64,000 nucleotides of DNA from Echinicola marina (lineage in GTDB: Bacteria > Bacteroidota > Bacteroidia > Cytophagales > Cyclobacteriaceae), in contig NZ_CP080025.1 in assembly GCF_020463795.1 (NCBI RefSeq), positions 5,019,501 to 5,083,500 on the forward strand. Reading direction: 5' to 3'. Every line of letters starts with the position of its first letter. The first letter of the stretch is position 1. The translations under genes were made by a program, and so were the position numbers. Shown piece after piece: positions 1 through 64,000 of the stretch. The notes below the pieces were generated by a model. It was not told where the DNA came from, made no database searches, and saw nothing but the letters and a program-made list of their open reading frames with translations.

Positions 1-413
1 AATTCACGCTGCCCTTGCACGGTCACCTCCTCCAGAGAAACAGACTCCTCTTCCATATCTATTTCTCCCAAATTGACCAATTTCTGACCTGCTTTTACGA
101 TTATATTTTCATTAACATAGGGGGCAAAACCCACAAAGTTAATTTTAAGCCTGTATTTTCCTGGCTTAAAACCAGTAATAAAAAATTTACCTTCATCATC
201 GGCAACACCCCCAGAAATATTCTTTTCAGAAGTTGATTCCAAAAGCATCACGGTAGCATAGGCCACAGGATCGCCGGAAGAGGACTCCACCACCGTTCCT
301 GTGATTTGGTAATTAGCTTCTTTTGAATCATCAGCAGTCTGTGCATAGCCTGTAGGCCTAACTGATATCAAAATCAAGCTTAAAAAACACAAAGTTTTTA
401 ATAGAGAATTCAT
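1..413 (-). CDS. TonB-dependent receptor / outer-membrane beta-barrel protein, 5' part only
   Basis: Reading from the ATG at 413 down to the window edge gives about 137 residues. Residues 1-25 look like a Sec signal peptide ending in GYAQ. They are followed by a CarboxypepD_reg-like (Ig-fold) domain, about residues 35-115, with the typical features ITGTVV, PVAYATVML, DDEGKF and GFKPGKYRL. After it comes a VTVQGQRE segment typical of the link to a TonB plug or barrel. In Bacteroidota this arrangement is found in outer-membrane TonB-dependent receptors and in the OMP_b-brl_3 barrel family; the fragment cannot separate the two. The gene is divergent from the lytS/lytR pair, so the pair may regulate it (inference). 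The 3' end lies outside the window. Confidence 0.75.
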   Translation of the reverse strand, partial: MNSLLKTLCFLSLILISVRPTGYAQTADDSKEANYQITGTVVESSSGDPVAYATVMLLESTSEKNISGGVADDEGKFFITGFKPGKYRLKINFVGFAPYVNENIIVKAGQKLVNLGEIDMEEESVSLEEVTVQGQRE

Positions 414-715
414 GAAATTAAGATTAAATGGTAAAGTTATACAATATTAAAATTGGTGGTTCAAGAGTATCTTCTGGACACTATTCAAAACTAAAGTAGA
501 TTGAAATACTTGTTTATAAAAAAGCGATAGATGGTAAGGGTGACTTTATCGACAAATGGGCAAATTCACTAGATAAACCGTTTAAGTCAACATCCACATG
601 CCAGCTAATGGACCAAAAGCCCAAATTCATGGGCAAATCCTTCCAATTGGCAGATTACCATTTCTTGTTTTAAGAAGTTTGTTTTATGTTTAAATTGAAA
701 TAAGAAGCTAAATGC
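414..715. other. Intergenic region between divergent genes
   Basis: About 300 bp, AT-rich, between the start of the receptor-like gene (minus strand) and lytS (plus strand). It must hold promoters for both directions. I see no strong inverted repeat and no exact TAnnTTTG element I would assign. Confidence 0.5.
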
Positions 716-1792
716 ATGAACCAATCACCTGTTTTTCATAAAAACCTATCATTCCTTATCCATATATTGCTATGGGCGGTAGTGGCTGCTACCCTATTTT
801 TACTTGGGCCGCTATCATGGAAAACCACCCTCCCTACAGAATTTTGGTGGCGGCAAGTATTGTTCCTATCTCTTTTGGTGGGCCTGTTTTATTTCAATAA
901 AGATATTCTCGTACCAAAAATACTTTTCAACGGTAAAATAGGAATATTTATTATTTTCAGCATTGGACTATGCTTCCTGCTGATGTACCTGATCCAGTAC
1001 TTTGAAAACAGTATCAATCTACCCGAATTAATGCATAGGGCATTTCACCCTGATGATGACAAACCTTATGTACAAAAGAAGGAATTTATCAACCTTTTCA
1101 TTCTACTCGTATTCTTCTTAGGCTTGGGTACCAGTACCAGTGTGGCTGCTGTACAAAAATGGCAATCTGACGAGGCTTTGAGGAGGCAATTGGACCAGCA
1201 AAGGATTAATTCAGAACTCTCCTACCTAAAGGCCCAGATCAATCCCCACTTCTTTTTCAACACCCTAAACAATATCTACTCCCTTACCAATATTGATGTG
1301 GAAAGAGCCCGTATCGCATTGCATAAGCTATCCAGAATGATGCGTTATGTGCTATATGAAACCGAAAAGAACCAAACCTTACTCAGCAAAGAAATCAATT
1401 TTATCAAAGATTTTATTGAACTGATGAAACTACGAATTTCCCAAAAGGTAAAAGTGGAACTGGATATTCAAGAAACAGTAGAGGACAAGGTTATTGCTCC
1501 CATGCTATTCCTGCCTTTTGTGGAAAATTGTTTTAAGCATGGGATAAGTGCTAAGCAAGACAGCCAAATCTATATCAGTGTAAAGCAATCCAAGAATGAA
1601 CTGACCCTAAAGACCTGTAATAATATCATTCCAAAAAACCCCAATAGTCCGGAAAACAACTTGAAAGGAATAGGGTTAAACAATACCAAAAGGAGGCTTT
1701 CCTTACTTTATAATCAGCAATATGAATTATCTATTGATGATCAAAATCCTGAAAATGAATATCGTGTAACCTTGAAAATCAATCTGGCATGA
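716..1792 (+). CDS. LytS-type sensor histidine kinase
   Basis: 358 aa membrane histidine kinase of the LytS/YpdA (His_kinase, PF06580) family. About four hydrophobic segments lie in the first 150 residues (near 12-32, 47-60, 73-95 and 124-145). A short coiled linker precedes the phospho-acceptor motif INPHFFFNTLNN with His178. The C-terminal ATPase part shows the N-box FVENCFKHG and a G-box with KGIGLNN. Bacteroidota kinases of this type phosphorylate a LytTR response regulator. The stop overlaps the next start by four bases (ATGA at 1789-1792), so the two are translationally coupled. No extracellular sensor domain of any size is present, so the stimulus is probably membrane-associated or carried by a partner (inference). 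Confidence 0.93.
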   Translation: MNQSPVFHKNLSFLIHILLWAVVAATLFLLGPLSWKTTLPTEFWWRQVLFLSLLVGLFYFNKDILVPKILFNGKIGIFIIFSIGLCFLLMYLIQYFENSINLPELMHRAFHPDDDKPYVQKKEFINLFILLVFFLGLGTSTSVAAVQKWQSDEALRRQLDQQRINSELSYLKAQINPHFFFNTLNNIYSLTNIDVERARIALHKLSRMMRYVLYETEKNQTLLSKEINFIKDFIELMKLRISQKVKVELDIQETVEDKVIAPMLFLPFVENCFKHGISAKQDSQIYISVKQSKNELTLKTCNNIIPKNPNSPENNLKGIGLNNTKRRLSLLYNQQYELSIDDQNPENEYRVTLKINLA

Positions 1793-2526
1793 AGATCAAA
1801 TGCATAGCCGTAGATGATGAACCTTTGGCACTGGAGCTTATTTGTAGCTTTATAGAGCAAACCAGCTTTTTATCCTTGGAGGCCAAATTTGAAAATGCCA
1901 TTGATGCGCTGGCCTTTGTACATAGCCATGAAGTGGACCTCATTTTCCTGGATATTCAAATGCCGGATCTTTCTGGAATGGAGCTCGCCAGGGTACTGGA
2001 CAGCAACAAACAAGGAAATACTGCAAGAATTATTTTCACCACTGCCTATAACCAGTTTGCCATAGAGGGATATAAGGTAGATGCCATGGATTACCTTCTG
2101 AAGCCTTTTAGCTATGAAGAATTCTTAAAATCCTGCACAAAGGCCTATCATTACTTCGAATCAAAATCATCACCAACCGGAGGAAACCCCGATAGTGCCC
2201 AACAGAATTACATCTTTATCAAAGTGGAATACCAATTGGTGAAAGTGATGCTAAAAGACATCTTATATGTGGAAGGTTACAAAGATTATGTCAAGGTACA
2301 CCTGGCTGATAAATCAGCTCCACTACTCTCATTGACCAGCCTTAAAAACATGGAAGAAATACTTCCAGAAAACCAGTTTATGAGGATCCACCGATCGTAT
2401 ATCATTTCCTTGGACCATATTCATTCCATCACAAAAAACTCCGTCAACATCAATAACACGACCATTGCAGTCAGCGAAAACTATAAAGACAACTTTCTTC
2501 AATTTGTAAACAAGTGGATTGGTTAA
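1789..2526 (+). CDS. LytTR-family response regulator
   Basis: 245 aa. An N-terminal receiver domain has acidic pocket D9/D10, phospho-acceptor Asp55 in FLDIQMPD, the TTAY switch region and conserved Lys in YLLKPF. A linker near residue 125-140 is followed by a C-terminal LytTR DNA-binding domain, about residues 145-245, including ILYVEGYKDYVKV and FMRIHRSYIISL. LytTR proteins bind pairs of direct repeats. The gene overlaps lytS by four bases and forms a two-gene operon with it. The divergent receptor-like gene is a plausible target, but I found no clear repeat pair in the intergenic region to support that. Confidence 0.95.
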   Translation: MKIKCIAVDDEPLALELICSFIEQTSFLSLEAKFENAIDALAFVHSHEVDLIFLDIQMPDLSGMELARVLDSNKQGNTARIIFTTAYNQFAIEGYKVDAMDYLLKPFSYEEFLKSCTKAYHYFESKSSPTGGNPDSAQQNYIFIKVEYQLVKVMLKDILYVEGYKDYVKVHLADKSAPLLSLTSLKNMEEILPENQFMRIHRSYIISLDHIHSITKNSVNINNTTIAVSENYKDNFLQFVNKWIG

Positions 2527-2621
2527 TCTTAAAAATCTTCGGGCCGGTCATTTCTTTTTTACAGGGATTCAAGCTATTTTAAAACCATGCAAACCAATTA
2601 TATCCCTTAGCCACATAAAAT

Positions 2622-3098
2622 ATGACAGAAGTTCAAAAAACATATATGCAAATGGCTATCCGCCTATCTAGATCAGGGATGAATACAGGTAAGGGCGGTC
2701 CTTTTGGTTGTGTAATCGTGAAAGACGGAATTGTTATAGGACAAGGCAATAACCAAGTCCTCAGCACCAATGACCCCACAGCACATGCAGAAGTTGTGGC
2801 CATTAGAGAAGCATGCAAAAATCTCCGATCCTTTCAATTAGATGGTTGTGAAATTTACACCTCTTGTGAGCCCTGCCCGATGTGCTTAGGAGCGATATAC
2901 TGGGCAAGGCCCAAACAGGTCTTTTATGCCAACACCCGTCAACAAGCCGCAGATGCTGGCTTTGATGATGACTTTATATATCAGGAATTGCCCCTTCCTC
3001 CCCAAGAAAGAAAAATCCCCATGCAACATTTCCCAGACGAAGAAGCCTTAAAGGTTTTTGGAGAATGGTACGATAATGAAAACAAAAAAGTATATTAA
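2622..3098 (+). CDS. guaD: Guanine deaminase (cytidine-deaminase fold)
   Basis: 158 aa. It converts guanine to xanthine and ammonia in purine salvage or degradation. The zinc site of the nucleoside deaminase superfamily is complete: His55-Ala-Glu57 (HAEV) and Cys85/Cys88 (PCPMC). Length and the C-terminal pattern (AADAGFDDDFIY, then ERKIPM, then a terminal KKVY) match the Bacillus GuaD type rather than tRNA adenosine deaminase TadA. It stands alone between lytR and a convergent hypothetical gene. A 14-bp palindrome, GACTTAATTAAGTC at 3104-3117, lies just after its stop and may be a weak terminator. Confidence 0.88.
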   Translation: MTEVQKTYMQMAIRLSRSGMNTGKGGPFGCVIVKDGIVIGQGNNQVLSTNDPTAHAEVVAIREACKNLRSFQLDGCEIYTSCEPCPMCLGAIYWARPKQVFYANTRQQAADAGFDDDFIYQELPLPPQERKIPMQHFPDEEALKVFGEWYDNENKKVY

Positions 3099-3139
3099 GG
3101 CTTGACTTAATTAAGTCTGTTAGGATATTCTCAATTAAA

Positions 3140-4699
3140 TTACTTCTCCCTAACCAGCTTTTTCTGGTATTTCTCTCTAATCACTTCCTGTACAGGCCTT
3201 CCCTGAATCTTACTTTCCAGCCAAGATATGATATCCAAGTATAAAAAGGCCCGTTTTTCGTATGGATGGTTTTCATATTGAAGCAGGTTATCCCTAAGCT
3301 CCATAAAAGCTGATTTTAATTGATAATCATAAATTCTATTCAAGTTCCTGACGAAGTTGATCATCTCCTGTTGCACCAAGTGCAAATCCTGCATTTTTAT
3401 CAAAAACTTATAGACCGTTTTTATTTGATGCTCTAGATTATCATCCAAGCCCTCTTCATAACTGGCTATGAGCTTTAGGATATGGGCAAAGCACTGCAAA
3501 TCTTCCCTCAAACCATCCCCTTTATGATCTATCACTTCATTCAAATGCTGTATAGCATGGATATTATCACCCCCTCCAAAATACAAACAGGCTATCTTAT
3601 AATGTAATACGATCACATGGTGCACATCCAGTTTATCTTCCAATAGGGCCATTTCCTTCAGAAGCGGCGGAACCACGGATTTTACTCCTCCGCTGAAATC
3701 CCCTGTCAGAAAATGGTAATTGATACTATTGGAATAATAATAGAGAAATGCCAAAACCCTACAGTTATCATCCATTTTAAAGTCATCATTCTCCAAGCTA
3801 TCCTTAAACTGCTCAAAGACCTCTGTGAATCGATCATAATGCTGCAGATAAAAAAGGGTATCCAATAGATAATGATAGGCCTTAAGATAATTCCCAGTAG
3901 CCACCTTTTTCATATGGGGATGCTCTTCATAAAGTCCTACCCAGCGATGCGCCGCCCTAAAACACAAAGGAAAATCCTGCAAAATATGGTAAAACCAAAC
4001 TTGCGCCTGAAATAGATATAACTTCTCATAAAAATTAAGTTCTTCCATATCATATTCAGGCATGTTTTTCAGATAATAAGCTTCTACTAGCTTTTTATCA
4101 AACTCATCTTTCACATGTCCCACCTTTAAATAGAGTCCATATAACTGTAATGACAGATTACTGAATGAGTTTTTTTGCGAAGCACTCTTGGCCAAATTTT
4201 TAGCTTCATTGGCAAGGATCTCCGCCCTATCCCGCATACTTCGAGTGATATGTTGGGATTCTATCACTTTCTCTAACTCCACTATCCTAAGCATAATGGT
4301 ATCCAGAAAATACTTTTCGGCTATATGCTTTGCTTTGGCCAATAACCTTAAACTTTGTTGATAAAGCCCCTTATTGTATAAAATCCTAGCAAAATCAATC
4401 TGTTCATTCAACTGTAGCTCCACATTCTGATCAGCATAGATCAACCTAAGACTGACCAAAATCTGTTTGTATAAATGAGACTTCATATTAGCCAACTGCT
4501 TCTTGGTAACCGGAGCTTTCTTCAAGAGATAAACCTCATCGTAAACCTCCATCTTATCCATAGTGTCAAACAGTTTAACAAACTTCGCATTTTCATTCGC
4601 TCCAAAGCGCTTTGCATAAAGTTTGAACCCTCGCTTCTCTGATGTACTTAAAGACTTAATTAAATTAAAAACAATATCTTTTCCTCTTTCTAACTTCAT
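3140..4699 (-). CDS. Conserved hypothetical helical-repeat protein
   Basis: About 519 aa if it starts at the second Met (ATG at 4699, reading MKLERGKD); an upstream in-frame ATG at 4714 would add five residues. There is no signal peptide and no membrane segment. The sequence is almost entirely predicted alpha-helix with a TPR-like periodicity, for example RLLAKAKHIAEKYF, IHAIQHLNEVI and several similar segments. I recognise no catalytic motif. Its N-terminal segment (LSTSEKRGFKLYAKRFG) resembles a family of cytoplasmic TPR-like proteins seen in Bacteroidota. A role as a protein-interaction scaffold is inference only. It is convergent with guaD and divergent from leuA. Confidence 0.75.
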   Translation of the reverse strand: MKLERGKDIVFNLIKSLSTSEKRGFKLYAKRFGANENAKFVKLFDTMDKMEVYDEVYLLKKAPVTKKQLANMKSHLYKQILVSLRLIYADQNVELQLNEQIDFARILYNKGLYQQSLRLLAKAKHIAEKYFLDTIMLRIVELEKVIESQHITRSMRDRAEILANEAKNLAKSASQKNSFSNLSLQLYGLYLKVGHVKDEFDKKLVEAYYLKNMPEYDMEELNFYEKLYLFQAQVWFYHILQDFPLCFRAAHRWVGLYEEHPHMKKVATGNYLKAYHYLLDTLFYLQHYDRFTEVFEQFKDSLENDDFKMDDNCRVLAFLYYYSNSINYHFLTGDFSGGVKSVVPPLLKEMALLEDKLDVHHVIVLHYKIACLYFGGGDNIHAIQHLNEVIDHKGDGLREDLQCFAHILKLIASYEEGLDDNLEHQIKTVYKFLIKMQDLHLVQQEMINFVRNLNRIYDYQLKSAFMELRDNLLQYENHPYEKRAFLYLDIISWLESKIQGRPVQEVIREKYQKKLVREK

Positions 4700-4839
4700 A
4701 CCATTTTTACACATAAAAAACTGTTTATCAATTATTTATGTTATAAACTATAAGATTGAACATTGGACAAATATAATTAATAGAATTTATATTCAAACCA
4801 TTAGATTTTACTTTAGATTTTAGATAAAAACAACACGTT

Positions 4840-6012
4840 ATGGATAAACAACAAGTACTGATCTTTGATACCACCCTAAGGGACGGAGAACAAGTCCCAG
4901 GCTGTAAGTTGAACACCCCTCAAAAAATCGAAATTGCCCAAAAACTCGAGCAACTCGGAGTAGATGTAATTGAGGCTGGTTTTCCTATTTCTAGCCCAGG
5001 GGATTTCAAATCAGTTGTGGAAATCTCTAAAAGTGTATCAGAACCTATTATTTGCGGACTTTCAAGAGGTGTTCAAAAGGATATCGAAGTGGCTGCTGAA
5101 GCCCTTAAATATGCTAAAAGACCTAGAATCCATACTGGAATCGGAACTTCTCCTTCACATATAAAATTTAAATTCAAAAGTACTCCAGATCAAATCCTCG
5201 AAAGAGCTGTGGCAGCCGTAAAGCATGCCAAAAAATTCGTGGAGGATGTTGAATTCTATGCCGAGGACGCTGGCAGAACGGACAATGAATACCTTGCACT
5301 AGTCTGCGAAGCGGTCATCAAAGCTGGTGCTACTGTACTGAATATCCCTGATACCACTGGTTATTGCTTACCTGATGAATATGGTGCAAAAATCAAATAC
5401 CTTACTGACAATGTAGTGGGTATAGAAAATGTAATCATTTCTGCCCATTGCCACAATGACCTTGGTTTGGCTACTGCCAATGCCATATCTGCAGTCATGA
5501 ATGGCGCAAGACAAATCGAATGTACCATTAACGGTATTGGAGAGCGTGCGGGTAATACTTCCCTTGAAGAAGTTGCCATGATTATGAAACAACACCCAAG
5601 GTTGGATGTATATAATAATATCAACTCCAAATTGCTTAACCCTGTGAGTAAATTGGTTTCAGAAAGAATGGGAATGATCGTGCAACCTAACAAAGCCATT
5701 GTCGGATCTAATGCCTTTGCCCACTCTTCAGGAATCCACCAAGACGGTGTGATCAAAAACAGAGAAACTTATGAAATCATTGATCCAGAAGAAGTAGGCG
5801 TTCACGAATCAATGATTGTACTTACCGCTAGAAGTGGTCGCGCTGCATTAGCATTCCGTGCCCATAAGATCGGTTACAGCTTGACCAAATTACAGTTGGA
5901 TGAAGTGTATCAACTGTTCTTGGAACATGCCGACCTTAAGAAGGAAATCACTGATGATGATTTGCATGAAATCATGAAAGTGGCTAAACTTTCTGGAAAA
6001 GTAGAAGCTTAA
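4840..6012 (+). CDS. leuA: 2-isopropylmalate synthase, short form without regulatory domain
   Basis: 390 aa. It condenses acetyl-CoA with 2-oxoisovalerate, the first committed step of leucine synthesis. The HMGL-like TIM barrel is complete: [10 protein letters not shown] with Arg14-Asp15, the metal-binding HCHND (His203 and His205), [14 protein letters not shown], and the GIHQDGV subdomain motif. Typical LeuA proteins are about 500-520 residues and end with a leucine-binding LeuA_dimer domain. This one stops about 120 residues earlier, after subdomain II, with a normal stop codon and a terminator, so it looks like a natural short form rather than a break. No leuBCD genes are adjacent. A homocitrate or citramalate synthase reading is possible but less likely from the motifs. 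Confidence 0.87.
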
Positions 6013-6023
6013 GATTTACTTTA

Positions 6024-6074
6024 AAGCCTATTCCCATTAAAAATTGCTTCTAAAGGGAATAGGCTTCTGTTTTA
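6024..6074 (+). terminator. leuA terminator
   Basis: Perfect 12-bp inverted repeat (6024-6035 with 6055-6066) 12 bp after the leuA stop, followed by CTGTTTTA. This is a good rho-independent terminator shape. Confidence 0.8.
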
Positions 6075-6123
6075 TACACTGCCTGGAATATATCATTCTA
6101 GAATAGAAGAAATATTTATCCAT

Positions 6124-6159
6124 AAAAAACCAGACCGTTTAGACGGTCTGGTTTTTTTA
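6124..6159. terminator. Bidirectional terminator between leuA and ffh
   Basis: Stem CCAGACCGT / ACGGTCTGG (6130-6138 with 6143-6151) flanked by A-run on the left and T-run on the right, so it can act on both strands. It lies 18 bp beyond the ffh stop and probably ends ffh transcription. Confidence 0.88.
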
Positions 6160-6177
6160 TTTTACATAGAAAGCGTA

Positions 6178-7518
6178 TTACCTTCTCCCTCCTGCTTTTG
6201 GCATCAAATTTCCCAAGGCACGTTGGGCACCGCCCATTTTGTTCATTTGCTTCATCAGTTTTCTCATATCAGAAAACTGTTTCATCAAATTGTTCACCTC
6301 TTGTATAGACCTTCCACTACCCTTGGCAATTCTTCTCCTTCTTCCTCCATCAATCACATCAGGATTCTCACGCTCCAAAGGTGTCATACTTCTTATAATC
6401 GCTTCTATTGGTTTGAATGAATCATCATCAATATCCAATCCTTTGATCGCTTTTCCCATCCCAGGGATCATCCCCATCAAATCTTTCAAGTTACCCATTT
6501 TCTTGATTTGCTCAAGTTGGGAAAGGAAATCATCAAAGTTAAACTGATTCTTACGGATTTTCGCATTGATCCTTTTGGCTTCATCCTCATCAAAAGACTG
6601 CTGAGCACGCTCCACCAAGGAAACAACATCTCCCATCCCTAAGATTCGCTGGGCCATACGATCCGGGTAGAAAACGTCCAGGTTTTCCATCTTCTCACCT
6701 GTAGAGATAAATTTGATTGGTTTATCTACTACGTGACGGATAGAAATGGCCGCACCACCACGGGTATCACCATCCAATTTGGTCAATACTACCCCATTGA
6801 AGTCTAATCGCTCATCAAAGGTCTTAGCTGTGTTGACAGCATCTTGCCCCGTCATGGAGTCCACCACGAATAAGGTTTCAGCAGGGTTTAGATGTTTCTT
6901 CAATTCGGAAATTTCATTCATCATCTGCTCATCCACTGCCAAACGACCAGCTGTATCAACGATTACAGTTTTCTTTCCGTTTTTCTTGGCATATTCGATG
7001 GCTTTTGAAGCAATCTCCAAAGCATTTTTATTTTCCGGCTCCGCATAGACCTCCACACCAATCTGCTCACCCAAAGTCTTCAACTGTTCAATCGCAGCTG
7101 GTCGGTAAATATCACAAGCTACCAATAACACCTGTCTCCCCTGCTTCTTAAGGTGACTGGCCAATTTCCCCGAAAAAGTGGTTTTACCAGAACCTTGAAG
7201 ACCAGAAATCAATATCACACCAGGATCTCCGCTAAGGTTGATATCCTCCTTTTTGCCGCCCATCAATTTGGTCAGCTCTTCCTGAGTGATTTTCACCAAT
7301 AACTGCCCAGGAGAAACAGAGATCAACACATCCCTACCTAAAGCTTCCGTCTTAATAGTATCGGTAACTTCCTTGGCCACTTTATAGTTAACGTCAGCAT
7401 CAATCAAGGCTCTTCTGATCTCCTTAACCGTACTGGCAACATTGATCTCTGTGATTTTACCCGTCCCTTTGAGGGTCTTAAATGCCTTATCTAATTTATA
7501 ACTAAGATTATCAAACAT
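6178..7518 (-). CDS. ffh: Signal recognition particle GTPase Ffh
   Basis: 446 aa, normal length. It binds 4.5S RNA and signal sequences of nascent membrane proteins and docks with FtsY. The N-domain helical bundle spans residues 1-90. The G domain has P-loop GLQGSGKT (106-113), DTAGR near 190, and TKLDGDTRGG near 250. The methionine-rich M domain (about 300-440) ends in KQMNKMGGAQ and a basic GGRR tail. The gene stands alone, with a terminator beyond its stop. The neighbouring insertion sequence lies upstream of its start. Confidence 0.97.
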   Translation of the reverse strand: MFDNLSYKLDKAFKTLKGTGKITEINVASTVKEIRRALIDADVNYKVAKEVTDTIKTEALGRDVLISVSPGQLLVKITQEELTKLMGGKKEDINLSGDPGVILISGLQGSGKTTFSGKLASHLKKQGRQVLLVACDIYRPAAIEQLKTLGEQIGVEVYAEPENKNALEIASKAIEYAKKNGKKTVIVDTAGRLAVDEQMMNEISELKKHLNPAETLFVVDSMTGQDAVNTAKTFDERLDFNGVVLTKLDGDTRGGAAISIRHVVDKPIKFISTGEKMENLDVFYPDRMAQRILGMGDVVSLVERAQQSFDEDEAKRINAKIRKNQFNFDDFLSQLEQIKKMGNLKDLMGMIPGMGKAIKGLDIDDDSFKPIEAIIRSMTPLERENPDVIDGGRRRRIAKGSGRSIQEVNNLMKQFSDMRKLMKQMNKMGGAQRALGNLMPKAGGRR

Positions 7519-7891
7519 GTGTCTTATTCTTCTATTTAGTGCAAAAATACAATAATTTAATTTTTTTTGAAGTCATGGCTCTTTTATTCTCAATTTCTTA
7601 TCAATGTATCCAGCCCCTTTTAATGTGCATTTGACAATAGGTAAAACGTTACAGCATTTTATCCAGAATATTTAAATATATACCTTCGATATTTCTGCAT
7701 TTTATTTACAGATTAACTCAAAAAATACCCTAATCACGGTATTTTATTTTTTAATTAATTATTGTACATTAGTCTTACTGTTTCACTTTTTTCAATCAAA
7801 CAAAGTAATTATACTTTACTTTTAATTTTTAATCCTAAAAGAAAGCCGCCGGATAAAACCAGCGGCTTTTTTTTGCATTAAAAACAAAAAA
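7519..7891. other. AT-rich region upstream of ffh
   Basis: About 370 bp between the ffh start and the insertion sequence. It presumably holds the ffh promoter, but I could not pick a convincing -33/-7 pair. The only clear element is the hairpin listed at 7842-7876. Confidence 0.5.
7842..7876. terminator. Hairpin with T-tract, probably the original susCD terminator
   Basis: Stem AAAGCCGC (7842-7849) with GCGGCTTT (7862-7869), then eight T. Read on the minus strand it is followed by TTTCTTTT, so it can terminate leftward transcription too. No rightward gene ends here. The insertion sequence begins only 22 bp to the right. Confidence 0.75.
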
Positions 7892-7906
7892 GAGGCTGTC
7901 TCAAAA
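7892..7906. repeat. IS left terminal inverted repeat
   Basis: GAGGCTGTCTCAAAA, exact reverse complement of 9695-9709. Confidence 0.93.
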
Positions 7907-7941
7907 CAAGAGTTAAAAAAGTGGGACAGTCGATTTTAGCC

Positions 7942-7980
7942 AATAGAGGCCGATTTTCATTAATCGGCCTCTATTTTTTT
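7942..7980. terminator. Hairpin inside IS left end
   Basis: Perfect 14-bp stem (7942-7955 with 7962-7975), TTCATT loop, then a T-run. It lies downstream of the transposase stop. Its T-run on the plus strand would also block rightward read-through from outside, which is common in IS ends. Confidence 0.8.
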
Positions 7981-8082
7981 TTGACTTACGGTCAATTCAG
8001 CTCTAGGTTCTTTGTTCTGAAGCGACAGTTTAAACTTGGGGATCAGAGGGTTTCTGAACTTAAAAACGGCGTCAGCTCCTTC

Positions 8083-9621
8083 TTACCCGGCCATTTTTGC
8101 CAGGTTGTGGGCGATGGCAATCAATCCGGTTTCAATTGCTACTTTTTCGGCTCCTCTTAACATAAACCTTGCTCTCCCTTTGTTGTGTTTGAAGTCTGCA
8201 AATACCGGTTCCACATCGGTGGCCCGTTGCCTTCTTTTCTGGATACCCTGCTCAGAGGTGAGTCGTTGTCTTGCCCTTGTCTTCTGTTGTTGTAACCTGG
8301 TGTTTACCCTGAGGGATTTGTTACCGGTCCCGGGTCTACAACTAGCAGCCAGTGGGCAGTCCTTGCAATTTTGGGCTGTATAGTGCCGGTAATGCTGGAC
8401 AAAACCGGTTGAGGTTTTTCTGGTACTTTCCCAACAGGGTTCCATCGCCTGTCCCATCGGACAGATGTAGTGATCTTTCTGTGGATCGTAATACAGGTTG
8501 TCCAGCAAGCCATGGACTTTCTTTGATTGGGATTCCTGACGGAGTTCTTTGTGGAAGGTGTTGTACTTGACGTAAGCTTCGATCTGGTTCTGCTCCAGAA
8601 AGCAATAGTTCTCTTCACTTCCGTATCCAGCATCTGCTGTACAACAGGAAGGGTAGAATCCGTAATGCTGATGGTACTGCTGTAGATGAGGCTTCAGGGT
8701 TAAGGTATCATTGGGATTGGGATGCAGGGAATAGTTGACCACGAACCGTCCGTGGGTGCTGAGTTGAAGGTTGTAGGCAGGTTTGAGCTGGCCATTTCTC
8801 ATATGGTCTTCCTTCATCCGCATGAACGTGGCATCCGGATCGGTTTTGGAATAACTGTTCCGTCCAGCCAGTACTTCCTCTTTCTGGGCATATTCTTCCA
8901 GTTTGGCAGGCCAGTTCTTTTGGGCATAACCCAACTTCTGTTTCACCTTCTTGTCAACGGCTTTCCCTTCCAGCGCCTGATTGATCTTTTCGATGGTTCG
9001 GGAAACTTTCTCTGCACTCGGATTCACAAAGTCGGGTTCTTCTGTCCCCAACTCAGCGGAGGCTACCGAACCGGCATAGTTCCAAAGTTCCTGAAGCTGG
9101 GAACTGATCCGTTCCTTGCTCTTTTTAATCGCCTTGCCCCAGACAAAGGTGTAGCGGTTGGCATTGGCTTCGATCTTGGTCCCATCGGTGTACACTTCTT
9201 TGATGTCCAAAAGTCCTTCTTCATGCAGCAACAGCACCACTTGGGCAAAAATATCACCAATCACATCCCGGAGACGTTCTGAACGGAACCGATTGATTGT
9301 ATGGTGATCGGGACGCTGCATTCCGGCAAGCCACATGAACACAATGTTCTCCCGGACCGCTTTTTCAAGCTTGCGGGAAGAATAACAGTTCTCTAAATAT
9401 CCATAAACCAACACCTTTAACAACATCTTGGGATGATAGCTGCTGGATCCGTTCTCTGAGTATCGACCATACACCTCACTCAGATCTATCCGCTCAATGA
9501 TCTGGTGAACAACACGGCCTGGATGGTGGGCGGGAATCAATTCCTCCAAACTGGGAGGAAGAAACATCAGTTGGTTGGGATTGTAGTCTTTAAAAGCTAC
9601 ATTTAAGTCTTGTTTTTGCAC
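8083..9621 (-). CDS. IS1182-family DDE transposase
   Basis: 512 aa. The N-terminal DUF772-like helical domain (about 30-125) includes YHPKMLLKVLVYGY and RPDHHTINRFR. The DDE catalytic core follows: Asp146 in VYTDGTKIEANANRY, a second Asp in CTADAGYGSEENY, and Glu in VEPVFADFKHNKGRARF near residue 470. A Cys-rich insert (about 385-440, with YICPMG, CKDCPLAASC) is typical of the IS1182/DUF4372-like group. There is no frameshift or internal stop. Long open frames on the opposite strand within it are shadows. Cis features are the terminal repeats and a hairpin between the 5' end of the gene and the right repeat. Confidence 0.95.
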   Translation of the reverse strand: MQKQDLNVAFKDYNPNQLMFLPPSLEELIPAHHPGRVVHQIIERIDLSEVYGRYSENGSSSYHPKMLLKVLVYGYLENCYSSRKLEKAVRENIVFMWLAGMQRPDHHTINRFRSERLRDVIGDIFAQVVLLLHEEGLLDIKEVYTDGTKIEANANRYTFVWGKAIKKSKERISSQLQELWNYAGSVASAELGTEEPDFVNPSAEKVSRTIEKINQALEGKAVDKKVKQKLGYAQKNWPAKLEEYAQKEEVLAGRNSYSKTDPDATFMRMKEDHMRNGQLKPAYNLQLSTHGRFVVNYSLHPNPNDTLTLKPHLQQYHQHYGFYPSCCTADAGYGSEENYCFLEQNQIEAYVKYNTFHKELRQESQSKKVHGLLDNLYYDPQKDHYICPMGQAMEPCWESTRKTSTGFVQHYRHYTAQNCKDCPLAASCRPGTGNKSLRVNTRLQQQKTRARQRLTSEQGIQKRRQRATDVEPVFADFKHNKGRARFMLRGAEKVAIETGLIAIAHNLAKMAG

Positions 9622-9652
9622 ACCTCAAAATAACATTTTTGAGTTAAACAAG

Positions 9653-9682
9653 AAAGGCTAGCCGAGAAATCGACTAGCCTTT
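9653..9682. terminator. Hairpin in the transposase leader
   Basis: 9-bp stem AAAGGCTAG / CTAGCCTTT (9653-9661 with 9674-9682) between the right terminal repeat and the transposase start. It probably limits transposase expression from outside transcripts such as the adjacent susCD operon (inference from position). Confidence 0.55.
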
Positions 9683-9694
9683 TAAACTATCTAC

Positions 9695-9709
9695 TTTTGA
9701 GACAGCCTC
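9695..9709. repeat. IS right terminal inverted repeat
   Basis: TTTTGAGACAGCCTC, exact complement of the left end. Confidence 0.93.
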
Positions 9710-9760
9710 CTAAATTGTTCCCAAACAATTTTAACTCAATTTTTCAGGAAGTAAACACCC

Positions 9761-11344
9761 TTAGTTTACATCCCAGAACAACTTGTTGGTCAACTTGTCC
9801 TTACTCTGTACTTTGGCATAATTTTCTGTATTATACGTCTGCTCAGACCCTGGATACATCCAACGGTCCGGAGGAGTACTTTGCTGGTTAGAGTTATCTA
9901 CCCAGAAATCAAGATCCAATTTCTTAAGTCTTCTGATTTCTGTCCAGTTTTCATTAGGCTGCACTACATTATAGTGTAACCACTTCTGCTCTGCAATCAA
10001 GGTCAACTTATCATCCATTGTAGAGGCAGCATCCCAAGAAACGGACTCCATTGCCAGATAAGCGTTGATCGATTCTTCTGTAGGTACTACAGGATCTGTA
10101 GCAATAGTATTATTAGATATACTTCTTAAATACTCATAGAAGCCAACCGACTGCTTGATAGCCGCTTCATAGTGTGTTTTTGCCATCGCTTCCTGACCTT
10201 CCTTTAAGTAATATTCTGCTGCTATTAAATTCACTTCAGAAGCAGTCATGATTACTCCAGGGAAATATTGGTTTCTACTTAAGGTAGAGCGGTTATAGAT
10301 AGACAGGGTCAAAGATTCTATCAAAGCATTTTGCGCAGAAGCATCCAATAATGGGTCAAGACCTAAATACTGCCCATTTGCCTTTTCTCCAGTCTCAAAC
10401 AAGTAAGTCAACCTTGGATCTTCATTATTTACCATATGATCCAAAATTGCTTTACCAGCAATATTGCCATCCCAACTTTCCAATCCATCTCTGAATTGAT
10501 TTACCCCCATTAAGGTTCCTAAAGTATGGATCTTAAACAGGATATTGCTATCATTATCCGTCACTACTGGGTAGTCAGCTGGACTGGATAGAATCTTCTC
10601 AATCTCCGTTTCTGCTCTTTCACTAAATGTACTGTTTCCACTCACCCTTGTCAGCATTCTTAATCTCAAAGAGTTGATATATTTTACCCAAAGATTGATA
10701 TTGCCACGGTTAACCAAATCTTGCGTCCTAAAAACTTCTTTAGTCGCATTGCTCAATTGTAAATCAGGCAATTCGTCAGCAAAAACAGCTAAATCATCCA
10801 ACATCTTGGTATAGATATCCTCAGCATTATCATATGCAGGATACGAATTTGGATAATCGCCCTCATTGGTGCTCAGCATAGCAGCCTCACTCCAAGGGAT
10901 ATCACCATAGAGATCCACCATTTTCTGTGTGCGGTCATAAAAATAAGCCGCGGCTGTAATCATAAATACGCGGTTATTCTCCTTTTCCAAGTCCGACAAA
11001 CCCGCATATACTTTCTGTAATTCGCGGTATTGGGCCATAAAATTATAATAAGCATCCCAACGCTCACTTACAGCTGCAGAACCCGGCACATATTGATTTT
11101 CCACATTTACCCAGCCCGTAACCTGGCTATAACGGTTGGATGTAATCCTATTGACCACAAAATAATCTCCATAACCGGGCAATACATATAGTCTGTTGGA
11201 ATGAATCATTCCAGTAAACTGTTTTCCAACGGTAGTTTCGGCAAGTTTGGAAGGATCTGTATAATTATCTTCAAAATCCGAGATAGAACAGCTTGCCATG
11301 CTACCTATCAGAAGTGTTCCTATTAATAGTCGATTGATATTCAT
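9761..11344 (-). CDS. SusD/RagB-family nutrient-binding outer-membrane lipoprotein
   Basis: 527 aa. A lipoprotein signal peptide with lipobox GSMASC puts the acylated Cys at residue 19. The body fits the SusD-like_2 group: FEDNYTDPSKL near the mature N terminus, the helical TPR-like scaffold with YGDIPWSEA and YPAYDNAEDIYTKML, and LIAAEYYLKEGQEAMAKTHYEAAI near residue 370. It caps the partner SusC barrel at the cell surface and captures the ligand. It follows susC by 31 bp in one operon. The substrate cannot be read from sequence; SusD-like_2 members also occur in non-glycan loci, and no glycoside hydrolase is present here. The IS lies 52 bp after its stop. Confidence 0.93.
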   Translation of the reverse strand: MNINRLLIGTLLIGSMASCSISDFEDNYTDPSKLAETTVGKQFTGMIHSNRLYVLPGYGDYFVVNRITSNRYSQVTGWVNVENQYVPGSAAVSERWDAYYNFMAQYRELQKVYAGLSDLEKENNRVFMITAAAYFYDRTQKMVDLYGDIPWSEAAMLSTNEGDYPNSYPAYDNAEDIYTKMLDDLAVFADELPDLQLSNATKEVFRTQDLVNRGNINLWVKYINSLRLRMLTRVSGNSTFSERAETEIEKILSSPADYPVVTDNDSNILFKIHTLGTLMGVNQFRDGLESWDGNIAGKAILDHMVNNEDPRLTYLFETGEKANGQYLGLDPLLDASAQNALIESLTLSIYNRSTLSRNQYFPGVIMTASEVNLIAAEYYLKEGQEAMAKTHYEAAIKQSVGFYEYLRSISNNTIATDPVVPTEESINAYLAMESVSWDAASTMDDKLTLIAEQKWLHYNVVQPNENWTEIRRLKKLDLDFWVDNSNQQSTPPDRWMYPGSEQTYNTENYAKVQSKDKLTNKLFWDVN

Positions 11345-11375
11345 GTCTTAAATATGAGTTGTTCTTAAATAACTT

Positions 11376-14300
11376 TTAGAATTTAGCCCTTAACATTACA
11401 CCAAATGTCCTAGTAGCAGGGTTAGTTCCTGCACTGGTCAATGTCTGCGTCCATCTAGACCCCCCAGTCATTACCTCTGGATCCAAGTCCTTGATACTTC
11501 TGTATAGGAAGAATAAGTTTCTACCAAAGACAGAAATATTTACATTGGACGCTCCGATTTTTTCAGTAATATGATTCGGAACAGTATAACCCAAAGACAA
11601 TTCCCTCATTTTAGCATAGTTATTATCTTTTACATACAATTCATATCTTGACTGGCTATATTGAGGACCACCCCAGTTATAGGTTTGATTATAATAATAT
11701 GCTTGAGATATCACATTGGTATTGGCTTCCCCATCTGCTGTAACACCATCCATCAACATACCATCATGATAAACAGTCTCTCCATTAGGTCCTTGAACTG
11801 TGGAATGAGGAACCTGAATTCCAGTAGTCTTGATCACCTCTCCCTCATCATTATATGTTATTTCCTGATAGTAGGCCAAACCTCCTCTTTCTTCATTCAT
11901 ATAGTTCAAGCTTTCCTCAGTCAAACCTCGGCTGATCATCCAGTTGATACCAGTGGGCATTACACTACCACCAATTTGGAAGTCGATTACTGCTGACAAA
12001 TTGAAGTTTTTATACCTGAAGTCATTGATAAAACCACCTACTGCATCAGGCATCGCGTTTCCAGTCTTGATCCAGTTTTCACTGTCAATTTTATAAAGTC
12101 CATTTGGTTGAACAATTTTATTACCATCAGCATCAGTGGCTATAGGTCTAGTATAAAAATCACCCATTGGCTGACCTACTACCGAACGAAGCTGAGCAGC
12201 ATTGCCATCATAATCTGCGTGCAACAATTCCGTAGCACCATTGGCCAATTTCTCTACCTTATTGACGTTTCTCGCCACATTCAAGATCGCATTCCAGCCA
12301 AAGTCCGCACTTTCCATGATGGCACCATTCAATGATACTTCTACACCTTGGTTTCTCAAGGTACCGATATTCGTCAATATTGACTTGGCACCTGAAGATG
12401 AAGGTAAGGTCAAAGGCAGGATTTGGTCACGGATCTGTGCATTATAATAAGAGATATCTAATCCAAAACGGTTATTGAAGAACCTTGTATCCAAGCCAAA
12501 TTCAAATTCGTGCTTTTGCTCTGGTCTGATCTCATCATTACCAAAAGCCGAAGGCATGAAGGTATAAAGCACATTAGAACCACCTGGTTGCTGCTCCCCT
12601 AAAGAGTTTTGTGTGTAGGCAATATTCGCCTTGTAGATATCAGGATAATTACCCACGATCCCCCAAGAACCTCTTAACTTAGAGAAAGTAATGAATTCTG
12701 GTAAAACAATGGCATCCGAAATAGCAAAACTGGAATTGACAGATGGATACACAAAAGTATTATTATTGGGGTTCATGGTAGAAATTCTATCTCTACGGAT
12801 AGTACCTTCCACAAACCACACACCTTTATAATCCAAATTCACAGTACCCAAAGCCGCATCAATGACCCTATGTGTCCTAACAGAGCTATTGTTAGGGATA
12901 TTGGCTGAAGCTACCACATCAAAAAGGTTTTCGGTGGTCAAACCACCAGCAGTACTTCTAGCAATGCTACTCATGCTTTCCTTTCTTGCTGTATATCCCG
13001 CCATTGCGCGCAAAGTAACTTCATCAGTCAACTTTTTACGGTAATTCAACATCACATCTCCATACAGAATGCTGTAAAGTTCTGTTTCCATGCCAAAATA
13101 ACCTGAAGGACCAAAATCCAACGGTCTTTCAGTAGCTCTCGCATCCTCAGAATAACGGTTAGTAAAATCGGTAGAAATACGGGCTCTTAAATTCAAGTCT
13201 TCTGTAATATCAATATGGTTGGTCAAACTACCAATCACACGATTACTCAATTCTGAATATTGGTATTTATTCACTCTCCAAACATAATCGGCAATGTCTG
13301 ACAAAAATCCATTACCAGATATATTTTCGTCTGGTGTCAAACTCTGACCTGTACCTGTAACAAAGCGATAGCCCAAGCTGGTCTGATACCTATCAAGATA
13401 CCATGCACCATTGTCAAAACGCGTCATCATTCCAGTAAAGTTGTTGATCATTCGGTCAACTGAATAAGGACGGTTTTTGGTGTTTTGATTGATATAGTTA
13501 ATCATCAAATCCGTCTTAACCCTTTTACTCACCTGATAAGATGAATTAAGGTTAACAATGTTCTTACTGTTTTTGGAATTCAAACTCAAGGCCTCATTGT
13601 CCTGACGGGTCAATGAAAGACGGAAACTTCCCTTATCATTGGCATTGGAAATCGCCACGTTTACCTGAGAACTCACTGGATTATTAAATAAGGCTGCGTA
13701 ATTATCCTCTTGAGCCACATAAGGCCTAGATACACCGTCCCATGCCAACATTGGCTCGCCATCGAATTCTGGTCCAAAATTGTTCGTAGTATTGGGTACA
13801 GTCCTAACACCATCTTCCGTATAGTTGAACCCATCTGCCGACTGACCATAATCATAAACGTGAGCTGGTGCGCCCGGTCCACGTACATTTTGATACCTTG
13901 GCAAATAGGCAATCTTGTCCACGGTATAATTGGCATTGAAGTCCACACTCATGCCATTTTTTCCGGCCGTACCTTTTTTGGTAGTGATCAAAACCACACC
14001 ATTTACCGCTTCAGAACCATAAAGCGCAGCAGCAGATGCACCTTTTAGAATAGAAATATTATCAATATCTGCAGGGTTAATATCCAAAAGTCCGTTCCCT
14101 CTTAGTCTTTGGTCTTGTGAGTAAGAGTTATTGGTTACTTCTTCGTTTCGGATAGGCACGCCATCCAATACGATCAAAGGTTGGTTTTTACCAGTAATGG
14201 AGTTAATCCCACGTACTTGAATATTAACCGCTGAAGTGGCACCACCGGCACCGGTTTGAATCCTTACACCAGGTGCTTTACCATATAAAGCTGAAGCTAC

Positions 14301-14816
14301 GTTAGGCGTACCCACTTTCACCAATTCATCGGATTTAACCGTGGTAGTTGCATAACCTAGAGCCTTTTGCTCCTTGGCCATACCAAAAGCAGTTACTACA
14401 TATTCGTCAAGCGCAGCAGCTTCTTCTTCCAAAACAATGTCGAATTCTGTCTGATTGCCAACTGAAATCGTTTGCGAAGTAAAACCAAGAAAAGAGATAA
14501 CCAAAGTAGAATTGGCAGGTACATCTAAAGTAAACTTACCGTCCAAATCAGTAATGGTACCAACGCTTTTTCCTTGGATGGTAACAGCGGCGCCAGGCAA
14601 TGGTTCTCCATTACTGTCCTTTACGGTTCCTTTAATAGTGATATCAGCTTTGTTGATACTGATAACATCATTAAAAACGGGAGCATTTTCTAATACATTT
14701 GCCGAAGCATGTCCAGAAAACACCAGACCTACCAGCATACTCTGGGCTAGTAAGACCTTACTTTTCCTCGTGAAAGGCAAATTGGGTTTAGTTTTTCGGG
14801 TAATTAGTTTTTTCAT
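11376..14816 (-). CDS. SusC/RagA-family TonB-linked outer-membrane transporter
   Basis: 1146 aa. A long N-terminal signal region (about 1-40) precedes a carboxypeptidase-regulatory-like domain (about 58-135; IKGTVKDSNGEPLPGA, GTITDLDGKFTLDVP). The plug (about 140-280) carries ALYGKAPGVRIQ, SSQ-like NIQVRGINSI and GAAALYGSEAVNGVVLITTKKG, and a 22-strand TonB-dependent barrel ends in aromatic-basic residues (RTFGVMLRAKF). It imports a ligand delivered by the SusD partner using TonB energy. It is first in the susCD operon with a leader of roughly 230 nt and lies divergent from a LacI-type regulator. Length and domains are normal for the family. Confidence 0.95.
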   Translation of the reverse strand: MKKLITRKTKPNLPFTRKSKVLLAQSMLVGLVFSGHASANVLENAPVFNDVISINKADITIKGTVKDSNGEPLPGAAVTIQGKSVGTITDLDGKFTLDVPANSTLVISFLGFTSQTISVGNQTEFDIVLEEEAAALDEYVVTAFGMAKEQKALGYATTTVKSDELVKVGTPNVASALYGKAPGVRIQTGAGGATSAVNIQVRGINSITGKNQPLIVLDGVPIRNEEVTNNSYSQDQRLRGNGLLDINPADIDNISILKGASAAALYGSEAVNGVVLITTKKGTAGKNGMSVDFNANYTVDKIAYLPRYQNVRGPGAPAHVYDYGQSADGFNYTEDGVRTVPNTTNNFGPEFDGEPMLAWDGVSRPYVAQEDNYAALFNNPVSSQVNVAISNANDKGSFRLSLTRQDNEALSLNSKNSKNIVNLNSSYQVSKRVKTDLMINYINQNTKNRPYSVDRMINNFTGMMTRFDNGAWYLDRYQTSLGYRFVTGTGQSLTPDENISGNGFLSDIADYVWRVNKYQYSELSNRVIGSLTNHIDITEDLNLRARISTDFTNRYSEDARATERPLDFGPSGYFGMETELYSILYGDVMLNYRKKLTDEVTLRAMAGYTARKESMSSIARSTAGGLTTENLFDVVASANIPNNSSVRTHRVIDAALGTVNLDYKGVWFVEGTIRRDRISTMNPNNNTFVYPSVNSSFAISDAIVLPEFITFSKLRGSWGIVGNYPDIYKANIAYTQNSLGEQQPGGSNVLYTFMPSAFGNDEIRPEQKHEFEFGLDTRFFNNRFGLDISYYNAQIRDQILPLTLPSSSGAKSILTNIGTLRNQGVEVSLNGAIMESADFGWNAILNVARNVNKVEKLANGATELLHADYDGNAAQLRSVVGQPMGDFYTRPIATDADGNKIVQPNGLYKIDSENWIKTGNAMPDAVGGFINDFRYKNFNLSAVIDFQIGGSVMPTGINWMISRGLTEESLNYMNEERGGLAYYQEITYNDEGEVIKTTGIQVPHSTVQGPNGETVYHDGMLMDGVTADGEANTNVISQAYYYNQTYNWGGPQYSQSRYELYVKDNNYAKMRELSLGYTVPNHITEKIGASNVNISVFGRNLFFLYRSIKDLDPEVMTGGSRWTQTLTSAGTNPATRTFGVMLRAKF

Positions 14817-15386
14817 ATTTAATTGTTTAGATCAAAGAGTTGTCCATTGAGATAATTTCAAATACGCATCAATTAATTTTTAATACCATTCTCTATAGCA
14901 CGCCATAAAGACTTCAAACCTGGAATAAACCAGTAACCGGAAACACAAAACCATTGTCCTTTCAAGTTTTTTAGATTAACAAAATCCTAAACTAATTACC
15001 TGATTAAAAACAATAATTTAACATTTCATATAGCACTTATTAAAATATTTTAACACCACCAAAGTAGAAAGATATTTCATTGATTCAAAAATAATTTTCA
15101 AAATGTTTGCGCACACACTATAATTGTTTGCGCACACATAAAAACAAAATAAAAGTCAAGTTTATGTGAAAAGGGCATTATTTTAAGATTTATTAACTTT
15201 TATTCATTTTTATTCCCTGCCTGTTAATTTTTTGCTTGCCTTTAAAAATTAAAATTGACAATTTGACAATTCAGCAGTTTCACAAAATCTAATACCTTTC
15301 AGTATTGTATAGTGACGGATTAAAAAAAGTCCTTAAATTCATTAAAATGTATTTCACCCTAAATCCAAATTCACCGAAAATCAAGA
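14817..15386. promoter_or_regulatory. Divergent control region susC / lacI-type gene
   Basis: 570 bp, very AT-rich. On the minus strand, candidate susC promoter elements are TTTG at 15089-15086 and, 19 bp further, TACTTTG at 15066-15060 (one base short of TAnnTTTG). An alternative exact TAnnTTTG (TATTTTTG) is at 15093-15086. The paired palindromes at 15104-15138 lie just upstream of both. No promoter for the regulator is obvious. Confidence 0.5.
15104..15138. promoter_or_regulatory. Two LacI-type operator palindromes
   Basis: TGTTTGCGCACACA occurs at 15104-15117 and again, identically, at 15125-15138. The start-to-start distance is 21 bp, two DNA turns. Each is a near-palindrome around TGCGCA, the kind of central-CG site bound by LacI-family dimers, and they lie between a LacI-type gene and susC. 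Confidence 0.75.
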
Positions 15387-16460
15387 ATGGAGAAAAATAA
15401 AATAATCAGGATCAAAGATATTGCTAAATTATCGGGTGTCTCCGTTGGTACGGTAGATAGGGTAATTCATAAAAGAGGCAAGGTATCGGATGAAGCCCGT
15501 AAAAAGGTGGAGAAAATCTTGAAAGAAATCGACTACACCCCAAACCTTCTCGCCAAGACCTTAGGCTCAAATAAGACCAATAAAATAGCAATACTGGTTC
15601 CTCATCCTGAGGAAGATCCTTATTGGAAACTCTCCTTGGACAACCTTGATGCTGCCAAAAAAGAATGGCAACCCTACCAAATGCAAATAGAAACGTATTT
15701 CTTCAAATTAAATGATGAGCAATCATTTAAAAAGGCTGCCAAAAATGTACTGAAGAATAAACCGGACGCCATCATTAGTGCCCCTATTTTCCTTAATGTG
15801 GCCTTGGATTTTTTTAATGAAATAGAAGACCTTGGAATTCCCTATGTACATTTTAACACCATGATCAATGGCGTTTCTCCTCTTGCCTTTATTGGACAAG
15901 ACCTATATCAAAGTGGACAATTGGCTGGTTCTTTGATAGCCCTGTCTACACCATCACCTTCAGGAACTGTAGCCATCCTGCACATTAGTGAAAAAGTCCA
16001 GCACTCTGTTCACTTTATTGAAAAAGAAAGGGGATTTAGGGATTATTTCAAGGAGCATCAATTCAATAAAATGGAGGTGGTATCTATAATTATTGAGGGT
16101 GATGATATGAAATCTTTTGAATCCAAACTAGTAGAGGCCATTAAATCCAATGATATCAAGGGATTGTTTATCCCTACTTCCTCGGGAGCCAAACTAACCG
16201 CTAATATTATTAGTAAATACAAGCTTCCTAATATTTGTATAGTAGGATATGATTTATTGAAGGAGAATATAGAATTATTAAAATCAGGTCAGATTAATTT
16301 TCTGATCAACCAAAACCCAAACAAACAAGTCAATAGGGGGATTTACCACCTTGCCAATCATCTATTATTCAAAAAAGAACCGCCAAATTTAGAACTCTTT
16401 CCCCTAGAAATAATCACCAAACATAACCTCGACTCTTATATCAAATCCAATCTCCATTAA
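15387..16460 (+). CDS. LacI-family transcriptional regulator
   Basis: 357 aa. N-terminal LacI helix-turn-helix and hinge (residues 7-60): IRIKDIAKLSGVSVGTVDRV, then VSDEARKKVEKIL and YTPNLLAKTL. The rest (about 65-350) is a periplasmic-binding-protein-like sensor domain (IAILVPHPEEDPYWK, IISAPIF, FIGQDLYQSGQLAG, ICIVGYDLL), of the sugar-binding type. It is divergent from susC and probably senses a ligand related to the SusCD substrate. The candidate operators lie upstream of the candidate susC -33 element, so it could activate or repress; the sequence does not decide. Confidence 0.93.
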   Translation: MEKNKIIRIKDIAKLSGVSVGTVDRVIHKRGKVSDEARKKVEKILKEIDYTPNLLAKTLGSNKTNKIAILVPHPEEDPYWKLSLDNLDAAKKEWQPYQMQIETYFFKLNDEQSFKKAAKNVLKNKPDAIISAPIFLNVALDFFNEIEDLGIPYVHFNTMINGVSPLAFIGQDLYQSGQLAGSLIALSTPSPSGTVAILHISEKVQHSVHFIEKERGFRDYFKEHQFNKMEVVSIIIEGDDMKSFESKLVEAIKSNDIKGLFIPTSSGAKLTANIISKYKLPNICIVGYDLLKENIELLKSGQINFLINQNPNKQVNRGIYHLANHLLFKKEPPNLELFPLEIITKHNLDSYIKSNLH

Positions 16461-16463
16461 GCC

Positions 16464-17372
16464 TTACCATGATTTAGAATTTTCTTTAAGTTGGAATGAC
16501 CTGGAAATATTAAAGCCAAAGTGGATGTCTCCATCCCAAAAATTCCCTGTAGTACCTGGTAGAAACCCCGTTTCTGTCATCGATTGGGCATTGGTCAGCT
16601 GAAGCTGAAAAACATGACCTCCAGTTTCAATATCAAAACCAATGGCAAAAACATTATACGAGTCATTATCCTTATTGGGATTGATGCGGTAATAGTACTC
16701 CAAATTCAAAGAGGTCCGCTTAGTGAGCTTAAAGCTGCCTCCTGCCCCTAAGGCAATAAGGTCATTTTTGTCCTCCCTGCTCGGCACTAAATTTTGATGG
16801 ACATAGCTCGGCATCAACTGCAGAGAAACATGTTCCGAAAACTTTCTAGCCATCAATAATTGATGGGCATAAGAAAGCCTTCTTTGAAAATTCAGAGGTA
16901 GCTCGGGCCTTTTAAAAGTATTTATAGCCATGCTGGAATACCAGGTCAAAGAAAGGGGAATACTTTTACTTCCCGATTGCTGCTGCATCAAATTATATTT
17001 TACAAAACCATCATAAACCTTTTGGAACGAATTTCTTCCAATACCCAAGGTCATACGATCAGTAAAAGCATATTCCAAACCCAGCCTAATATTGGCCTCA
17101 TCCAAACCAAAAAAATTATAAGCACCTGAATTCAACCTACCAAAGCGATGGGATATCATAAAATCAAGGTTTCCCGCACCCCTGGTCATGATACTATGAC
17201 CATTGATCAACCGTGTTCCTTTAAATGTTCCCAAAGCAACATCTTTCATAGGTGGGGCTTCTTGCTTTAACTGCTCTAACAAACTGTCCTGTGCCATTAC
17301 ATGCGTCAACTGGCCAAAAACACCAAAAAAAAATGTTCCTAACACCAAACAAACTACTTCTAAATTTTTCAT
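16464..17372 (-). CDS. DUF5777-type outer-membrane beta-barrel protein
   Basis: 302 aa with a signal peptide (about 1-28, ending HVMAQD). The body has alternating amphipathic strands with aromatic ends: GHSIMTRGAGNLDFMISHRFG, NIRLGLEYAFTDRMTLGIG, SLNLEYYYRINP and HFGFNIS. This matches my memory of the DUF5777 barrel family of Bacteroidota, whose function is not established. It overlaps the upstream YceI gene by four bases (ATGA), and the cytochrome-like lipoprotein precedes that. The set is likely one envelope unit. Confidence 0.75.
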   Translation of the reverse strand: MKNLEVVCLVLGTFFFGVFGQLTHVMAQDSLLEQLKQEAPPMKDVALGTFKGTRLINGHSIMTRGAGNLDFMISHRFGRLNSGAYNFFGLDEANIRLGLEYAFTDRMTLGIGRNSFQKVYDGFVKYNLMQQQSGSKSIPLSLTWYSSMAINTFKRPELPLNFQRRLSYAHQLLMARKFSEHVSLQLMPSYVHQNLVPSREDKNDLIALGAGGSFKLTKRTSLNLEYYYRINPNKDNDSYNVFAIGFDIETGGHVFQLQLTNAQSMTETGFLPGTTGNFWDGDIHFGFNISRSFQLKENSKSW

Positions 17373-17911
17373 CCTTCTACAAATTTAAAATAAACAGTGA
17401 CCTCCACTTCCTCTGCAATTTTCTGAAACAAAATTTTGGGAATGGCTATGTTATAATCCACCAAAACAATGGGAAAAACAGCTTTCATCATTATTGCTTC
17501 TCCTTTTTTCTCAAATGTCCCCACTTCCTCCATTTCCTGGCTTTCTCCATGGATGGACATGGTCCCCTTGACCCGTACTTCTTGTTCACCTGATTTTCCC
17601 AAGTCATAGTCCATCACCTTACCTTCAAAAGTCGCTCTTGGATATTTTTCGGACTCCATGAAGTTTTCATTAAAATGTTCTTGCATCAGTGATTTGGCAA
17701 ATCGAAAGCCCTTGATTTGAACCACAAATGCTATGGCACCATTCTCACCATTGAACACACCTATAACTTCCTCATTTTTTGCCTTGATATCCTCCAAGGG
17801 AGCGCTGGAGAAAAAGCTGACTTCTGAAGACTCCGTTCGAAATGCTTGTCCATATATTGGAGAGGCAATCAAGCATAACATCATGACGATTAAATTAGCT
17901 TTCATGACCAT
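17369..17911 (-). CDS. YceI-family periplasmic protein
   Basis: 180 aa. The signal peptide ends IYGQAF (cleavage near residue 22). The YceI lipocalin-like fold shows SEVSFFSSAPLEDIKA, FKIKGFRF-like strand, FMESEKYPRATFEGKV and KGTMSIHGESQ, with the last pattern diagnostic. YceI proteins bind isoprenoid lipids such as polyprenyl chains or ubiquinone-like molecules in the periplasm. It lies five bases after the cytochrome-like lipoprotein gene and overlaps the DUF5777 gene, so a role in lipid or quinone handling for a redox module is plausible (inference). Confidence 0.88.
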   Translation of the reverse strand: MVMKANLIVMMLCLIASPIYGQAFRTESSEVSFFSSAPLEDIKAKNEEVIGVFNGENGAIAFVVQIKGFRFAKSLMQEHFNENFMESEKYPRATFEGKVMDYDLGKSGEQEVRVKGTMSIHGESQEMEEVGTFEKKGEAIMMKAVFPIVLVDYNIAIPKILFQKIAEEVEVTVYFKFVEG

Positions 17912-17916
17912 TTTAT

Positions 17917-18294
17917 TTAATTGTTTTGGGCACCATTAGCCACCCAGCAGTATATATCATCTTTTTGAGCCTGTGTCAATGTCAGACCGGAACTTGCCTC
18001 GGGCATAAAACCACTTTCTGTATAATTCCTAATCTGATTGGCATTTTGGATAATATTAGCTGTCACCGTCAGGTCCACCCTGCCCGTTCCTGCCACATGG
18101 CATCCAGAAATAGCGCAATTATTTTCAATTATTGTGGACACCTCCCCTGACAATGTCGCCACATTATCATCACACCTATCCCCTCCATTAGGATTGTTTG
18201 GCATAAGATCCTCTTCACTTTCACTTCCACAAGCCATCACCCCTAAGAGCAGACAGCCAATCAATAAGATTTTTGAACCTTTCATAATAATCAT
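17917..18294 (-). CDS. Small cytochrome c-like lipoprotein with CX4CH motif
   Basis: 125 aa. A lipobox (LLGVMAC, Cys22) is followed by an Asp/Glu/Asn-rich linker and then a small helical domain. NNCAISGCHVAG contains Cys60-X4-Cys65-His66, one or two residues longer than the usual CXXCH heme site. Downstream, GFMPE gives a Met97 suited as distal ligand, and LTLTQAQKDDIYCWVANGA resembles the C-terminal helix of class I cytochromes. CX4CH heme attachment is known in some multiheme cytochromes c3. I infer a monoheme lipoprotein, but heme binding is not proven. It sits five bases before the YceI gene. Confidence 0.65.
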   Translation of the reverse strand: MIIMKGSKILLIGCLLLGVMACGSESEEDLMPNNPNGGDRCDDNVATLSGEVSTIIENNCAISGCHVAGTGRVDLTVTANIIQNANQIRNYTESGFMPEASSGLTLTQAQKDDIYCWVANGAQNN

Positions 18295-18327
18295 GTTTAA
18301 CTTGGTCTTTTATTTGAAGCATAAAGA

Positions 18328-18356
18328 GAGGACAGTTCTTCAGGGGAACTGTCCTC
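18328..18356 (-). terminator. Hairpin between CHRD and cytochrome-like genes
   Basis: Perfect 11-bp stem GAGGACAGTTC / GAACTGTCCTC (18328-18338 with 18346-18356). On the minus strand it is followed by TCTTTATG, a weak T-tract. It lies just after the CHRD stop and may be a terminator or partial attenuator that lowers expression of the three genes beyond it. Confidence 0.65.
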
Positions 18357-18368
18357 ACACAACATTGG

Positions 18369-18881
18369 CTAGTATCCGGGAACACCTCCACCATTTCCAC
18401 CATTGGATGTCCCACTGGCATTACTACCAATATTCCCTTGGGCGACTAATGTCGATAACTCTGAAGCGCTCAAATGAACGTTTACATAGCCATCAAATGC
18501 AATCAACTCCTCATAAGTGATTGCTGCCCCATCATTTTTTTCCGTTACCAAAGTGCTACTTTCTCCCGTGGTTCCGTCCACATTTGTCAGATCGATCACT
18601 ATGCCTCCACCTTCACTGGCAGAATTGGCATGTATATGTGAAGGATGTGAGTTTCCGGCAGTGGTACCTGATAGATCTATCTCTATCAAGGTAAAGCCAT
18701 CAGTCTGTCTGGTGAAAGTAACTGTACCAGATACACCTGACTCTCCCACTGCATTTAAATTATAGACTTTCTTTTGCACTTGTGGACTAGGATCATCGTC
18801 ATCATCGTCACCACAGGCCACTAGTCCTGCAGTCAACAATAATATCATTCCCAGCAACCAAAATCTCTTGTACTTTTCCAT
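18369..18881 (-). CDS. CHRD-domain lipoprotein, single repeat
   Basis: About 170 aa starting at the ATG at 18881 (MEKYKRFW), preceded by AAGG. An upstream in-frame start at 18905 would be TTG. Lipobox GLVAC is followed by an Asp run. One CHRD domain (about 40-155) has the signature SHPSHIHANSASEGGG and FDGYVNVHLSASELSTLVAQGNIG. A Gly/Asn-rich tail closes the protein. CHRD (chordin) domains are secreted modules of unclear bacterial function; the HPxHIH plus NVH histidines look suited to metal binding (inference). It is closely related in sequence to the four-repeat protein at 35374-36963. Confidence 0.82.
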   Translation of the reverse strand: MEKYKRFWLLGMILLLTAGLVACGDDDDDDPSPQVQKKVYNLNAVGESGVSGTVTFTRQTDGFTLIEIDLSGTTAGNSHPSHIHANSASEGGGIVIDLTNVDGTTGESSTLVTEKNDGAAITYEELIAFDGYVNVHLSASELSTLVAQGNIGSNASGTSNGGNGGGVPGY

Positions 18882-19007
18882 GACCTTATTTTTAAATTTT
18901 CTCAATAATTATTGGGCAATACTTCTCCACCTCACCTTTTCACCTCATTTTTTTTTGAGGCAAATGATGAGTCACCATTTTCTAAAACCGATTGTTTAAT
19001 TAAATAG

Positions 19008-20216
19008 CTACCATTTATATTTCAAGCCAATCAGCGCTCCTGCACTCTTTAGACTTACCTGCCCTTCTCCTACCCCATTTAGAGGTAATTTCAAATAGGG
19101 CTCAACTTGTATAGATAGTTTTTCGGATAGTCTCCTTTCGTACCCCATACTTAAATTAAGCACCTGGAAAAAATGTTGATTTTTATTATTGACTTCCAAG
19201 TTTTCGTAATTGGGATAATAAGAACTATAACCATTGATCAACTGATACTTTTCTTTCAACATCAAATAGGAAGACAAGCCTGCACTGGCATACCACCTAT
19301 CCATCGGGCCATTTATGGCATAAAAACGAATATTAAGAGGAATGTCCAACACATAACAATCCCCTTCTACCCAGGTGGTAGGCATAGAGCTTGGATAGGA
19401 GAATTGATAGCCATTACTGGTACCATAAGTCTTAAAGGAATATAATCCCCCAAAATTCAGACTCCACTTTGGGAGAAAATAATATTCAAGATTTATCCCA
19501 ACACTCGTCCCCACTCCCCTTACTTCCTTCAGTTTTAAGGCACTTACATCTGGAGAAAACAATAATGCAAAACTCCACCTTTGTGCGATATCACTACCTT
19601 CCTTTTTAACCGGAGGGGCTCCATACCCCTCTCTGTCAAATACCAATCTCACTTCTTTGTCCTGCTCAAATGAAGGCTGCCTTTTTCTAATCGAGCCAGG
19701 GACTAAGTCCTCCCTATTTCGTTTTGATGAGGGATAATTGGATCCATTTCCATCAAATTCTAATCTATCCATTTCTGAAGAAAGCCTATTAGCTATTAAG
19801 CCTACATTTGCCATTGATTCTTGATTACCATCTATTTGATCAACATTCTCTTCCTCTCCTATTAATTTTATCTCCTGATCAGTTTCTAATATTGATTTTG
19901 CCGGATCGGAAGTATTACCATTAGTTACCTGATGGCTTTCCTGCATCGTCTCATTGGATTTTATTCCCGAATGAGTGCCCTCCAGAACTCCCATGCCCCA
20001 CCAACTGAATGGTACGAGCAGCGCCAATCCCAATCCTAACAAAAACCATTTGCTTTGAAAAAAACCACCAGCTTTCCCATTATTGGGCAATCGGCTCATC
20101 TTTTCCTGCATTTTGTCCCAATCCTCTTTCACAAAAGGGATCTGAGGCTCTTCTAAGCCTTTCCGGAAGGAATCATCCAGCTCCTTATCGCTCATATCTG
20201 GCCAGTCTTTTTTCAT
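19008..20216 (-). CDS. Membrane-anchored outer-membrane-type beta-barrel protein, candidate anti-sigma partner
   Basis: 402 aa. A cytoplasmic-type N terminus (about 1-50, acidic/basic, DMSDKELDDSFRKGL and IPFVKEDWDKMQEKM) precedes one membrane segment (about 54-73, WFLLGLGLALLVPFSWWGM). A low-complexity Asn/Glu/Ser linker (about 80-210) leads to a C-terminal porin-like barrel (about 215-402, NLEYYFLPKWSLNFGGLYSF, LNIRFYAING, ending LIGLKYKW). The reading frame overlaps the ECF sigma gene by 32 bp, so synthesis is coupled. The same layout occurs next to sigma-70-family genes in Cytophagales. A role as sigma-binding anti-sigma protein is inferred from position and topology. Confidence 0.75.
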   Translation of the reverse strand: MKKDWPDMSDKELDDSFRKGLEEPQIPFVKEDWDKMQEKMSRLPNNGKAGGFFQSKWFLLGLGLALLVPFSWWGMGVLEGTHSGIKSNETMQESHQVTNGNTSDPAKSILETDQEIKLIGEEENVDQIDGNQESMANVGLIANRLSSEMDRLEFDGNGSNYPSSKRNREDLVPGSIRKRQPSFEQDKEVRLVFDREGYGAPPVKKEGSDIAQRWSFALLFSPDVSALKLKEVRGVGTSVGINLEYYFLPKWSLNFGGLYSFKTYGTSNGYQFSYPSSMPTTWVEGDCYVLDIPLNIRFYAINGPMDRWYASAGLSSYLMLKEKYQLINGYSSYYPNYENLEVNNKNQHFFQVLNLSMGYERRLSEKLSIQVEPYLKLPLNGVGEGQVSLKSAGALIGLKYKW

Positions 20217-20748
20217 GATCCCTTTTTAGTAGTTCCCTTAAATTCATTCTTGCCCGTGAAAGGTTGGACTTCGACGCTCCTTCACTGATACCAAGCAACT
20301 CACTTATTTCTAAATGCGAATACCCCTCAATCACATATAAATTGAAAACAGTCCTGTACATTGGCGACAAGCTTTGCACAAGGTTTATCAATTCATCATA
20401 GGAAAGTTCATTGATTATATTGCCCTGCTTGTCGCTAATTTCAGCTGCTTCATCTAGACTCAAATCATGATGGTTATTTAATTGGCTCCTATTATGATTA
20501 ATGGCGGTATTGATCAGAATTCTCCTGAACCAAGCCTTAAAAGCGTATTGTTCATCATATTGCTGGATTTTGGTAAACACCTTCATGAAGCTATCATTCA
20601 ACACCTCCACCGCGTCATTTCTATTAGCCGTGTAACGTAAACAAACACTCATACCATAACTGTAAAACTGCTTATACAACAGTTCTTGAGACTTGCCCTC
20701 ATTTTTTAAGAGTCCCCTTATTATCCTTTTGTCCGGTTCTTTGTTCAC
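20185..20748 (-). CDS. ECF-type RNA polymerase sigma factor
   Basis: 187 aa. Region 2 (about 20-90) includes VCLRYTANRNDAVEVLNDSFMKVF and FKAWFRRILINTAINH. Region 4 (about 125-180) includes LSPMYRTVFNLYVIEGYSHLEI, then LLGISEGASKSNLSRAR, the DNA-binding helix. There is no region 3, as expected for an ECF factor. It overlaps the downstream membrane/barrel gene by 32 bp. The CHRD-cytochrome-YceI-barrel genes lie immediately downstream on the same strand and are candidate members of its regulon, though no promoter motif comparison was possible. Confidence 0.93.
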   Translation of the reverse strand: MNKEPDKRIIRGLLKNEGKSQELLYKQFYSYGMSVCLRYTANRNDAVEVLNDSFMKVFTKIQQYDEQYAFKAWFRRILINTAINHNRSQLNNHHDLSLDEAAEISDKQGNIINELSYDELINLVQSLSPMYRTVFNLYVIEGYSHLEISELLGISEGASKSNLSRARMNLRELLKRDHEKRLARYER

Positions 20749-21010
20749 AATAGAAATGGTTCAATTGCCTATACAAGACATTCTTTGAAAGGGTTGCGTC
20801 AACATTCAAATATTTCTCCCTTTATAATAATAAAACGATTATATACCGAAAAATTGACTATTGACCATATCATGATCGAAAAAATATAGAAAACAAAATA
20901 TATCGTTTAAAGAACCTGCTTCAAAAAGCTAAAAACAATATCTTAATTAGATTCTACAGTAAGGACCTATTAAAACAACAGAGGATCTCACATTAACCCT
21001 ATACAACCAA
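20749..21010. other. Intergenic region upstream of the sigma gene
   Basis: 262 bp, AT-rich. It separates the sigma operon start from the last gene of the cco locus. I see no hairpin with a T-run and no exact TAnnTTTG box. Confidence 0.4.
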
Positions 21011-21718
21011 TTATTTACAAATGGTCATACTAGCTGGAATTCCATTTGAAGGGTCAAAAACCTCTAATGCAGGACTTAAAAAATGAATACCCAAACCCAA
21101 ACCTCTGATAACAAATAATAAACCTATGAGTATGGCAAAATAAGGCATAAACCTAAAAAGCCTCGTCCTCCAATCTGCACTGAATAGATTTCCACTTAGC
21201 ATCAAAGCCAATAATAATGGGATGGTACCTATTCCAAAACTAGCCATATAAATGGCTCCTTCCACAGGTCCCGCCATGGCCATAGACCCTAATAATGCTA
21301 TATAAACCATTCCACAGGGTAAAATCCCATTGACCAATCCTGTCATAAAAAAAGCCTTTGCCCCTCCTTTTTTCAACCAATATCCCAAAGCACTTTTAAC
21401 CTTAGCCACAAGCTGATAAGCCCCTCCTTTTGCAAGGGCCCTTTCGCTCTTTTTATACATAAACGCAAAAAGAATTATCAAAAGCCCAAGACCAATAGAA
21501 ACCCATTGTTGAAAACCTGCCAACTCCAAACCCAAACCGATGCTACCAGCAATCAAGCCCAAAATGGAATAAGTCATGGTCCTCCCCAGGTTATACCATA
21601 CCTTTTTCATCACTGCCTTTTGCTTATCTGTACTTGATACCGCCAAGGCGATGGGGCCACACATCCCCAAACAATGAAAAGAACCTAAAAACCCCAATAA
21701 AAATGCTGTCCAGATCAT
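21011..21718 (-). CDS. SafE/TauE-like membrane protein of the cbb3 locus
   Basis: 235 aa with about six transmembrane segments. It starts MIWTAFLLGFLGSFHCLGMCGPIALA, and the FHCLGMCGP motif and later NGILPCGMVYIAL are typical of the COG2836 (DsbD_2-like, often called sulfite exporter TauE/SafE) family found at the end of cco operons. The paired Cys/His/Met residues in membrane helices suggest copper or reductant transfer for cbb3 oxidase assembly; that role is inferred from genomic context. Its ATG overlaps the last base of ccoH, indicating coupling. Confidence 0.85.
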   Translation of the reverse strand: MIWTAFLLGFLGSFHCLGMCGPIALAVSSTDKQKAVMKKVWYNLGRTMTYSILGLIAGSIGLGLELAGFQQWVSIGLGLLIILFAFMYKKSERALAKGGAYQLVAKVKSALGYWLKKGGAKAFFMTGLVNGILPCGMVYIALLGSMAMAGPVEGAIYMASFGIGTIPLLLALMLSGNLFSADWRTRLFRFMPYFAILIGLLFVIRGLGLGIHFLSPALEVFDPSNGIPASMTICK

Positions 21719-22143
21719 CAGAGGCTAATTTTCAATTCTTCAAAATATTCCTTTCCAGCATTGGTCCAGGCGATCTTCACCTTCCAATAGCCTTGCTCCA
21801 ATTTATTAAGGCTGATTTTCTTCTCTTCTGACTGGTCAATCTCAAAATTGAATTCCTGATCCAGTCGGGCATCTGAAGGCCTAAACAACCAAACAGTTCC
21901 TTTCACACCATCATCCAAGTGAATATTTAATTCCTTTTCTGAAGGATCATAATCCATCACCTTTTCTGACAATAATGCCGCATTGGAAACCTTTTCAATT
22001 TGTTCCTGATATTTGATTTCAGCCTCGTAATAATTTTCTGTAACCAAATGAATATCATCCTGTTTGATGCAAATTCCCACCATGGTAAAAACAATGGCTG
22101 CAAATACAACAAATACCAATACTATCGAATTTCCCCAGTTCAT
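21718..22143 (-). CDS. ccoH: FixH/CcoH family cbb3 assembly protein
   Basis: 141 aa with one N-terminal membrane segment (about 5-25) and a soluble periplasmic Ig-like domain. Landmarks are ENYYEAEIKYQEQI, GTVWLFRPSDARLD and GYWKVKIAWTNAGKEYFEE, the standard FixH pattern. The protein helps cbb3 oxidase assemble or stay stable. It lies 22 bp after ccoG and overlaps the SafE-like gene by one base. Confidence 0.88.
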   Translation of the reverse strand: MNWGNSIVLVFVVFAAIVFTMVGICIKQDDIHLVTENYYEAEIKYQEQIEKVSNAALLSEKVMDYDPSEKELNIHLDDGVKGTVWLFRPSDARLDQEFNFEIDQSEEKKISLNKLEQGYWKVKIAWTNAGKEYFEELKISL

Positions 22144-22165
22144 AATCTATTGATTTTAAATAACC

Positions 22166-23578
22166 CTATTTTGGCATTGGTGCCATAAAATTGGTTTTGA
22201 TTTCATCGATTACTTCACCATTTTGAAGTAATAATAATTCCACTTCCTGGTTAATTTCTGTTACCTCATTGGCATCGATTACCAGAAAGAACCTACCCTC
22301 CACCTTGGATTGTCCATCCAATATCCAATTTCCTTCATCACTTGCCTCTACCATATATTTATCGTTGGATGATTTTATTTGTACGTTTTGTACATCAAAG
22401 GTTTTGTTTATGAAGGTCACCTCGTAAAGGTTACTGATTTGACCATCAGTCCTTTCTTGATAAGTCATTCCTCTAAACCTAGTAATCGTAGCTGACATTT
22501 CAGTTCTGGTCACGAGCAATCCCACAAAGGCTACTACTAGAATCAATAAAACAGCTATATAACCTATTACCCTCGGTGTGATCAATTTTTGATGTCCTTC
22601 CTTGATACTATTTTCAGAAGCATAACGAATCAAGCCCTTGGGTCTATCCACCTTCACCATCACCTCATCACAAGCATCTATGCATGCGGTACAGTTGACA
22701 CATTCCATTTGTACCCCATTCCTAATATCAATGCCAGTAGGACAAACCTGCACGCATAAACTACAATCTACACAATCTCCTTTAGCGGATTTTCCGGGGT
22801 CTTTCTTATTGATTTTCCCCCTCGGTTCTCCCAGTAAGTAATCATAGGATACATTGATGGAATTGGTGTCCAATAAAACTCCTTGCAGCCTACCATAAGG
22901 ACAAACCACTGTACAGGCCTGCTCCCTAAACCAAGAAAATACAAAGAGAAAGATCCCGGTAAATGCCAGTAAGCCCATGAATCCTGTTAAATGGGCCGAA
23001 GGCGGACTGCTGATGATTTCCAAGGTTTGATCCACCCCTATAAGGTAGGCCATTACCAGATGGGAAATCAAAAGGGAGATGAGCAAGAACAATGTCATTT
23101 TGCCTCCCTTTTTCAATATTTTTTCCTGGTTCCAAGGCTGGGCATTCAAACGTTTTTGTTGATTGGCATCCCCTTCAATCCAATACTCGATTTTGCGGAA
23201 CACCATCTCCATAAACAGGGTCTGAGGACAGGCCCAACCACAAAATACCCTACCAAAAACTACTGTAAACAGGATGATAAAGACAAAGAATATAAGCAAC
23301 AAGAACAACAGAATATGCGTATCCTGAGGCCAAAACACCTGCCCGAATATGATAAATTTCCTTTCGAAAATATTCAGTAAAAGAAAAGGTTTTCCTCCAA
23401 TCTTTAGAAATGGACCTGCAAATAAAATCGCTAATAGAATCCAGGAAACATAAGTTCTCCATTTATAGAAAAAACCACTTACCTTTTTGGGATATACCCA
23501 ATTCCTTCCTCCATCGTCCTTTACTGTGGAAAGGGAATCTCTAAAGGCCTCTGATTTATTTTGTTGATCCTGGGACAT
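22166..23578 (-). CDS. ccoG: Cytochrome cbb3 accessory iron-sulfur protein CcoG/FixG
   Basis: 470 aa. Membrane helices span about 35-60, 80-105, 155-180 and 190-215, followed by a 4Fe-4S ferredoxin-like segment with CVDCSLCVQVCPTGID and CVNCTACIDACD near residues 265-310. A further helix near 335-355 and a C-terminal FixG Ig-like domain complete it. An additional CGWACPQTLFMEM motif in the NapH-like part is also conserved. CcoG is linked to copper reduction for the binuclear centre of cbb3 oxidase. It is 47 bp after ccoP in the same operon. Confidence 0.95.
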   Translation of the reverse strand: MSQDQQNKSEAFRDSLSTVKDDGGRNWVYPKKVSGFFYKWRTYVSWILLAILFAGPFLKIGGKPFLLLNIFERKFIIFGQVFWPQDTHILLFLLLIFFVFIILFTVVFGRVFCGWACPQTLFMEMVFRKIEYWIEGDANQQKRLNAQPWNQEKILKKGGKMTLFLLISLLISHLVMAYLIGVDQTLEIISSPPSAHLTGFMGLLAFTGIFLFVFSWFREQACTVVCPYGRLQGVLLDTNSINVSYDYLLGEPRGKINKKDPGKSAKGDCVDCSLCVQVCPTGIDIRNGVQMECVNCTACIDACDEVMVKVDRPKGLIRYASENSIKEGHQKLITPRVIGYIAVLLILVVAFVGLLVTRTEMSATITRFRGMTYQERTDGQISNLYEVTFINKTFDVQNVQIKSSNDKYMVEASDEGNWILDGQSKVEGRFFLVIDANEVTEINQEVELLLLQNGEVIDEIKTNFMAPMPK

Positions 23579-23625
23579 GGTTATTTTTTTTTGTAAGGGG
23601 CAGCTTATACTGCCCCCGTTATTAT

Positions 23626-24552
23626 TTAGCCATTAACTTGTACGCTATCTGAAACAGTCTCCTCTCCGCCTGTTTCTCCATCAGTTTCACGAACATATTC
23701 TTCACCTTGAGGTTCCTTAGGATTGGACGGAGTCGTTCCCTCTAGTGAGAGTACAAAATTCGCTACTTGCTGGATCTCTTCCGGACTTAACTGGTCCTGC
23801 CATGGAATCATCCCCTTCTCTGGAACACCATATTTAATTACCGTAAATACATCAGAAATACTTCCTCCATGCAACCAAAATACATCCGTCAGGTTTGGTC
23901 CTACTCCACCGCCTCCATCTGCGGCATGGCAGGCCACACAGTTATTTTGAAAAATGGCACCACCAATCTCTAAGACCGTCTGTGATTGATCAAAGGCAAC
24001 ATTGCTTTCATCGATCGAAGCCAGGGCCAAGGCTTTCCGCTCCTCAGCAGCAATGGCTTCCTCTGCCAGTTCAGCCTGATATTCCTCCGTAGGTGATTTA
24101 CCAAATCCCACATTGGTATTGTTCACCAAATAAACTACCGCAAACAATATGGAACCATAAAACACGTACTTTAACCAAGGAGGCATAAAATTATCCAACT
24201 CAACTATACCATCATAACTATGATCCATTTGTATCTCCTCTTCATCCTCAATAGGCTTAAGCTTTCCTGTGACGAATTTCTCCTTGAAATTTTCCCACCA
24301 GCTTGGCTCTTTGGCCATTTCAGGATTTTCCTGATTTAATATATTGACAATAAAGCTGGCCAGATAAATCAATAAAATCATCAACAAGACCATCAGTCCA
24401 AGGACCACCATGATGATGATCAATAAGGTCAACTGACTGCTATCCATCTCTCCCAATGATTCCATCCATCCCCTTTCAGCCTCTTGGGCCATCGCTGATT
24501 GGGTGATAAGTGCCAACATGGACACCATAAGTGCTATTTTAGTTTTTTTCAT
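23626..24552 (-). CDS. ccoP: cbb3 oxidase CcoP subunit, monoheme form
   Basis: 308 aa. An N-terminal hydrophobic segment resembles a signal (MKKTKIALMVSMLALI), a second membrane helix spans about 40-72, and the CcoP_N helix is near 125-150 (DNFMPPWLKYVFYGSILFAVVY). One cytochrome c domain (about 190-275) follows with a single CVACH heme site near residue 204 and GMIPWQDQLSPEEIQQVANFV. Proteobacterial CcoP carries two hemes; this form has one, as I recall for other Bacteroidota. The C-terminal tail is acidic. The start overlaps the ccoQ end by 14 bp. Confidence 0.92.
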   Translation of the reverse strand: MKKTKIALMVSMLALITQSAMAQEAERGWMESLGEMDSSQLTLLIIIMVVLGLMVLLMILLIYLASFIVNILNQENPEMAKEPSWWENFKEKFVTGKLKPIEDEEEIQMDHSYDGIVELDNFMPPWLKYVFYGSILFAVVYLVNNTNVGFGKSPTEEYQAELAEEAIAAEERKALALASIDESNVAFDQSQTVLEIGGAIFQNNCVACHAADGGGGVGPNLTDVFWLHGGSISDVFTVIKYGVPEKGMIPWQDQLSPEEIQQVANFVLSLEGTTPSNPKEPQGEEYVRETDGETGGEETVSDSVQVNG

Positions 24553-24730
24553 GGCTCACATAATTTGGGTTATCATCCTCCATCGGAAGGGATTTCATAT
24601 GATCTATATACTGCTTATCTGCTTTTACCACCCACCAAGCAACACCGATAAAAAACAGTACAAAAATGAGCAAAGACAAAATGGGATAAATCTCCACGTT
24701 CTCTATTGAGGTTAAAATTTCCTTTTTCAT
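24539..24730 (-). CDS. ccoQ: cbb3 oxidase CcoQ-type small subunit
   Basis: 63 aa with one membrane helix (about 15-37, YPILSLLIFVLFFIGVAWWV) and a charged cytoplasmic tail. Size and position between ccoNO and ccoP identify it as CcoQ (cytochrome oxidase subunit 3-type, FixQ). It lies 11 bp after the ccoNO gene and overlaps ccoP by 14 bp. Confidence 0.88.
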   Translation of the reverse strand: MKKEILTSIENVEIYPILSLLIFVLFFIGVAWWVVKADKQYIDHMKSLPMEDDNPNYVSHEKN

Positions 24731-24741
24731 GACTTTTGGAG

Positions 24742-26895
24742 TTATTTAGCGATACTTTCTTCTGATGTCGGAGCATCCGTTTTCTTGATGTCCGTTCCTA
24801 GTCGCTGTAAATAGGCGATCAATGCCACGATCTCAGCTTCTGGTTTTACTTCTATACCTGCATCTGAAAGTCCGGAAGCAATTCCCTGGGCTTGTTCGTG
24901 CAGATCTTTCATGGCCTGTTCATCTGCATAACCATCTGGATACGGTACCCCGAGTTGTTGCATGGTCCTAATTTTGTCAGGCATGTCTAAATGGTCCATG
25001 GAATTGGTGATCATCCATGGGTAAGAAGGCATGGTGGAGCCGGGAGACATGGTCCTTGGGTCTAACATATGATGATAATGCCAACTATCTGGATATTTCT
25101 TTCCTACCCTGTGCAAATCTGGCCCAGTACGCTTAGACCCCCAAAGGAACGGTCTGTCATAAACGAATTCACCCGCTTTGGAATATTCACCATATCGCTC
25201 CGTTTCAGACCTGAAAGGCCGAATCATCTGTGAATGACATCCTACACAACCATTAGAGATATAAAGGTCTCTTCCCTGCAGTTCTAGCGGAGTATAGGGT
25301 TCTACACTGCTGATAGTTGGTACATTGGATTTCACCAACAAGGTTGGGACAATCTCAATCACTGCTCCTATAAGTATGGCTACTGTGGCCAAAATGGTAA
25401 AGAAGATGGGTTTTCTCTCCCAGGCATGGTGCCAGTATTCACCTTTTTTCGGTACAAACTTGGTAAGGGCAGGTGCCTCATCAGGCTCTTCAGCTTGGAA
25501 AACACCAATTTTGGAAGTCTTGATAAGGTTATAAACCATCACGATGGCCCCAGTCAGGTAAAGTACCCCACCAAATGCCCTTAGCATATACATGGGAACA
25601 ATTTCAAGCACTGTTTCAAGGAAATTTGGATAGGCCAATCTTCCCATCTCATTGAACTCTTTCCACATCAAGCTTTGAGTCAAGGCTGCGACATACATAG
25701 GCAGGGCATAGAAAACTATCCCGAGGGTACCCAACCAGAAGTGGGTGTTCGCCAATTTAGTAGAGTACAATTTTGTTTTCCACATCTTAGGCCATAGCCA
25801 GTAAAGCATACCAAAGGTCAAGAAACCATTCCAGCCCAAGGCGCCAATATGTACGTGTGCAACGATCCAATCAGTATAGTGCGCAATGGCGTTTACATTT
25901 TTCAAGGATAATAAAGGCCCTTCAAATGTAGCCATACCGTAAGCGGTCACCGCCACGACCATAAACTTAAGTACCGGGTCAACCCTCACTTTGTCCCAAG
26001 CTCCTCTTAGTGTCAATAGGCCATTGACCATACCGCCCCAAGATGGAGCAATTAACATCACCGAGAAAGCTACCCCGAGCACCTGGGCCCAGTTGGGCAA
26101 TGCGGTATATAACAGGTGATGAGGCCCTGCCCAGATATACAGAAAGATCAAGGACCAGAAGTGAACGATAGAAAGCTTATAGGAATAAACTGGCCTATTG
26201 GCTGCTTTGGGAAGGAAATAATACATCAATCCCAAATAAGGTGTGGTCAAGAAGAAAGCCACGGCATTATGACCGTACCACCACTGAACCAAGGCGTCTT
26301 GAACACCGGCATAGGCAGAATAACTTTTAAAGAAAGAAACTGGCAAGGCCAAAGAATTAAAAATATGCAGTACTGCGACGGTTACAAATGAGGCCAAGTA
26401 AAACCAAATGGCCACATACATATGTCTTTCCCTACGCTTAAGCAATGTACCGATCATATTGGCACCAAATGCCACCCACACCACAGCAATACCAATATCA
26501 ATAGGCCATTCCAATTCTGCATATTCCTTTGAAGTGGTCAAACCTAGCGGCAAGGTGATCGCTGCAGCTAGGATAATCAGCTGCCAGCCCCAGAAATTGA
26601 TCCAGCTAAGCGCATCACTCCACATCCTGGCCTTCAGCAACCGAGGCATGGAATAGTACACGCCGGCGAAAATGGCATTTCCCACAAAGGCAAAAATCAC
26701 CGCATTGGTATGCAAGGGACGAATTCTACCAAATGTGGTATAAGGATTTCCCATGTTGGCCTCGGGAAGAAAAAGCTGGATGGCAGCCAATATCCCAACC
26801 AGCATTCCGACTAAGCCCCAAACTATGGTGGCTGCTCCAAAGTACTTTACGATTTTATTATCGTAACTGAACTTTTCTAGTATTACTTCTGACAT
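24742..26895 (-). CDS. ccoNO: Fused CcoN-CcoO subunit of cbb3 cytochrome c oxidase
   Basis: 717 aa. Residues 1 to about 470 are the CcoN heme-copper catalytic subunit with about twelve membrane helices; PLHTNAVIFAFVGNA, WYGHNAVAFFLTTPYLG and DWIVAHVHIGALGWNG carry the histidine ligands for heme b, heme b3 and CuB. Residues from about 500 are CcoO: one membrane anchor, then a monoheme cytochrome c domain with NGCVGCHSQMIRPFRSE near residue 550. It is the terminal oxidase core, with high oxygen affinity in characterised relatives. The fusion is common in Bacteroidota. It is four bases downstream of ccoS. Confidence 0.96.
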   Translation of the reverse strand: MSEVILEKFSYDNKIVKYFGAATIVWGLVGMLVGILAAIQLFLPEANMGNPYTTFGRIRPLHTNAVIFAFVGNAIFAGVYYSMPRLLKARMWSDALSWINFWGWQLIILAAAITLPLGLTTSKEYAELEWPIDIGIAVVWVAFGANMIGTLLKRRERHMYVAIWFYLASFVTVAVLHIFNSLALPVSFFKSYSAYAGVQDALVQWWYGHNAVAFFLTTPYLGLMYYFLPKAANRPVYSYKLSIVHFWSLIFLYIWAGPHHLLYTALPNWAQVLGVAFSVMLIAPSWGGMVNGLLTLRGAWDKVRVDPVLKFMVVAVTAYGMATFEGPLLSLKNVNAIAHYTDWIVAHVHIGALGWNGFLTFGMLYWLWPKMWKTKLYSTKLANTHFWLGTLGIVFYALPMYVAALTQSLMWKEFNEMGRLAYPNFLETVLEIVPMYMLRAFGGVLYLTGAIVMVYNLIKTSKIGVFQAEEPDEAPALTKFVPKKGEYWHHAWERKPIFFTILATVAILIGAVIEIVPTLLVKSNVPTISSVEPYTPLELQGRDLYISNGCVGCHSQMIRPFRSETERYGEYSKAGEFVYDRPFLWGSKRTGPDLHRVGKKYPDSWHYHHMLDPRTMSPGSTMPSYPWMITNSMDHLDMPDKIRTMQQLGVPYPDGYADEQAMKDLHEQAQGIASGLSDAGIEVKPEAEIVALIAYLQRLGTDIKKTDAPTSEESIAK

Positions 26896-26898
26896 ACT

Positions 26899-27084
26899 TT
26901 ATTTGGTTTTAGGTGACGGTTTAGGCTTAACCGTTTTTTGGTTTTTATGTGTATCAAATAGAATTCTTACCGACGGGGTGTAAGTATCGTCAAACTGACC
27001 TTTCTTCATGGCCCTGAAAAACAGGAACAAAAAGCTAGAAGCCAAAACCAAACTCACCCCGATCAAAATGAATATTACTTCCAT
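26899..27084 (-). CDS. ccoS: cbb3 oxidase assembly protein CcoS
   Basis: 61 aa with a membrane helix (about 2-24, VIFILIGVSLVLASSFLFLFF) and the conserved GQFDD motif at about 33-37, followed by a basic tail. CcoS is needed for cofactor insertion into cbb3 oxidase. It overlaps the ccoI end by 10 bp. Confidence 0.93.
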   Translation of the reverse strand: MEVIFILIGVSLVLASSFLFLFFRAMKKGQFDDTYTPSVRILFDTHKNQKTVKPKPSPKTK

Positions 27085-29510
27085 AAATAATTGTTTTTAC
27101 TTCCCTTTCTCATCGCTAGATAATTGATCATAACTGTGGTAAATACCACCACCGAAATACTACTCAGTGGCATCAAAACCGCACAAATAACAGGACTTAG
27201 CAGGCCTTGGACAGCCAAGCTGATCCCAACAATATTGTATAGAAAGCTGAGTACAAAACTCGCCTTAATCACATTCCTGCTTTCCTTTGCCAATGCTATA
27301 AATTGAGGTAAATGGCCTATTACATCGGCGTCCATAATAGCATCACTGGCAGGAGAGAAATGAGTGGATTGACTGGTTACTGCAATCCCCACCCTGCTTT
27401 CCTGCAAGGCACCTGCATCATTCAATCCATCTCCAACCATCACCGTCTTATTCCCTCCATCATTCAAGAATTTGATGTATTGCAGCTTTTCTTTTGGGCT
27501 TTGGTTAAAATTCATCTTCACCGCTGGCCCAAATGCCTTTTGAAGATTTTCGCGGTCCTGGTCCTGATCACCGGAAAGCAAGTGAACTTGGCCCATATCT
27601 TTCAATTGATCCATGGTCTTAACCACTCCATTCCTCAATCCACTTTGGATATGAAAGTATCCCTTTACTTCTCCCCCGATGGATAAATAAATCCTATTAC
27701 CAAAACCCTTGGTTCTAACATCACCGATCCCCAACCACTTGGCCGAACCTAAGCGCACTATCTCGCCATTATAAATAGCTTCAATCCCCTTTCCAGAAAA
27801 CTCTTCTATCCCTTCCACATAAGCAGGCTTAATACCTCCCAACCATACATTTAGCCTATTACTTAGGGCATGAACGGAATGTTGGACCATAGCTTTGAGT
27901 ACTGATTTATGCTCATCGTCCAAACAAAACCCTATATAGTCTACTTTAGCCGCTGCAGGATCTGTAAGCGTTCCTGTTTTATCGAAAATATAGGTATCTG
28001 ATTTTGCCAGTTGCTCTACCACATGGCTGTTCTTCAAATAAAATTTCCTATTCCCAAAAACCCTCAATGTATTACCCAAGGTAAAAGGAGTGGACATCGC
28101 CAATGCACATGGGCAGGCTACAATTAAAACACTGGTGAATGTTTTCATGGCCAAGGAAACATCCCTTTGAATCCAAAAAGCTAGTGAACCAAAAGCCACC
28201 ATCAGCACCACCAAGGTAAACTTCCCACTGATGGCATTGGCCAATGATTCCAGTTCCTTTGATTTTTCGATTTGAAAACTATCTTGATTCCATAAATCAG
28301 TAAGATAACCTTGGGATGGGGCTTTTTGTACATTCAAAAGCAAAGCGCCTGCCTGCTGCCTACCTCCTGCATAAATCAAGGATCCTTTCTTCACAGAAAC
28401 AGGCACTTCCTCCCCTGTCACAAAACTGTAATCAATTTGGGCCTCTCCTTCCAGCAACAAACTGTCCGCTGGAATCAACTCACCATGACGAATCTTCAAG
28501 GTATCCCCTACTTTTATTTTAGGAAGCGAAACAACCTCTTCCCCTTTATTCCCCAAGCGGGTTACAGCCAATGGGAAGTAGGACTTATAATCCCTGTCAA
28601 AAGCAAGACGGTCATAGGTTTTTTGCTGAAAATATTTCCCGATCAATAGAAAAAACAATAGCCCCCCTATAGAATCGAAATAACCGCTTCCCCCTAACGC
28701 TATTACTTCATAAAGGCTATAAACAAATAAGGAAATGATTCCCATAACAATGGGGACATCCATATTAACACGACCAGAACGCAGAGAGTACCATGCTGAC
28801 CTATAGTAATCTGTAGCTGAATAAAATATAACCGGAAGTGACAAGGCTATATTGAGCTGGACAAAGAGGCCTCTAAAATTCTCTTCCAATAATGACACTT
28901 CACTGAAATACTCAGGCAAACTGAAAAACATCATATTGCCAAAGCAAAATCCAGCTACTGCCAATTTATAGATCAATCTCCTGTCAATTCTATCCTTAGG
29001 CTTTTTCTCCAATGCATCTAACTGGATGCTAGGCTCATAGCCGATTTTGGACAATAACCTTACCAGCTCTTTAAGGTTTAGGGACTTATGAAGGAATTTG
29101 ATGTGTACCTCTTTTTTCACATAATCCACCCTAGATTCAAAAATATGCTCATTTAACCTATGTAGATTTTCCAATAACCATACACAGGAGGCACAATGTA
29201 TCGCAGGGATATCAAATGAAATATGCGTTTCCTTCTCGTTTTGAAAATCTATTAGTTTTTGGATTACTTCAGGTTCTTCTAAGTAATCAAATCGATTGAC
29301 TGATTTATTATTGTTGGTGTTTTTTATACCCGGCTTCTCACCATATTCATAATAACTGCTAAGGCCATTTTCATTCAACACTTCATAAACCAACTTACAG
29401 CCTGGACAACAAAAATCCTTTTCATCATAGCGAAGGGACTCGTCCAAACACTGTTCTCCACAGTGGAAGCACAAAGTATTATTTCTTTCTTTAACTTCCT
29501 TCATGTTCAT
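27075..29510 (-). CDS. ccoI: Copper-transporting P1B-type ATPase CcoI
   Basis: 811 aa. An N-terminal Cys-rich metal-binding domain (Cys14, 17, 21, 34, 35, 38; PF12156 type) is followed by an HMA domain with HCASC (Cys106/Cys109). Membrane helices precede and follow the actuator domain (FVTGEEVPV). The membrane metal site is VACPCALAMSTP, the phosphorylated Asp lies in FDKTGTLTD, and the hinge is MVGDGLNDAGAL. This CcoI/FixI type exports copper to the periplasm for cbb3 assembly. It is the first cco gene proper, 70 bp after the USP-like gene, and likely shares the promoter upstream of that gene. Confidence 0.94.
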   Translation of the reverse strand: MNMKEVKERNNTLCFHCGEQCLDESLRYDEKDFCCPGCKLVYEVLNENGLSSYYEYGEKPGIKNTNNNKSVNRFDYLEEPEVIQKLIDFQNEKETHISFDIPAIHCASCVWLLENLHRLNEHIFESRVDYVKKEVHIKFLHKSLNLKELVRLLSKIGYEPSIQLDALEKKPKDRIDRRLIYKLAVAGFCFGNMMFFSLPEYFSEVSLLEENFRGLFVQLNIALSLPVIFYSATDYYRSAWYSLRSGRVNMDVPIVMGIISLFVYSLYEVIALGGSGYFDSIGGLLFFLLIGKYFQQKTYDRLAFDRDYKSYFPLAVTRLGNKGEEVVSLPKIKVGDTLKIRHGELIPADSLLLEGEAQIDYSFVTGEEVPVSVKKGSLIYAGGRQQAGALLLNVQKAPSQGYLTDLWNQDSFQIEKSKELESLANAISGKFTLVVLMVAFGSLAFWIQRDVSLAMKTFTSVLIVACPCALAMSTPFTLGNTLRVFGNRKFYLKNSHVVEQLAKSDTYIFDKTGTLTDPAAAKVDYIGFCLDDEHKSVLKAMVQHSVHALSNRLNVWLGGIKPAYVEGIEEFSGKGIEAIYNGEIVRLGSAKWLGIGDVRTKGFGNRIYLSIGGEVKGYFHIQSGLRNGVVKTMDQLKDMGQVHLLSGDQDQDRENLQKAFGPAVKMNFNQSPKEKLQYIKFLNDGGNKTVMVGDGLNDAGALQESRVGIAVTSQSTHFSPASDAIMDADVIGHLPQFIALAKESRNVIKASFVLSFLYNIVGISLAVQGLLSPVICAVLMPLSSISVVVFTTVMINYLAMRKGSKNNYLWK

Positions 29511-29580
29511 TGGTGATTCTGTATCAATTTAACTATAAATAATCCTGTTTTAAAATTTTCATGAAATAATATTGGGGCAA

Positions 29581-30201
29581 TTATGCCAAATAAAACGACA
29601 GGTTATCATACCAAAACCCTCCTTTATAAAAGTGAAATAGGACTTTAGCCAAATCAGCTTGGTAAGCTTTAGAGGTTACTAGCATGGTGGATTTGTTTTT
29701 GGTAGCATAAGACCAGAAATCCCCGATTTTCCTAAAGTTGAATTTTATAAAGCTGGTTTCACTGGTATAATTCCTGATTAATTGAATCAGTGCCTGCTCT
29801 TCTTGTAGCTTCGATTTAGGAATGAAACTTGGAGAAATTATAGTGGCTTGGCTATGCTTAATATGTAATTCAAACTTCTCTAGAAATCCATGGATGATAT
29901 GGGCAGAATCTTGGGTTCCATCATAGTGAAACAGGAGTTTTTCGAAGGACAACTGCTGGTCAAACAACAATAATGGAATGGCGCAAGGCTTTTTCTCCAG
30001 CATCTGCGGCTGCTCCTGCCCATGAAGCCAGTCCAGTACCTTGGGCAGCTTGGCCATTATCATATAGATATTTTTCTCCTCATGATTCAAAACTCCCTCA
30101 ACCGGCCCATGATCAAAAAAGTCCCGCTGCATCTTCTGCTCGTATACAGGAGCCAATATATCAGCGGGTATTTCCAGGTAATTATGAATGTTGCCTTTCA
30201 T
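29581..30201 (-). CDS. USP-like protein at head of cbb3 operon
   Basis: 206 aa, soluble, no signal peptide. The middle part has LLFHYDGTQDSAHIIHGFLEKF, which resembles the nucleotide-binding DGS segment of universal stress proteins, and a later MLVTSKAYQADLAKVLF. Otherwise the match is weak, so I call it USP-like rather than a firm family member. It lies 70 bp before ccoI on the same strand and 78 bp after an FNR-type palindrome, so it is likely the first gene of the micro-oxic respiration operon. Its function is unknown. Confidence 0.6.
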   Translation of the reverse strand: MKGNIHNYLEIPADILAPVYEQKMQRDFFDHGPVEGVLNHEEKNIYMIMAKLPKVLDWLHGQEQPQMLEKKPCAIPLLLFDQQLSFEKLLFHYDGTQDSAHIIHGFLEKFELHIKHSQATIISPSFIPKSKLQEEQALIQLIRNYTSETSFIKFNFRKIGDFWSYATKNKSTMLVTSKAYQADLAKVLFHFYKGGFWYDNLSFYLA

Positions 30202-30225
30202 CTGTAATCAATTAAAGATTTAAGA

Positions 30226-30291
30226 CAAATTTAATCTGCTTTGAGCCGAGGATTTATGACTTTTAAAAAGCCAAAAACTGATAAAAATCAT
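30226..30291 (-). promoter_or_regulatory. Candidate FNR-type promoter of the USP-cco operon
   Basis: On the plus strand, CTGATAAAAATCAT (30278-30291) contains TGAT-N4-ATCA, the core of an FNR box. On the minus strand, an exact -7 element TAAATTTG lies at 30233-30226. The distance from palindrome centre to the TA is 51.5 bp, placing the site near -62.5. No TTTG -33 box lies between them, which fits an activator-dependent promoter. Confidence 0.65.
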
Positions 30292-30340
30292 ATTTCAAAC
30301 AAAAGCCCAAACAATATCTGTTTGGGCTTTTGTTTGAAAT
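30292..30340 (-). terminator. Terminator of the FNR-like gene
   Basis: Perfect 22-bp inverted repeat (30292-30313 with 30319-30340) around a 5-nt loop, 16 bp after the stop of the FNR-like gene. The stem includes T/A-rich outer parts that give a T-tract in both directions. Confidence 0.9.
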
Positions 30341-30356
30341 ACAGGATGTACCAGCA

Positions 30357-31067
30357 TCAATTATTATAAAAATCAGATAGCCTGGCCAATCCTTTTCTGT
30401 CTAAAACAATAATTTTTTTCCCTTCAAACTTTATCAGCTTATCTTTTTTAAATTCAGATAGCAATCTGATCACCGTTTCGGTGGCGGTTCCTACTAAACC
30501 CGCTATTTCTTCCCGGGTCAGGACCAGATCAATTTTTCTATTTTCACCGCCATCTACCCCATAGGAATCGGAAAGTTTGATCAAAGTAAATGCCAGCCTT
30601 TCCCTGATGGTTTTTTGGGTAGCATCGGTCAATTGCTCCTCCATCAATCCCAAACTTTGGCATACTGCTTTGGTCAATCTTCTATGAAAATTATTGTCCT
30701 CAGCGATAAGCTTTAGAAAAGTTTCTTTGGGAATAAAACATATTTTTGCATCCTCCACAATGGTGGCTGAATTCAAGTAAGCCTCTTCACCCAGCAAAGA
30801 GGTATAGCCTAGAAAGTCTCCTTTTTGTGCCAATCGGATAATTTGTTCCTTCCCATTAGATGCTGTTTTAAAAACTTTTACAATTCCAGAGCTTACACAA
30901 AAAACCCCCAAAGGTTTTGTGCCCTCATAAAACAGCATCTGGCCCTTTTTATGGGATATAAGATTTTTGCTGTCCGATAAATTACATAAATGCTCTTCAG
31001 ATAAACCTGAAAACATGGAAAATTTACGGCTTAAGCATAATTCACATGGTGTATTCTTTATTGTCAT
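30357..31067 (-). CDS. Crp/Fnr-family regulator resembling oxygen sensor FNR
   Basis: 236 aa. The N terminus has Cys8-X2-Cys11. A cyclic-nucleotide-binding-type beta-barrel (about 20-130) contains Cys110 in AKICFIPKETF, and the winged helix (about 150-230) has recognition helix GTATETVIRLLSEF. Against E. coli FNR from memory, Cys8, Cys11 and Cys110 align with cluster ligands Cys20, Cys23 and Cys122 at a constant offset of 12. The fourth ligand (Cys29) aligns with Ser17, but Cys28 is nearby. The DNA-contact Glu and Arg (E197, R201) of the FNR/CRP type are kept. An oxygen-labile 4Fe-4S cluster is plausible, not proven. The promoter carries an FNR-like palindrome, suggesting autoregulation. Confidence 0.88.
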   Translation of the reverse strand: MTIKNTPCELCLSRKFSMFSGLSEEHLCNLSDSKNLISHKKGQMLFYEGTKPLGVFCVSSGIVKVFKTASNGKEQIIRLAQKGDFLGYTSLLGEEAYLNSATIVEDAKICFIPKETFLKLIAEDNNFHRRLTKAVCQSLGLMEEQLTDATQKTIRERLAFTLIKLSDSYGVDGGENRKIDLVLTREEIAGLVGTATETVIRLLSEFKKDKLIKFEGKKIIVLDRKGLARLSDFYNN

Positions 31068-31091
31068 GAACCTAAAAATTAATTAACATCA

Positions 31092-31136
31092 CAAAGCTAT
31101 GTTATAAACCTATTAAAAAAAGATGACTTTTATCAT
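31092..31136 (-). promoter_or_regulatory. Candidate autoregulated promoter of the FNR-like gene
   Basis: Palindrome ATGACTTTTATCAT (31123-31136; core TGA-N6-TCA) and an exact minus-strand -7 element TAGCTTTG at 31099-31092. The centre-to-TA distance is 30.5 bp, so the site centre falls at about -41.5, the class II activator position. The palindrome overlaps the stop of the upstream YceI-like gene. Confidence 0.65.
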
Positions 31137-31738
31137 AATAAATTCCCTTTAGTGTTATTTGACGATTCAGATTTTAAAAATAATTTGAACTCAACGGTGA
31201 CGCTGTCTTTTACCTTGATGGCTCCAAAGAACTTCCTAGGGGCTTCCAGACCAAAATCTGAAAACAAAAATGAGTGGCTGCCTTCAAGTTTTAAAACCCC
31301 ATCATCTGTTTTTTGTATTTCACAGTCTATTTTAATTTTTTTATGAACCTGAACCAAAGTAACGATAGCCTCCCCACTGATGACATTACCCATACCATGG
31401 ACTTTTTCAAGATGTAAAAATTCCATACCAATATAGGGGTGCTGATCAGCCTTAATAGTAGTCTGAAAATCCTTGGTCATTATATTATTGGCACAATCGA
31501 AACTGCTTGCAGGCACTTTTATCTTCCCGCTCCAGCTGATGTTGCCGTCACTTGAATACCTTTCATAAATTTTGTCATCACCAAAATAATTATCAGACAT
31601 GCAATAGTAGCTATTGACATTCGTAGTACCTGCAATACCCAGCTCACTTTCCTCAAGAATATGCCACATGATTATTTTAGGTTCCTTTGGCTTAATCGGC
31701 AAAAGAAGAACACCAATAAATGCGAGTAATTTAAACAT
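31133..31738 (-). CDS. YceI-like secreted protein
   Basis: 201 aa with a short hydrophobic N terminus (FKLLAFIGVLLLPI) serving as signal. The body has YceI-type features: WHILEESELGIAGTTNVNSYYC, IKVPASSFDCAN, MEFLHLEKVHGMGNVISGEA, and a final IKVKDSVTVEFKLFL strand. Sequence is more divergent than the two other YceI proteins here. It lies 94 bp after the porin-like gene, separated by a hairpin, and its 3' end overlaps the FNR-like palindrome. Lipid binding is inferred from the family. Confidence 0.7.
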   Translation of the reverse strand: MFKLLAFIGVLLLPIKPKEPKIIMWHILEESELGIAGTTNVNSYYCMSDNYFGDDKIYERYSSDGNISWSGKIKVPASSFDCANNIMTKDFQTTIKADQHPYIGMEFLHLEKVHGMGNVISGEAIVTLVQVHKKIKIDCEIQKTDDGVLKLEGSHSFLFSDFGLEAPRKFFGAIKVKDSVTVEFKLFLKSESSNNTKGNLL

Positions 31739-31779
31739 AATACCTTGATTTATAATTGAACCATTTTATGAATGCAAAA

Positions 31780-31808
31780 GAAGAGTACCGATCTGCCCGA
31801 TACTCTTC
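31780..31808 (-). terminator. Hairpin after the porin-like gene
   Basis: Stem GAAGAGTA / TACTCTTC (31780-31787 with 31801-31808), followed on the minus strand by TTTTGC. It is 25 bp after the stop of the porin-like gene and likely causes full or partial termination before the YceI-like gene. Confidence 0.65.
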
Positions 31809-31832
31809 CAAGGTTTATGAGATCATAAATGT

Positions 31833-33101
31833 TTAGAAGCTTATCGCGGCTTCAATATTCAGTCCGTCAAATTTTGCTCCGTTGTATTTAGAGTCTGCCG
31901 CAAATCCTTCATATTTTTGGTTTACGTATTCAATTTTAGCAACAATGTTTTTGGTCATAAACCAGCCACCGCCTATATTGAACCTTTCAATGGCTATACT
32001 TGGGTCATCTGCATTTGCCTCCCCTTTTACTTTATTATACCTACCTCCGAAATATAATTGCTCACGAGAACCAAACCTGTACAGCAATTCGCCTGCAAGT
32101 TGGGTATACTGACCATCACCCTGTTCCTCACTGTTCATGGCTGATTCATATATCCCGAAAAATTCCAATCCCTTGTATTTCACAAATGGATTAATTTGAA
32201 TGGCAGTAAGTTGGTTAAATCTCGGATTAAAGCGGCCTTCAAAATCAGATCCGCCATCTTCTATTGTATGCAGCACACTATAATATCTAGATCCTGCACG
32301 GTCGCCTCCATATAGTGAGGTTCCAGTAGTAAGTCCTTGGTTGGTATACCATGAACCTGTCAACCTAAACCTCAAATCTTCAGCAAGATAATCATCATAA
32401 CCTACTTTTCCATAGAACGAAAGCTTATTGTCAGAATTTTGGTTGGAGACCACAGACTGATTGAGTTTTCCGTTAGAAATAGCTAGCATAGCCAAGAACC
32501 CGTTATTTTGTAGGGTTACTTCGGCAAAAGCCTCGGTAGCAAAGGAATCCATGATATAATTCCCTACGAATGGGTTAAAAATAGCCCTGGCATTATCTGT
32601 TCTTCTAAAGTGTGCATCACCATAGTTGATCTCATCCATCCCTACCTTAATGGTAGCATATTTCATCAATCCCTCTAGAAATCCTTCAGAAACAAAGTCC
32701 AATTTATCCAACTGTAAATATCCCCCTTTTACCCAAGCTTCTGAGTGGTGTCTTGCAGAAAGATAGGTTCTCAAATGCATTCTGACACCGTCCTCTAATT
32801 GAACATCAAGGTTTAGGTTGGCAGTAGGAAGGTTTAGATTTGACTCCAGATCCACCAAATTATTCAGGCTATTTTCCTGATTAATTCCCTGAAATTGTAA
32901 CGCGAAATCACCGCCTACTTTTACCCTCAGCCCCTCAAAGGTAGCAACTGAATCTTTGCTGGTCTCAAAAACATTGACCCCATAGCTATTATCAGCTCTG
33001 TAATATTGTAAAGACTTTTGGGCCTGTACCACAGAAGTAGCTGATAATAATACCGCAAAGAATAAGATGGCATAATTGATGCCTTTTTTCATAGTATTCA
33101 T
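31833..33101 (-). CDS. Porin-like outer-membrane beta-barrel protein
   Basis: 422 aa. The signal peptide ends VVQAQK (about residue 28). The mature part consists of amphipathic strands with a phosphate-porin/alginate-export-like feel: VKVGGDFALQFQGINQE, DGVRMHLRTYLSARHH, GGYLQLDKLDF, RFNIGGGWFMTKNIVAKIEYVNQ, closing on an aromatic residue (IEAAISF). It is probably a substrate channel, but the substrate is unknown. The start at 33101 (MNTMKKG) or three residues on are equally possible. It lies 34 bp after a YceI gene and likely shares its promoter. Confidence 0.78.
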   Translation of the reverse strand: MNTMKKGINYAILFFAVLLSATSVVQAQKSLQYYRADNSYGVNVFETSKDSVATFEGLRVKVGGDFALQFQGINQENSLNNLVDLESNLNLPTANLNLDVQLEDGVRMHLRTYLSARHHSEAWVKGGYLQLDKLDFVSEGFLEGLMKYATIKVGMDEINYGDAHFRRTDNARAIFNPFVGNYIMDSFATEAFAEVTLQNNGFLAMLAISNGKLNQSVVSNQNSDNKLSFYGKVGYDDYLAEDLRFRLTGSWYTNQGLTTGTSLYGGDRAGSRYYSVLHTIEDGGSDFEGRFNPRFNQLTAIQINPFVKYKGLEFFGIYESAMNSEEQGDGQYTQLAGELLYRFGSREQLYFGGRYNKVKGEANADDPSIAIERFNIGGGWFMTKNIVAKIEYVNQKYEGFAADSKYNGAKFDGLNIEAAISF

Positions 33102-33135
33102 GGCTTTTTGCTTTGATTATGTGTTTGTTGATTTA

Positions 33136-33705
33136 TCAGTTGGGTTGAAATTGAGCTTTAAATGTTAACTTCAATTCATTACCTGTTTTAATAGTGTTGA
33201 ACATGGCTGTTGGAGGGTCAAGCTTATATTCCGAGAAGGTGATATCCTGATTCCCTTCAAAAACCACTGTTCCATTGTTCAACTTATAGTTAACTTCCAT
33301 TATTACATCCTTAGATTGTCCGGCTATGGTCATTTTCCCTTTTGCTTTGATCTTGTCAGCGCTGATTTGATCTACACTCACCAGTTCATAGAGAATGTTT
33401 GGATTCTTTTTCTGATTTAAACATTCATAAGCATTCTTGTCCATGCTGGACTTTCCGCTCTTTAAGCTCTCTACAGGAAGTATGATTTTTAATGACGAAA
33501 TGGATGTTATTTCTGAACCATTTATGGTCACGTCCATATTTCCTTTTACTCCCTCCTTCGACACCATTTCCCAATCATGGATGGTAGAGGTTCCCTCCAC
33601 TGTAAATACCTGAGAACCTGAAAGGCTATAATTTCCCTGGGCCTTTAGCTGAAATCCTAGCACCACAAATAGTGCTGATAGAATTAGTAATTTCGCTGTC
33701 TTCAT
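33136..33705 (-). CDS. YceI-family periplasmic protein
   Basis: 189 aa. The signal peptide ends LKAQGN. The YceI fold is clear: FTVEGTSTIHDWEMVS with the conserved STIHDW, LKIILPVESLKSGKSSMDKNAYECL, KAKGKMTIAGQSKDVIMEVNY, and the closing GNELKLTFKAQF. It binds lipids of the isoprenoid type in characterised relatives. It is the first gene of a YceI-porin unit, behind a candidate FNR-type promoter, so it is probably induced under low oxygen (inference). Confidence 0.9.
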   Translation of the reverse strand: MKTAKLLILSALFVVLGFQLKAQGNYSLSGSQVFTVEGTSTIHDWEMVSKEGVKGNMDVTINGSEITSISSLKIILPVESLKSGKSSMDKNAYECLNQKKNPNILYELVSVDQISADKIKAKGKMTIAGQSKDVIMEVNYKLNNGTVVFEGNQDITFSEYKLDPPTAMFNTIKTGNELKLTFKAQFQPN

Positions 33706-33754
33706 AATTGAAAAGGTTATGCTATTGAAAACTTCTTTTGCTTAATTGATATAA

Positions 33755-33820
33755 CAAATGTACAGTCCTTGAAACGGTGAAAACATGAGAAAAAGAAACT
33801 AAAAACAAGACTTTTGTCAT
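33755..33820 (-). promoter_or_regulatory. Candidate FNR-type promoter of the YceI-porin unit
   Basis: Palindrome AAGACTTTTGTCAT (33807-33820) and an exact minus-strand -7 element TACATTTG at 33762-33755. Centre-to-TA distance is 51.5 bp, identical to the USP-cco promoter. The sequence differs from the FNR-gene site ATGACTTTTATCAT at only two positions. Confidence 0.62.
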
Positions 33821-34318
33821 GTTTTACCTATAAAAAAATAACTAAAAATATTTATATTAAAAATGTAATTTATTCAAAAAAAACATCTTACAACATTATT
33901 TATTTAATACAAAACAAATTTTAATATCATAATATATACAATCATACACAAGAAAAAACAGATAAAACACCCTATCTTACGCTTTGTCAAAAACAAAAAT
34001 TACATTGATGATTTCCTAACAAATTAATTGTTATCACAAAGCATCCTTCTCAATCAATCGTTCAATTTTTTATTTCTAAAAGTGATTTCTAATCAACACT
34101 AAATAAAAACTGATCCTTCCTAATCACATACTACCAAAATGCAACTCCTACAGTGCCATAAATATCTACCAAAGGGACGCTATCCTACCCCTTCAAAAGA
34201 CTTGAATCGCTTCGTTTTAAATCTTAAGGTAGTTCCTTAAAAAGTATAATCTATGAATTGAACACTACATTGGTTTGGCAAAGAGATCCCCCCTATAAAC
34301 TCAAAAAGTCACATCAAA

Positions 34319-34354
34319 AAAAGGCTGTAACCTAAATTCAGATCACAGCCTTTT
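34319..34354. terminator. Terminator of the M48 peptidase gene
   Basis: 10-bp stem AAAAGGCTGT / ACAGCCTTTT (34319-34328 with 34345-34354), 25 bp after the stop; on the minus strand it is followed by TTTTTTGATG. Confidence 0.8.
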
Positions 34355-34378
34355 CGAATTATGAGTAATCTTAAAAGA

Positions 34379-35179
34379 TTACTTCTTATAATATTTTAAA
34401 GCTTCTGGCATTTGCTTGTTTAACTCATCAATCCTTCTATCAGGTCCTGGGTGAGTGGATAGAAATTCAGGAGGCGCAGCCCCTGAAGACTTGGCCTCCA
34501 TTCTTTTCCAGAATTCAGGTGCTTCTCTTGGATCATAACCAGCCATGGCCATGAAAATCAAGCCCAATTGATCGGATTCAAGCTCCTGATCCCTTGAAAA
34601 TTTAAGCATGCCCACTTGACTACCCATACCTACGGCCTGCATGAATATCTCTTCTGTCAGACTTGGGTTTTGCCCCATTGCTACTTGCAAGCCTCCTAAT
34701 AGCCCATTTGCAACCAGTCCCTGAGACATTCTTTCTCTGGCATGACTGGCAATGGCATGAGCTACCTCATGTCCCATAACTACAGCTATTCCCGTTTCAT
34801 CTTGACAAACTGGCATAATCCCTGTATAAAACGCCACCTTACCGCCAGGCATACACCAAGCATTCACCTGATCATCCTGAATAAGGTTAAACTCCCACTC
34901 AAATCCCTCCACAATGTCTCCATAACCATTATCATTAAGATAACTTTCCACAGCGGCAGCTATGCGCTTACCTACCCTTTGGACCTTTTCTCCATCACTG
35001 GTACCTGTGAGCAATTTACTTTCCGTTTTTACTTCTTTATATTGTTGGAAGGCCATAGGCAGCACCTCTTCATTGCTAACCAAACTCAACTGTTTCCTTC
35101 CACTTAACGGCACTGTTGCACAACCATATAGCACCAAGCCTGACAAAAACAAAATCGATATTCTTTTCAACATATTCAT
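34379..35179 (-). CDS. M48-family zinc metallopeptidase lipoprotein
   Basis: 266 aa. Lipobox LVLYGC gives Cys20. The M48 domain has the HEXXH zinc site His137-Glu138-Val-Ala-His141 and the third ligand in ELESDQLG near residue 205. Family landmarks NAWCMPGGKVAFYTG and LSTHPGPDRRIDEL are present. It is similar in size to LoiP/YcaL-type outer-membrane quality-control proteases and lacks the TPR domain of BepA. It probably degrades misassembled outer-membrane proteins at the periplasmic face. An exact minus-strand -7 element TAACTTTG lies at 35294-35287. The gene is divergent from the CHRD-repeat lipoprotein. Confidence 0.92.
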   Translation of the reverse strand: MNMLKRISILFLSGLVLYGCATVPLSGRKQLSLVSNEEVLPMAFQQYKEVKTESKLLTGTSDGEKVQRVGKRIAAAVESYLNDNGYGDIVEGFEWEFNLIQDDQVNAWCMPGGKVAFYTGIMPVCQDETGIAVVMGHEVAHAIASHARERMSQGLVANGLLGGLQVAMGQNPSLTEEIFMQAVGMGSQVGMLKFSRDQELESDQLGLIFMAMAGYDPREAPEFWKRMEAKSSGAAPPEFLSTHPGPDRRIDELNKQMPEALKYYKK

Positions 35180-35373
35180 ATAATATTGTTCAAATTAGAT
35201 TTCCCAAAAAAGATGCCAAATAACAGTTAAAATGGATATTTCAATTTACAAACCCCACTAAAACTCCTGCAAGTTAATGGATCAATCAAAGTTATTAAAC
35301 ACCAAAACTAAACAAATATCATTTACCCTAGTTATAATTTTATTGCATAAATATTCTTTTAACCAAAATCAAT

Positions 35374-36963
35374 ATGAAAATGAAAAAGCGCCTACCGCTA
35401 CATCTTTTTAATTGGCTGATGATATTAGGTTTATTCGGACTTTTTTCTTGTGTAGATGATACAAGTCCCACCGAGGCATTAGAACTGACAGGTCAAAGAA
35501 TGACCTATCCGCTAGCAGAAATTGGTAATTCCGGAGTTAGTGGCTCCGCAATTTTTGAAGAAGGAGAAGATGGCTACACTAAGGTAACCTTGATCCTAAA
35601 CGGAACTCCGGAAAACGGGGTGCACCCATCACATATTCATTTTAATTCGGCAGCTGAAGGAGGTGATATTGCTATTTCTCTTATGCCTGTTGATGGAAAA
35701 TCAGGTGTAAGCACCACTTTGGTAAACAAAAGTGATGATGGCACTGCGATCAACTATAACTCTTTGATCAATTTTGATGGCTACATCAATGTCCACCTTA
35801 GTCATGGTGACTTGGGAACCATAGTAGCACAAGGCGACATAGGAGGAAATGCTTTGGCTGGCGATTCCAAAACCTATAACTTATTGGAAAAAGCTGTTCC
35901 TGGAATTTCTGGAACTATCACTTTCCAGAAAAGAGTAAATGGATCAACTCTGGCAACCATAAGCTTGGAAGGCACGCCTGATGGAGGAAGCCACCCAGCA
36001 CATATCCATTCTAACTCAGCCGCAGAAGGCGGACCAATTGCTATTTCCTTTGCCCCAGTAGATGGCAGTACTGGAGTGAGCACGACGATTATCGAAACGA
36101 AAGATGATGGCACAACAGTCTCATATGAAGACATTATCAACATGGATGGCTATGTAAATGTCCATCTTTCAACTGGAGATTTGGGAACAATAGTAGCCCA
36201 AGCTGATATCGGTATCAACGAACTCACTGATCAGTTCAAAACATATAGCCTGAGCGAAAAAGCAGTTCCCGGTATCAGTGGCGCTATTACCTTCAAAAAA
36301 AGAATCAGTGGTTACACACTGGCCACGATTCAACTAGATGGAACACCTGACGGTGGAAGTCATCCAGCACATATTCATTATAATACAGCAGCAGAAGGCG
36401 GAGGAATAGCAGTAAGCTTTAATCCTGTGGATGGAAATACAGGTATGAGCATGACTACTATCCGACAAACTGATGCAGGTAATGACCTGATGTATGACGA
36501 CATCCTTGGTTTCGATGGCTATGTCAATGTACACCTAAGTGCCGATCAACTAGGCACCATCGTTGCACAGGGAGACATAGGTCAAAATGAGCTTACCGGA
36601 AATACAATGGTCTATAGCTTGAATGAAAAAGATGTACCAGGAATCAATGGTACCATCACCTTTTCTGAAAGGGTCAATGGATTTGCTTTAGCGACCATTG
36701 CTTTGGATGGCACTCCTAATGGTGGAAGTCACCCTGCCCATATACATGCTAACTCTGCTGCTGAAGGTGGACCTATTATCTTTTCATTCAATTCGGTGGA
36801 TGGCTCTACCGGAATGAGTATAACCAATGTGGAGATGTTGGACTCAGGAGAAGCCTTAAATTATTCAGGCTTGATGAATATAGATGGTTATGTAAATGTA
36901 CACCTCAGTGCTGACCAATTGGGCACCATAGTAGGACAGGGCAATATCGGTAGCAATAATTAG
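35374..36963 (+). CDS. Lipoprotein with four tandem CHRD domains
   Basis: 529 aa. Signal peptide with lipobox FGLFSC (Cys26), then four CHRD domains with an exact 123-residue period, beginning near residues 43, 166, 289 and 412. Each keeps HP(S/A)HIH, then AAEGG, then DGYxNVHLS and LGTIVxQ. The three histidines of HPxHIH plus NVH in each repeat could bind a metal (inference). The protein is probably exposed at the cell surface or periplasm. No partner gene is adjacent on the same strand. Closely related to the single-domain lipoprotein at 18369-18881; repeats 2-4 are most alike. Confidence 0.9.
   Translation: MKMKKRLPLHLFNWLMILGLFGLFSCVDDTSPTEALELTGQRMTYPLAEIGNSGVSGSAIFEEGEDGYTKVTLILNGTPENGVHPSHIHFNSAAEGGDIAISLMPVDGKSGVSTTLVNKSDDGTAINYNSLINFDGYINVHLSHGDLGTIVAQGDIGGNALAGDSKTYNLLEKAVPGISGTITFQKRVNGSTLATISLEGTPDGGSHPAHIHSNSAAEGGPIAISFAPVDGSTGVSTTIIETKDDGTTVSYEDIINMDGYVNVHLSTGDLGTIVAQADIGINELTDQFKTYSLSEKAVPGISGAITFKKRISGYTLATIQLDGTPDGGSHPAHIHYNTAAEGGGIAVSFNPVDGNTGMSMTTIRQTDAGNDLMYDDILGFDGYVNVHLSADQLGTIVAQGDIGQNELTGNTMVYSLNEKDVPGINGTITFSERVNGFALATIALDGTPNGGSHPAHIHANSAAEGGPIIFSFNSVDGSTGMSITNVEMLDSGEALNYSGLMNIDGYVNVHLSADQLGTIVGQGNIGSNN
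35500..36963 (+). repeat. Four in-frame 369-bp repeats
   Basis: Equivalent codons fall at 35500, 35869, 36238 and 36607, exactly 369 bp apart. The repeats differ at many silent and replacement sites, so the duplications are not recent. Confidence 0.9.
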
Positions 36964-36982
36964 TTTTACTCCACATTCATAG

Positions 36983-37011
36983 AAAAGGCCTCCCATTTTG
37001 GGAAGCCTTTT
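36983..37011. terminator. Bidirectional terminator
   Basis: Stem AAAAGGC-C-TCCCA / TGGGA-A-GCCTTTT with one mismatch, then TCTATTTTTT. It lies between the convergent CHRD and NYN genes and abuts the NYN stop. Confidence 0.82.
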
Positions 37012-37752
37012 CTATTTTTTATTTCTAACATAAATCAATTTATGTCTCCCCCTACCACTTTCACGCTGGTCTATCTCAAAATGATTAATTGAACTGATCA
37101 TAGGTGTGAGTTTTTGAAAACCATAATTTCTTGAATCAAAGTTCGGTTGTTTTTTCTGCAGCAAATTCCCCACATCCCCCATAAATGCCCATCCATCGTC
37201 ATCCTCAGAACAATCAGAAATTGTATTGGCTATCAACCTGATGACCTTGTTGGTGATTTTTTCCACTTCAGGACTTTGTTTAGCTACAGCAACCTTGTCT
37301 TCTTTCTCTTGCTGTTTCAATATTTCCAGATAGATGAATTTATCACAGGCTGCAATAAAAGGTGTGGGGGTTTTCTTCTCTCCTATACCAAAAACCTTCA
37401 TATTAGCCTCTCTTAGCCTAGTGGCCAATTTAGTAAAATCACTGTCACTGGAGACCAAGCAGAAGCCATTTACCTTTTCTGTATATAAGATATCCATCGC
37501 ATCGATGATCATGGCAGAGTCTGTGGCATTCTTGCCTGAAGTATAACTGTATTGCTGCATCGGCGTGATGGCATTTTCCAATAGCACCGCCTTCCACTTG
37601 GCCAACTGCGGCTGTGTCCAGTCCCCATAAATTCTCTTTATGGTAGGATTACCATATTTGGCCAATTCCTCCATCATCTCCTTGATATAAAAAGAAGGTA
37701 TATTATCCGCGTCAATCAACACGGCCAAATTAAGTTCATTTTCCATTTCCAA
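37012..37752 (-). CDS. NYN-domain RNase with OST-HTH/LOTUS domain
   Basis: 246 aa. The N-terminal NYN (PIN-like) nuclease domain (about 8-145) has the acidic residues LIDADN (Asp14, Asp16), TDSAMIIDAMD and VSSDSDFTKLA. A linker leads to a C-terminal OST-HTH/LOTUS domain (about 165-240; WAFMGDVGNLLQKKQPNF). This is the LabA/DUF88 type, linked to RNA cleavage or regulation, with the LOTUS part thought to bind RNA or G-quadruplexes. It stands alone and its stop coincides with the shared terminator. Confidence 0.88.
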   Translation of the reverse strand: MEMENELNLAVLIDADNIPSFYIKEMMEELAKYGNPTIKRIYGDWTQPQLAKWKAVLLENAITPMQQYSYTSGKNATDSAMIIDAMDILYTEKVNGFCLVSSDSDFTKLATRLREANMKVFGIGEKKTPTPFIAACDKFIYLEILKQQEKEDKVAVAKQSPEVEKITNKVIRLIANTISDCSEDDDGWAFMGDVGNLLQKKQPNFDSRNYGFQKLTPMISSINHFEIDQRESGRGRHKLIYVRNKK

Positions 37753-38049
37753 AGTAAATTTGAATTATATTTAAAGAACAACTTTTCATTTTAAATAGCC
37801 AAACTAACTATCCACCCATTATATCAAAAGGTTACTGTCGCAATTCAATAAATCCCCTTCGTAAAACACTTTAATAAGGCAATAATGAAAGTTAGTGATT
37901 ATTACAAGATGTTTAATTATTAAAGACTATGCAATAAACAAAGCAATGCCTTAACGCATCCACTTTTACCTTTCATCTTAATTAATGAATAATTCCTTTT
38001 TGAATAGACACTGCATAGCAGATACTTTCTTATTTTAGTAGCTATTATT

Positions 38050-38949
38050 ATGACCACCCCCCAAACCACATACCATTTAACAAGGATCGCACCCACTCCA
38101 AGTGGATACCTCCATTTAGGCAATATCCTCTCATTTTTGATCACTTCTGCCCTTGCCAAAAAGTACCAAAGTAAAGTACTGTTACGCATTGATGATTTGG
38201 ATCAAAGCCGAGTAAGACAAGCATATATCGAGGACATTTTTGTCTCCCTGGATTTTTTGGAAATCCCTTGGGATCTTGGCCCCAGAAACACTAAAGAATT
38301 CAATCAGGTATTTTCACAGACCAAACGCTTGAAGAGTTATGAAAAAGCCTTGCACTGGTTAAGTGAACAGCATATGCTTTTTGCTTGCGAATGCTCCAGA
38401 AAACAAATAGCCAAGATCAGTAAAAATATGGAATATCCTGGAACATGCCTAAATAAAGGAATCCCCCTAGATGCTGAAAACAATAATTGGCGACTAATCA
38501 CCAATGGTCATTCCATCCACTTGAAATCACTGGAAGGAGGAATTTACAACGCTCCTTTGCCTTCCAATATGCGGCATTTTGTGGTAAGAAAAAAAACAAG
38601 TTTACCTGCCTATCAGCTTGCATCTGTAGTTGATGACATCAACTTTGGTGTGGATCTGATTGTCCGTGGACAGGACCTGCTGGATTCAAGTCTGGCCCAA
38701 ACTTACCTTTCCACCTTATTGCCTACCAATAATTATTCAGATATCACTTTCTTTCATCATCGACTAATGATGCATTCTGGAAACAAAAAACTTTCTAAAT
38801 CCAAAGGAGCCACTTCCATCCAAGGACTAAGAGAGATGGGTAAAAGCAAGTCTGATATTTATCATTCCTTAGGTGATTTTATGGGGTTCAAGGAGCCTAT
38901 ATTCAGTTTGGACGATTTTATTAATGCCTATATAGAAAAAGCCGGGTAA
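38050..38949 (+). CDS. gluQ: Glutamyl-queuosine tRNA(Asp) synthetase-like protein
   Basis: 299 aa, only the catalytic half of a class I glutamyl-tRNA synthetase and no anticodon-binding domain. The HIGH-type motif is PTPSGYLHLGN (about 16-25) and the KMSKS-type is KLSKSKG (near 250). A zinc motif CEC...YPGTC (CXC-Xn-Y-X3-C) is the GluQ-RS signature. It would attach glutamate to queuosine at the wobble base of tRNA-Asp. Sequence is shorter and more divergent than enterobacterial YadB, so the symbol is likely but not certain. It stands alone and is convergent with the S10 peptidase. Confidence 0.78.
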   Translation: MTTPQTTYHLTRIAPTPSGYLHLGNILSFLITSALAKKYQSKVLLRIDDLDQSRVRQAYIEDIFVSLDFLEIPWDLGPRNTKEFNQVFSQTKRLKSYEKALHWLSEQHMLFACECSRKQIAKISKNMEYPGTCLNKGIPLDAENNNWRLITNGHSIHLKSLEGGIYNAPLPSNMRHFVVRKKTSLPAYQLASVVDDINFGVDLIVRGQDLLDSSLAQTYLSTLLPTNNYSDITFFHHRLMMHSGNKKLSKSKGATSIQGLREMGKSKSDIYHSLGDFMGFKEPIFSLDDFINAYIEKAG

Positions 38950-38979
38950 GTCCCGGCTTCTCCTTCTACACTAGTCATT

Positions 38980-40455
38980 TTAATAGTGCGCAGGCATCCC
39001 TTCCTGCGGTAAAGACTTTTGGATAAATTCCCGGATATCCTCATTGGCTTTTTCCAAATCTTTTGCTCTTAAGTACATCATATGCCCACTTCTATACCCC
39101 TTCCAAGACAACCTATCCTTTAACTTACCACTTGGGTCCATTTGCCACATCGAATACTTTGCATTGAAATAATCCGTTCCACCATCATAATAGCCAGACT
39201 GGATCATTACATGCAGGTATGGGTTCTGCGCCACTGCTGAACGAAGATTTTCACCTGTGCTATCCCTTGTCCTGTCCCATGGATGGACTGGTCCGAAAAG
39301 GAAATAATTCAAATCCGTTTTAAAATCAAGATCATTGATCATATAGTGGTTAAATGCTGGAGCAAATGCGTGGTTCCAGGCAGTTAGAGCTGGATCATGG
39401 TCAAAACTACTTCCAGCATCGGACCTATCTATCCCTTTGTATCTACTGTCCAATCGCCCCACTGTCAGACCCTGGTCACGAAGCAGCTCTTTCCAATAAA
39501 ACTGGGTTGGAACAGCTAAATTATGCTCTAATAATACTTTTTCACTTAATCCTGAATAACGGGACATTTTCCTGGCCAAAGCTTCCTTTTCTGCATTGCC
39601 CAAAAAACCTCCTTTTACCATAGCTGGAATCAATTCCTGTACAGTAAATTCTTCCACTTCTGGCAGCAACTCTTCAAGATCCCTCTCTTGCAATGATGGT
39701 TCCAGTGCCTTATGGTACCAAGCAGTAGCAGCATAGTAAGGCAGATAATTGGCTGCTGCTATTGGTCCATTCCTTTCTATCCCCAAGTCTGTAGGAGAGA
39801 CCAATACCACTCCATTGAAAAACATCCACTGACTGTTCTGTAACCTATTTACCAAACCAGACACCCTGGTCGTTCCATAACTTTCACCGATCAAATATTT
39901 CGGAGAGGCCCATCTATTGTTTCTGCTCACAAAGGTCCTTACCCAATCTGCCAGATAGTTCACATCCGAATTCACACCAAAAAACTGTGCACGGTCAGCT
40001 TCTTTATCCGTGATTCTTGAATATCCTGTATTTACAGGATCTATATAAACGATATCTGCCACATCCAAAATGGAGTGTGGATTATCTTTCACTCCATAAG
40101 GCTGAACAGGATTTCCTTCTTCATCTATATTCAAAAGTACCGGACCGGTATAAGCAATGTGCATCCAGATAGAAGCAGAACCTGGACCACCATTAAAGGA
40201 AATCACAAGAGGCCTTTTGGTTTTATCTTGAATATCTGAGCGTTCATAATAAGTATAGAATAGATAGGCCACTTCCTTGCCATCTTTACCCCATACAGGC
40301 TGAGTTCCAACTGTGGCTGTATAGGGTACATTTTTCCCTTTAATATTCAATTGATGTTTGGAAATTGCTGAGGAATCAGAATTTAACAACTCCTGTGCCT
40401 TAAGGCTTCCCAACATACCTAGCAATGCTAAAATGAGCGTAATTGGTCTTTTCAT
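38980..40455 (-). CDS. S10-family serine carboxypeptidase-like protein
   Basis: About 491 aa starting at the ATG at 40455 (MKRPITLILALLG), which gives a proper signal peptide ending SLKAQ. The longer open frame to 40536 adds 27 residues before that signal and is unlikely. The alpha/beta-hydrolase has the oxyanion region NGGPGSASIWMH, nucleophile Ser in GESYGTTR, a late Asp region (YYDGGTDYF) and His in YRSGHMMYL. Likely exported peptidase in the periplasm or outside the cell, removing C-terminal residues. No operon partner. Confidence 0.87.
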   Translation of the reverse strand: MKRPITLILALLGMLGSLKAQELLNSDSSAISKHQLNIKGKNVPYTATVGTQPVWGKDGKEVAYLFYTYYERSDIQDKTKRPLVISFNGGPGSASIWMHIAYTGPVLLNIDEEGNPVQPYGVKDNPHSILDVADIVYIDPVNTGYSRITDKEADRAQFFGVNSDVNYLADWVRTFVSRNNRWASPKYLIGESYGTTRVSGLVNRLQNSQWMFFNGVVLVSPTDLGIERNGPIAAANYLPYYAATAWYHKALEPSLQERDLEELLPEVEEFTVQELIPAMVKGGFLGNAEKEALARKMSRYSGLSEKVLLEHNLAVPTQFYWKELLRDQGLTVGRLDSRYKGIDRSDAGSSFDHDPALTAWNHAFAPAFNHYMINDLDFKTDLNYFLFGPVHPWDRTRDSTGENLRSAVAQNPYLHVMIQSGYYDGGTDYFNAKYSMWQMDPSGKLKDRLSWKGYRSGHMMYLRAKDLEKANEDIREFIQKSLPQEGMPAHY

Positions 40456-40657
40456 AAAAACTAGTTGATTAAGTTCCGAAGATAAAAATTTATCATAGTC
40501 AATTAAAAAACAATCTAGGCGATGGTCAAAAAACACTTTTAGCGGACTTGTTCTTTTTATTAATTAATCATCATTTACATTTAGTGGCATTTTTATTGTA
40601 GCAGAGCGAATTATCATAAAAACACTTCTTTTAATTAAACCAACTCAATTATTTATT

Positions 40658-41254
40658 ATGATTAGCTTTTTTACCCTAAAACGTCAAAACAGCCTTCTTA
40701 TAGCTTGCTTGGGGATGATTTTCACCCTACTGTTTTCTTCTTGTATGGACGAAACCCCCATCAAGGAAGAAAATATAAATGTCCAACATTTCCCCATCGT
40801 TCAAAACAATGAAGCCGATAACCCTACCTTATGGTTAAGGGTCCAATTTAGCGATCAAATAGCCAAGGATGAATGGACAGCGATTCCCATGGATGCCATT
40901 ATTGGCTTTGACTACGAATTGGGATATAATTATGAATTAAAAATACGAAAAGAAGAAGCTTTGAACTCCACCACGGGTTTACATTTCATCAAATACACCT
41001 TTATTTCGGAAAATGAAAAGACCCCTGTTGCCGCTGGCACAACCTTTGAACTCCCCTTAAAATCCACAGATTTCAACCCTTCCAACTTGGTACTTGGCAA
41101 TGAGGAAGTAGGATATAATTTACTGGGAGAAATTGATATTGAATGCAGCACTTTATGTGATGACCTGAGTCTAGACTTAGAGACCAACGCAAATGTAAAT
41201 GGTGTATTCCGACATATAGACGACAACACGATTAAACTGATCCAACTCAAATAA
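40658..41254 (+). CDS. Lipoprotein with DUF4377-like domain
   Basis: 198 aa. Lipobox LLFSSC (Cys29). The middle segment WTAIPMDAIIGFDYELGYNYELKIRKE resembles the DUF4377 pattern (GFxYExGYxYxLxV) of secreted Bacteroidota proteins. The function of that family is unknown. The mature protein is acidic. It stands alone, convergent with a WYL regulator, with only 14 bp between the two stop codons. Confidence 0.65.
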   Translation: MISFFTLKRQNSLLIACLGMIFTLLFSSCMDETPIKEENINVQHFPIVQNNEADNPTLWLRVQFSDQIAKDEWTAIPMDAIIGFDYELGYNYELKIRKEEALNSTTGLHFIKYTFISENEKTPVAAGTTFELPLKSTDFNPSNLVLGNEEVGYNLLGEIDIECSTLCDDLSLDLETNANVNGVFRHIDDNTIKLIQLK

Positions 41255-41268
41255 ACTACTACCACAGT

Positions 41269-42204
41269 TTATTTCAATTCAAAGGCTGAGAAAATATTTT
41301 CAGCCTTTTTTAATTGCTCTCTAAGGTAATGAGCTAATTCCTCTCCTTCTTCCACTATTACCTCACCAGGTAAACCCAGAATAAACCTTGCAATACCTGG
41401 TAATTCTGGTATTTCAGATTCAAAATAATATTCATTCCTTTCTCTAATAAAAGTATATGGCTTAGCATCAGCATGTTCTTCCATAAGTAATTGGTAGGCT
41501 TTCTTTGAAAGTTTAAGTTTTACATGAAACCTGTCCTTACCCGTAAAACCAAACAATCCTTGCTCTAAAGACTCATGCAAAACCCCATAAACATGTTTTT
41601 TGGAGCTTACTTTTACCTCCGTTATTCTCTCTAGCTTAAAAAGCTTCATCTCCTTACTGGCAACTTCAAATGCATACACCGATTCAAAATTGCTGGTGAA
41701 TGCTACCGGTTCCACCAACCTATCACTCACCGAATCACTACTAAGAGAATAATAATCCTTCAAAACTACTTGAAATTTATTCCTAATTGCTTCCCCCAGT
41801 TCGTCCACAAAAGTCCCTAAATGGGCATTGAATAACTGACTGACCCCTTGTTGAAAATCAGAACGGTAATGGACCTTCTGTAAGATCGAATCCTTCAGAA
41901 GATTCTTTTTGCCACTTTTGTTCAACAAATCAGCCATAAAGGCCGCTTCATCATCAGAAAAAGTTCCATAAAAACTATCCTCGTGCCGGTCAATCCTGTC
42001 TACAATCTTGAACTTACCAAATTCCTTTTCTACATGGAAGCCCAATTCCTCCAATAATCTAAAATACCGGTAAATGGTCCTTTTGTCCGTCCCCAAGGAT
42101 TCTGCCAAACTACTCACTGGTTTCCCTATATTCGAGCGGAGTAAGTTGATCAATTTAAAAACCCTTAGTATTTTTTGTTGTTCAACACTTTTTGTTTTAG
42201 CCAT
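41269..42204 (-). CDS. HTH/WYL-domain transcriptional regulator
   Basis: 311 aa. N-terminal winged helix (about 8-70): ILRVFKLINLLRSN, PVSSLAESLGTDKRTIYRYFRLLEELGF. A WYL-type ligand-sensing domain lies near 140-230 (VVLKDYYSLSSDSVSDRLVEPVAF, YAFEVASKEMKLFKLERI), with a C-terminal extension to 311. WYL regulators often sense nucleic acid or nucleotides and control stress, repair or defence genes. The neighbour upstream is a divergent GT-C-like gene 118 bp away, so it may control that gene or itself. Confidence 0.85.
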   Translation of the reverse strand: MAKTKSVEQQKILRVFKLINLLRSNIGKPVSSLAESLGTDKRTIYRYFRLLEELGFHVEKEFGKFKIVDRIDRHEDSFYGTFSDDEAAFMADLLNKSGKKNLLKDSILQKVHYRSDFQQGVSQLFNAHLGTFVDELGEAIRNKFQVVLKDYYSLSSDSVSDRLVEPVAFTSNFESVYAFEVASKEMKLFKLERITEVKVSSKKHVYGVLHESLEQGLFGFTGKDRFHVKLKLSKKAYQLLMEEHADAKPYTFIRERNEYYFESEIPELPGIARFILGLPGEVIVEEGEELAHYLREQLKKAENIFSAFELK

Positions 42205-42322
42205 GACAAGTTAAATTTCAGAAAGCAATTTACGTCCAAGATCTGAAACCCCTAAACATGAGACACTAATTGTCAACTTTTCACCAAGTTCCCTTTCTCA
42301 AAAAACGAGAATAAATAAGATT

Positions 42323-43942
42323 ATGGAAAAAAGTGTAAAACTCCATCAGCCTAATGCCTACCTGATTACCGGTATTCTATTGCTAATAGGCTATTGGTTT
42401 TTTGCTTATGATGGTATCACCTTCAGTGATGATGTGGCCTATATAAAATATGGTCAAAATTTCTGGTTGGGCAAGGATGTCCTGACCGGAGAGCATTTCA
42501 CATTTAGATGGGGAGCCTATATATTATCTGGCTTCTTTACCTTTCTTTTTGGCTTCAATGATAGAATAGCGTCATTGTCCAGTCTGGTCTATTATATCGG
42601 GGCATTGTGCCTTTTATGGACTGTCATGCCAAAGGCTTCATCCAAATTTTGGTTGGTATTATTCTTCATCCCCAATATTTACCTGTTGCATTTCTTACCC
42701 AAAGTGTACCCTGACTCCCCACTTATATTCTGGACAGCTTTAATTCCCTATGCAGCAAATGCCAGATTTAAGCGGCCTCTAGAATCTGGCTTACTCATGG
42801 CATTGGCTTTTTTTGTGGGTTTTTGTACAAAGGAAACCATCATATATTTGGCCCCATTTCCAGCGATGCTTTTGGTATTTGATTATATAAGGGACAACAG
42901 CAAAATCTTCTATATATATTTTTTCAGTTTTATCACCTTAATGGGCATACTATACTTAGGATATTTTGAATGGAAATATGATGATGCCTTATTTAGATTC
43001 CGTAGTATTCAGGAAGGTCACTATGTGTCTGCCTATAGCTATTTTGATAAAGGATGGCTGGAAATGTTGGAGCGGCTTACCTTTGTTCCCATCACTACTT
43101 TTGTGGAGCGCACCTATTGGATATGGATCGTTTTATCGATTCCCTCCATTATCAGGGCTTTTTTGACCCAAAGAGACCTTCCAATGATATTTTCTCTCTG
43201 TACCATCAGTATGATATTGGGCTTTTGGTTGATGAGCACCAGTTTCTCCTACTACAACCCCATCCACCTCAATCCCAGACACTTGATCATTCTTATCCCC
43301 TTACTCTCTGCCAATATTGCACTGGAAAACTACAGGTGGATGGATAACTTTTTTTGGAACAAGTTCTGCTCAATATGGATTGCGTTTGGAGGATTTATCG
43401 CTTTGTCATTAATGGAATGGAATATTGCGATCTATTATTTTCTTTTTGCAGCCTGTTTGGGCCTTCTAAACCCTAAATTTAGACTGGTAGGGATGGTGTT
43501 TTTGATGATTCTTCCTGTATTTATAGCAGTTAAAAATCAGACTGATCTGAAAAATTACCCTCACTTCAAAAATGCATTTATCCAAAACTTAAACAATAGC
43601 GACCGCAATTCTCCCCTACTTACCCATCAATTTATCTGTGACAGCCAAGAGGTTATTCTTGAGAATCTATCACCTGTAAGAAGGGCAATAAGTCTGGAGG
43701 AGTTTAAAGATTATCCCAACTTGGATCCTCCTCAAAATTTCACATTGTTCATATACAAATACAGTCAGCATGCTTATCCAAAGCATGCTTCACTGCTCCA
43801 AAATGTAAGGGAATTTGCAGAGAAAAATAATTACCTTCAGACGGAAAGCCGGGAGGATCAATGGCTTAAAATCATAAGATTCGAAAAAATCAATCCATTA
43901 TCACCGCAGCCTAAAGGAGAATTTGCACTCAACATTGAATAA
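42323..43942 (+). CDS. GT-C-type multipass membrane glycosyltransferase-like protein
   Basis: 539 aa with about ten or eleven membrane helices up to residue 400 and a soluble C-terminal tail. The first periplasmic loop has ITFSDDVAYIKYG, whose Asp-Asp fits the catalytic acid pair of GT-C enzymes (PMT/ArnT-like, GT39/GT83). HLNPRHLIILIPLL near residue 315 also resembles that fold. Such enzymes transfer sugars from polyprenyl phosphate to lipid or protein. The acceptor is unknown and no other sugar genes are nearby. Confidence 0.7.
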   Translation: MEKSVKLHQPNAYLITGILLLIGYWFFAYDGITFSDDVAYIKYGQNFWLGKDVLTGEHFTFRWGAYILSGFFTFLFGFNDRIASLSSLVYYIGALCLLWTVMPKASSKFWLVLFFIPNIYLLHFLPKVYPDSPLIFWTALIPYAANARFKRPLESGLLMALAFFVGFCTKETIIYLAPFPAMLLVFDYIRDNSKIFYIYFFSFITLMGILYLGYFEWKYDDALFRFRSIQEGHYVSAYSYFDKGWLEMLERLTFVPITTFVERTYWIWIVLSIPSIIRAFLTQRDLPMIFSLCTISMILGFWLMSTSFSYYNPIHLNPRHLIILIPLLSANIALENYRWMDNFFWNKFCSIWIAFGGFIALSLMEWNIAIYYFLFAACLGLLNPKFRLVGMVFLMILPVFIAVKNQTDLKNYPHFKNAFIQNLNNSDRNSPLLTHQFICDSQEVILENLSPVRRAISLEEFKDYPNLDPPQNFTLFIYKYSQHAYPKHASLLQNVREFAEKNNYLQTESREDQWLKIIRFEKINPLSPQPKGEFALNIE

Positions 43943-44055
43943 TGCCTAATCATCCTAATTTTACCACCTCCACCTAGGCCTGACACACAGTCGATTAAGG
44001 CTAACAAAAACCTTAATGCTTAAGACATTATAACCGAAATAATACAAATATTAAA

Positions 44056-44586
44056 TCAATATTCCTTTCTTCTCAAAATTTCAGACACCACGATGGCATC
44101 TTTAAGCGATTGTGGATCCTTTAACACTCTTCTGTACCGGTTATAACTTGCCGTTTCCTCTGCCACATCCTCCACTTCATTGAGAATCTTCTTATCGGAA
44201 TCTATTTCCACCTGATCATCCAGTTTGACCAACCCCTTTCCCTTATATGCATGATCTGCCTGATAGGTCCCTTCGTAATATTTAATTTCAGATGATCTCT
44301 TGGTTGGTTTATCAACTACTTCAACATTAGGATAAACGGCTTCTTCAGGTTCTTCATCAAACAATTCTTCTTGCTCGGTTTCTTCAAAATTCCTTCCTTG
44401 CTGTTCCTGGCGAATTTCTCTCAATAGTTCCTCAAAAGACACAGGCTTCCTTCTAGGCTCATCATTTGATAGCTCCTCACCCATCTCATCAAGCTCCTGA
44501 CCATTCTCCTTTTTCTTTTTGGTAAGCGCATTGACTATAAAAAATATTATCGAAATGACAATATAGATCCAAGTTCCATTATCCAC
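44056..44586 (-). CDS. Conserved hypothetical membrane-anchored protein
   Basis: 176 aa. One N-terminal membrane helix (about 5-22, WIYIVISIIFFIVNAL) is followed by a Lys-rich stop-transfer and a long charged cytoplasmic part rich in Glu (EEP and EEE clusters). The C-terminal end is YRRVLKDPQSLKDAIVVSEILRRKEY, a pattern I recall in hypothetical proteins of Cytophagales. No catalytic motif. Its function is unknown. Confidence 0.7.
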   Translation of the reverse strand: MDNGTWIYIVISIIFFIVNALTKKKKENGQELDEMGEELSNDEPRRKPVSFEELLREIRQEQQGRNFEETEQEELFDEEPEEAVYPNVEVVDKPTKRSSEIKYYEGTYQADHAYKGKGLVKLDDQVEIDSDKKILNEVEDVAEETASYNRYRRVLKDPQSLKDAIVVSEILRRKEY

Positions 44587-44789
44587 TGTTTCGCTGTTTT
44601 TTGGTTAAAACTAAGGTAGGAAAAATATCTCAATGTTTTTCATTTGCCTCCAGGAAGGACAGCAAATCCGATCAAATCTTCATTTCTGAATAAAATTATT
44701 CTCTACATCCGCTATGGCATCAATATATTGTACGCTTCAAAACATCCTCTCAAGGACAGCACAGATCTCTCAGAAATGATTGATTAATC

Positions 44790-44852
44790 CTGCCTGCCGC
44801 CAACTAGAAACAGGGAGTCTCCGACACGGACTGGACAGGCTGTGGAAATCAG
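44790..44852. repeat. GC-rich hairpin-forming patch
   Basis: An island of high GC in AT-rich flanks. It can fold as AGTC-CCG / CGG-ACT around ACA (about 44817-44832), and CCTG-type arms further out pair with CAGG. It looks like a dispersed palindromic element rather than a gene part. Confidence 0.4.
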
Positions 44853-44909
44853 ATGACTAATATGAAAACGGTCCAATATTAATGAATTTAACATTTTTAA
44901 CGTCCCTCC

Positions 44910-44968
44910 TTTAACCCGTATTTATCCCCTAGTTAACCCGTGTTTATCCCGTGTTTTAACCGTATTTC
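44910..44968. repeat. Degenerate 11-12 bp tandem repeat
   Basis: Five successive units approximating TTTAWCCCGTR, for example TTTATCCCGTG, at 44910-44968, ending about 130 bp upstream of smc. Some units resemble TTATCC, the left half of a DnaA box, but none is a full DnaA box. Confidence 0.6.
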
Positions 44969-45097
44969 TCTTATCAGAGGCATAGGCATGTCTTAGGCTC
45001 GTCCATACCTCATTTAGATGAAGCTACAGTTTCCCATTTGCTTATTAGCCCGATCTGATTAATTTTGTTTGTCTTAATCTATTTTATTTGAGCATAC

Positions 45098-48000
45098 ATG
45101 CAGCTAACCAAGCTTGAAATCAAAGGTTTTAAAAGTTTTGGGGACAAGGTCTCCATCCATTTTGACAAGGGCATTACAGGAATCGTAGGCCCGAATGGAT
45201 GTGGAAAGTCCAATGTTGTGGATGCCATCCGCTGGGTACTGGGTGAGCAAAAAACCCGGGCACTGCGCTCTGATAAAATGGAGAATGTGATTTTCAATGG
45301 TACCAAAAACAGGAAACCTACCAATCTGGCTGAGGTATCCCTGACCTTTGAAAACACCAAAAACCTGCTCCCTACAGAATACACCCATGTCACCATCACC
45401 CGTCGCTACTACCGTTCTGGTGAAAGTGAATACCTACTCAATGGCATTGCCTGTCGTCTTAAGGACATCAATAACCTCTTTATGGACACGGGTATCCAAT
45501 CCAACAGTTATGCTATCATCGAACTGAAAATGATTGATGAGTTGCTCAATGACAAGAACAACTCCCGTAGGGACCTCTTTGAGGAAGCTGCCGGTATTTC
45601 CAAGTTCAAGACCCGCAAGAAGGAAACACTTAAGAAGCTAGAAGATACTGATGCAGACCTTGACAGGGTGGAAGATCTCTTATATGAGATTGAGAAAAAC
45701 CTCAAATCCCTGGAAAAACAGGCCAAGCAGGCTGCCAAATACTTTGAAATCAAAAAATCATATAAAATATCAAGCATTGCCCTAGCCAAGATCAGTGTAA
45801 AAACCCATACCGACAACCTGATTGGCGCCAATGAAAGGATCAATGCAGAAAATGATCGCAAACTACAGCTCAACAACCAGATAACGACCAAGGAAGCAGA
45901 ACTGGAAAAATCCAAGTCTGATCAGATCCATAAAGAAAAGCTCCTCTCCTCCAGACAAAAAACACTCAACGAGCATGTCAACAAAATCAGACAGTTTGAG
46001 AGTGAGAAAAAAATCAAAAACGAACGCCTTCGATTCTTGGAAGATCGGTCAATGAAGCTCCGAGAGCAAATCGATCAGGACCGAAAATCCAATGACCGTG
46101 CGGGCTTTAGTATCCGTTCTCTTGAACAGGAAAAGGAAGTAGCCGAAAAATTATTGGCCGAAAAAGAGCTGACAGTAGAAAACCTAAAAGCAGAATACGA
46201 AGAACAAAAATCAGCCCATGCCATTCTTCAGGAAAGGCAAAAGGTGCTCAGCAAGGATTTCTCCTCTCGCAAGGATGCTATCTACCAACTCAGCAAAGAA
46301 CTTGAGATCAAGCAAATTCAGCTTTCCTCCCTAAAGCAAGAATTGGAAAAAACTGCTTCAGACGATAATAGCCAAGAAGCAAACCTTGCTGAATTTGAAG
46401 AAAAAATGCTGGTCCTTAAAGATGAATTGGATGAAAAAACCGATCGCATCACCCAACTGAAAGCCAAGGAAGAGGACCAGAATCATAAAATAGAAGAATT
46501 AAATCATACCATAGAACTGATCAGGGAAGAGGTCACTCAGTTGGGGAGAAAATTGGATGCAAAATCCAATGAATTTAACCTGACAAAATCCTTGGTCGAA
46601 AACCTGGAGGGTTTCCCTGAAGCCATCAAGTTCCTGAAAAAGAATTCAGATTGGGGCAAGGACACTCCCCTGCTTTCGGATATTCTGACCACCAGCGAAA
46701 ACTATCGTGTGGCCATTGAAAATTATCTTGAAAGCTATATGAACTATTATGTGGTGGACACAGAGGCCCAGGCCATTGCCGCAGTGAACCTGTTGAGTGA
46801 TGCAGCAAGAGGAAAAGCCAACTTCTTTGTCCTAGAGCATTTTGAGCGTTTCAAGCCCTCTACCAATAAACTGTTTGCCAATGCTACGGCTGCCACGGAA
46901 ATCATTGAATATGATGAAAAGTATGCTAGGCTAATCAGTTATATCTTGGACGATGTCTATATTGTTCAGGGTGAGATCAAAGACATTCCAGATGATAATG
47001 ACACCATTTTCATCACGGAAAGCGGAAAATTCACCAAGCGCAAATTCAGCATTTCTGGTGGTTCAGTTGGGCTCTTCGAAGGTAAGCGAATCGGCCGAGC
47101 AAAGAACCTTGAAAAATTGGAAGTTGAGATCAAAGAGCTGAATAAAAAGGTCAGTGCTGCAAGGTCCAACTTGGACAAAAAAGTCAGTGACCTGATGAAA
47201 CTGAAAGAAGTTTCCTATAAGAAGGATATCGAAGACCTTCAATCTGAAATTTCTGAGGTCAACCAGCAATATATCTCCATCAAAACCAAAAAGGAGCAGT
47301 TGGCAGAGATGCTATCCACCAATGCCAATAAACGGGAAGATATCCTTGAAAAGATTGACAGCTTAAGCGAAGAAGTCAATGAAATAGGTCCAAAGCTGGA
47401 AGAAGAGAAAAATGGTTTTGACGGCATGGAGGAAGAGATCGAAATCATCAATGAGCAATTGCTCACTGAAGAGGAAAGCTTGTCCGTCCGTTCCAGCAAT
47501 TACAACCAAGAAAACATCCAATACCATCAGCACTTAAATAAAGTCAATAGCCTTGAGCAGGAAATTTCCTTTAAGAAAAGTGCTTTTGAAAACAGTAAGG
47601 AAAGGATAGAGAAATCCCAATCCGAACTGAGTACAATTGATCAAGAAATCAAGGGACTTCTGGACAATAATGAAATCAAGGATGATGAATTGATCGAGTT
47701 ATATACTGAGAAAGAAGCCATTGAACTCGGTGTTACTGAAGCGGAAAAAGATTACTATGCTTCCAGGGGCAATATCGATGAAATGGAAAAAGGCATCCGT
47801 GAACTTTCCAAGCAAAAAGAAGGGATAGATGCCCTTATCATGGAATTGCAAAACACCCTTAACGAGATCAAGCTTAAGCTTTCCAGTATGAAGGAGAGAC
47901 TAAGTGTGGAATTTGAGATTGACCTTGACAACCTTATTCAGGAAGATCCTGAGGTCGATCCTGAATACCAGGAAAAGGATGAAGAACAAATCCGAGAAGA

Positions 48001-48652
48001 AGTCCAGAAGGCCAAGCAAAGATTGGAAAAAATTGGTCCAATCAACCCAATGGCCATGGAAGCCTATGATGAGATTAAGGAACGCCATACTTTCATCTCC
48101 TCGCAGAAAGAAGACTTAGAAAAAGCCAAAAACTCCTTGATGGACACCATTAAGGAAATTGACACGGTGGCTAAGGAAACTTTTTTGTCTGCATTTGATC
48201 AAATCAAAACCAACTTTGTTAAGGTTTTCCGTTCTCTGTTCACAGCAGAGGACGACTGTGACCTAAAGTTGACCAACCCAGAGTCTCCATTGGACAGTAC
48301 CATTGAGATCATGGCCAAGCCAAAGGGAAAGAGGCCATTGACCATCAACCAGCTTTCGGGTGGTGAGAAGACCTTGACGGCCACTTCCCTACTCTTCTCT
48401 ATTTACCTATTGAAGCCAGCACCTTTCTGTATCTTTGATGAGGTGGATGCCCCACTGGACGATGCCAACATTGATAAGTTCAACCAGATCATCCAAAAGT
48501 TCTCCAATGAGTCTCAATTTATCATTGTGACCCATAATAAGCGCACCATGGCCAGTACCGATATTATCTACGGCATTACCATGATTGAAGCAGGTGTATC
48601 CAGGGTGGTACCGGTGGATTTAAGGGAATTGGAAGATATTATCGAGGATTAG
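45098..48652 (+). CDS. smc: Chromosome segregation protein SMC
   Basis: 1184 aa, full length. Walker A GPNGCGKS (31-38) with RWVLGE Q-loop region, two long coiled-coil arms, and a central hinge (about 510-660; LSDAARGKANFFVLEHF). The C-terminal ATPase half has signature LSGGEKTLTATSLLFS near 1087 and Walker B FCIFDEVDAPLDDAN near 1112, and D-loop TH (VTHNKRTM). Homodimers with ScpA/ScpB compact and separate chromosomes. The gene stands alone. It has a 511-bp upstream region with unusual repeats. The codon and coiled-coil composition look ordinary. Confidence 0.97.
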   Translation: MQLTKLEIKGFKSFGDKVSIHFDKGITGIVGPNGCGKSNVVDAIRWVLGEQKTRALRSDKMENVIFNGTKNRKPTNLAEVSLTFENTKNLLPTEYTHVTITRRYYRSGESEYLLNGIACRLKDINNLFMDTGIQSNSYAIIELKMIDELLNDKNNSRRDLFEEAAGISKFKTRKKETLKKLEDTDADLDRVEDLLYEIEKNLKSLEKQAKQAAKYFEIKKSYKISSIALAKISVKTHTDNLIGANERINAENDRKLQLNNQITTKEAELEKSKSDQIHKEKLLSSRQKTLNEHVNKIRQFESEKKIKNERLRFLEDRSMKLREQIDQDRKSNDRAGFSIRSLEQEKEVAEKLLAEKELTVENLKAEYEEQKSAHAILQERQKVLSKDFSSRKDAIYQLSKELEIKQIQLSSLKQELEKTASDDNSQEANLAEFEEKMLVLKDELDEKTDRITQLKAKEEDQNHKIEELNHTIELIREEVTQLGRKLDAKSNEFNLTKSLVENLEGFPEAIKFLKKNSDWGKDTPLLSDILTTSENYRVAIENYLESYMNYYVVDTEAQAIAAVNLLSDAARGKANFFVLEHFERFKPSTNKLFANATAATEIIEYDEKYARLISYILDDVYIVQGEIKDIPDDNDTIFITESGKFTKRKFSISGGSVGLFEGKRIGRAKNLEKLEVEIKELNKKVSAARSNLDKKVSDLMKLKEVSYKKDIEDLQSEISEVNQQYISIKTKKEQLAEMLSTNANKREDILEKIDSLSEEVNEIGPKLEEEKNGFDGMEEEIEIINEQLLTEEESLSVRSSNYNQENIQYHQHLNKVNSLEQEISFKKSAFENSKERIEKSQSELSTIDQEIKGLLDNNEIKDDELIELYTEKEAIELGVTEAEKDYYASRGNIDEMEKGIRELSKQKEGIDALIMELQNTLNEIKLKLSSMKERLSVEFEIDLDNLIQEDPEVDPEYQEKDEEQIREEVQKAKQRLEKIGPINPMAMEAYDEIKERHTFISSQKEDLEKAKNSLMDTIKEIDTVAKETFLSAFDQIKTNFVKVFRSLFTAEDDCDLKLTNPESPLDSTIEIMAKPKGKRPLTINQLSGGEKTLTATSLLFSIYLLKPAPFCIFDEVDAPLDDANIDKFNQIIQKFSNESQFIIVTHNKRTMASTDIIYGITMIEAGVSRVVPVDLRELEDIIED

Positions 48653-48737
48653 CCTTCGGTAAACTTAGAAACCAGAGAAATTTAAAGATTGAAAAAAACA
48701 TAATTGTAAAATTTATTATTTGATTAGTTTCAGGTTT

Positions 48738-48755
48738 AATCAATATAGATTGATT
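48738..48755. promoter_or_regulatory. Palindrome upstream of the Mrr-type gene
   Basis: AATCAAT-ATAG-ATTGATT, perfect 7-bp arms, 21 bp before the start codon. It could be an operator or a hairpin in the leader; no regulator gene is adjacent. Confidence 0.5.
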
Positions 48756-48775
48756 CATTTTTAAAATCATCATAT

Positions 48776-49648
48776 ATGGCTAAGAGAAAAGGAAAAGCTG
48801 AGTTTGCAAAATGGTTTGGTCCCACATTAGATGCCCTTAGATCTCTAGGATATTCTGGAAAGCCAAGAGAGGTAGTTGACAAAATTGCGTCCGATTTAAG
48901 CTTAAATGAAGACTTTTTAAATCAAACTTTAGATAAATCAGGCATTAATAAATTTTATAATCAAGTTGCTTGGGCAAGACAATACCTCATTTGGGAAGGG
49001 TATTTGGATTCTTCAATTCGAGGAACATGGAAACTAACAGATAAAGGTAAAGAAGCTCATTTAACTACAAATGATGCCTACGAAATCATCAAAAAGTGGG
49101 TAAATATCAACGCAAAGGCTCGCCAGAAAAAAAATGAAAAGGAAGTACTAAAGGAACAAGAAGAAGAAGTTCCAGAAACAGTTGAGTTAAAAGCTGAAAC
49201 TAATTTATTAGAGGTGCTTCAATCATTATCTCCAAGTGGGTTTGAAAATGTCTGCAAAGAACTTTTGCGAGAACATGGTTTTGAAAATGTTCTAGTTACA
49301 GGACAATCTCATGATGGTGGAATAGATGGCTATGGTGTCCTTGAACTTAACCCTTTTGTCAGTTTTAAAGTCTTGTTCCAATGTAAAAGATATAAAGGAA
49401 GTGTTTCTAGAGCACAAGTTGGAGATTTCAGAAACGCAATGATTGGTCGTGCTGAAAAAGGCATTATCATGACAACAGGGTTTTTCACAAGAGAAGCTGA
49501 AAAAGAAGCATCAAGAGATGGAGCTCCTCCAGTCGAGTTAGTAGATGGCAAAAAGCTGGTAAAAATGTTTGAAAAAGTTGAACTGGGCCTAAAACCCAAA
49601 ACTATTTATGAGGTTCAACTAGGCTATTTTGAAAAATTTATGAATTGA
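48776..49648 (+). CDS. Mrr-type restriction endonuclease
   Basis: 290 aa. N-terminal Mrr_N winged-helix-like domain (about 10-105; VAWARQYLIWEGYLDSSIRGTWKLTDKGK), a charged linker (about 115-145), and a C-terminal Mrr_cat PD-(D/E)XK nuclease domain (about 148-270). Catalytic residues are visible: Asp184 in GGIDGYG and Gln202-X-Lys204 in FQCKRYKG. Mrr enzymes are Type IV systems cutting modified (methylated) foreign DNA without a partner methylase. The gene looks more AT-rich than smc before it. Its TGA overlaps the ATG of the next gene, giving tight coupling to an EEP nuclease. Confidence 0.92.
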   Translation: MAKRKGKAEFAKWFGPTLDALRSLGYSGKPREVVDKIASDLSLNEDFLNQTLDKSGINKFYNQVAWARQYLIWEGYLDSSIRGTWKLTDKGKEAHLTTNDAYEIIKKWVNINAKARQKKNEKEVLKEQEEEVPETVELKAETNLLEVLQSLSPSGFENVCKELLREHGFENVLVTGQSHDGGIDGYGVLELNPFVSFKVLFQCKRYKGSVSRAQVGDFRNAMIGRAEKGIIMTTGFFTREAEKEASRDGAPPVELVDGKKLVKMFEKVELGLKPKTIYEVQLGYFEKFMN

Positions 49649-50355
49649 TGAAAATCATCTCTTGGAATTGCAATGGAGCTTTTAGAAAGAAATTCCATTT
49701 ACTCAATGAATTGCATGCTGACATTCTAATAATTCAAGAATGCGAAAACCCAAGCTCTACAAAAGACCAAAATTATCAGAATTGGGCAACTAATTATCTT
49801 TGGATTGGAGATAATAAAAATAAGGGATTGGGAGTTTTCGCTGATCCATCCATCAAACTTGAAAAATTGAACTGGTCTAACGCGTATCAAGACCATTCTG
49901 TCAAATATTTCCTTCCCTGCTCTATTAATGACCAATTCAATCTTTTAGGAGTATGGGCCCACCACAACAACTCTCCTAACTTTGGATATAATGGTCAACT
50001 CTGGAAATATTTGGAAATAAATATCCATGCCTTCACCAATATCATAATTGGAGGGGATTTAAACAGTAATCGCATTTGGGATCAATGGGACAGATGGTGG
50101 AACCACTCTGATATTGTAAACACACTTTCATTAAAAAATATTCTTAGTGTATATCATTCTTGGCATTATGAGGAACAAGGTAAGGAATCTATCCCAACTT
50201 TCTTCCTTCAAAGAAAGACTGAAAAGCCTTATCATATTGACTACTTTTTTGCATCAAAAAACTTACTTGATTCCGTTAAACATTTTGAAATATTAACAGA
50301 TGATAAATGGTTAGTTGTAAGTGATCACCGACCTTTGCTAATGAAATTAAACTAA
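49648..50355 (+). CDS. Endonuclease/exonuclease/phosphatase-family protein
   Basis: About 235 aa from the ATG at 49648, which overlaps the Mrr stop (TGATG); a TTG three bases earlier is in frame but unlikely. EEP-fold motifs are complete: IISWNCNG (Asn), LIIQECE (Glu metal ligand), GGDLNSN (Asp and Asn), HIDYFFAS and VVSDHRPL (Asp-His). The family includes exonuclease III, DNase I-like and phosphatase enzymes, so the substrate is not determined. No signal peptide, so cytoplasmic. Being coupled to an Mrr nuclease, it probably acts on DNA in the same defence response (inference). Confidence 0.88.
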   Translation: MKIISWNCNGAFRKKFHLLNELHADILIIQECENPSSTKDQNYQNWATNYLWIGDNKNKGLGVFADPSIKLEKLNWSNAYQDHSVKYFLPCSINDQFNLLGVWAHHNNSPNFGYNGQLWKYLEINIHAFTNIIIGGDLNSNRIWDQWDRWWNHSDIVNTLSLKNILSVYHSWHYEEQGKESIPTFFLQRKTEKPYHIDYFFASKNLLDSVKHFEILTDDKWLVVSDHRPLLMKLN

Positions 50356-50492
50356 CAAAGAAAAATAATCTTTAGATTAATTACTTCAATCTGTGTTAAT
50401 CACCTTCATCTGTGGTCAAAAAGAAAAGTCAATTCCCCTCTCTCCCTGCCCTCTTAGTTTTCTGCGGTTTTCTCAATAACTAGAAAAGGTCA
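50356..50492. other. Intergenic, possible dispersed-repeat remnant
   Basis: 137 bp between convergent genes. It contains AATCTGTGTTAATC, CATCTGTGGTC and TCTGCGGTTTTCT, similar short phrases that occur as interspersed repeats in many genomes. No strong terminator is visible. Confidence 0.35.
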
Positions 50493-52667
50493 CTAAAAAA
50501 CCAACAAACCCTGCTCTCTCAGTATTTCCCAAACTTCGGATTCCACCAACTCTTCAAAATCGCCGGCATTGGCTTCATAATCTTCCCAAATTTCTTTAAG
50601 CATACGCAAAGGTTGGTCATAGGAAACCCTTCCCAGTAGACTGGCCACCCATTCTGCAAATTCCTCTGGCAACTCCATGGCAAAATCTTCTTGCTTACCC
50701 GAAAAGACCAATTCGACAAAACCTTGTTCTTCCGAATCCTGCACATCTGGCTGCGCCCCTATCCAAACAATTCTATGATGCTTTTTATAAACTAATGCAG
50801 CTTCTTCGGCTATTTGCTTATGAATATAGTTTCCGGCAATTGTAGTCTCAGGAACCTTGAAATCAAACCATTCTTTCAAAGGTATATCAAAACCTACTCC
50901 ATGCATATAATTGAAAAGAGACTTTCTTAGACCTTCAGAAAAGGTTCCATGATCCACCCCAACTGGATCCTCATAATCCACTTCATTATTGGCAAAAGGT
51001 GCTAAAGCCAAATCAGTCCTATAAACGCCAAAAGCCTTTGGATCCAAGCCAACTGGGCTATGGGCGGTCATAGCAAAACGGTGCCAGAAACCTGATTGCA
51101 AAACACCTTCCTCAAAAAGCTGACGCACCATTTCCAAGGAATCTATGGTTTCCTGAGCAGTTTGGCTAGGATAACCATACATCAGGTAAGCATGAACCAT
51201 AATGCCTGCCTGGGTTAAATGATGAGTCACCTGTGCAACTTGCGCCACAGTTACTCCCTTTTTGATCAATCCAAGCAATCGATCGGAAGCCACTTCCAAT
51301 CCTCCTGAAATGGCAATACAGCCAGAAGCCCTCAACAATCGGCAAAGATCAGCGGTAAAATTACTTTCAAAACGGATATTGGTCCACCAAACGACCACAA
51401 GACCTCTTCTCAATATCTCAAGGGCCAAATCCCGCATCAAAGCTGGTGGGGCCGCTTCATCCACAAAGTGAAAACCATTGGTTCCTGTTTGGGCCATGAT
51501 TTCTTCTATCCTATCACAAAGTATCGCTGCAGTAATGGGCTCATAACGTCCAATATAATCCAATGAGATATCACAGAAAGTACATTTCCCCCAATAACAG
51601 CCATGCGCCAGGGTCAACTTATTCCATCGGCCATCACTCCATAAGCGATGCATGGGATTGGCTACCTCAATCACCGAAAGATATTCACTCAAAGGCAAGT
51701 CACTATAATCGGGAGTCCCCACATCCCGCTGAGGTACATCTTTATCTGTAGCCCCATTGATCATTTTCACCTCTCCTTCCAAGCAAACAAATGTTCGCTT
51801 CAAAGCTTCCAAAGGCAGTTTCCCGTCCAAATGTTCCAACAACAAACGAACTGGCGCTTCTCCATCATCCAAGGTAATATAATCTACATAATTGAAAATC
51901 CGAGCATCTTTCAAACTTCTCAACTCTGTATTGGGATAGCCTCCGCCCATCCACACCTTAATACTAGGATGATTGGTCTTTAAATATTGCCCACACTTCA
52001 ATGCACCATAAAGATTCCCTGGAAAAGGAACTGAGAAGGCTACCGATTCGGGCTGATATGCTTCTATTTTTTCCTCCAACAAATCCAACAACATGGTATC
52101 GATCAAACTCAATGGTTCCTGCAAGGCTTCCTCCATCTCATCAAAGCTGCCAGCTGACATACCCAAGCTCTCCGCATAGCGACTAAAACCGAAATGGGGA
52201 TCTATGGCCTCAGTAATCAGATCTCCTAAATCCTCCAAATACAAGGTAGCTAGGTAACGGGATTTGTCCCTTAGGCCCATTGTCCCGAAGGCCCAGTCCA
52301 CATCTCCCAACTGCTCAAATCGAGCTGCCTGGGGTAAAAAATTTCCCTCGGAAATATGATAGGCCAGTGTTGGATTCTTGTCCTGCAAAAAATCAATCAC
52401 TGTATCTATCGTCTGCAAATAAGCAGCCTTCATCCTCAATATTCGATTTACATTGTCTGAATATTGAAACCCCTGTTCTTCCGCTAATTCAAAAACCTGC
52501 ATGAGTCCTTCTTTTGAGAACAAGGCTAAAATCACATCTAAGCCCAAATCCGCCTGGTTTGAAGCAATATCCAAAGTATTGAGGTAGCCCTTAAGGTAAG
52601 CCGTAGCTGGATAAGGAGTATTCAGTTGGGTGAATGGAGGCGTGATGAAAAGAACTTTAGTTGCCAA
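50493..52667 (-). CDS. B12-binding-domain radical SAM protein
   Basis: 724 aa. N-terminal Rossmann-like B12-binding-type region (about 1-300; starting VLFITPPFTQLNTPYPATAYLKGYL), including VWMGGGYPNTELR. The radical SAM core follows (about 340-600), with the 4Fe-4S motif CYWGKCTFC (CX4CX2C) near residue 360 and GGLEVASDRLLGLIKKGV. The C terminus is unassigned. CX4CX2C is wider than the standard CX3CX2C; I read one extra residue. Such proteins do methylations or rearrangements on lipids, cofactors or peptides; the substrate is unknown. No operon partner is adjacent. Its start is ATG at 52667, close to a Bacteroidota-typical AT-rich leader. Confidence 0.85.
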   Translation of the reverse strand: MATKVLFITPPFTQLNTPYPATAYLKGYLNTLDIASNQADLGLDVILALFSKEGLMQVFELAEEQGFQYSDNVNRILRMKAAYLQTIDTVIDFLQDKNPTLAYHISEGNFLPQAARFEQLGDVDWAFGTMGLRDKSRYLATLYLEDLGDLITEAIDPHFGFSRYAESLGMSAGSFDEMEEALQEPLSLIDTMLLDLLEEKIEAYQPESVAFSVPFPGNLYGALKCGQYLKTNHPSIKVWMGGGYPNTELRSLKDARIFNYVDYITLDDGEAPVRLLLEHLDGKLPLEALKRTFVCLEGEVKMINGATDKDVPQRDVGTPDYSDLPLSEYLSVIEVANPMHRLWSDGRWNKLTLAHGCYWGKCTFCDISLDYIGRYEPITAAILCDRIEEIMAQTGTNGFHFVDEAAPPALMRDLALEILRRGLVVVWWTNIRFESNFTADLCRLLRASGCIAISGGLEVASDRLLGLIKKGVTVAQVAQVTHHLTQAGIMVHAYLMYGYPSQTAQETIDSLEMVRQLFEEGVLQSGFWHRFAMTAHSPVGLDPKAFGVYRTDLALAPFANNEVDYEDPVGVDHGTFSEGLRKSLFNYMHGVGFDIPLKEWFDFKVPETTIAGNYIHKQIAEEAALVYKKHHRIVWIGAQPDVQDSEEQGFVELVFSGKQEDFAMELPEEFAEWVASLLGRVSYDQPLRMLKEIWEDYEANAGDFEELVESEVWEILREQGLLVF

Positions 52668-53278
52668 AATATAAGGGATTGATTTGGGGCAAAATTATAA
52701 AGAAAGGTGGAATAATTCATGATTTGTGGCAAAACCAGGTGCCAGTAAACATAACTCCAGTCATTGGAAGTCCCATAAAAAAATCATTTTCCTATAACCT
52801 TTCTTCAAAACAGCTTGTCTAAGCTCTACCTTTCCAAACATTACAAATAATTTAACTTCTGCAAAATGAAAAAGATAAAAGTCTATTAACTTTTAAGGGA
52901 CTAGTATTTTTTAAAAGATGCTATCAATGGATTCACTTGATTCTAAACTTCCATGTCCGCCTACAATATCCCCTTAGGTTTGGTTCTTTTTGTTTTGTTT
53001 GTGACCTTCGAGCTTATCAACTTGAGAGAGAGCCATAAAAAAACTTTAAAACTTTCCCTAATTGGCATTTTTATAATTGGCTTAGGCAAACAAAGTCTAA
53101 AAATACCCCACATGGGGTATTTTATGGGATTACAGCATTGTTTACCTTACAATCAAATTCAAATAAACCCAAAATGTACTTGATCTTATTTGAGGTGATA
53201 AATCTTGACAATGCTTAAATTTTAGTTAAAAATCACTTTTTATTCAGATTAAAGTCAGTAAAAATTATTTTAAAACTT
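52668..53278. other. 611-bp region with one strong hairpin
   Basis: AT-rich. A perfect 10-bp hairpin AAAATACCCC / GGGGTATTTT with loop ACAT lies at 53100-53123. An open frame at 52953-53183 (76 codons, two short hydrophobic stretches) covers the hairpin and has no recognised family; I do not call it. Promoters of the radical SAM gene (minus) and serpin (plus) must lie here. Confidence 0.45.
53100..53123. terminator. Strong hairpin upstream of serpin
   Basis: 10-bp stem with 4-nt loop, flanked by T-run on the plus-strand side (GGGGTATTTTATG) and A-run on the other. It may terminate an unseen short transcript in either direction. Confidence 0.5.
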
Positions 53279-54493
53279 ATGAAAAAGCCCTTTATTTTTA
53301 TCCTGAGTTTATTAATTCAACATTATAGTTTTTCTCAAAACTCACCCCAGGAACCAAATAATAATTTCGCCTTTAGAATATACAAGGCGACCAAACCAGA
53401 TTCCAGCAACTATTTCATTTCCCCTTACAGTCTCAATTTGGCATTAGCTATGACCATGGAAGGGGCAGGATCATCCACCAAGCAGGAATTGGAAAGTTTA
53501 TTATCTATCAATAATCTTGAAAAGGAGTCCAGTGAAAACTTTGGTTTAAATGGACCATCAAATAATGAAGCTCCCAAAATTCAACCTCAGCACATCAAAA
53601 ATGATGATGGCAGCAATAACAACCAGCTCATCATAGCCAACTCCTTATGGATAAAAGACAATTTTGAGATAAATGCCCAATACAAAGATAAAATTCAGAC
53701 AGACTATATGGCCGATGTCTTTAGCTTTAACATGGGTAATAATACGGATCCCAACCAAAAGTTAAATGATTGGGTATCAAACAAAACCCAAAACAAAATA
53801 AAGAGATTAAATGGATTGGGGAAAGATGTCAAATTGAGCCTTTTGAATGCAATTTATTTTTTTGGACAATGGGAAAAGCCATTTGAATCCAACAATAATT
53901 CTTTGAGCCTATTTTATACCATTACAAAGGAAATGGTTAGTATGGACTTTATGTATAATCAGTCCAATTACCAGTATTATGAAGATCCAGAACTTCAGGC
54001 TGTTCATATTCCTTATCAATCCAATCAATACTCTATGATGGTACTTTTACCAAAGAGACATAAAAGCCTCTTGGAATTGGAGGAAAAGATCAACCTGGAT
54101 TACCTTTCAAAAATAGACAGACTAAGTGCTGAAGAAGAGATTAAGTTGACCCTTCCAAAAATGAAGATTGAATCCGAGATCAATCCGATCAAGGACATTA
54201 AAAAGATGGGTTATTCTTTAATGTTTTCTAATAAAGCAGATTTCAGCGGTATTTCAAGCAAAGATTCTTTGAAAATAGGTGAAATCATCCATAAGACCAC
54301 CTTTGAAACCAATGAAATCAAAAGTGAGGCTACAGCTGCTTCTTTAAATAAAATAGTGATAGTTGGCAACAGTGCAGTATTATCACAGCCCAAAAAGACG
54401 ATAAAGCAATTCCATGCCAGTCGCCCTTTTATATTTTTTATAACTGACAATAAAACAGGCTCAATAATTTTTACTGGAAGGTTTGTAAGATGA
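53279..54493 (+). CDS. Secreted serpin (serine protease inhibitor)
   Basis: 404 aa. Signal peptide ends HYSFSQ (about residue 20). The serpin fold is recognisable: SNYFISPYSLNLALAMTMEGAGSSTKQEL, LIIANSLWIKDN, LNAIYFFGQWEKPF, PKMKIESE and FHASRPFIFFITDNKTGSIIFTGR. The reactive loop hinge is Glu346-Ile-Lys-Ser349-Glu-Ala-Thr-Ala-Ala, with small residues at P14-P9, as in inhibitory members. Counting from P17 puts P1-P1' at Val362-Gly363, which suggests an elastase-like or cysteine protease target (inference). An Asn/Pro-rich insert (about 80-118) is unusual. It stands alone. Confidence 0.93.
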   Translation: MKKPFIFILSLLIQHYSFSQNSPQEPNNNFAFRIYKATKPDSSNYFISPYSLNLALAMTMEGAGSSTKQELESLLSINNLEKESSENFGLNGPSNNEAPKIQPQHIKNDDGSNNNQLIIANSLWIKDNFEINAQYKDKIQTDYMADVFSFNMGNNTDPNQKLNDWVSNKTQNKIKRLNGLGKDVKLSLLNAIYFFGQWEKPFESNNNSLSLFYTITKEMVSMDFMYNQSNYQYYEDPELQAVHIPYQSNQYSMMVLLPKRHKSLLELEEKINLDYLSKIDRLSAEEEIKLTLPKMKIESEINPIKDIKKMGYSLMFSNKADFSGISSKDSLKIGEIIHKTTFETNEIKSEATAASLNKIVIVGNSAVLSQPKKTIKQFHASRPFIFFITDNKTGSIIFTGRFVR

Positions 54494-54563
54494 TAAGTTT
54501 CAACTTTGTATAAATTATACTCAACATAGGAAGATTTAAAATCCTCCTAAATATCAGTAAAAA

Positions 54564-54593
54564 AGAAAGGTGGAACTCAAGCCCCACCTTTCT
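54564..54593. terminator. Terminator between serpin and DsbA-like gene
   Basis: 10-bp stem AGAAAGGTGG / CCACCTTTCT (54564-54573 with 54584-54593) with A/T-rich sequence on both sides, between convergent genes. Confidence 0.8.
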
Positions 54594-54623
54594 AATATTC
54601 AACACTAAATCACAAAATTTAAA

Positions 54624-55337
54624 CTAATCACAATTTCCATCAATATCACAGGCGCTGCCTGTTTCAGTTCCTTCTACAGATTTTAAGGGAGCTCTCTCCC
54701 CTTCGTATGCTTTCCAAGCTGTATCCAAAGCTTGACTAAAAGTCTCTTTAGGCTGGGCCCCAGAAACACCGTACTTCTGGTCCAGTACAAAAAAAGGAAC
54801 ACCTCTCACCCCTAATTGTTGAGATTCATAGATATCATGGTTGACAGCTGCGTCATAATCAGCGGACGGTATGGCAGCCTCCGCTTTTTCCGCTTCCAAT
54901 CCAACCTCCTTAGCTAAATGGATCAAAGTTGCCTCATCATCCATATTGGCACCTTCTGTAAAATAGGCATGAAATAACCTTTCCTTTAAAGCGTCTCCCT
55001 TACCATTGATCTTGGCAAACTGTAGAAGACGGTGCGCTTTCCTTGCATTGGCCACAACCACTTTACTGAAATCATAATCCAAACCTTCTTCCTTAGCCAT
55101 AGCTGCTACCTGCTCTCCTGCCTCTTCAGCCTGTTCCAAACTCCAGCCTTTGGTTTCTGCCAAATACTGAGCAATGCTTTTATCAGGTTCTGTTTTCATT
55201 TCAGGATTCAATAAAAAACTCTTCCACTCCACTTGCACCTTATCTTTATGAGGAAACTCCTCCAATGCTTCTTCTAACCTTCTTTTTCCAATGTAGCAAA
55301 AAGGACACATGATGTCCGACCAGATTTCTATCTTCAT
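54624..55337 (-). CDS. DsbA-family oxidoreductase, FrnE-like
   Basis: 237 aa thioredoxin-fold protein without a signal peptide, so cytoplasmic. Active site Cys11-Pro-Phe-Cys14 in SDIMCPFCYIGKRRL, with the helical insertion typical of the FrnE/2-hydroxychromene isomerase-like group and cis-Pro region LGVRGVPFFVLDQKYGVSGAQP. The C-terminal tail GTETGSACDIDGNCD has two extra cysteines, a feature seen in FrnE-type proteins. Role in cytoplasmic thiol exchange or oxidative stress is inferred. It is divergent from the small zinc-ribbon gene. Confidence 0.88.
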   Translation of the reverse strand: MKIEIWSDIMCPFCYIGKRRLEEALEEFPHKDKVQVEWKSFLLNPEMKTEPDKSIAQYLAETKGWSLEQAEEAGEQVAAMAKEEGLDYDFSKVVVANARKAHRLLQFAKINGKGDALKERLFHAYFTEGANMDDEATLIHLAKEVGLEAEKAEAAIPSADYDAAVNHDIYESQQLGVRGVPFFVLDQKYGVSGAQPKETFSQALDTAWKAYEGERAPLKSVEGTETGSACDIDGNCD

Positions 55338-55397
55338 AGTTATTTTTGATTATCTTATGATTAAATCAATTTTGTAGCATTTGAGTTCAAAAAATAT

Positions 55398-55553
55398 ATG
55401 AAAACTAGAGAATGTCCTTCCTGTGCGATGGAGGTAGATGCCAAAGCTAAAGAATGTCCCATTTGCAAATATGAGTTCCCAAAGCGTAGCCCGCTCTTTC
55501 AATGGGCCGCTATTCTCTTGGCTATTCTTTTTATTCTCATGTATCTGTTGTAA
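55398..55553 (+). CDS. Small zinc-ribbon membrane protein
   Basis: 51 aa, below usual ORF cut-offs. Starting MKTRECPSCAME, it has two CXXC knuckles (Cys6/Cys9 and Cys20/Cys23) forming a zinc ribbon, then a basic stretch FPKRS and one membrane helix (about 35-51) ending at the stop. Two CPxC motifs at the right spacing followed by a clean hydrophobic segment make this very unlikely to be chance. Similar tiny zinc-ribbon proteins are common in Bacteroidota; function unknown. It is divergent from the DsbA-like gene, with 60 bp between starts. Confidence 0.75.
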   Translation: MKTRECPSCAMEVDAKAKECPICKYEFPKRSPLFQWAAILLAILFILMYLL

Positions 55554-55640
55554 AAAAAAGTTCTGTATATCCGCATGGTGTAATAAAGGAAAAAAAACCC
55601 CTAAATGGCTTTAAAAACAAAAGCCTGACTATAAAGTGTA

Positions 55641-55669
55641 AAAGGTGGCCAAATAATAAAACCACCTTT
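55641..55669 (-). terminator. Terminator of the Fic gene
   Basis: 8-bp stem AAAGGTGG / CCACCTTT (55641-55648 with 55662-55669), 8 bp beyond the fic stop; on the minus strand it is followed by a TACACTTTATAG tract, so strength is moderate. Confidence 0.6.
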
Positions 55670-55676
55670 ATCCTGA

Positions 55677-56747
55677 CTAAACCATCTCCAAATGCTGCTC
55701 CAATGATTCCAAAACAGCATCAGCTACCAAATGATAAAAAGGTACTGGATCATTATTCACCTGTACTGCTTCCAAAGCCCGATAATAACCCATCCTAGAT
55801 GCATTATCCCCTTTTAGATTGGCAATGGTGTATCCATTACTGACCAAGATCAAATTCATGATCAACCGACTGCTCCTTCCATTTCCATCCACAAAAGGAT
55901 GAATGCTCACCAGGCGTTCATGAAGCTCCGCAGCCAAAAGCACTGGATGCAATAGCTTTTTTTGATTTTGGTAATGCAAGAAATAATCTTCCATCATCTT
56001 ATTGATCAGATAAGGCTGGGGCGGAATATGCTTACTCCCACTGATTCGCACAGGCACTGTACGGAATTTACCCGCATTATCCTTATCAATCCCTTTTAAA
56101 ATCAAATAATGAAGATCCAGCAAACTTCTCTTATAAAGGTCCACCTTGTCCACCACCAGCTGCTCCAAATAATCCACCGCTTCCGCATGGTTGATAGCTT
56201 CCAAATGCTCCCTCATCGACTTACCACCAATGGTAATTCCTTCATTTACTACCAAATGGGTCTCTTGTAAGGTCAAGGTATTCCCTTCAATTCTATTACT
56301 TTCAAAGGTATAAGCCACATTAAAGTACTCTTTCATCTTTTGCAGCTGAACTGCTCCCAATGGCCTTTTATTATTCCATTTTTCCTTGAGCAAATCTATC
56401 TTCTCCAACTTGGACAAAACCTCCTCAGGAATCTTTTGAAGGACAAGAGACTGCTTTCCAGCAAGGTACTCTACCCTACTTTCTGCCAAAGCCAATATTT
56501 CAGCTGAATCAACTTCATACTGCACCAAATTCAACACTTTCTCCACCAACCATCTCTTTTTCAAATCGCTATAGACCAAGCCATAGACCTCTGACAAACT
56601 CATCAAGTTTCTTTCTGATGGCAATCTTTTCCCTCGTTCAAATTTACTGATCAATCCCGCATCTATCCCTGTCAAACTCACCGCTTCCTTCAAGGTAAGC
56701 GCAAGATTTTCCCTGCTTTCCAATAAAATAGTCGCTAAAGTTTTCAT
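55677..56747 (-). CDS. Fic-domain protein with N-terminal XRE-type HTH
   Basis: 356 aa. Residues 3-60 form a Cro/CI-type helix-turn-helix (LALTLKEAVSLTGIDAGLISKFERGKRLPS). A helical linker leads to the Fic domain (about 130-345). The catalytic motif is HPFVDGNGR with His283, and the flap and nucleotide site look intact. An N-terminal inhibitory motif S150-X3-E154-G-N156 (SNRIEGN) marks a class II, self-inhibited enzyme. Fic enzymes transfer AMP (or related groups) to target hydroxyls. The HTH fusion suggests the protein represses its own gene. No separate antitoxin gene is present. Its promoter region carries matching half-sites. Confidence 0.93.
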   Translation of the reverse strand: MKTLATILLESRENLALTLKEAVSLTGIDAGLISKFERGKRLPSERNLMSLSEVYGLVYSDLKKRWLVEKVLNLVQYEVDSAEILALAESRVEYLAGKQSLVLQKIPEEVLSKLEKIDLLKEKWNNKRPLGAVQLQKMKEYFNVAYTFESNRIEGNTLTLQETHLVVNEGITIGGKSMREHLEAINHAEAVDYLEQLVVDKVDLYKRSLLDLHYLILKGIDKDNAGKFRTVPVRISGSKHIPPQPYLINKMMEDYFLHYQNQKKLLHPVLLAAELHERLVSIHPFVDGNGRSSRLIMNLILVSNGYTIANLKGDNASRMGYYRALEAVQVNNDPVPFYHLVADAVLESLEQHLEMV

Positions 56748-56779
56748 TTGACATTTTTACTTTTGACAAATTTAGTCAA
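56748..56779 (-). promoter_or_regulatory. Candidate self-operator and promoter of the Fic gene
   Basis: A 17-bp palindrome TTGAC-N7-GTCAA (56763-56779) encloses an exact minus-strand -7 element TAAATTTG (56774-56767). A further TTGACA half-site lies at 56748-56753, right at the start codon. A repressor bound here would cover the promoter, consistent with autoregulation by the HTH domain. Confidence 0.65.
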
Positions 56780-57067
56780 TTTTTAATGGTTTTGAAACTT
56801 TATACAGCATTTAATAATCAAACACTTATCTGAATAACTTCTCTTATCTATCAAATGTTAGAACGTAATAAAATTAAAGGAATGAAACGCTACCCTAAAG
56901 AACCACAGCGGAAACATATCTTTACATTTTATCCCAAATCACTTTACATAAAAAGCCGTCAATAGCGCCCATCTCACCAAAGAATCATCTGTAAAGTACC
57001 ATAAAGCATCAAAATATAATTATTTGATAATGATGGTATTCAAGCCAAAGCTTTGACATAAGTATTG
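56780..57067. other. Intergenic, upstream part of the arg control region
   Basis: About 290 bp. Open frames here are short; one of 36 codons from ATG 56855 is basic but unsupported. No hairpin with a T-run was seen. Confidence 0.4.
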
Positions 57068-57124
57068 TTTGATAAAATTTCTATCAAAATATTTTGTTTA
57101 TTTCATCATTAATTCGAACATTTG
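57068..57124 (+). promoter_or_regulatory. Candidate arginine operon promoter and operator
   Basis: A 21-bp palindrome TTTGATA-N7-TATCAAA at 57068-57088 stands just before TTTG (57093-57096) and, 20 bp further, AACATTTG (57117-57124), which matches TAnnTTTG at 7 of 8 bases. The geometry is that of a Bacteroidota promoter with an operator immediately upstream. No arginine-repressor gene is in the window. Confidence 0.5.
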
Positions 57125-57139
57125 TACCGCATTAGAACA

Positions 57140-57259
57140 ATGAGTCACTTAATTAACATAGCAGCGCACAACAATTCAATGGATATCCTTTCCATTAAGA
57201 GTATTGCTATGCCAATTTTTTCAATAAGGAAAGACTTTAGGAGCCTGTTTAGGGCTTAG
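57140..57259 (+). CDS. Putative arginine leader peptide ORF
   Basis: 39 codons, ATG 57140 to TAG 57257-57259, about 145 bp before the first arg gene. The last ten residues contain three arginines, all AGG codons (R30, R34, R38). Two mutually exclusive small hairpins overlap the end of the frame: AGCC / GGCT (57242-57245 with 57253-57256) and AGGG / CCCT (57251-57254 with 57261-57264). No clear ribosome-binding site and no T-run terminator follows, so a classical attenuator is uncertain. It is a hypothesis; random short ORFs are common. Confidence 0.35.
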   Translation: MSHLINIAAHNNSMDILSIKSIAMPIFSIRKDFRSLFRA

Positions 57260-57334
57260 TCCCTGCTAATATTATGGATATCTCACGCGGATGTCTTACT
57301 ACCCCAATCAAATTTATTTTCATTAGTACTTACA

Positions 57335-57387
57335 GGAGTCAATCAGTTGGCATAACGATGTCGGGATATAGAGCCAATCAAGACTCC
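57335..57387 (+). ncRNA. Candidate structured leader RNA of the arg operon
   Basis: Nested pairing: GGAGTC (57335-57340) with GACTCC (57382-57387), and inside it GTTGGC (57346-57351) with GCCAAT (57373-57378, one G-U). It ends 18 nt before the GNAT start codon, so it could gate translation. No known riboswitch class was recognised. Confidence 0.4.
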
Positions 57388-57404
57388 CTCGATAAATACC
57401 AAAC

Positions 57405-58079
57405 ATGACAAAAAGTCAATTTATCATTCAGCCTGCCGCAGAGCAGCATTGTAAATATGCCCAAGAAATTGTGGATGAAATGGCTACTTCCGCCCAAGCC
57501 AGAGGAACTGGTATTGCCAAACGTTCCCCTGAGTACATCAAGCAAAAGATGATGGAAGGCAAAGCCGTCATCGCCTTATCCAAAACTGGAGAATGGGCAG
57601 GTTTCTGCTATATTGAAGCATGGAGCCATGGGAGATTTGTAGCCAATTCAGGACTGATCGTTTCCCCCAATTTTAGAAAATCCGGCCTTGCCAGAGAAAT
57701 AAAAAAAGCAGTTTTCAAACTAAGCAGAAGCAAGTATCCAAATGCTAAAATCTTTGGTTTGACAACTGGTGCAGCTGTAATGAAAATCAACTCTGAACTG
57801 GGCTATGTACCGGTGAGTTATTCAGACCTTACAGATGATGAGGAATTCTGGAAAGGGTGTCAAAGCTGTGTCAACTATGAAATCCTAAAAAGCAAAAATC
57901 GCAGCAACTGTCTTTGCACGGCAATGCTTTATGTTCCTAAGGACCAAAAGAAAAAAGAAGTGGCCATGCGTAAGGATTTTGACAAAAACCTTAGCCTTTT
58001 TGAGCGCTTGGTGCGCATGAAGCGTGCTGTCTTCACAGGAATAAAAAAAAAGACGAATAAAACATTAGAAATTATATAA
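57405..58079 (+). CDS. GNAT-family acyltransferase of the arginine operon
   Basis: 224 aa. GNAT fold: catalytic/acyl-CoA region GRFVANSGLIVSPNFRKSGLAREI (about 82-105), and ATTGAAVMKINSELGYVPV-like motif near 125-140. A Cys-rich stretch CQSCVNYEILKS and SNCLC (about 153-174) may bind zinc; the C-terminal 40 residues are highly basic. It is the first gene of the arg cluster, one base before argG. A classic argA or argJ is absent here, so it is the prime candidate for the N-acylglutamate-forming step (acetyl- or succinyl-CoA). Some GNAT genes in arg operons of Bacteroidota may have this role; that is inference. Confidence 0.72.
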   Translation: MTKSQFIIQPAAEQHCKYAQEIVDEMATSAQARGTGIAKRSPEYIKQKMMEGKAVIALSKTGEWAGFCYIEAWSHGRFVANSGLIVSPNFRKSGLAREIKKAVFKLSRSKYPNAKIFGLTTGAAVMKINSELGYVPVSYSDLTDDEEFWKGCQSCVNYEILKSKNRSNCLCTAMLYVPKDQKKKEVAMRKDFDKNLSLFERLVRMKRAVFTGIKKKTNKTLEII

Positions 58080-58080
58080 A

Positions 58081-59280
58081 ATGAAAAAAGTAATTTTAGC
58101 ATATAGCGGTGGTTTGGACACCACTTTTTGCGCCATCCACCTATCCCAAGAAAAAGGCTATGAAGTTCATGCCGTATTGGTAAATACTGGCGGATTCAGC
58201 GAGGAAGAGTTAAAAGCCACCGAAGAAAGAGCAGATAAATTGGGAATTGCGTCGTTTGAGGTATTGGATGTTACCCAAACCTACTATAATGAGGTGATTA
58301 AGTACCTGGTATTTGGCAATGTTCTGAAAAACCAAACTTACCCACTTTCTGTCAGTGCTGAAAGGATCCTTCAAGCCAAGGCCCTTGCGGAATATGCTAA
58401 AAAAATCGGAGCAAAAGCTGTAGCTCATGGAAGCACAGGAGCCGGAAATGATCAGGTCCGTTTTGATATGATCTTTCAAACCATCCTTCCTGAAGCCGAA
58501 ATCATTACCCCGATCCGTGATTTGAAATTGAGCCGTGAAGCTGAGATCGAATATTTGAAAAAGCACGGCGTGGAAATGAATTTCGAAAAAGCAGCCTATT
58601 CCATCAATAAAGGTATTTGGGGAACTTCTGTGGGAGGTAAGGAAACCCTTACTTCTGGTGATACTTTGCCTGAAGAAGCCTACCCTACTCAGTTGACAAA
58701 AACTGAACCTAAAACAATTACCTTGCAATTTGAGGCTGGTGAATTAAAAGGGGTCAACGGAGAAAAATTTGACAATCCAGTAGATGCTATCCTTAAAGTT
58801 CAGGAATTGGCTGATCCCTATGCCATTGGCCGAGACATTCACGTAGGAGACACCATCATTGGTATCAAAGGCCGTGTTGGTTTTGAGGCTGCCGCACCTT
58901 TGATCATCATTAAGGGGCACCAATTATTGGAAAAACACACTCTGACCAAATGGCAAACATTCTGGAAAAATCAAATGGCAGAATTCTACGGAAACCACCT
59001 TCACGAAGGACATTATTTAGATCCAGTGATGAGAAACTTAGAAGCTTTCCTTCAGGATACTCAAACATTCGTTACGGGTACTGTAAAGGTTGCCCTTAAA
59101 CCATATCAGTTCCAATTGATTGGAATTGAGTCAGAGCATGATTTGATGTCAGCCAAATTTGGTAGTTATGGTGAAATGAACAAAGGATATACCGCTGAAG
59201 ATGTTAAAGGATTCACCAAAATACTTGGTAACCAAACAGCAATTTTCCATAAAGTGAACCAAACCTTAGAAAATGACTAA
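58081..59280 (+). CDS. argG: Argininosuccinate synthase
   Basis: 399 aa. It joins citrulline and aspartate with ATP to argininosuccinate. The N-type ATP pyrophosphatase P-loop AYSGGLDTTF (8-16), GSTGAGNDQVRFD citrulline/aspartate-binding region and GIWGTSVGGKETL are in place. Length is normal. The start follows the GNAT stop by one base, and the stop overlaps the argC start by 8 bp, so translation is probably coupled. ArgH (lyase) is not in this window. Confidence 0.96.
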   Translation: MKKVILAYSGGLDTTFCAIHLSQEKGYEVHAVLVNTGGFSEEELKATEERADKLGIASFEVLDVTQTYYNEVIKYLVFGNVLKNQTYPLSVSAERILQAKALAEYAKKIGAKAVAHGSTGAGNDQVRFDMIFQTILPEAEIITPIRDLKLSREAEIEYLKKHGVEMNFEKAAYSINKGIWGTSVGGKETLTSGDTLPEEAYPTQLTKTEPKTITLQFEAGELKGVNGEKFDNPVDAILKVQELADPYAIGRDIHVGDTIIGIKGRVGFEAAAPLIIIKGHQLLEKHTLTKWQTFWKNQMAEFYGNHLHEGHYLDPVMRNLEAFLQDTQTFVTGTVKVALKPYQFQLIGIESEHDLMSAKFGSYGEMNKGYTAEDVKGFTKILGNQTAIFHKVNQTLEND

Positions 59281-60241
59281 AATCAAAACTGCCATTATTG
59301 GCGCTGCAGGATATACCGGAGGGGAATTACTAAGAATTTTGGTCAACCACCCTAACTGTGAACTGGTTTATATCCACAGCAACAGCCAAAAGGGCAAAAA
59401 AATAGATGAAGTACACCCAGATCTGATCGGTGACTCCGATTTGATCTTCACGGATGAAGTAAAAACTGAAGGTTTGGACGCCGTTTTCTTGGGATTGCCC
59501 CATGGACAGGCCAAATCCTTTTTGGAACAGAACAAATTCGATGAAACCACTGTCATCATTGACTTGAGTACTGATTTCAGAGATGAGTCCAATGGTTTCC
59601 TATATGGACTTCCTGAGATCAATTCCGCAAAAAACAAGGACACCAAGCGCATTGCCAACCCGGGCTGCTTTGCCACAGGAATCCAACTGGCCTTGGTACC
59701 TGCCATTGCTGCTGGATTGGCCAAAAATGATATTCATATTACCGGTATAACGGGCAGTACTGGTGCAGGTAAAAAGTTGAGTGAAACCACTCACTTTAGT
59801 CAGCGTAACCAGAATGTTTCAGTTTATAAGCTTTTCACCCATCAGCACCTAAAAGAAATCAAACAGACTTTTGGGCAGCTTCAGGAAGGCTTTGACCAAA
59901 ACCTGCTTTTTGTTCCCTACAGGGGTAATTTCTCGCGAGGAATCTGGATAACGGCTTATTTTCCTTACGAAGGAACCATAGAAGATGCCTATAAAGTTTA
60001 CAAGGACTTTTATGCAGATGCCCCTTTTACCCACGTTTCAGATAAAGATATTGACTTGAAACAGGTGGTGAGCACCAATAAGTGCATTGTTCACTTGAAA
60101 AAAGAGGAAGGACAATTGGTGGTCTATTCCGCCATTGACAACCTTTTGAAAGGAGCTTCAGGACAAGCCGTCCAAAACTACAACTTGGCCTTTGGCTTGG
60201 ATGAAAAAACAGGTTTAAAACTCAAAAGCGTAGCTTTCTAA
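59273..60241 (+). CDS. argC: N-acyl-gamma-glutamyl-phosphate reductase
   Basis: 322 aa. NADPH-dependent reduction of the acylglutamyl phosphate to the semialdehyde. N-terminal Rossmann motif IIGAAGYTGGELL (8-20), catalytic Cys132 in NPGCFATG, His in THFSQRNQN region, and PYRGNFSRGI. Length normal for the short ArgC type. It overlaps argG by 8 bp and precedes argD by 10 bp. If the pathway is succinylated, its substrate is N-succinyl-glutamyl phosphate (inference). Confidence 0.95.
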   Translation: MTKIKTAIIGAAGYTGGELLRILVNHPNCELVYIHSNSQKGKKIDEVHPDLIGDSDLIFTDEVKTEGLDAVFLGLPHGQAKSFLEQNKFDETTVIIDLSTDFRDESNGFLYGLPEINSAKNKDTKRIANPGCFATGIQLALVPAIAAGLAKNDIHITGITGSTGAGKKLSETTHFSQRNQNVSVYKLFTHQHLKEIKQTFGQLQEGFDQNLLFVPYRGNFSRGIWITAYFPYEGTIEDAYKVYKDFYADAPFTHVSDKDIDLKQVVSTNKCIVHLKKEEGQLVVYSAIDNLLKGASGQAVQNYNLAFGLDEKTGLKLKSVAF

Positions 60242-60251
60242 ACAAAAAAAG

Positions 60252-61397
60252 ATGAACCTATTTGATGTTTATCCATTGATCAATGTAACCCCCGTGAAAG
60301 CTGCCGGCAGCAAAATATGGGATGATCAAGGAAATGAATATTTAGATTTATATGGTGGCCATGCCGTGATTTCTATAGGACACAGCCATCCACATTATAC
60401 AAAACGGATCAAGGAGCAATTGGACAATATTGCCTTTTACTCCAACTCAGTCCAAATCCCTATCCAAAAGGAATTAGCAACAAAACTGGGCGAAGTTTCT
60501 GGCTATACCGACTACAATTTATTCTTATGTAATTCTGGTGCTGAAGCCAATGAAAACGCCCTCAAGTTAGCTTCTTTTGAAACAGGCAAAAAAGGTTTTA
60601 TTTCCTTTACCAAGGGCTTCCATGGAAGGACTGCAGGTGCGGTGGCCTTGACGGACAATCCCAAAATCATCGCTCCTTTCAACGAGCATGAACATGTACA
60701 TATTCTTCCTTTCAACGATATTGAATCCGTGGAAAAGCAATTGGCTCAAGGCGATATTGCTGGAATCATCATAGAAGGAATCCAAGGTGTAGGAGGTATT
60801 CAAGTGCCGAATACAGAATTTCTTTTGGGTCTTGCCAAATTGGCGAAGCAATATGGCGCGAAACTCATCTTGGACGAAGTTCAGTCTGGATATGCCAGGA
60901 CAGGAAAATTCTTTGCCCATCAGTGGGTAGAAGGATTAAAACCCGACTTGATCACTGTAGCCAAAGGAATGGGCAATGGCTTCCCCATCGGAGGAGTGTT
61001 GATCAGTCCTGATTTCAAAGCTTCTCATGGTCTTCTTGGAACCACCTTTGGAGGCAACCATTTAGCCTGTGCTGCTGCATTGGCTGTTTTGGAGGTAATT
61101 GAAGAGGAAAACCTTATTGATAAATCACTTGAAAGTGGCGAAGCCTTGGTAAAAGAACTTCAGGCCATTGAAGGCGTAACTGAAGTACGAGGTAAAGGCT
61201 TGATGATTGGATTTGACCTGGACATAGAAGCCGCTCCTGTAAGAGCTGCTTTGATCAAGGAACATAAAATTTTCACGGGCAGCTCAGCAGGAAAGCACAC
61301 CATTCGTTTGCTTCCTCCACTGAATATTGAAGCAAAAGCCTTAACTTTATTTATTCAAAAGTTAAAAACAGTATTAACCACTAATAAGGTCCAATAG
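60252..61397 (+). CDS. argD: N-acylornithine aminotransferase
   Basis: 381 aa class III PLP aminotransferase. PLP-binding region FLCNSGAEANENALKLA (about 91-107), ILDEVQSGYARTG (PLP-ring Asp), and Lys238 Schiff-base lysine in VAKGMGNGFPIGG. It transfers an amino group from glutamate to the acylglutamate semialdehyde. Start is 10 bp after argC. A 14-bp hairpin follows its stop and separates the four upstream genes from argF', argB and argE. Confidence 0.93.
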   Translation: MNLFDVYPLINVTPVKAAGSKIWDDQGNEYLDLYGGHAVISIGHSHPHYTKRIKEQLDNIAFYSNSVQIPIQKELATKLGEVSGYTDYNLFLCNSGAEANENALKLASFETGKKGFISFTKGFHGRTAGAVALTDNPKIIAPFNEHEHVHILPFNDIESVEKQLAQGDIAGIIIEGIQGVGGIQVPNTEFLLGLAKLAKQYGAKLILDEVQSGYARTGKFFAHQWVEGLKPDLITVAKGMGNGFPIGGVLISPDFKASHGLLGTTFGGNHLACAAALAVLEVIEEENLIDKSLESGEALVKELQAIEGVTEVRGKGLMIGFDLDIEAAPVRAALIKEHKIFTGSSAGKHTIRLLPPLNIEAKALTLFIQKLKTVLTTNKVQ

Positions 61398-61417
61398 GAC
61401 CATACCAAACCAGTGAT

Positions 61418-61457
61418 TACAAAGCGTTCATTTTTACTAAAAGATGAACGCTTTGTA
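61418..61457 (+). terminator. Hairpin between argD and argF'
   Basis: Perfect 14-bp stem (61418-61431 with 61444-61457) and 12-nt loop, 20 bp after the argD stop. It is followed by TTAGCGG rather than a T-run, so it may be an mRNA-processing or stability hairpin or a weak terminator inside the operon. Confidence 0.6.
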
Positions 61458-61494
61458 TTAGCGGTTTATCTCATTCTTAAAACTTAATTGACCA

Positions 61495-62436
61495 ATGAAA
61501 TACTACACCCAATTTGAAAACAAAAGCCTGGCTGATCAACTGATCCAACAAGCCTTGGAATACAAAGCATCTCCTTTACAGGATCAAAACCTAGGCGCTG
61601 GAAAGAGAATTGGATTGATATTTTTGAATCCCAGCCTAAGGACCCGTGTCAGCACGCAGATTGCTGCGGCCAATTTGGGCATGAGTGCTATTGTCCTCAA
61701 TATGGACAAAGAAGGCTGGGCATTGGAAATGGAAGATGGTGCCATCATGAACCAAGGCAAAGTGGAGCATATCCGTGATGCTGCTGGTGTTTTGGGTAGC
61801 TATTTTGATGTATTGGCGCTGAGAGCATTCCCTTCCCTCACCAATAAAAAGGAAGACAGCGAAGATTATATCCTCAACCAGTTTATCAAACACAGTGGTC
61901 TTCCAGTAGTGAGTTTGGAAAGTGCTATTCGTCATCCATTACAGAGTTTGGCGGATATGATTACCATAGATGAGCTTAAGAAAAAAGATAAGCCAAAAGT
62001 CGTGCTTACTTGGGCACCACATATCAAAGCTATTCCACATGCAGTCGCCAATTCTTTTGCAGAATGGTCCATCGGCTGTGGGCATGATGTGACCATCACC
62101 CATCCGGAAGGATATGAATTGGACGAGAGGTTCACCAAAGGAGCCAAAATAGAATATGACCAGGACAAGGCGCTTGCAGATGCTGACTTTGTTTATGTTA
62201 AAAACTGGAGTGGCTTTAATGAATATGGAAAGATTCTTTGCACAGATGAATCTTGGATGCTCAATGAACAGAAATTGGTTCAAGCACCTCATGCAAAAGT
62301 AATGCACTGTCTTCCTGTAAGAAGAAATGTGGAACTTTCGGATGAAATCTTAGACGGCCCAAGAAGCTTGGTACAGCATCAAGCCAAAAACAGAATCTTT
62401 GCAGCACAAGCAGCACTTAGTCATATTTTAAAATAA
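61495..62436 (+). CDS. argF': N-succinylornithine carbamoyltransferase (ArgF' type)
   Basis: 313 aa. Carbamoyl-phosphate motif FLNPSLRTRVST (44-54), later HPLQSLAD and MHCLPVRRN, and the long 80-loop typical of acyl-ornithine enzymes. Residue 90 is Val in QGKVEH. It aligns, without gaps, with Pro90 of the B. fragilis succinylornithine enzyme and Glu92 of the Xanthomonas acetylornithine enzyme. As I recall from published mutants, changing that Glu to Pro, Ser, Ala or Val gave succinylornithine activity, so succinyl specificity is predicted. The product is N-succinylcitrulline, deacylated by ArgE. Start is 38 bp past the hairpin. Confidence 0.88.
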   Translation: MKYYTQFENKSLADQLIQQALEYKASPLQDQNLGAGKRIGLIFLNPSLRTRVSTQIAAANLGMSAIVLNMDKEGWALEMEDGAIMNQGKVEHIRDAAGVLGSYFDVLALRAFPSLTNKKEDSEDYILNQFIKHSGLPVVSLESAIRHPLQSLADMITIDELKKKDKPKVVLTWAPHIKAIPHAVANSFAEWSIGCGHDVTITHPEGYELDERFTKGAKIEYDQDKALADADFVYVKNWSGFNEYGKILCTDESWMLNEQKLVQAPHAKVMHCLPVRRNVELSDEILDGPRSLVQHQAKNRIFAAQAALSHILK

Positions 62437-62466
62437 GCTTTTCCCCTAACAACCTATTGACCAAAT

Positions 62467-63267
62467 ATGAATATCAGTATTGTAAAAATTGGCGGTAACG
62501 TCATTGATGATCCGGAAAAACTGGAAGAATTTTTAGCTTTGTTTGCCCGACTGGAAGGAAAAAAAATCCTGGTCCATGGTGGAGGGGTGATGGCTTCCAA
62601 ATTCGGTGAAAGCCTTGGTATAAAACCCAAAATGGTGGATGGAAGAAGGATCACTGATGCAGAGACCTTAGATGTGGTTACCATGGTTTATGCAGGACTG
62701 ATCAATAAAAAGATCGTCGCCCAACTACAGGAATTTAGGCAAAATGCCATGGGCTTTACAGGTGCAGATGGTAATCTTATACGCTCATCAAAAAGGCCAA
62801 TAGGTAAAATTGACTACGGTTTTGTAGGGGATGTCAAGGAAGTGAACACTGATCTTTTGGACTTATTACTTGCAGAAGATATTGTTCCAGTAATATCAGC
62901 CATCACCCATGACAAAAAAGGCAACCTCCTCAATACCAATGCTGATACCATTGCCTCGGAAATTGCTACTTCCATGGCAAAAAAACACATGGTAAAATTG
63001 TACTTCTGTTTCAACAAAGCAGGGGTACTGATCGATGAGCACAATGATGATTCTGTCGTTCCCCGCATCAATGAGGAAATTTACGAAGAACTCAAAAAAG
63101 ACAATGTTATCCATTCCGGTATGATTCCAAAACTGGACAATGCCTTTGCGGCACTTCAAAAAGGAGTCAGCAATGTCTGGCTGGGCAAAGCAGAAAACTT
63201 GTTATTGGCAGCTAAGGGAAAAAAATCGGGCACTAATATAGAAAGACATAAATACGACCTTTATTAA
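62467..63267 (+). CDS. argB: N-acylglutamate kinase
   Basis: 266 aa. Amino-acid kinase fold: VKIGGNVIDD (Lys6 region), LVHGGGVMASKFGESLG (about 36-52), NTNADTIASEIATSMA near 157 and GMIPKLDNAFAAL. It phosphorylates the gamma-carboxyl of N-acylglutamate. There is no N-terminal helix of the arginine-sensitive hexameric type, so feedback by arginine through that helix is unlikely (inference). It lies 30 bp after argF'. Confidence 0.93.
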   Translation: MNISIVKIGGNVIDDPEKLEEFLALFARLEGKKILVHGGGVMASKFGESLGIKPKMVDGRRITDAETLDVVTMVYAGLINKKIVAQLQEFRQNAMGFTGADGNLIRSSKRPIGKIDYGFVGDVKEVNTDLLDLLLAEDIVPVISAITHDKKGNLLNTNADTIASEIATSMAKKHMVKLYFCFNKAGVLIDEHNDDSVVPRINEEIYEELKKDNVIHSGMIPKLDNAFAALQKGVSNVWLGKAENLLLAAKGKKSGTNIERHKYDLY

Positions 63268-63318
63268 AGGGATCCTTATATTTAGCATTAAATTAATTTA
63301 AACAGACCTAGCGGATTC

Positions 63319-64000
63319 ATGGACAAGCTCAAGGAAGAAGCCAAAACTCTTCTAAAGCAGTTGATCGAAACTCCTTCCTTAAGCAGGGAGGAAGATAACA
63401 CAGCCAATATAATAGCTGATTACCTCTTGCGAAAAGGAGTGGAAATCAAGCGAAAAAAGAACAATATCTGGGCCGTCAATAAACACTTTGATTCCCAAAA
63501 GCCCACTATTTTATTGAATTCCCACCATGATACCGTGAAGCCCAATAATGGCTATACAAAAGATCCTTTTAATGCCATCACTGAAGAGGGGAAATTATAT
63601 GGACTGGGTAGTAATGATGCAGGAGGCTGTCTAGTTAGCCTTATTGCTGCATTTGTATATTTCTACGATCACAAACTTCCTTTCAATTTAATCTTGGCCG
63701 CAACAGCAGAAGAAGAAATCAGTGGCAGGGAAGGAATAGCTTATCTTTTAGAGGAACTTCCCAAAATCCATTTGGCCATAGTGGGGGAACCAACTTTATT
63801 GGATGTCGCTGTAGCTGAAAAAGGCCTTATGGTCATTGATGCAACTATCACTGGAAAGGCTGGACATGCTGCAAGAAATGAAGGTATCAATGCCTTATAT
63901 GAAGCATTGCCAGACTTAAATACTATTAAAGACTATAAGTTCAAAAAGGTTTCAGAGTACTTGGGAGAAAGCAAAGTCTCCGCAACTATCATCCAATCAG
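63319..64000 (+). CDS. argE: M20 peptidase, N-acylornithine/N-acylcitrulline deacylase, 5' part
   Basis: The ATG at 63319 opens a frame of 227 codons to the window edge. M20 zinc-peptidase landmarks: LLNSHHDTV (His, Asp metal residues), GLGSNDAGGC (Asp bridging two metals), ATAEEEISGREG (Glu-Glu catalytic base), VGEPT (Glu), and the start of the dimerisation domain (ITGKAGHAARNEG, His). Position at the end of the arg operon identifies it as the ArgE-type deacylase removing the acyl group from acylcitrulline. The 3' part lies outside the window. Confidence 0.88.
   Translation, partial: MDKLKEEAKTLLKQLIETPSLSREEDNTANIIADYLLRKGVEIKRKKNNIWAVNKHFDSQKPTILLNSHHDTVKPNNGYTKDPFNAITEEGKLYGLGSNDAGGCLVSLIAAFVYFYDHKLPFNLILAATAEEEISGREGIAYLLEELPKIHLAIVGEPTLLDVAVAEKGLMVIDATITGKAGHAARNEGINALYEALPDLNTIKDYKFKKVSEYLGESKVSATIIQS

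Follow-up and report, generated by a model that had tools for sequence, protein, structure and literature searches.

Little is known, to our knowledge, about the way in which activators work on the divergent TAnnTTTG promoters found in Bacteroidia, and this is the question raised by a 64,000-nt stretch of Echinicola marina DNA (contig NZ_CP080025.1, positions 5,019,501-5,083,500 of the forward strand), referred to here as the window. A preliminary description of the window had proposed three FNR-type promoters with two geometries. The analysis reported below indicates that these promoters probably belong to a low-oxygen regulon under the control of the window's own FNR-type protein (30357-31067), and that their usual form is two dimer sites 22 bp apart. 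The features concerned are as follows.

22166..23578, minus strand: CcoG accessory protein, above cut-off
23626..24552, minus strand: CcoP-like subunit, below the curated cut-off
24742..26895, minus strand: CcoNO fusion, cbb3 oxidase subunits I/II, above curated cut-offs
27075..29510, minus strand: CcoI-type heavy-metal P-type ATPase, Pfam match above cut-off, NCBIfam heavy-metal ATPase models below cut-offs
29581..30201, minus strand: 206-aa protein that leads the cco operon, no Pfam match
30226..30233, minus strand: candidate -7 element of the cco-operon promoter, TAAATTTG
30256..30269, minus strand: proximal degenerate site of the cco promoter, 22 bp downstream of the distal site, with only the right half, GTCAT, intact
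30278..30291, minus strand: distal FNR-type site upstream of the cco operon, centred at -63.5 if the TA is -12
30357..31067, minus strand: FNR-type regulator, 236 aa, cNMP-binding fold and Crp-type HTH (PF00027, PF13545, PF00325)
31092..31099, minus strand: candidate -7 element of fnr, TAGCTTTG, with 30.5 bp between its TA and the centre of the site
31123..31136, minus strand: FNR-type site upstream of fnr, ATGATAAAAGTCAT, partly inside the 3' end of the YceI-like gene
31133..31738, minus strand: 201-aa protein, resembling YceI by eye only, Pfam search negative at E 0.01
31833..33101, minus strand: 422-aa protein, a porin in the preliminary description, no Pfam or NCBIfam match
33136..33705, minus strand: YceI-domain protein (PF04264)
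33755..33762, minus strand: candidate -7 element of the YceI-porin promoter, TACATTTG
33785..33798, minus strand: degenerate proximal site upstream of the YceI-porin unit, 22 bp from its distal partner, with CTCAT as the right half
33807..33820, minus strand: distal FNR-type site upstream of the YceI-porin unit, with a single mismatch

A re-scan of the window returned the three sites and their three minus-strand TAnnTTTG elements at exactly the coordinates, strand and distances first described, with 30.5 bp from site centre to TA for fnr and 51.5 bp for both the cco operon and the YceI-porin unit. The proposed common sequence TGAY-N4-RTCA is exact at two of the three sites, the YceI site carrying one mismatch, and the AAAA core included in the original consensus is not conserved in the fnr sites of relatives. 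The 206-aa protein had been taken for a universal stress protein, but a Pfam search gave no match even at E 0.1.

Comparison with random sequence of the same composition was made by counting sites with at most one mismatch followed by TAnnTTTG at gaps of 23, 24 or 45 bases, gaps that were picked post hoc. Four such pairs occur in the window, the three reported and one at position 198 that is probably due to chance; at least three pairs were reached in 7 of 500 dinucleotide shuffles at these post hoc gaps. Two of the window pairs are exact, and none of 500 shuffles held two exact pairs.

The spacings recur outside the window. Among the fnr loci of 80 relatives (1.22 Mb, not selected for spacing, gaps of 0-120 scored), 83 site/-7 pairs were found, 29 of them at 51.5 bp and 28 at 28.5-30.5 bp, with three or fewer at every other gap; a reversed -7 element, used as a control in the same loci, gave 29 pairs and no gap with more than three. 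These peaks bear out the claim that two spacings, differing by roughly two helical turns, are preferred. The 51.5-bp spacing also stands out in the genome of E. marina (5 of 52 pairs, versus 0.77 per other gap) and in five genomes of relatives (19 of 132, versus 3.8), and own-genome pairs other than that of fnr lie at 29.5 and 30.5 bp, two at each. Wherever the gene falls inside the flank examined, the cco promoter keeps the 51.5-bp spacing (10/10 loci, window counted), as does the YceI promoter in all six loci with the gene, again counting the window, with an exact site in three. The YceI site is, however, just one among 15 forward-strand one-mismatch places that have this spacing, a point against the regulon reading. 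A third geometry of 47.5 bp (gap 41) was considered on the strength of three own-genome pairs, but was dropped because none of the 83 pairs from the 80 relatives' loci has gap 41.

The two spacings had been read as class II and class I promoters. The spacings themselves hold, but the 51.5-bp promoters also contain a site 29.5 bp from the TA: a second site lies 22 bp, or two helical turns, downstream in 25 of the relatives' 29 composites, and they are therefore tandem promoters. The second-site match averages 7.00 of 8 at offset 22, the next-best offset reaching 4.55, and with a query that included no promoter element, 64 of the 122 site pairs among the matches listed are 22 bp apart. The two geometries are thus mostly one architecture. 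According to PMC9723704, TAnnTTTG spans -12 to -5 in Bacteroidia promoters, which puts the tandem sites at -63.5 and -41.5 and the window fnr site at -42.5. The distal site forms a complete palindrome flanked by A/T-rich sequence, and the outer base of its half-site is A or C in 88 of 107 cases. The proximal site is often degenerate, keeping the promoter-side half RTCAT, and occupies the place expected of a -33 element.

The tandem promoter is widespread: 72 of the 78 genomes in the family carry it (298 matches, versus 10 control matches), as do 25 of 49 further genomes of the same class, and it falls near background in the other 179 genomes of the phylum. Within the class, one family (f7) has the tandem composite in only 5 of 25 genomes by hand count. 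Tandem counts track a close fnr ortholog only partly, a point against the window protein as regulator. Family genomes with such an ortholog (E 1e-80 or better; n=40) average 3.7 matches versus 3.9 in the 38 others, and the 12 without a homologue at E 1e-40 average 1.75, two of them still having 8 and 5.

In the E. marina genome, exact 51.5-bp composites precede hemN, nrdD and the cco operon, in addition to two genes without a clear low-oxygen role. The hemN and nrdD assignments are family matches above curated cut-offs. These typical low-oxygen targets, found by whole-genome scan and family searches, support the proposal of a small micro-oxic regulon in a Bacteroidota genome. According to PMC9723704, cbb3 oxidase and haem biosynthesis rise under oxygen limitation in Flavobacterium psychrophilum.

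The likeliest regulator of the tandem promoters is the FNR-type protein of the window, with its four cysteines. Its matches to PF00027, PF13545 and PF00325 exceed the cut-offs and place it in the Crp/Fnr superfamily. In all 24 aligned sequences, the window protein included, cysteines 8, 11, 57 and 110 are invariant, and the recognition residues E197, I200 and R201 form an E-x-x-I-R motif. In a profile alignment to solved FNR, C8 and C11 correspond to the N-terminal CxxC and C110 to the sensor-domain cysteine, and Cys 110 is counted in favour of an FNR-type regulator. The third N-terminal cysteine of E. coli and Aliivibrio fischeri FNR has no conserved counterpart among these sequences, C28 being present in 16 of 24 and C57 invariant instead. 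As a guess, Cys 57 may stand in for it. The predicted model of the protein is mediocre (mean pLDDT 71.7) and weakest near the N-terminus, with values under 50 for residues 1-7 and 12-16. The E-x-x-S-R helix of the FNR type is altered in 24/24, E and R being kept and S replaced by I, and the protein scores 92.9 bits against a cut-off of 228 for the NCBIfam Fnr subfamily NF008365.

That the motif pairs arise by chance, the palindromes being short and the -7 element both common and AT-rich, is scarcely credible. TAnnTTTG alone does occur at chance frequency in the window, and TGAY-N4-RTCA by itself exceeds expectation only about twofold (10 versus 5.4, a mild enrichment reached in 5 of 100 shuffles), but chance is contradicted by the spacing peaks and the second-site peak, as well as by conservation across genera, the neighbouring genes and the low control counts. 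A more substantial, though still improbable, alternative is that the sites are real Crp/Fnr operators whose main regulator is another member of the family, perhaps one sensing NO, redox or a kinase signal; in a variant, the tandem could bind two different members. The genome encodes two other Crp/Fnr proteins, a receiver-domain one at 3740045 and a Cys-rich one (G000:C1:1477835-1478506) whose E-x-x-I-R helix has identical recognition residues, and tandem composites persist without a close ortholog, as in G009 and G015, which hold 15 and 14 matches with best homologues at E 8e-67 and 3e-47. Against this, in the window as in several relatives fnr lies right next to the promoters of cco and YceI, 42 of the 80 loci have the same dyad ahead of fnr, and hemN, nrdD and cco belong to the classic targets of FNR, all of which favour the window protein.

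The promoter of fnr itself is less clear. An exact dyad is found within 110 bp upstream of fnr in those 42 loci, but the proposed class II arrangement is poorly conserved, TAnnTTTG standing at 29.5-30.5 bp in eight of them, four exact (L031, L032, L035 and L038) and four with one mismatch. The class II reading is thus weak, and to judge by the sequence autorepression is about as likely. The protein may repress its own synthesis through a conserved site that covers the core promoter, with no activation, a reading to which we give slightly less than an even chance. It would account for the 17 dyad loci with TAnnTTTG at 15.5-17.5 bp, a repressor-like position that places the site at about -27 to -29 (2 exact, L039 among them, and 15 with one mismatch), and for TAGGTTTA at 17.5 bp in the window and in L031-L033. 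On the other side, the final G is missing from most of the 15.5-17.5 elements, the window shares the exact element at 29.5-30.5 with the four loci named above, and neither element is present in 23 of the 42 loci (both kinds are in 6). Among the four other Echinicola loci, the -7 element TAGCTTTG is exact in L031 and L032.

For the tandem promoters, the preferred reading of activation by the window protein suggests the following course. At low oxygen the protein would hold an Fe-S cluster on Cys 8, 11, 57 and 110, dimerise and occupy the strong distal site first; this dimer may help a second to load the weak proximal site, presumably by cooperativity, and the pair would recruit sigma-ABfr RNA polymerase. 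The predicted output is cbb3 oxidase with its copper supply, hemN for oxygen-independent haem synthesis, nrdD for anaerobic ribonucleotide reduction, and the YceI-porin unit. With somewhat less than an even chance, Bacteroidia may share such a low-oxygen control system widely, with a promoter grammar of its own: abutting dimers at -63.5 and -41.5 would replace the -33 contact of the unusual sigma-ABfr polymerase, the distal one would load the degenerate proximal one, and Cys 57 would be the third cluster ligand. In that case the tandem would give a sharp, cooperative oxygen threshold.

E. coli FNR controls hemN, nrdD and oxidase genes, with a class II position near -41.5. The gammaproteobacterial protein (E. 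coli, A. fischeri; 5E44/5CVR) shares with that of the window the Crp/Fnr fold, the CxxC, the sensor-domain cysteine before 'IP', the recognition-helix E and R, and the TGAY-N4-RTCA core. The window protein differs in the third cysteine and in E-x-x-I-R for E-x-x-S-R, and its system in the TAnnTTTG promoters, the two sites 22 bp apart and the outer half-site base, which is mostly A or C rather than the T of the operator TTGAT-N4-ATCAA (T in only 13/107 distal sites). FnrL and FixK-type regulators of Alphaproteobacteria control cco and hemN-type genes from FNR-like boxes, as a rule single and at another promoter type; against the corresponding NCBIfam cut-offs the window protein scores 75.8 of 300 and 63 of 300. 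Class III tandem FNR/CRP promoters of E. coli likewise bind two activator dimers, the second site usually lying much further upstream, whereas here the sites lie side by side, at a constant 22 bp, in many of the genomes of a class. Compared with Bacteroidia sigma-A promoters as described in PMC9723704 and PMC7366714 (TAnnTTTG at -12 to -5, TTTG near -33), the composites keep the -7 element exact, and the -33 region is held by the proximal FNR-type half-site with its conserved TCAT.

No description of an FNR regulon or a tandem FNR promoter in Bacteroidia was recognised in searches of the open-access literature; in the part of PMC8510549 used here, the motif applied to Bacteroidota MAGs is that of MalR and not of FNR. 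The fixed, conserved geometry and the named neighbouring genes make the proposal testable with a few reporter constructs, and the tandem pattern could serve as an annotation aid for low-oxygen genes, including unknown ones. In other genomes, a family search of the genes behind composites returned ccoN, fixH, hemA, Usp, Hsp20 and pta-type genes, among others. Inspection by eye of composite-preceded genes also turned up more targets of the low-oxygen type.

The Echinicola marina genome is a single contig of 5,693,670 bases, of which the window covers bases 5019501-5083500. On the minus strand of the window, a YceI protein gene is followed by genes for a 422-aa protein, a 201-aa protein, the Crp/Fnr-type regulator (fnr, 30357-31067, 236 aa), a 206-aa protein, and a CcoI-type ATPase, CcoNO, a CcoP-like protein and CcoG. 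The regulator's closest named relatives, at 97% identity, are those of Echinicola shivajiensis and E. salinicaeni. The preliminary description placed three sites (TGAY-N4-RTCA) before TAnnTTTG elements at 30.5, 51.5 and 51.5 bp, measured from site centre to TA, and all of these are exact as claimed. The site preceding fnr (31123-31136) lies across the final codons and stop codon of the upstream 201-aa gene. A long inverted repeat, CAAACAAAAGCCCAAACA ... TGTTTGGGCTTTTGTTTG (30297-30338), has its end a few bases away from the distal cco-promoter site and is probably the terminator of fnr. When one mismatch was tolerated, 7 of 500 shuffles of the window contained at least three pairs of this kind, and none of the 500 contained two exact pairs; the spacings were picked after the fact, and the statistical case from the window alone is moderate.

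The spacings were examined in relatives, across 80 loci that carry fnr (1.22 Mb in all), selected by protein and by no site, where each TGAY-N4-RTCA was paired with each downstream TAnnTTTG at gaps of 0 to 120. Of 83 pairs, 29 (from 25 loci) fell at gap 45, corresponding to 51.5 bp, and 6, 18 and 4 at gaps 22, 23 and 24 (28.5-30.5 bp), every other gap holding at most 3; since the loci are related to each other, the pairs cannot be treated as independent events. A control with a reversed -7 element gave 29 pairs, and no gap exceeded 3. In E. marina itself, 5 of 52 pairs at gaps 15-76 lie at gap 45, versus 0.77 per other gap, and in five relatives whose pairs were listed in full the figure is 19 of 132, the other gaps from 31 to 61 averaging 3.8 (maximum 7).

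Both spacings stand out, as proposed, but the two geometries are mostly one tandem architecture. Before the 206-aa gene, all 10 loci (the window, plus the nine of the 80 that yielded a homologue) have the 51.5-bp spacing to an exact TAnnTTTG, and before YceI all 6 have it (the window and five others, with one site mismatch in three); the genera concerned are as far apart as Litoribacter and Anditalea. These promoters hold a second site, 22 bp downstream of the first and 29.5 bp from the TA, with its promoter-side half best conserved. Among the 29 gap-45 composites, selected without regard to a second site, the mean dyad match at offset 22 was 7.00 of 8 (at least 6 in 25), versus never above 4.55 at other offsets from 12 to 45. 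A search for two dyads separated by 0-30 bases, run on 41 Cyclobacteriaceae genomes with no promoter element in the query, returned at least 150 matches; among those listed, 64 of 122 distinct pairs were spaced by 22 bp, spread over 22 genomes, with 10 pairs at 23 bp and 8 at 19 bp. None of the listed full dyad pairs lay in E. marina, whose window has degenerate proximal sites. The class II position of FNR and CRP is -41.5. In Flavobacterium psychrophilum, TAnnTTTG is placed at -12 to -5 (PMC9723704); by that placement the two sites would be centred at -63.5 and -41.5, and the -33 element would be expected where the proximal site has its conserved TCAT.

A 65-base tandem composite query, searched on both strands with one mismatch allowed, matched 72 of 78 Cyclobacteriaceae genomes, E. 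marina included, with 298 matches; the reversed control gave 10, a sum made by hand. In a sample of 238 Bacteroidota genomes, tallied by hand, it occurred in 7 of 7 genomes of the family, 2 of 3 from the rest of the order Cytophagales, 25 of 49 from the rest of the class Bacteroidia (91 matches, control 2) and 9 of 179 from the rest of the phylum (9 matches, control 4). Within the class, the distribution is uneven: only 5 of the 25 genomes of one family, coded f7, have it, as against 20 of the 24 from other families. The tandem composite thus looks like a class trait, lost or different in part of the class, and not a phylum-wide one. Four genomes of the same class (G281, G098, G102 and G297) carry a near-identical composite of another look, TTGAT...ATCAA plus a weak second site, with a short-chain dehydrogenase gene behind it in the two inspected (L242, L243). 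The FNR-type regulon is real, conserved and coherent, and searches of the open-access literature found no published description of its tandem promoter layout.

The regulator carries Crp/Fnr domains. The window's protein was aligned with 23 sequences selected from the 80 loci, which share 50-97% identity with it; Cys 8, 11, 57 and 110 are invariant, and in the recognition helix E197, I200 and R201 are too. Against solved FNR, Cys 8 and 11 fall on the CxxC and Cys 110 falls on the sensor-domain cysteine, whereas FNR's third cysteine has no conserved counterpart; Cys 57 is proposed as the fourth ligand. The predicted structure is poor near its N-terminus. Of 107 composites, 88 have A or C as the outer base of the distal half-site where TTGAT has T; this would agree with the S to I change in the recognition helix.

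Two further Crp/Fnr homologues are encoded in E. marina, one of which (G000:C1:1477835-1478506, L222) has the same E-x-x-I-R residues and a strikingly Cys-rich N-terminus. Composites per family genome average 3.7 with a close ortholog (n=40) versus 3.9 in the others (n=38). The only group with lower counts is the one whose genomes lack a homologue at E 1e-40 or better (mean 1.75, n=12; one-sided P 0.002 versus the ortholog group), and two of these twelve hold 8 and 5. In some genomes, then, the sites are probably also used by other Crp/Fnr proteins.

In the case of fnr itself, an exact dyad lies within 110 bp upstream in 42 of 80 loci. TAnnTTTG follows at 29.5-30.5 bp in 8 of the 42 (4 exact, 4 with one mismatch) and at 15.5-17.5 bp in 17 (2 exact, 15 with one mismatch; several genera), with both spacings in 6 and neither in 23. 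At 15.5-17.5 bp the dyad would cover the core promoter, and FNR may either activate or repress its own gene.

Five exact 51.5-bp composites are present in E. marina.

Genes behind exact 51.5-bp composites in E. marina
hemN, 419 bits (cut-off 325)
nrdD, 1084 bits (cut-off 548)
cco operon
611-aa protein without Pfam or NCBIfam match, L143 5070-6905 (G000:C1 about 4361569)
gene near the HYC_CC_PP family, 26.8 bits (cut-off 28)

The YceI composite has one mismatch; a listing of one-mismatch places on the forward strand of this genome has 15, YceI among them. Elsewhere, a family search of the next open frames identified ccoN, FixH, HemA, hemN, Usp, Hsp20, DoxX, a LolA-like protein, a phosphate acetyltransferase-type protein, a pyridine-nucleotide oxidoreductase, a molybdopterin oxidoreductase, a fatty-acid hydroxylase, a short-chain dehydrogenase, a glycosyltransferase, a histidine kinase and a metallo-beta-lactamase-fold protein with rhodanese, as well as a P-type ATPase scoring under the heavy-metal cut-offs and a D-lactate dehydrogenase-like protein under its cut-off. 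Additional frames resembling ccoN, ccoI and Usp were identified only by eye. No open frame of at least 80 codons started within the allowed distance for 8 of 49 composites in one set and 9 of 31 in another, and several proteins behind composites had no match in the family search.

A 144-aa protein without a match (L143 7944-8378, G000:C1 about 4364443) lies behind another FNR-type site near the 611-aa gene, and both are possible members of the low-oxygen regulon. The HYC_CC_PP-like gene of E. marina adjoins an apparent CusA-type metal-efflux gene, read by eye; near-identical tandem composites precede such genes in E. marina (composite at G000:C1:4081914-4081978), in G053 and twice in G067, and the locus is perhaps a mobile metal-efflux unit with its own FNR-type promoter. 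A fatty-acid hydroxylase gene stands behind an FNR-type site in E. marina (G000:C1:978786-978846, 47.5 bp) and behind a tandem composite in G075 (L178). In each of two genomes, many of the tandem promoters are crowded on a single contig along with cco genes (G009:C262, with L212, L213 and L217-L219; G015:C12, with L214), and both contigs also carry Crp/Fnr genes.
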